Origin: Desulfuromonas sp. SDB
GTDB lineage: Bacteria; SDB-A
Reading direction: 5' to 3'
DNA length: 15,147 bases
NCBI GenBank assembly: GCA_001412365.1
Contig: LKUE01000246.1
Coordinates: forward strand, 1 to 15,147
The notes below the pieces were generated by a model. That model did not search any database. It saw nothing but the letters and a program-made list of their open reading frames with translations, and was not told the DNA's origin. A program made the translations under genes and the position numbers. This document shows positions 1-15,147 of the stretch, piece by piece. Each line of letters begins with the position of its first letter. The first letter of the stretch is position 1.

Positions 1-11
1 CAGGAGAAAAA

Positions 12-449
12 ATGAAAGTTGGCATAATTATCTGTGAACGTTACAAGGATTGCACTGGAGGGAAGTGTTTCCGGGCTATGCACAACCGGGAAGGAGCTTT
101 CAGCATCTACCCTAAAAATGAAACACTGGATATAGCAGGATACACTTCCTGCGACGGCTGTCCGGGAGGAAATATCGAGTACTGTCCTGAGGAGATGATT
201 AAAAACGGTGCAAAGAAAATACACCTGGCTACCGGGCTGGTGGTGGGTTATCCCCCCTGCCCTTATTTAAGTTACTTTGTAAATTATATACAGGAAAAAT
301 TTAAAATCGAAGTGGTGGTGGGGACTCATCCTATTCCGGAGAAGTACTATCTGACCCACCAGAAATTGGGCACATGGAATGATGAATTTTGGCAAAAATA
401 CCTTGCCCCAACTTTATCTGATCAGGATGTCCGGCTAAATTATAATTAA
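12..449 (+). CDS. CGGC-domain cysteine-rich putative metal-binding protein
   Basis: A small cytosolic protein of 145 residues with many ordered cysteines: C8, C14, C19, then C47-D-G-C50-P-G-G, C58 and C83. The central CxGCPGG block and the later 'KKIHLATG' stretch followed by another cysteine match the CGGC domain, a family assumed to bind a metal or iron-sulfur cluster but with no established reaction. Family membership is read from this pattern; the metal is inference. There is no signal peptide or membrane segment. The ATG at 12 is preceded by AGGAG at 2-6 with 5-base spacing, which fixes the start. The gene converges with the M23 lipoprotein gene, with 19 bases between the two stops and no obvious terminator hairpin there. 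Any upstream operon partner lies outside the window. Confidence 0.8.
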   Translation: MKVGIIICERYKDCTGGKCFRAMHNREGAFSIYPKNETLDIAGYTSCDGCPGGNIEYCPEEMIKNGAKKIHLATGLVVGYPPCPYLSYFVNYIQEKFKIEVVVGTHPIPEKYYLTHQKLGTWNDEFWQKYLAPTLSDQDVRLNYN

Positions 450-468
450 TATTCAGGATTGCTGGTGA

Positions 469-1092
469 TTATTCAATAAATTCAGAAGGGGCAATCCACC
501 CCAGGGTGGAAGGATAACTCCAGGTGTGACCAGCCATCCAGCGGTCATCCCCATTTCCCGGATAATCGTCCTTGATCCCCCTGCGGATGCCGAAGTGAAG
601 ATGAGGAGTCCAATGGGGATAACTTCCTCCGCTTCCATCTTCATCATCATCAGCTAAATGAGCAATTAACTGACCGCAGTAAACTTCTCCCCCGGTTACT
701 TTAAATCTTCGGGTGCTGAGATGTCCGTACAGGGAATAAATATTTAACTGGGGGTGATCAATAATTATCAACCAGCCGTATCCTGCCATTTGACCGGAAT
801 AGCTGACTACTCCGTCGGCTATAGCGTATACCGGAGTGCCTCCTTCCCCCAGAGCATCTTCAGCAGCATGATATCTGCCGCTGCTGGTTCTATTGCCGAA
901 GGTCTGAATTATCTGATAATTTTCCAATGGATATCTAAGTAAACTACTTAATTGGTAAGCACTTACTTGGTAAGTACTTACTTGAGGAATATATGATGAA
1001 TCGGTGACATATCGGGTATGCTGACAACTGCTTGCTGCAGTCAACGTTATGATTACCAGAAGGATATATTTTATTTTAAATTTATTCTGCAT
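469..1092 (-). CDS. M23 (LytM/peptidoglycan hydrolase-like) metallopeptidase lipoprotein
   Basis: A 207-residue exported peptidase predicted to cut peptide cross-links in peptidoglycan or to act as a LytM-type factor. Residues 1-22 form a signal peptide with a basic n-region (KFKIK), a hydrophobic core and a lipobox-like A-A-S-S-C23, so it is probably a lipoprotein. The -3 position is Ala rather than Leu. Residues 36-52 are a short repetitive linker. The M23 domain spans about 55-190 with the zinc and catalytic residues intact: H75-x3-D79, H124 in 'LYGHLS', and H164-L-H166. An acidic insert (D148-D-D-E-D152, then GSGG) sits just before the HxH motif. It is the last gene of the minus-strand phosphatase operon, 33 bases after the zinc-ribbon membrane protein. 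The start codon is ATG, with no clear Shine-Dalgarno. An active enzyme is likely; the substrate is not shown. Confidence 0.88.
   Translation of the reverse strand: MQNKFKIKYILLVIITLTAASSCQHTRYVTDSSYIPQVSTYQVSAYQLSSLLRYPLENYQIIQTFGNRTSSGRYHAAEDALGEGGTPVYAIADGVVSYSGQMAGYGWLIIIDHPQLNIYSLYGHLSTRRFKVTGGEVYCGQLIAHLADDDEDGSGGSYPHWTPHLHFGIRRGIKDDYPGNGDDRWMAGHTWSYPSTLGWIAPSEFIE
952..981 (-). repeat. 15-bp tandem repeat inside the M23 lipoprotein gene
   Basis: Two adjacent 15-base units (952-966 and 967-981) differ at one base (14 of 15 identical), followed by the first bases of a third unit. On the coding strand they encode a five-residue repeat, VSTYQ / VSAYQ, in the linker between the lipidated cysteine and the peptidase domain. 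A repeat in frame at this place would change the linker length without breaking the enzyme. Confidence 0.75.
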
Positions 1093-1125
1093 GTTTAAAT
1101 AATTTTAATTTATTTTCTTAAATTT

Positions 1126-2229
1126 TCAAGTTTCAAAGCCGACAAACCAGCGGTTTTTAACCGGAGCTGGATGAAATTTTTTCCATAGATCATCCGGGAT
1201 GTAATAGCTTATACCGCAATGAATACATTTTTTAATTCTGTTCTCCCCTTTTATCATAAAATTACCGCCACACTTTGGACATTTAATACTGATTGGTTCC
1301 AACTCATTCTGCTGTTTGTCTTGCTGTCCCTGAAAACTGTCAATTATGATAAAACTGCCCGGTATCACCGACTTAAACCAGGATGGGGGGGGTTGTAAGG
1401 ATGTCTTCTTTCCGCAGTTTGAGCATTTAATAAATTTCTGATCTATTAACTCCTGCTCAATTTCAAAATCCTGTTTACACTGCTTACAATAGGGGACCAT
1501 TCTTCCGTAGAACATCCTGGCGTCAAAAACTCCCATCACTGTACTTTTAGTGCCATGTCCCGGTTCAATTTCCTCCACTACTTCTTCCCGGATATCCTCA
1601 AACATATCCGTCCATTTCTGAGGATTGAAGTCAATTACAGACTGACAATTTGGACAGATAAATTCTGTATAGGGTCCGTTTATATTTACTGCTCCATCAC
1701 AGTAAGGACATTTAACACTCATCTCCACAAACATCCATACTTTTTGATGCAGTGGTGTTTTTTCTATTTCTGTCTGTTCATCTTCCTCTGTTTCCTCCTC
1801 AATTTCCTGGGCAGTGGGCATCTGATAAATTTTCTGTTCAAGTAACTCAATATCAACAGTTGGAGAATAGAAAGGATGAATAATTAATTTCTTTTTCTGT
1901 TTAGTCACCAAAACCAGTTGGTTGCTGGCTACTCCCCGGTGATAAGCAACCTGATCTAAATAAATTTGATCAATATCATCCCGGGTGAGGGTTTTGTTGA
2001 TATTTCTAATCAGTGAAAGGTAGTGGTAGTGCATTTTATTATCTTTAATTTCAATTCTCACATAAGCAATTCTAAAAACTAAATTAATCAATGCAATTAT
2101 GAATACTATCCCCATAGCCAGCTTAAATAAAATATTGTCGTTTCTCATCAGATACCCGAGGAAAACTGCTACTGCTATAAATACAGATGTTACAATTAAA
2201 GGTCTGACTGGTTTATACTGAAAAATCAT
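1126..2229 (-). CDS. Membrane protein: two TM helices, PH-like domain and three zinc ribbons
   Basis: I do not recognise a named family for the whole 367-residue protein. Two hydrophobic helices lie at about 11-27 and 34-52. They are followed by a beta-rich stretch at about 55-136 resembling a bacterial PH-like domain, and a strongly acidic linker (about 142-156). Then come three four-cysteine zinc ribbons: C174/C177/C192/C195, C248/C251/C269/C272 and C317/C320/C335/C338. The last ribbon leads into a tail with YIPDDLW and a final RWFVGF. This ribbon region is homologous to the N-terminal half of the protein at 12333-13961. The ATG is 4 bases after the stop of the phosphatase gene, so translation is probably coupled. 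It likely sits in the inner membrane with the ribbons in the cytosol. Its partner is unknown; protein or nucleic-acid binding are both possible. Confidence 0.8.
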   Translation of the reverse strand: MIFQYKPVRPLIVTSVFIAVAVFLGYLMRNDNILFKLAMGIVFIIALINLVFRIAYVRIEIKDNKMHYHYLSLIRNINKTLTRDDIDQIYLDQVAYHRGVASNQLVLVTKQKKKLIIHPFYSPTVDIELLEQKIYQMPTAQEIEEETEEDEQTEIEKTPLHQKVWMFVEMSVKCPYCDGAVNINGPYTEFICPNCQSVIDFNPQKWTDMFEDIREEVVEEIEPGHGTKSTVMGVFDARMFYGRMVPYCKQCKQDFEIEQELIDQKFIKCSNCGKKTSLQPPPSWFKSVIPGSFIIIDSFQGQQDKQQNELEPISIKCPKCGGNFMIKGENRIKKCIHCGISYYIPDDLWKKFHPAPVKNRWFVGFET

Positions 2230-2233
2230 GGTC

Positions 2234-2989
2234 TCAGCTCAACAAAATTTTTTTTAATTGGTTAATTTGTTCATACTCCACTTTACACCCTTTAACTAAA
2301 TACTGATCAATTGATTTATATCTCCTCTCAATTTCTCTGAAAACAAAATTTAAATATTCCGGCTGAGCCAGCATGGCATAAACTCTTTGCGGGGAGAACT
2401 GGAAAAGGTTAGTCCACCGGGTGTATCTGATGAATTTATCAAGTTCAGGTTTAATATTTTTATTGGAGCATAAATAATCCTTCAAAATTAATCTCTCCGG
2501 AACTTTCAGTAATTTATATATAATTGCGGTAATAAATCCGGTTCGGTCTTTTCCGCTGACACAATGAATTAATGCGGGAAGGTTAGTTTTTTCAGAAATT
2601 ACCTCAAACACCTGGTGAACTTGTTCGGTGTTGTCAAAAGCAATGGCTTGGTAGTAATTTTTTATCATATCGGAAAAACTGAATTTATTGGACTTAGTAA
2701 TCAAGTACCATAAAAATCTTTTTAAGCCCAATTCCTTCTGATCATAAGTGAATGGAATGTGGATTACATTGATTTGATGATTATCGGATAAATCATCTGG
2801 TCTTAAGTTCACTTCATTAACTGTTCTTAAATCCAACACTGTTTTAATATTTAGATGAAGCAGTGTATCTATATCATGCCTTTTTAATTTAGTCAGCTCA
2901 TCTGACCGGTACAACAGACCTGTTCTCACCTCTGTTCCCTCAGCAGTTCTAATTCCTCCTATATCCCTGAAATTGTACAGATTATTCAA
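2234..2989 (-). CDS. Tyrosine/dual-specificity protein phosphatase (Tyr_phosphatase_3 family)
   Basis: A cytosolic protein of 251 residues that should hydrolyse phosphotyrosine, and perhaps phosphoserine/threonine or phosphoinositides, through a cysteinyl-phosphate intermediate. The family N-terminus N6-F-R-D-I-G-G and 'LYRS' (26-29), and the 'TVLDLRT' strand with E59, are present. The P-loop is H142-C143-V-S-G-K-D-R149-T-G, giving nucleophile C143 and phosphate-binding R149. The K-D pair in this loop is the same as in the secreted bacterial phosphatases MptpB and LipA, which also accept phosphoinositides; that is family knowledge, not shown here. The start is TTG, with no alternative ATG or GTG upstream in frame. 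It is supported by the NFRDIGG motif beginning at residue 6. The gene follows HIT by 24 bases and precedes the zinc-ribbon gene by 4 bases. Confidence 0.9.
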   Translation of the reverse strand: MNNLYNFRDIGGIRTAEGTEVRTGLLYRSDELTKLKRHDIDTLLHLNIKTVLDLRTVNEVNLRPDDLSDNHQINVIHIPFTYDQKELGLKRFLWYLITKSNKFSFSDMIKNYYQAIAFDNTEQVHQVFEVISEKTNLPALIHCVSGKDRTGFITAIIYKLLKVPERLILKDYLCSNKNIKPELDKFIRYTRWTNLFQFSPQRVYAMLAQPEYLNFVFREIERRYKSIDQYLVKGCKVEYEQINQLKKILLS

Positions 2990-3013
2990 TCCAAAATTTT
3001 TTAAATCGATTTC

Positions 3014-3427
3014 TCACTCTCCTCTAATTTTACTGGCTAATTGGTCAAGATTATCTCTTGATGGATAAAAAGGTTTTTTAGAATATAAACTTTTTACCTC
3101 GGAAGAATTATTTCTGGGCAACAGGTGAAAATGGAAGTGCATTATTTCCTGTCCGGCTAATTTTCCGGAGGACTGCCAAATTGACAAATCATATACCTTT
3201 AAATTTTCTCTCAACAAAGTGCTTGTTTTTTTTACTGTACAGATAACCTCCTGTAGAATTAATTCAGGAATGTCGTAAATATCAACATAATGCTGTTTAG
3301 GAATAACTAAAACATGCCCGGGATTGAGCTGGGTCAGATCAAGAAAAGCCAAGGTCTTACCGGTTTCCATGATAATACTGACCGGAGACCGCCCTTCAAC
3401 AATTTGACAAAATACACATTGATTCAT
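3014..3427 (-). CDS. HIT family protein (nucleotide hydrolase/transferase)
   Basis: A histidine-triad protein of 137 residues, the usual length for Hint/HinT-like enzymes that hydrolyse nucleoside phosphoramidates or acyl-adenylates. The N-terminal C4-x-x-C7 and H46 are the usual extra zinc ligands of one HIT subgroup. 'LNPGHVLVIPKQH' (34-46) is the nucleotide-binding segment. The triad is H97-F-H99-F-H101-L-L-P-R, with H99 the expected nucleophile. The open frame extends two codons upstream to a TTG at 3433. I prefer the ATG at 3427 because HIT proteins usually begin a few residues before CxFC. Neither start has a good Shine-Dalgarno. It lies between the HAD gene (15-21 bases, depending on the start) and the phosphatase gene (24 bases), evidently in the same operon. 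The family call is firm; the natural substrate is not known. Confidence 0.9.
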   Translation of the reverse strand: MNQCVFCQIVEGRSPVSIIMETGKTLAFLDLTQLNPGHVLVIPKQHYVDIYDIPELILQEVICTVKKTSTLLRENLKVYDLSIWQSSGKLAGQEIMHFHFHLLPRNNSSEVKSLYSKKPFYPSRDNLDQLASKIRGE

Positions 3428-3448
3428 TTTCAAAATTAATTGTTATTA

Positions 3449-3919
3449 TTAATTCCTCAAGGTTGCCATCAATCTTTTAGGCTTCAACAAGAGGTTTAGT
3501 GCATCCTCAGCTGAACTGCACACAATATCGGCATTAATTAAAGTTTTAACTGAACATCCTTCAGTTTGGTTCGGGCAAATACCTATAGCCGCATGTTTTA
3601 GCATCAATTTATCATTATAGCCGTTTCCTAATGCGATTACTGAACTTGCCCCCAGCTTTTTTACATAATCAAGTTTAGACTGGTCCTGATTTTCTGATGG
3701 GATTACCACAACTTCTACCGTTAACTTTCCAGTCTGTTCCTCTACATTGCCAAAAGTATCTGCAGTGATTATATGAATTTTAAGTACTTTAGACAGTTCC
3801 ATTAACAAGGGGATAATATTTTCCATTAAAATACCATCAACCGCCAATGTTCCATTGAAATCACAAACCAGATGATTTATTTTTAACTTTTCCCTAGAAG
3901 GTATATTAATTTCAATCAT
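3449..3919 (-). CDS. Soluble P-type-ATPase-like HAD family hydrolase
   Basis: A small HAD-superfamily protein of 156 residues resembling the isolated phosphorylation domain of P-type ATPases. Motif I is D20-F-N-G-T-L, with Asn at the second acidic position, motif II is T52 in 'IITADT', motif III is K82, and motif IV is G98-N-G-Y-N-D103, close to the GDGxND of ion pumps. There is no cap insertion, transporter segment or signal peptide, so it is cytosolic. Replacement of the second Asp in motif I is seen in this soluble group and fits an enzyme that may keep or slowly release its phosphoaspartate; its substrate is unknown. It is the first gene of the HAD-HIT-phosphatase-zinc ribbon-M23 operon. 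The ATG at 3919 has no clear Shine-Dalgarno. An 18-bp palindrome begins 17 bases upstream. Confidence 0.85.
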   Translation of the reverse strand: MIEINIPSREKLKINHLVCDFNGTLAVDGILMENIIPLLMELSKVLKIHIITADTFGNVEEQTGKLTVEVVVIPSENQDQSKLDYVKKLGASSVIALGNGYNDKLMLKHAAIGICPNQTEGCSVKTLINADIVCSSAEDALNLLLKPKRLMATLRN

Positions 3920-3936
3920 GTTTATAGCTTAGCAAT

Positions 3937-3954
3937 TAGTAAAATATTTTACTA
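3937..3954. promoter_or_regulatory. 18-bp perfect palindrome upstream of the HAD operon
   Basis: The sequence TAGTAAAATATTTTACTA equals its own reverse complement over all 18 positions. It sits in the 66-base gap between the stop of the small zinc-ribbon gene and the ATG of the HAD gene, 17 bases before that ATG. A dyad of this length in this place could be an operator for a dimeric regulator. It has no spacer and is A+T rich, so it would make a poor terminator and may be fortuitous. No convincing -35/-10 pair could be placed around it. Confidence 0.4.
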
Positions 3955-3985
3955 TTCAAAATAATTCTGTAGAAAAATACATTAT

Positions 3986-4222
3986 CTAAGACTTAATAAA
4001 TACTTTTCCTCCAATGATCTTATAAGCCGGTTTACCGTGGATCATTCTGGGTTTGGCGAACTCAATGCCACAGTTAGGGCATCTTAGATCTCCGGCAGTG
4101 TAATCGTTTTTGATCCGGTCCACATAGCATTTAACCAGGGAACCCTTTCCTCTTTTATAATAGCGGTAAAGCAAAGTACGGCAATTCAGGCAGTATATCT
4201 TGATAGTTTTTAAATCAGACAT
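3986..4222 (-). CDS. Small zinc-ribbon protein of unknown function
   Basis: A 78-residue cytosolic protein with one zinc ribbon: C11-L-N-C14 and C48-P-N-C51. An additional C32 lies in a conserved-looking 'KCYVDRI' segment. The C-terminal stretch 'IHGKPAYKIIGGKVF' resembles, from memory, small uncharacterised ribbon proteins of scattered bacteria and archaea; I cannot name a function. There is no signal peptide or membrane segment. The ATG is at 4222 without an obvious Shine-Dalgarno. It is 52 bases after the stop of the large secreted protein gene and 66 bases before the HAD gene on the same strand, so it may be read with either or alone. Confidence 0.7.
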   Translation of the reverse strand: MSDLKTIKIYCLNCRTLLYRYYKRGKGSLVKCYVDRIKNDYTAGDLRCPNCGIEFAKPRMIHGKPAYKIIGGKVFIKS

Positions 4223-4274
4223 TACAGATAATCAATAACTTAAATAATAATTAAAATCAACCGAATAGAAATAC

Positions 4275-6581
4275 TTATCTCATCAACATCATTTTCCGGG
4301 ATGAATGATAACTATCTGGGCAATTCAATCGGTAAAAGTAGATACCTGATTCCACCGGTTGACCACAGCGGTTGCAGCCATTCCACCTAACTGAGTGTTC
4401 ACCGGAATTCATGAATTCATCTTTTACTACCATAACTTCTCTTCCTGCTATGTCGTAAATTGCCACAAATACATATTGAGGGTGATCTAGTTGAAAATTA
4501 ATATCTGTAAATTGCCTAAAAGGATTGGGAACATTATTTAATAATAAGGTGGATTGAAATAAATCAGTTTCCTGATTATTTTCAATTCCCGTACCGGAAT
4601 TATCCACAGAATCAATGATGCCCTGACTTAAATTATAGTAAGTCCCGCTTCCGGAGCATTCCAGTTTCACTGCCCTTACCATGTACACATTATTGCCGGA
4701 TAAAGGATTAGAATCTATCCACTGATTAGTTTCAACTAATTGATTGGTTATCCGGACAAATGTGCCATCTAAATTATCAGACCGGTAGATGTAATATCCT
4801 AGAATGCTGTCCGCACTTTCCGTCCAGGATAATTGTATTGAGTTATTCATGGCATTTAAATTCAGCAAATAAGGCGGACTAACTACATGAAGCCGGAGAG
4901 TGGGATCCCCCATAAGAGCAGTGTGTATTTGATAAGCTCTGTCGGTAGGAGCATAAGTTCTGATGTTGTTTTGGGATAACCTGGTGCTGTACCCAATGGT
5001 AAATCCCAGGGCCATGTGATGAAAATGCCAATTGGGTGCTCCCGCCCAACAGCAGGTCAGCAAAGCATTATCTGAACTCAATGGTGCCCTTAGTAAATTG
5101 TCAGGGTTATCCCAATCACCGAAGTAGCTTCCGTATAAAATGGTAAACACCGACTGAACTGTCCGGGTAGCAAAATCAGCAGTGGTACCTACCCCGCTGC
5201 AGGAATTATAACTTCCCCCTCCACACCCCAAAGACCATAGATAGCTGTGGCTCTGCATGGTGTTAAAGTAATCCAGTTCAAATACACTATCCGCGGTGAA
5301 CATTGCTGAAAAATTTCTAAGTCCATTGGCAGCCGGTGCAACTCCGAACAGTCCTCCCACATTATCATCAATTAAACCTCTTCTTTCCGGCAGAAAATAT
5401 CCCTGGCGGTAGTTATGATCTTTATCCAGATATTTTCGAAGCAACTCAATATCTGTTTCAGTAAACGCAGGCATGTGGTAAAGATCCACTCTTCCTATAC
5501 AAAGGTCAACTCCCGAGTTTATTAAGGTTTGGTCAAATTTTCCATCCCCGGGGACATTGTGGTTAGCTGGACGGGAAGCGGTGGTATTGTTTACCACAGA
5601 ATCAGTCCAGTGATCATCCAGTTCAGCGTAGTATAAATCAGCCGGCCAAGCGCCACAATGGTTGCTGTGAGCGCTTTGGACATTCCCCGAATAGGGCACC
5701 GGAACATGACCTATAATAAACAATGAATTAATAGAACTATCGGACTGGCATTGATTTAAAATTAAATCCTTGACGGCTGTAACCGGATCATTTCTATTTA
5801 CTTCTATCTGCTTTACCTTCCATCCATCTCCTACTAAATCAACTTTTAACCTTCTCAGTTCGTATTCAAGTTCAGTGAGGTAATAATCATCTATTACTAA
5901 TAGCACTGTTCCTCTGCACTCAATTGCCGGATAATTTATCCCTGCAAAGATATGACCGAACCGGGGTGGTTCGTAAGGACCTCCGGTATCCAATACAATT
6001 CCGGTAGAATTATCTTCAATCGCCCAGGAAGTTTCATCGGCAAATATATCGGTTTGAATAGTTATTATAATTCGGTCCTGATTAACTGTATCTCCGCCAT
6101 CCACGGTGAAAGTAACTGAATAAACATGTCCAAAACTGTCTCCCTGGGCATAAATCTGATTATATCCCCTAACTTTAAACCAACCCAGTCCATGGTGAGG
6201 TCCTATTCCATCTCCCCAGGCATCGTAAATTCTAAAAGTTAATGATTTTCCGCTGTTTATATAAATAGTATCCTGAAAAAAATTCAGATTCTTATAGAAA
6301 CCGTACTCAAATCCTTCCCCGGAATTAATATTATAATCTATAAATTCAACACTGCTGCCCGGCAGAATTGCAATTGACTGCCCCCAACTACTGTCTTCGG
6401 TTGCTTTTTTAAAGACATAATAATAATCAGCAGCAGGATCAGCCGGCCAAGAAAAGACCAATTGAGTTGGATTCTCATAAGCAATAGCACTTACTTGAAC
6501 TGCATAATCTTCAGTCTGGGCATATAAACCTGAAATCAACATAATAAGTAATGCCCCCAAAATACTTCCCTTTCTTTTCAT
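4275..6581 (-). CDS. Secreted T9SS-cargo protein with a degenerate gingipain (C25)-like domain
   Basis: A 768-residue exported protein. Domains in order: a signal peptide (about 1-21, KRK then a hydrophobic core), a fibronectin-III-like domain (about 25-100), a beta-rich segment (to about 215), a caspase/gingipain-like domain (about 225-590), a second Fn3-like domain (about 590-675), and a T9SS type A/FlgD-like sorting domain from 'NVPNPF' to the end. The C25 resemblance rests on 'TVLLVIDD', 'LFIIGHVPVP' and 'ADLYYAELDD'. Where active enzymes have GHG there is G452-C453-G454, and where the catalytic Cys is expected there is 'LYGSYFGDW' (S485). It is therefore probably not a working cysteine protease. 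The frame opens at a TTG (6593), but that codon precedes a GGAGG (6587-6591) which correctly positions the ATG at 6581. The gene lies downstream of the deacetylase group on the same strand. Confidence 0.82.
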   Translation of the reverse strand: MKRKGSILGALLIMLISGLYAQTEDYAVQVSAIAYENPTQLVFSWPADPAADYYYVFKKATEDSSWGQSIAILPGSSVEFIDYNINSGEGFEYGFYKNLNFFQDTIYINSGKSLTFRIYDAWGDGIGPHHGLGWFKVRGYNQIYAQGDSFGHVYSVTFTVDGGDTVNQDRIIITIQTDIFADETSWAIEDNSTGIVLDTGGPYEPPRFGHIFAGINYPAIECRGTVLLVIDDYYLTELEYELRRLKVDLVGDGWKVKQIEVNRNDPVTAVKDLILNQCQSDSSINSLFIIGHVPVPYSGNVQSAHSNHCGAWPADLYYAELDDHWTDSVVNNTTASRPANHNVPGDGKFDQTLINSGVDLCIGRVDLYHMPAFTETDIELLRKYLDKDHNYRQGYFLPERRGLIDDNVGGLFGVAPAANGLRNFSAMFTADSVFELDYFNTMQSHSYLWSLGCGGGSYNSCSGVGTTADFATRTVQSVFTILYGSYFGDWDNPDNLLRAPLSSDNALLTCCWAGAPNWHFHHMALGFTIGYSTRLSQNNIRTYAPTDRAYQIHTALMGDPTLRLHVVSPPYLLNLNAMNNSIQLSWTESADSILGYYIYRSDNLDGTFVRITNQLVETNQWIDSNPLSGNNVYMVRAVKLECSGSGTYYNLSQGIIDSVDNSGTGIENNQETDLFQSTLLLNNVPNPFRQFTDINFQLDHPQYVFVAIYDIAGREVMVVKDEFMNSGEHSVRWNGCNRCGQPVESGIYFYRLNCPDSYHSSRKMMLMR

Positions 6582-6586
6582 CATTT

Positions 6587-6591
6587 CCTCC
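6587..6591 (-). promoter_or_regulatory. Shine-Dalgarno GGAGG that sets the start of the pseudo-gingipain gene
   Basis: On the minus strand GGAGG is followed after 5 bases by the ATG at 6581, and after 2 bases by another ATG at 6584. The longer frame beginning with TTG at 6593 would place the ribosome site inside the coding region. The ATG at 6581 also gives a clean signal peptide beginning MKRKG. Confidence 0.65.
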
Positions 6592-6599
6592 AATTTACG

Positions 6600-6667
6600 G
6601 ATAATTCTAAGTTACACTTTCACCCCTTTTTTAAATACAAATAATTATAAATCTGAGATAATTCTAA
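6600..6667. repeat. Paired 11-bp direct repeat upstream of the pseudo-gingipain gene
   Basis: GATAATTCTAA occurs at 6600-6610 and again, identically, at 6657-6667, with start points 57 bases apart. Both lie in the 104-base gap between the secreted protein gene and the small lipoprotein gene. Shorter relatives (GATAATT) recur in the divergent promoter region at about 8664-8717. They may be regulator sites or chance in A+T-rich DNA. Confidence 0.35.
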
Positions 6668-6674
6668 CTCAGAT
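6651..6674 (-). terminator. Inverted repeat after the small lipoprotein gene (weak terminator candidate)
   Basis: ATCTGAG and CTCAGAT (6651-6657 and 6668-6674) form a perfect 7-bp stem with a 10-base loop, 24 bases beyond the lipoprotein stop in the minus-strand direction. The following bases are A+T rich but hold no continuous T run. It would be a weak intrinsic terminator, a processing site, or an operator for the downstream gene. Confidence 0.3.
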
Positions 6675-6697
6675 GTTATAAACAGTAATTACAATAT

Positions 6698-7066
6698 CTA
6701 TTGATCCCGGTTAATCAGTAAACGAACTTTATGCTCACCATGATCGTATATAACTTCGATGAATTCAATACGGTAACCGTTTATTGATCTCTTATCCCCG
6801 GTTTCCATATAAACATCACGTACTGGGAATTCTCCCGCAGCTACCAGTAAACTAACCGAACCTACTCCAATTTCCATTGAGCCGTCCAGACCTTCAATAA
6901 TGGTAACCGCTTTGATGGTTAAATCAGCATCACTCAGTTGAACCTGGTCCTGTTCAGCAAGCACAAACTCTTTTCCTAACTCCACTTGATCACACTGAGA
7001 AATCATGCTGCAGCTTCCCATTAATAAAATTAAATAAACCAGATTTTTTTGATATTGCATTATCAT
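6698..7066 (-). CDS. Small lipoprotein of unknown function
   Basis: A 122-residue exported protein with a hydrophobic leader and a lipobox-like 'LLMGSC'; a second cysteine follows six residues later in 'SQC'. The rest is a beta-rich domain of about 95 residues with no other cysteine. Its layout (a 'GKEFVL' opening, 'LTIKAVTI' and 'GYRIEFIEV' strands) loosely recalls small beta-sandwich lipoproteins, but I cannot assign a family. An ATG two codons downstream (7060) has a slightly better spaced purine-rich site, so the true start may be there. It follows the YbjQ-like gene by 18 bases and is the last of the three-gene group that begins with the deacetylase. An envelope role is inferred only from the lipobox and the neighbours. 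Confidence 0.65.
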   Translation of the reverse strand: MIMQYQKNLVYLILLMGSCSMISQCDQVELGKEFVLAEQDQVQLSDADLTIKAVTIIEGLDGSMEIGVGSVSLLVAAGEFPVRDVYMETGDKRSINGYRIEFIEVIYDHGEHKVRLLINRDQ

Positions 7067-7084
7067 CTTTCTTAAACAGTTAAT

Positions 7085-7645
7085 TTAGTCTGATAATTTA
7101 ACTGCAGTTCCGTAAACCAGTATTTCTGAAGCATTCCCCACCACGCTGGTAGTCATATAGCGGATGTTAATAACTGCATCTGCTCCCTGTTCAACTGCTT
7201 GATCCAGCATCCGTTGAGTAGCCAGAGTTCTGGCTTTGCCCATCATCTGGGTGTACTCAGTCAACTCTCCCCCCAGTATTAACCTGACCATGGCGGAAAG
7301 ATCATTTCCCAGCCAGATGGCAAATACAGTATGCCCCTGCACCAAACCAATTATCTTTTCTATCTTCTTTCCCGGTATCTCCTGAGAATTGGAAACAATG
7401 ATCTCCGGCTCACCTGTTTTTATCTCCGGCAGTTTAGCTGGTTTTTTCCTAAATGGCTGCTCCAGAACTACACTTATCATCACCAGCAATATTCCCCCCA
7501 ATAAGGCGAAGATAGCAATCTGCAGCCAAAAAGGCACAACCGGATCATTACTGGTGATTACATGCCAGGGGACTCCGATAAATATTACGGTGAATAAACC
7601 CAACACGAACCCCAGAGAACCGATAAATCTTATAAATTTCATCAT
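7085..7645 (-). CDS. YbjQ/DUF74 family protein with N-terminal membrane anchor
   Basis: A 186-residue protein. Two hydrophobic helices (about 5-25 and 38-60) are followed by a basic/proline linker and a DUF74 (YbjQ, UPF0145) domain at about 85-185. The family signature is readable: 'GLVQGHTVFA' near the domain start, 'LATQRMLDQAVEQGADAVINIRY' in the middle and 'EILVYGTAV' near the end. YbjQ proteins form ring-like pentamers and are sometimes called heavy-metal-binding, but no reaction is established; most are soluble, so the membrane anchor is a variation. GGGGG upstream favours the second of two adjacent ATGs (7642) by spacing, a one-residue difference. It lies between the deacetylase gene (24 bases) and the lipoprotein gene (18 bases), evidently co-transcribed. 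Confidence 0.85.
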   Translation of the reverse strand: MMKFIRFIGSLGFVLGLFTVIFIGVPWHVITSNDPVVPFWLQIAIFALLGGILLVMISVVLEQPFRKKPAKLPEIKTGEPEIIVSNSQEIPGKKIEKIIGLVQGHTVFAIWLGNDLSAMVRLILGGELTEYTQMMGKARTLATQRMLDQAVEQGADAVINIRYMTTSVVGNASEILVYGTAVKLSD

Positions 7646-7669
7646 TGCCCCCTTTTTTAATTCTAATAT

Positions 7670-8602
7670 TTACAATCCCAGTGAATCCATTTTATCCTGT
7701 TCATACCTTCCGTCTTCTGCTGGATATCGCAATATTTCCTGATATCGCCCGGATTCTTTAGCCATTGCCCAGATGATACTTTCCCCGGCGGGGATAATAT
7801 CCGGAACATACACGTATATGGGATCCTGATAAGCTTGTTGGGCAGGTATAATCTCCCAACCCTGTTCAATAAACGCTTCAATAAGATCATCCAGAAATAA
7901 TGCACTCACCGTGTTATGATGCAGTAAAATGACATGATTCACTTTACGTCCGGTCAATTCAGTAGCTAAGTGATCATAAAATTTTGCCCGTTCTAAAAGA
8001 TATTCAAGGTAAAAGTCCCGATAAGTATTTAAATCAACTTCTCCCTCTTGCTGATACTTTTCCAACATTCTCTGGTCAACATACCAGTCCGAGGCATCAA
8101 TGGAAACATGACCAATCCGGTAATTTGTTTGCTTTAAAAAGTTATTAATACTGTCAATCTTCTCCCGGGTATCCCCCTGCTTTAAATAGGGGAATCTGAA
8201 CAGTGGAATGTAGTTGGAAAAATCATTGATCAGAGAATCATTTTTTAAAATATCATCCCTGAATAATTGATAAGTCAACTGGGAAGAATGGTAGTAATAA
8301 TGGGAATAGGAATGATTGCCGATCAGATGACCTTCCCTGTCCCACTCTTCTATCATCTCCTGACCTGAATCGCTGTCCACTCTTTTACCGCACACAAATA
8401 ATATCGCCTGAATGCCGTAATTTTCCAGAGTTTGACGGATAAGTAAATCCCGGGTTTGCCAGCTCATCAATTCATTTGAAACCGCATGGGGATCATCAAA
8501 GGAAAAACTGATAAGGGGGGTGGAAAGTGAATCAGGAATTTCCTGGACAGATGATGTTGAAGACATAAATAAGCTTACCAGGCTTATTAATATAAAAATC
8601 AA
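7670..8602 (-). CDS. Secreted polysaccharide deacetylase (NodB/CE4 family)
   Basis: An exported enzyme of about 310 residues expected to remove acetyl groups from an N-acetylated glycan such as peptidoglycan or chitin-like polymers. After a signal peptide, the NodB motifs appear in order: SFSFDD (metal- and base-providing Asp pair), N-H-S-Y-S-H (the HxxxH metal site), RFPYLKQG (motif 3), DASDW (motif 4), and VILLHHN (motif 5). All key residues are intact. The longest frame opens with GTG at 8614, but that codon overlaps a GGAGG (8608-8612), which lies 5 bases before an in-frame TTG at 8602; I therefore start there. A promoter-like pair at 8624-8651 would start RNA near 8617, also favouring 8602. 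First gene of a group with YbjQ and the lipoprotein. Confidence 0.85.
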   Translation of the reverse strand: MIFILISLVSLFMSSTSSVQEIPDSLSTPLISFSFDDPHAVSNELMSWQTRDLLIRQTLENYGIQAILFVCGKRVDSDSGQEMIEEWDREGHLIGNHSYSHYYYHSSQLTYQLFRDDILKNDSLINDFSNYIPLFRFPYLKQGDTREKIDSINNFLKQTNYRIGHVSIDASDWYVDQRMLEKYQQEGEVDLNTYRDFYLEYLLERAKFYDHLATELTGRKVNHVILLHHNTVSALFLDDLIEAFIEQGWEIIPAQQAYQDPIYVYVPDIIPAGESIIWAMAKESGRYQEILRYPAEDGRYEQDKMDSLGL

Positions 8603-8607
8603 ATTTT

Positions 8608-8612
8608 CCTCC
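8608..8612 (-). promoter_or_regulatory. Shine-Dalgarno GGAGG that sets a TTG start for the deacetylase gene
   Basis: On the minus strand GGAGG is followed after 5 bases by TTG at 8602-8600. The upstream GTG at 8614 has no ribosome site of its own and overlaps this one. With the TTG start the signal peptide begins directly with its hydrophobic core (IFILISLVSLF) and has almost no basic n-region, which is a mild objection. Confidence 0.5.
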
Positions 8613-8623
8613 ACCTATATTTA

Positions 8624-8651
8624 TTTATATATAATACTACTTCTATGACAA
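8624..8651 (-). promoter_or_regulatory. Candidate sigma-70-type promoter for the deacetylase group
   Basis: Read on the minus strand, TTGTCA (8646-8651) is separated by 16 bases from TATAAA (8624-8629); each matches the consensus at five of six positions. Transcription would begin near 8617 and leave a leader of about 15 bases ahead of the TTG start at 8602. Found by eye in A+T-rich sequence. Confidence 0.4.
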
Positions 8652-8756
8652 TTTATTCAACCGGATAATTTTGTGATAATTTTCAGTTTACCACAATTTA
8701 CCTGTATAGGGATAATTCAAATTATTACTATTTCTATTATGATTTTATTATTAGAG

Positions 8757-8785
8757 TTGATTTTAGAGGAATACTATCTTACAAT
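8757..8785 (+). promoter_or_regulatory. Candidate sigma-70-type promoter for the Asp-box gene pair
   Basis: TTGATT (8757-8762) is followed after exactly 17 bases by TACAAT (8780-8785). The predicted start of RNA, near 8792, lies just ahead of the AAGGAGG ribosome site. The leader would be about 15 bases, as short as that of the divergent promoter at 8624-8651. The region between the two promoters (8652-8756) holds several GATAATT motifs and the dyad ATAATT-CA-AATTAT at 8712-8725. Confidence 0.45.
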
Positions 8786-8806
8786 ACAAGAAAAAGGAGG
8801 TTTGAA

Positions 8807-10501
8807 ATGATTTACCCCAGAGTATTATCTCTTTTTGTACCCCTCCTCATTTTTAACTCATACCTGTTGTCAAATACATTTCAATCATCTCATAATTATA
8901 TCAATTCTCCTGCCAGAACTTCAGATACCACTTTAATTTCCTCCCAAGCTAACTGGAGAGGACTCTTGCAGCCGGGAAGGAATGTAATGGTAAAAGGGGA
9001 TACAGTATCGGTAGTATTTTCCCAGACCACCTCCGATTATTATAATTTCCAGATAATGTATCAGGCTTATTCAACCGATGCAGGAAATTCCTGGGTTTTA
9101 GCCCAACTAGGTACCGCTAATTCCATGAGAACCTATCCCCATCAAGCCCAGATGTGGGATGATGTGAACAGCACATTTCCCTATTCCGCCACCAGTTATG
9201 TATTCTGGCTGCAGAGATATTATCCTTCATTAAATGGTCAAACCTATTTTGCCCTTGATCAGAATATCCCCAATCAGATTTTCACCCCGGTACAGATTTC
9301 CCAGGCTATAACCTATTTACCCACCGGAGTAGTGTGGAAAGATGGGCACTGTTTCTGCACCGGCACTGATGCCACTACCGATGATATTTACGGTTTCTGC
9401 TCTTCTGATTACGGAGTAACCTGGGATTCTTCGGTGATCATCCCCATTGATTCTGGCGGAGCACAGATTGCTCCTATCTGCGACCGGGGCAGAAACGGCT
9501 ATGTTTTTATGTATTACGGCAGAAAATCCGAAACAGGCAATCCAATATTTAATTACTACCGTGAATCCACCGATTACGGACAGACCTGGAGTGATCCCCA
9601 CAAGATGATGATAAAAGCTTTAGGAGACAGTTTGGGATACTCAGATACTCTATCCTTAAGATGGTCAGGTTATTCTCTAATAATAGACTACTCTGAACGA
9701 AAACCCTATGCCCTGGCTACCTTGTGGTCAAATGCATTCACAACATTATTGTACGGAGAAATCTACTTTATAAAACCATCCGGGGGTTATCCGGGTAATT
9801 GGATTTTTGATTCATTGAATCCAACTCCGCTAGTGGTTGGAGATACAATGCAATTTGATCAAATTTCCCATTATCCTACTATCGGCTATTATTATGATAT
9901 GGATTCCAATATCATCCTTTATGCATTTTGCCTGGGTAAAGTAGATACAATCGGAACTGATATCTATGGATTGATGAGCTTGACTTCCACTGATGAAGGA
10001 AATACCTGGGATGTACAGTTTATATCTCCTTTCTTAAATGACAGTTTTACCTGGCATTTCCCCAGCGTTTCTTATTACCTGGGAAGCAATAATTCCGTAC
10101 ATTTAGTTTTAACCAAAGAAAGAGGCGAAAATGACTACGACAGTCTCCACCTCTATCATATCAGCTTTGATGTGGTCAACGATCTGGGACTGCCGCAACC
10201 CGGTCCCTATGTTGTGGGATTGGAAGAGCAGCCGGTCATTACAATTCCTACCGGCTATAATATAAATTTCATCCGGGACAGAAACAACTTTACATTTAAT
10301 CTTTCACTGCCCACAGGAGGAAACACCATTCTTAATATATATGATGCCAGCGGAAGAAAAATTAACCAGCTGGTTAACCGCTATCTTTCCGCCGGTCAGT
10401 ACAACTTCCGCTGGAATGAAACGGTTCCTGGGGGAAATTATATTTATCGTTTGACTTCAGGAGGATTTACTCATTCCGGCAAATTGCAGATTATTGAATA
10501 A
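8807..10501 (+). CDS. Secreted Asp-box (BNR) repeat protein with T9SS sorting domain, copy 1
   Basis: An exported 564-residue protein. A signal peptide (about 1-22) is followed by a long beta-rich region likely to be a sialidase-type propeller. It carries four Asp-box motifs: STDAGNSW, SSDYGVTW, STDYGQTW and STDEGNTW. The C-terminal 90 residues or so are a T9SS type A sorting domain ('LNIYDASGRKINQLV', 'GQYNFRWN', 'GGNYIYRL', final 'SGKLQIIE'). I do not see the FRIP arginine motif or a clear catalytic set of true sialidases, so enzymatic activity is not supported; glycan or surface binding is equally possible. AAGGAGG at 8794-8800, 6 bases before the ATG, fixes the start. A close paralogue follows after 21 bases, so the two form an operon under the promoter at 8757. 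Confidence 0.85.
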   Translation: MIYPRVLSLFVPLLIFNSYLLSNTFQSSHNYINSPARTSDTTLISSQANWRGLLQPGRNVMVKGDTVSVVFSQTTSDYYNFQIMYQAYSTDAGNSWVLAQLGTANSMRTYPHQAQMWDDVNSTFPYSATSYVFWLQRYYPSLNGQTYFALDQNIPNQIFTPVQISQAITYLPTGVVWKDGHCFCTGTDATTDDIYGFCSSDYGVTWDSSVIIPIDSGGAQIAPICDRGRNGYVFMYYGRKSETGNPIFNYYRESTDYGQTWSDPHKMMIKALGDSLGYSDTLSLRWSGYSLIIDYSERKPYALATLWSNAFTTLLYGEIYFIKPSGGYPGNWIFDSLNPTPLVVGDTMQFDQISHYPTIGYYYDMDSNIILYAFCLGKVDTIGTDIYGLMSLTSTDEGNTWDVQFISPFLNDSFTWHFPSVSYYLGSNNSVHLVLTKERGENDYDSLHLYHISFDVVNDLGLPQPGPYVVGLEEQPVITIPTGYNINFIRDRNNFTFNLSLPTGGNTILNIYDASGRKINQLVNRYLSAGQYNFRWNETVPGGNYIYRLTSGGFTHSGKLQIIE

Positions 10502-10510
10502 ATTAACTTC

Positions 10511-10517
10511 AAGGAGG
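10511..10517 (+). promoter_or_regulatory. Strong Shine-Dalgarno for the second Asp-box gene
   Basis: AAGGAGG lies 5 bases before the ATG at 10523 and 9 bases after the stop of the upstream paralogue. The first copy has the same seven bases with similar spacing. Both paralogues therefore appear set up for high translation from one transcript. Confidence 0.75.
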
Positions 10518-10522
10518 TATTA

Positions 10523-12226
10523 ATGAAATTCAACTTAGCAGTTGTATTGCTGTTTTTAGTCACTGGAACTGCTCTATGGGCAGATCAGGTATTATTTGAT
10601 CCTGAGGGGATCACTCCCATCCAAAATTATTCAGTATTGCCCAATAAAGCTACGGATACCGTGCTGATCACTCCCGATGCAAACTGGAGGGGAATTGTTC
10701 AGCCGGGAAGGAATATTATAGTAAAAGAGGATACGGTTTCAGTAGTATTTTCCCAAACCACCACCGATCCCAATGATTTCCAGATCATGTACCATGCTTA
10801 CTCCACCGATGGGGGGGCAAACTGGACTCCCGCCCAAGTGGGTACCGGCAACTGTATGAGAACTTATCCTCACCAGATGCAGATGTGGGATGAAAGTCCC
10901 TTTTCGGCAACTGCTTATGTCTACTGGATGGAGCGATATTATCCAGGAACGGTTGCTTCAACCTACTTCGCCTACGATGAACTCACCCCCTTCCAGTTAT
11001 TCACCCCGGTAGTGACCATCAATGCCATTGCTTATTTTGTCTCCGGTACGGTATGGGCGGACAGCCACTGCTTTGGAACCGGATATGACTGGAACAGTCA
11101 TGATATTTACGGTTTTACTTCTCCTGATCTGGGGAGTAATTGGGATTCAACGCTACTAATTCCCGCCGGTTCAGCCACCGGACAGGTTTCTCCTATGTGC
11201 GACCGGGGAGATGGCGGATATATCTTTCTGTACTACGGAAGACAGGAAGTTGCCAACAGCGCCATTGACAACCACTACATTGAATCCACCGATTACGGTC
11301 AAACCTGGTCTTCGCCCCATCAGATGATGATTGTGGATTATGTGGACACCCTGGGCAATGTGGATACCTTATCTCTAACCTGGCAAGGTTACAGCGTGAT
11401 TGTAGATTACCACACTAAAATCCCTTACGCACTGGCAAAACTAGATTATCATAAAGATCCAAACTACAGCTACAATTTCGGGGAAATATATTTCACCAAA
11501 CCCAACGGAGGCAGTCCGGGAGCCTGGACCTTTGATTCCGCAAATCCGGTGACAGTCATTGATAATGACCCCAATACCTTTGAGCATCTTGCCGGTTATC
11601 CCACTATTGGATATTATTACGATATTGATACAAATATTGTGCTATACGGATTCTGCCTGGCTTTTGTGGACACCCTGGGTTCAACTCCGGCAGCATTGAT
11701 GGGATTATCCTCCACTGATGAAGGCAATACCTGGGATGTTCAAATCGCTTCTCCCTTCTTAAGCGACAGTTTTAACTGGTACTTTCCCAGTGTTTCTTAT
11801 TATCTGGGCAGTAACAATTCCGTTCATGTAGTGTGCATAAAGGAAGGAACTCACAACGACACGGATCATTTAAATATGTACCATATAAGTTTAGACGTGG
11901 TTAACGACTTGGGCTTGCCTACTCCCGGACCTTATACTGTAGGAGTAGAAGAACAACCGGTTGATCCTGCACCCTCCGGATACCAGATTAACTACAGCAG
12001 AGAGGCAGATAACTTTATATTCAATCTTGCCCTGCCCACCGGTGGTATAACTACTCTAAAAATATATGATGCCAGCGGAAGAGAAATTAATCAGCTGGTG
12101 AATGGTTATCTTTCTGCAGGTAATTACAGTTTCAACTGGAACCAAACCGTGCCAGCGGGTAACTATCTGTATAAAATTACTTCAGGAGGATTTACCCATT
12201 CCGGTAAAATCCAGATTGTGCATTAA
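10523..12226 (+). CDS. Secreted Asp-box (BNR) repeat protein with T9SS sorting domain, copy 2
   Basis: A 567-residue paralogue of the preceding gene, alignable end to end with few small gaps and, by eye, well over half of residues identical. Signal peptide about 1-20, ending near 'TALWADQ'. The four Asp-box positions are kept: STDGGANW, SPDLGSNW, STDYGQTW and STDEGNTW; the first two differ from the copy 1 form and have lost the Thr/Ser before Trp. Conserved blocks include 'QPGRN', 'DTVSVVFSQTT', 'MRTYPHQ', 'YPTIGYYYD' and 'FPSVSYYLGSNNSVH'. The T9SS sorting domain occupies the last 90 residues ('GNYLYKITSGG', 'SGKIQIVH'). Many differences between the copies are synonymous, which suggests an old duplication kept by selection. 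No catalytic sialidase residues are evident. A perfect terminator follows the stop. Confidence 0.85.
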   Translation: MKFNLAVVLLFLVTGTALWADQVLFDPEGITPIQNYSVLPNKATDTVLITPDANWRGIVQPGRNIIVKEDTVSVVFSQTTTDPNDFQIMYHAYSTDGGANWTPAQVGTGNCMRTYPHQMQMWDESPFSATAYVYWMERYYPGTVASTYFAYDELTPFQLFTPVVTINAIAYFVSGTVWADSHCFGTGYDWNSHDIYGFTSPDLGSNWDSTLLIPAGSATGQVSPMCDRGDGGYIFLYYGRQEVANSAIDNHYIESTDYGQTWSSPHQMMIVDYVDTLGNVDTLSLTWQGYSVIVDYHTKIPYALAKLDYHKDPNYSYNFGEIYFTKPNGGSPGAWTFDSANPVTVIDNDPNTFEHLAGYPTIGYYYDIDTNIVLYGFCLAFVDTLGSTPAALMGLSSTDEGNTWDVQIASPFLSDSFNWYFPSVSYYLGSNNSVHVVCIKEGTHNDTDHLNMYHISLDVVNDLGLPTPGPYTVGVEEQPVDPAPSGYQINYSREADNFIFNLALPTGGITTLKIYDASGREINQLVNGYLSAGNYSFNWNQTVPAGNYLYKITSGGFTHSGKIQIVH

Positions 12227-12233
12227 TCAATGT

Positions 12234-12267
12234 AAAATCCGGAGGTCTTTCCTCCGGATTTTCTTTG
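12234..12267 (+). terminator. Intrinsic terminator after the Asp-box operon
   Basis: AAAATCCGGAGG (12234-12245) pairs perfectly with CCTCCGGATTTT (12251-12262) around a five-base loop. The right arm ends in TTTT and continues CTTTG. The 12-bp stem with a G+C-rich middle, 7 bases past the stop, is the clearest terminator in the window. Confidence 0.92.
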
Positions 12268-12332
12268 TATTACTCCATAATATTAATAAAATTTTTCTTG
12301 TAGTAGATAAAATTCCGGAGTAATTTCAATTA

Positions 12333-13961
12333 ATGATCGGAATACTCATAGAAGCAAAGACCAAGTGTCCCTCCTGCAGCAGTATCATTCCCATAAATGC
12401 CCTGGTGTCAAAAATCACCTGTTCTGCCTGTGGAAAAATATGCAATTTCAATCTGGATGACTGGGAATCCATACTTGGAAATGCCCTGGAAGAAGTTCCC
12501 TATATGGAAGAACTGGAAGGTTCCAGCTCCACCATCTTCTCCGGAAACTACAACTACGAAATAGTTTACGGGCGCCAGCATCCCTCCTTCCGCGACGATA
12601 AGCAGAAGATTGACATCGACCAGGCGGTCAAGCAAATTTATCAGGGATGGATAGCCAATCCCCTTACCGGCAAGAAATTTTCAGTTAGAGCAGTTCCCCA
12701 AAAATACCAGTTGAAATTCCCGGGGATTAAGTATTTATTTTGCGAGCAATTTGAACTATTGCCCACTTCCCCACTAACTGAAGACCAGATTGAAACTAAG
12801 TCCAAAATTGAACCGGTATATTTCAACTGTCCGAAATGCGGAGGAGGTTTGGAAATTGACGGTTCCCAACGTCTGGTAAACTGCAGGTTCTGCCATGCTT
12901 CCGCCTATATTCCTGATGATCTGTGGCTCATCCTGCATCCGGTTAAAACCGTATCCCGTTGGTATATCTGGTTTGATCAGTACGACCGGGTATTCCGCTG
13001 GGAACAAGATCTGTGGGATGGGGTGGTTGATTCACAAAACAATCTTTATCTGGTTTGTGAATCATCTAACGGAAATTTCAAACTGGTCTGTTTAAACCAG
13101 GAATACAAGCCCACATGGATAAAAAATAAACTGGATTTCAAGACTCATACTACCCGGGGGGATATTAAACTCAGTCTGACTACTGATGAAAATCTAATCC
13201 TGCACAGTTATGACCAGGATCACCTGCTTTTAATTGACCGCAATGACGGATCAGTCATTTGTTCCATCCCCGATCTGGAGCAGCATCCTGAATTAAAATT
13301 CAAATACTGGGAATCAGTTGCCTGTGATATTGACGACAGTTTACTGGTTTACCTGAATCCTGAGAAAAAAGATGCTGAAGGATATTCATACTATGAGTTA
13401 TTGAGATTCGACCTGGACTTAAATCCCCTCCCCACCTGGCCCGACCAAAAATCAGAAAAACCTAAATGGTACAGCTGGATAACTGACCTGTTCAAAAGAA
13501 CTTGCGGAATTCCCTACTTCAGCGGAGTTAAAAACCGGTTCGAAAAACTTAAAGATTTTGAAATAAAAATTAACATCGGTTCAGATGGGAATTATTATTT
13601 CAGTTATTATAATTATTTACTTAAATACAACCGCTACGGTGAAAAAATTTATTATATGGAAATTCCCTGTAATTATCTGAGGGGAAAAGTAGTTGGGGAT
13701 TCAAACGGTTATGCTTACGCCTTGACCGGTCAATCTGATGACCGCAATACCCTGATCCGGATATCTCCGGACGGTCAACAGGCGGAGACCTATGTGGACA
13801 GCATTAAAGGGGGAGGGCTGATAGGAAAGGAAGAATTTGTATTGCTTTCTCCGTCCGGATATATTTTCCTGTTGGGTTATGGTGGCAGAATAAGAGTACT
13901 TTCACCGGATAAAAAACTTATTTTCATCAGTGAGAGATCAAAAAAAGATGAACAATCATAA
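12333..13961 (+). CDS. Zinc-ribbon/beta-propeller protein of unknown function
   Basis: A 542-residue cytosolic protein, with no signal peptide or membrane helix. N-terminal half: one zinc ribbon at C12/C15/C30/C33, then a region corresponding to the second ribbon of the protein at 1126-2229 but without its cysteines. A further ribbon follows at C166/C169/C184/C187, leading into YIPDDLW (192-198) and 'RWYIWF'. C-terminal half, from about 215 on: roughly six repeats of four short strands ('VDSQNNLYLV', 'TTDENLILHS', 'GSDGNYYFSY', 'GDSNGYAYAL', 'SPSGYIFLLG'), the look of an NHL/SMP-30-like six-bladed propeller. The ATG at 12333 is the only usual start after an in-frame stop at 12321; GGAG lies 12 bases upstream, rather far. 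It probably acts as a binding or scaffold protein; the partner is unknown. It stands alone after the terminator. Confidence 0.78.
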   Translation: MIGILIEAKTKCPSCSSIIPINALVSKITCSACGKICNFNLDDWESILGNALEEVPYMEELEGSSSTIFSGNYNYEIVYGRQHPSFRDDKQKIDIDQAVKQIYQGWIANPLTGKKFSVRAVPQKYQLKFPGIKYLFCEQFELLPTSPLTEDQIETKSKIEPVYFNCPKCGGGLEIDGSQRLVNCRFCHASAYIPDDLWLILHPVKTVSRWYIWFDQYDRVFRWEQDLWDGVVDSQNNLYLVCESSNGNFKLVCLNQEYKPTWIKNKLDFKTHTTRGDIKLSLTTDENLILHSYDQDHLLLIDRNDGSVICSIPDLEQHPELKFKYWESVACDIDDSLLVYLNPEKKDAEGYSYYELLRFDLDLNPLPTWPDQKSEKPKWYSWITDLFKRTCGIPYFSGVKNRFEKLKDFEIKINIGSDGNYYFSYYNYLLKYNRYGEKIYYMEIPCNYLRGKVVGDSNGYAYALTGQSDDRNTLIRISPDGQQAETYVDSIKGGGLIGKEEFVLLSPSGYIFLLGYGGRIRVLSPDKKLIFISERSKKDEQS

Positions 13962-14016
13962 GCACTTATTTTGGGCTTTTATTTAAATAAAATTAAAAGT
14001 TATTTATTCAGCTAAA

Positions 14017-14985
14017 ATGAACAAATACACCAAACCAGTTTTAGTAGCAAGCAAATGCCTGGGGTTTGACCACTGCCGCTACAACGGAGCTGTCATAAAT
14101 GATGATTATGTGGCAGCTTTAAAAAGTGAAGTTGATTTTATCACCGTATGTCCGGAAGTAGAAATTGGTCTGGGAGTTCCCCGTAATCCCATAAGAATCG
14201 CCAGGCAAAATAATAATAAAGTTCTCTATCAACCCGCTACCGGGAAATATTTCACTGACCAGATGAAAAATTTTTCCAGTAAATTTTTAAATTCTCTGGA
14301 TAAAGTGGACGGATTCATTTTAAAATTTAAATCGCCTTCTTGCGCGCTTTACGATGCAAAAATTTACAGTAGTATTGATCCCCAATCTATGGGGGAAAAG
14401 GGAAGCGGATTCTTCGGAGAAGCGGTTATTGAAAAATTTCCTCACCATCCCAAAATAGATGAAGGAAGACTTAAAAACTTCACCATCAGAGAAAATTTTT
14501 ATATTAACATCTTCTGCTTGGCGGAATTTAATAAAATCAGACTTTCCCCCCGGATAAATGATTTAGTAAACTTTCATACCAGAAACAAATTGCTGTTTCT
14601 GGCTAAAAATGAAAAAATTACCCGGATTATGGGTTCAATTGTAGCTAATCATCCTCAATATACGGCAGATGTAGTCTTTGAACTTTATCAAACTCACCTT
14701 TGGGAAATAATAAACTCTCTGCCTAAATTTAACCATTGGATTAACACCATGCTGCATGCCTTCGGAGGGATTTCTAAACATCTCAATGCCCAGGAAAGAA
14801 AATATTTTTTAGATGCAGTGGAAGAATACCGGGATGAAAGGATTCCTCTAAGTGTTCCCCTTTCTCTGCTGCAGTCATGGGCTATCCGGTTTAATTTAGA
14901 ATACCTTCTCCACCAGACATTTTTAAAACCATTTCCTTCTAAATTAGTTGAAATTTCAGATTCGGGTAAAGGTCGAAACCATTGA
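14017..14985 (+). CDS. DUF523 (TudS-like)-DUF1722 fusion protein
   Basis: A 322-residue cytosolic two-domain protein. DUF523, about residues 7-150: the cysteine pattern S-K-C14-L-G-F, R-Y-N-G, C45-P-E with 'GLGVPRNP', and S-P-S-C109. DUF523 includes TudS, a thiouracil desulfidase in which three such cysteines hold a [4Fe-4S] cluster; C14, C45 and C109 match those positions, while C20 is extra. DUF1722 (YbgA-like), about 190-310: helical, with 'HTRNKLLFLAKNEK' and 'LLQSWAIRF'. Fusions of the two domains are common, and E. coli ybgA (DUF1722) lies next to the photolyase gene phr. Here the downstream gene is UvsE, with the stop TGA overlapping its TTG start. A role in handling damaged or thiolated nucleobases is inference. 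The ATG at 14017 lacks a good Shine-Dalgarno. Confidence 0.88.
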   Translation: MNKYTKPVLVASKCLGFDHCRYNGAVINDDYVAALKSEVDFITVCPEVEIGLGVPRNPIRIARQNNNKVLYQPATGKYFTDQMKNFSSKFLNSLDKVDGFILKFKSPSCALYDAKIYSSIDPQSMGEKGSGFFGEAVIEKFPHHPKIDEGRLKNFTIRENFYINIFCLAEFNKIRLSPRINDLVNFHTRNKLLFLAKNEKITRIMGSIVANHPQYTADVVFELYQTHLWEIINSLPKFNHWINTMLHAFGGISKHLNAQERKYFLDAVEEYRDERIPLSVPLSLLQSWAIRFNLEYLLHQTFLKPFPSKLVEISDSGKGRNH

Positions 14986-15147
14986 AAATTGGTTACCCCT
15001 GCATTAACCGATCAATCGGCTGTACGGCTAATTCCACCTTCCGGTTGAAAAACTACTCCCGGCAGAATGTGATCAATAAACTGGAGAATAATTTAAATTG
15101 CCTGTCTGAAATACTTAAGTTTAATCTAAAAAACGATTTGATGTTTT
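14982..15147 (+). CDS. uvsE: UV damage endonuclease UvsE/UVDE, N-terminal fragment (cut by the window edge)
   Basis: An open frame of 55 codons runs from a TTG at 14982 to the window end without a stop. Its opening M-K-I-G-Y-P-C-I-N, then 'NSTFRLKNYS', 'NLNCLSEILKFN' is the N-terminus typical of UvsE/UVDE. This TIM-barrel, metal-dependent endonuclease nicks DNA 5' of UV photoproducts and begins a light-independent repair path. The metal-binding residues lie beyond the window. The TTG shares its last two bases with the TGA stop of the DUF523-DUF1722 gene (TTGA overlap), and AAAGG lies 9 bases upstream, so translational coupling is likely. No ATG is available nearer than residue 54. The family call rests on a short but characteristic stretch. 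Confidence 0.8.
   Translation, partial: MKIGYPCINRSIGCTANSTFRLKNYSRQNVINKLENNLNCLSEILKFNLKNDLMF

Follow-up and report, generated by a model that had tools for sequence, protein, structure and literature searches.

A predicted tRNA 4-thiouridine desulfidase gene, rudS, overlaps the UV damage endonuclease gene uvsE in a probable light/UV stress unit

The stretch of DNA analysed here (the window, 15,147 bp, which is the entire contig C246) carries a rudS gene, encoding a TudS-DUF1722 fusion protein, whose stop codon overlaps the predicted start of uvsE, the gene for a UV damage endonuclease. The two genes probably form a translationally coupled light/UV stress unit, and our best reading is that UvsE takes the position in which photolyase is generally described. 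Similar overlapping pairs were found in methane-producing archaea and in a second bacterial phylum, and the trees are most simply explained if the pair came together more than once.

In 2024, TudS-DUF1722 proteins received the name RudS; they take 4-thiouridine (s4U) off intact tRNA by means of a [4Fe-4S] cluster, while the DUF1722 domain helps to bind the tRNA (PMC11417400). Overexpression of RudS in E. coli eases the UVA growth delay, and the Thermus thermophilus enzyme (RudS_TT) lowered tRNA s4U 8.7-fold when produced in this host; stand-alone YbgA, the DUF1722 protein of E. coli, had no s4U activity (PMC11417400). Light-responsive rudS operons with photolyase and carotenoid genes have been reported, as have groups with RudS and no ThiI (PMC11417400). 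The main text of that paper mentions neither uvsE, nor endonuclease, nor TspO, and we found no paper combining "UV damage endonuclease" and "DUF523" in the literature searched. The biochemical role of TudS-DUF1722 proteins is thus already known; uvsE as their partner appears to be new.

Results

Overlap of rudS with uvsE

The source assembly (G000) is fragmented and of metagenome type (3.14 Mb in 433 contigs). In the window, rudS (322 aa) occupies positions 14017-14985 of the plus strand and starts with ATG. Its TGA stop (14983-14985) and the TTG start of the next gene (14982-14984) share the 4 bp TTGA (14982-14985, plus strand), as the sequence-only reading had noticed for what it called a DUF523-DUF1722 gene. 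A Shine-Dalgarno-like TAAAGG (14967-14972, plus strand) sits 9 nt before the TTG, in the part of rudS that encodes the DSGKGR tail, and is a plausible ribosome site for uvsE. The TTG start is credible because homologues begin with MKIGYP, or a close variant of it, at the same place. No promoter-like or light-regulator signal was seen beside the pair.

The frame that opens with this TTG stays open up to the end of the window, which thus holds the first 55 codons of uvsE (14982-15147, plus strand). These 55 residues alone gave no Pfam or NCBIfam match. The sole UvdE (PF03851) match of the genome lies on the minus strand of contig C70 and reaches the contig end (206 bits, profile positions 57-262). 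The final 17 bases of the window are exactly the first 17 of reversed C70, and the reading frame carries on across them (...NDLMFFRISSDLVPFASHP...); from this overlap and the shared frame we inferred that C246 and C70 join. The remainder of the gene would then be C70 (L002 2103-1366, minus strand), and the product would be 296 aa long. The joined protein keeps the motifs FASHP, SMHPDQ, QIHVGG, VIENDDR, VFDNLHH, SHAQ and LEIKDKE, with conserved His, Glu and Asp residues that we take to be metal ligands. It matched the UV damage endonuclease 3tc3 over its length (1.1e-80) and the Thermus UVDE 2j6v (3e-45). The earlier identification of the downstream frame as UvsE, made on its beginning, is thereby borne out: across the putative join, the gene downstream of rudS is a complete uvsE.

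Other genes of the window were also looked at. Positions 8807-12226 encode two paralogues in tandem, of 564 and 567 aa. Both look secreted and contain weak BNR-like repeats, and their C-terminal ends, similar to each other, resemble sorting domains. The proteins encoded at 1126-2229 and 12333-13961 have a common zinc-ribbon region (CPKCGG and YIPDDLW motifs); the latter had no Pfam match.

Recurrence of the pair in other genomes

Searching GTDB genomes by means of a RudS alignment yielded 30 loci, in five of which uvsE was directly downstream of rudS on the same strand. Four of these are from Methanotrichaceae, which are archaea (L036, L037, L038 and L040), and the fifth is from Auribacter fodinae (L029); the Auribacter phylum contributed two more pairs (L090 and L091). 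The junction is ATGA in all of them, the TTGA of the window being the exception. Because homologous pairs from at least two further lineages overlap in the same way, the overlap in the window goes beyond chance. In A. fodinae, the pair is followed, with another overlap, by a class II photolyase gene. A second, divergent RudS-like gene (L029:4949-5887) was seen directly upstream of this rudS-uvsE-photolyase unit.

Among 44 genomes of the Auribacter phylum, a full rudS was present in eight and uvsE in exactly the same eight, the two being adjacent in three; a ninth genome had a rudS fragment only. The Fisher probability of this co-occurrence was 5e-8 (one rudS fragment counted, uncorrected for kinship). 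In 294 Halobacteriota genomes, DUF1722 was found in 69, UvdE in 53, and both in 24 (8e-5 by the same test, again uncorrected for kinship), with rudS adjacent to uvsE in only one of these 24. In some Halobacteriota genomes (L078, L061 and L068), uvsE is accompanied by another, divergent UvsE-like gene. The 30 DUF1722 loci of Spirochaetota had no uvsE neighbour and one photolyase neighbour, and none of 27 viral RudS loci had either. All four genomes examined from the phylum of the window contain both genes, which are linked solely in the window genome; in the three relatives, they are on separate contigs with other neighbours.

The sequence-only reading had proposed that DUF1722 genes adjoin UV repair genes beyond chance, as ybgA adjoins phr in E. 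coli. This held in part: TudS-DUF1722 genes were enriched beside uvsE or photolyase genes, but the linkage is far from universal. Our census spans few phyla, with Bacillota, Pseudomonadota and Bacteroidota outside the sample, and its probabilities ignore kinship; within it, rudS-uvsE linkage is favoured in some lineages and not obligatory.

Phylogeny of RudS and UvsE

The tree of 56 RudS proteins rejected a single clade of the uvsE-linked members (AU p 6.6e-6) and requires no fewer than four changes of linkage. A sister relationship between the window rudS and the rudS of its phylum relatives was also rejected (AU p 4e-5); the window gene was therefore probably acquired separately, from elsewhere. 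For UvsE, the rejection of a single clade of linked proteins was weaker (p 0.013), and a group of the window uvsE with that of its relatives was compatible with the data (p 0.22). Paired UvsE proteins are thus probably not one clade either.

These trees bear on the possibility that the two genes are neutral neighbours, joined by chance or by shared horizontal transfer, their overlap being ordinary compaction with no functional coupling. The probable foreign origin of the window rudS, next to a uvsE that the trees allow to group with that of the relatives, fits such a history, and so does the fact that most genomes having both genes leave them unlinked. However, the same gene order, on one strand and with a 4-bp overlap, came about in several lineages with non-sister rudS genes. 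Furthermore, random gene order would give about 0.0002 such pairs per genome, against the three of eight Auribacter-phylum genomes found (a rough figure, which ignores kinship). We consider neutral neighbourhood unlikely, and favour a functional unit.

Function of RudS

The window RudS matched 2-thiour_desulf (PF04463), the TudS catalytic domain, at residues 11-146 (E 1.7e-31; positions 14047-14454, plus strand) and DUF1722 (PF08349) at residues 191-307 (E 6.8e-33; 14587-14937, plus strand), both far above the curated cut-offs. The second domain corresponds to the tRNA-binding part of RudS (PMC11417400). Alignment with RudS_TT (TTHB112) gave 42% identity across 99% of the length, and the predicted [4Fe-4S] cysteines C14, C45 and C109 aligned with Cys16, 47 and 111 of that enzyme. 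In the numbering of RudS_KT (PMC11417400), these cysteines correspond to C17, C49 and C114, and the catalytic residues E47, R56, S106 and S108 to E51, R60, S111 and S113, equivalences that come from motifs and from the alignment to RudS_TT, the RudS_KT sequence itself not being aligned. By homology, the window protein would remove s4U from tRNA.

The C-terminal (I/V)xDSGKGR tail (14947-14982 in the window; also in L029, L090 and others) is common in RudS and lies outside the DUF1722 model. Another RudS subclass ends with LRNHA/V. We considered the DSGKGR tail as a dual-coded ribosome site specific to uvsE-linked rudS, and discarded this idea, the tail being common in unlinked RudS.

The window genome yielded no canonical ThiI, so s4U is no more than a presumed modification in this organism. 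A PP-loop protein carrying an NFACT-R_2 domain (PF02568, 41 bits) came out best, as the only ThiI-like candidate, besides MnmA-type matches, in these rudS-carrying genomes. Genes for such PP-loop ATPases, with NFACT-R_2 at the C terminus, are at L012:1501-2403 (G000, contig C56) and L013:1501-2457 (G003). It is a guess that this protein may be an alternative s4U synthetase.

The lack of a canonical ThiI could also mean that the window protein has drifted to the salvage of free thio-nucleotides, like TudS, its link with uvsE then reflecting nucleotide recycling after damage. The window protein shares its TudS domain with the 4-thio-UMP desulfidases (PMC10611767), and the residues S243 and R244, with which RudS_KT contacts the anticodon arm, have no evident counterpart in the window protein (compared without the KT sequence). 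The active RudS_TT, however, also seems devoid of these contacts by the same comparison, and yet it de-modifies tRNA and does not support thiouracil salvage (PMC11417400). With the DUF1722 domain intact as well, drift to salvage is very improbable.

Just as improbable is the proposal of the sequence-only reading that DUF1722, with its DUF523 domain, acts with UvsE in DNA or RNA repair by mending or clearing UV-altered or thiolated bases: recurrent linkage to UvsE and photolyase would fit it, but the assayed activity of RudS is removal of intact, photosensitive s4U from tRNA, to which DUF1722 binds (PMC11417400), and nothing points to an action on crosslinked s4U or on DNA. Since RudS is a tRNA s4U desulfidase, and since the window protein keeps all the residues for this reaction and is 42% identical to the Thermus enzyme, it is not expected to repair UV-altered bases.

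Discussion

We propose that rudS and uvsE act together as follows. RudS would use its [4Fe-4S] cluster to strip the sulfur from 4-thiouridine at position 8 of tRNA, eliminating the near-UV chromophore whose crosslinking to C13 otherwise stalls translation. UvsE, by analogy with its homologues, would nick DNA next to UV photoproducts and so initiate light-independent excision repair. Made at once, the two proteins would allow translation to go on during DNA repair. Co-translation of the pair, and its induction by light or UV, are expected from this scheme.

In the window genome, a class II photolyase-like gene (L150, contig C250) is split between two frames and looks interrupted by a frameshift, either an assembly error or a pseudogene, and no photolyase match was found in the relatives G001-G003. 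Direct UV repair in this group may therefore depend chiefly on UvsE, nucleotide excision repair being outside this comparison.

Other pairwise unions were observed. rudS adjoins a class II photolyase gene in L039, and uvsE does so in L134. A TspO-like gene directly precedes rudS in L022, L024 and Thermus, and a TspO/MBR-like gene directly follows uvsE in the window-phylum relatives G003 (L007:6706-7182) and G002 (L011:844-1320). TspO and class II photolyase were named by eye and sequence similarity in unannotated loci, and TspO by annotation in Thermus. These unions of rudS, uvsE, class II photolyase and TspO support a common light/UV theme.

With rudS-uvsE, the role proposed for RudS reaches beyond photolyase operons: the partner here is an unrelated enzyme of UV repair, and archaea have the pair too. 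That this overlap formed repeatedly is comparative evidence, apart from overexpression phenotypes, for a part of natural RudS in the UV response. More tentatively, and with rather less confidence than in the unit of the window itself, we suggest that rudS-uvsE could be a dedicated, repeatedly evolved UV-response module in mostly anaerobic bacteria and in methanogens, one that ties the removal of s4U from tRNA to DNA repair independent of light. Protection of tRNA against light could then regularly accompany UV repair, no matter which repair enzyme is employed.

Comparison with known systems places the window pair as follows. The window protein has the same domain order as the known RudS proteins (RudS_KT PP_0741, RudS_TT TTHB112 and RudS_ST STM1389), and shares with them the three cluster cysteines, the catalytic Glu, Arg and Ser and the tRNA-contact RYN motif. 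It differs from them in coming from a little-studied candidate phylum (one relative is labelled WOR-3), in a genome with no canonical ThiI, and in having uvsE as neighbour. UvsE resembles UVDE of known structure (PDB 3tc3 and 2j6v) in its full length and metal-ligand motifs, whereas its gene has a TTG start inside the rudS stop and is split over two contigs. In ybgA-phr of E. coli, a DUF1722 gene also stands beside a UV repair gene. It does so too in the phr-litR-rudS operons of Pseudomonas, and light control has been proposed (PMC11417400); the repair enzyme is photolyase in both and UvsE here, and YbgA has no TudS domain, unlike the window protein. The CarH/LdrP light island on pTT27 of T. 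thermophilus gathers rudS, uvsE, phr, a tspO-type gene and carotenoid genes in one region. In strain HB27, rudS shares an overlap with the tspO-type gene. Here rudS and uvsE stand on either side of the carH-phr-crt island, and carH, ldrP, phr and carotenoid genes lie in the interval. The two genes are about 14 kb apart there, whereas in the window they form one joined unit.
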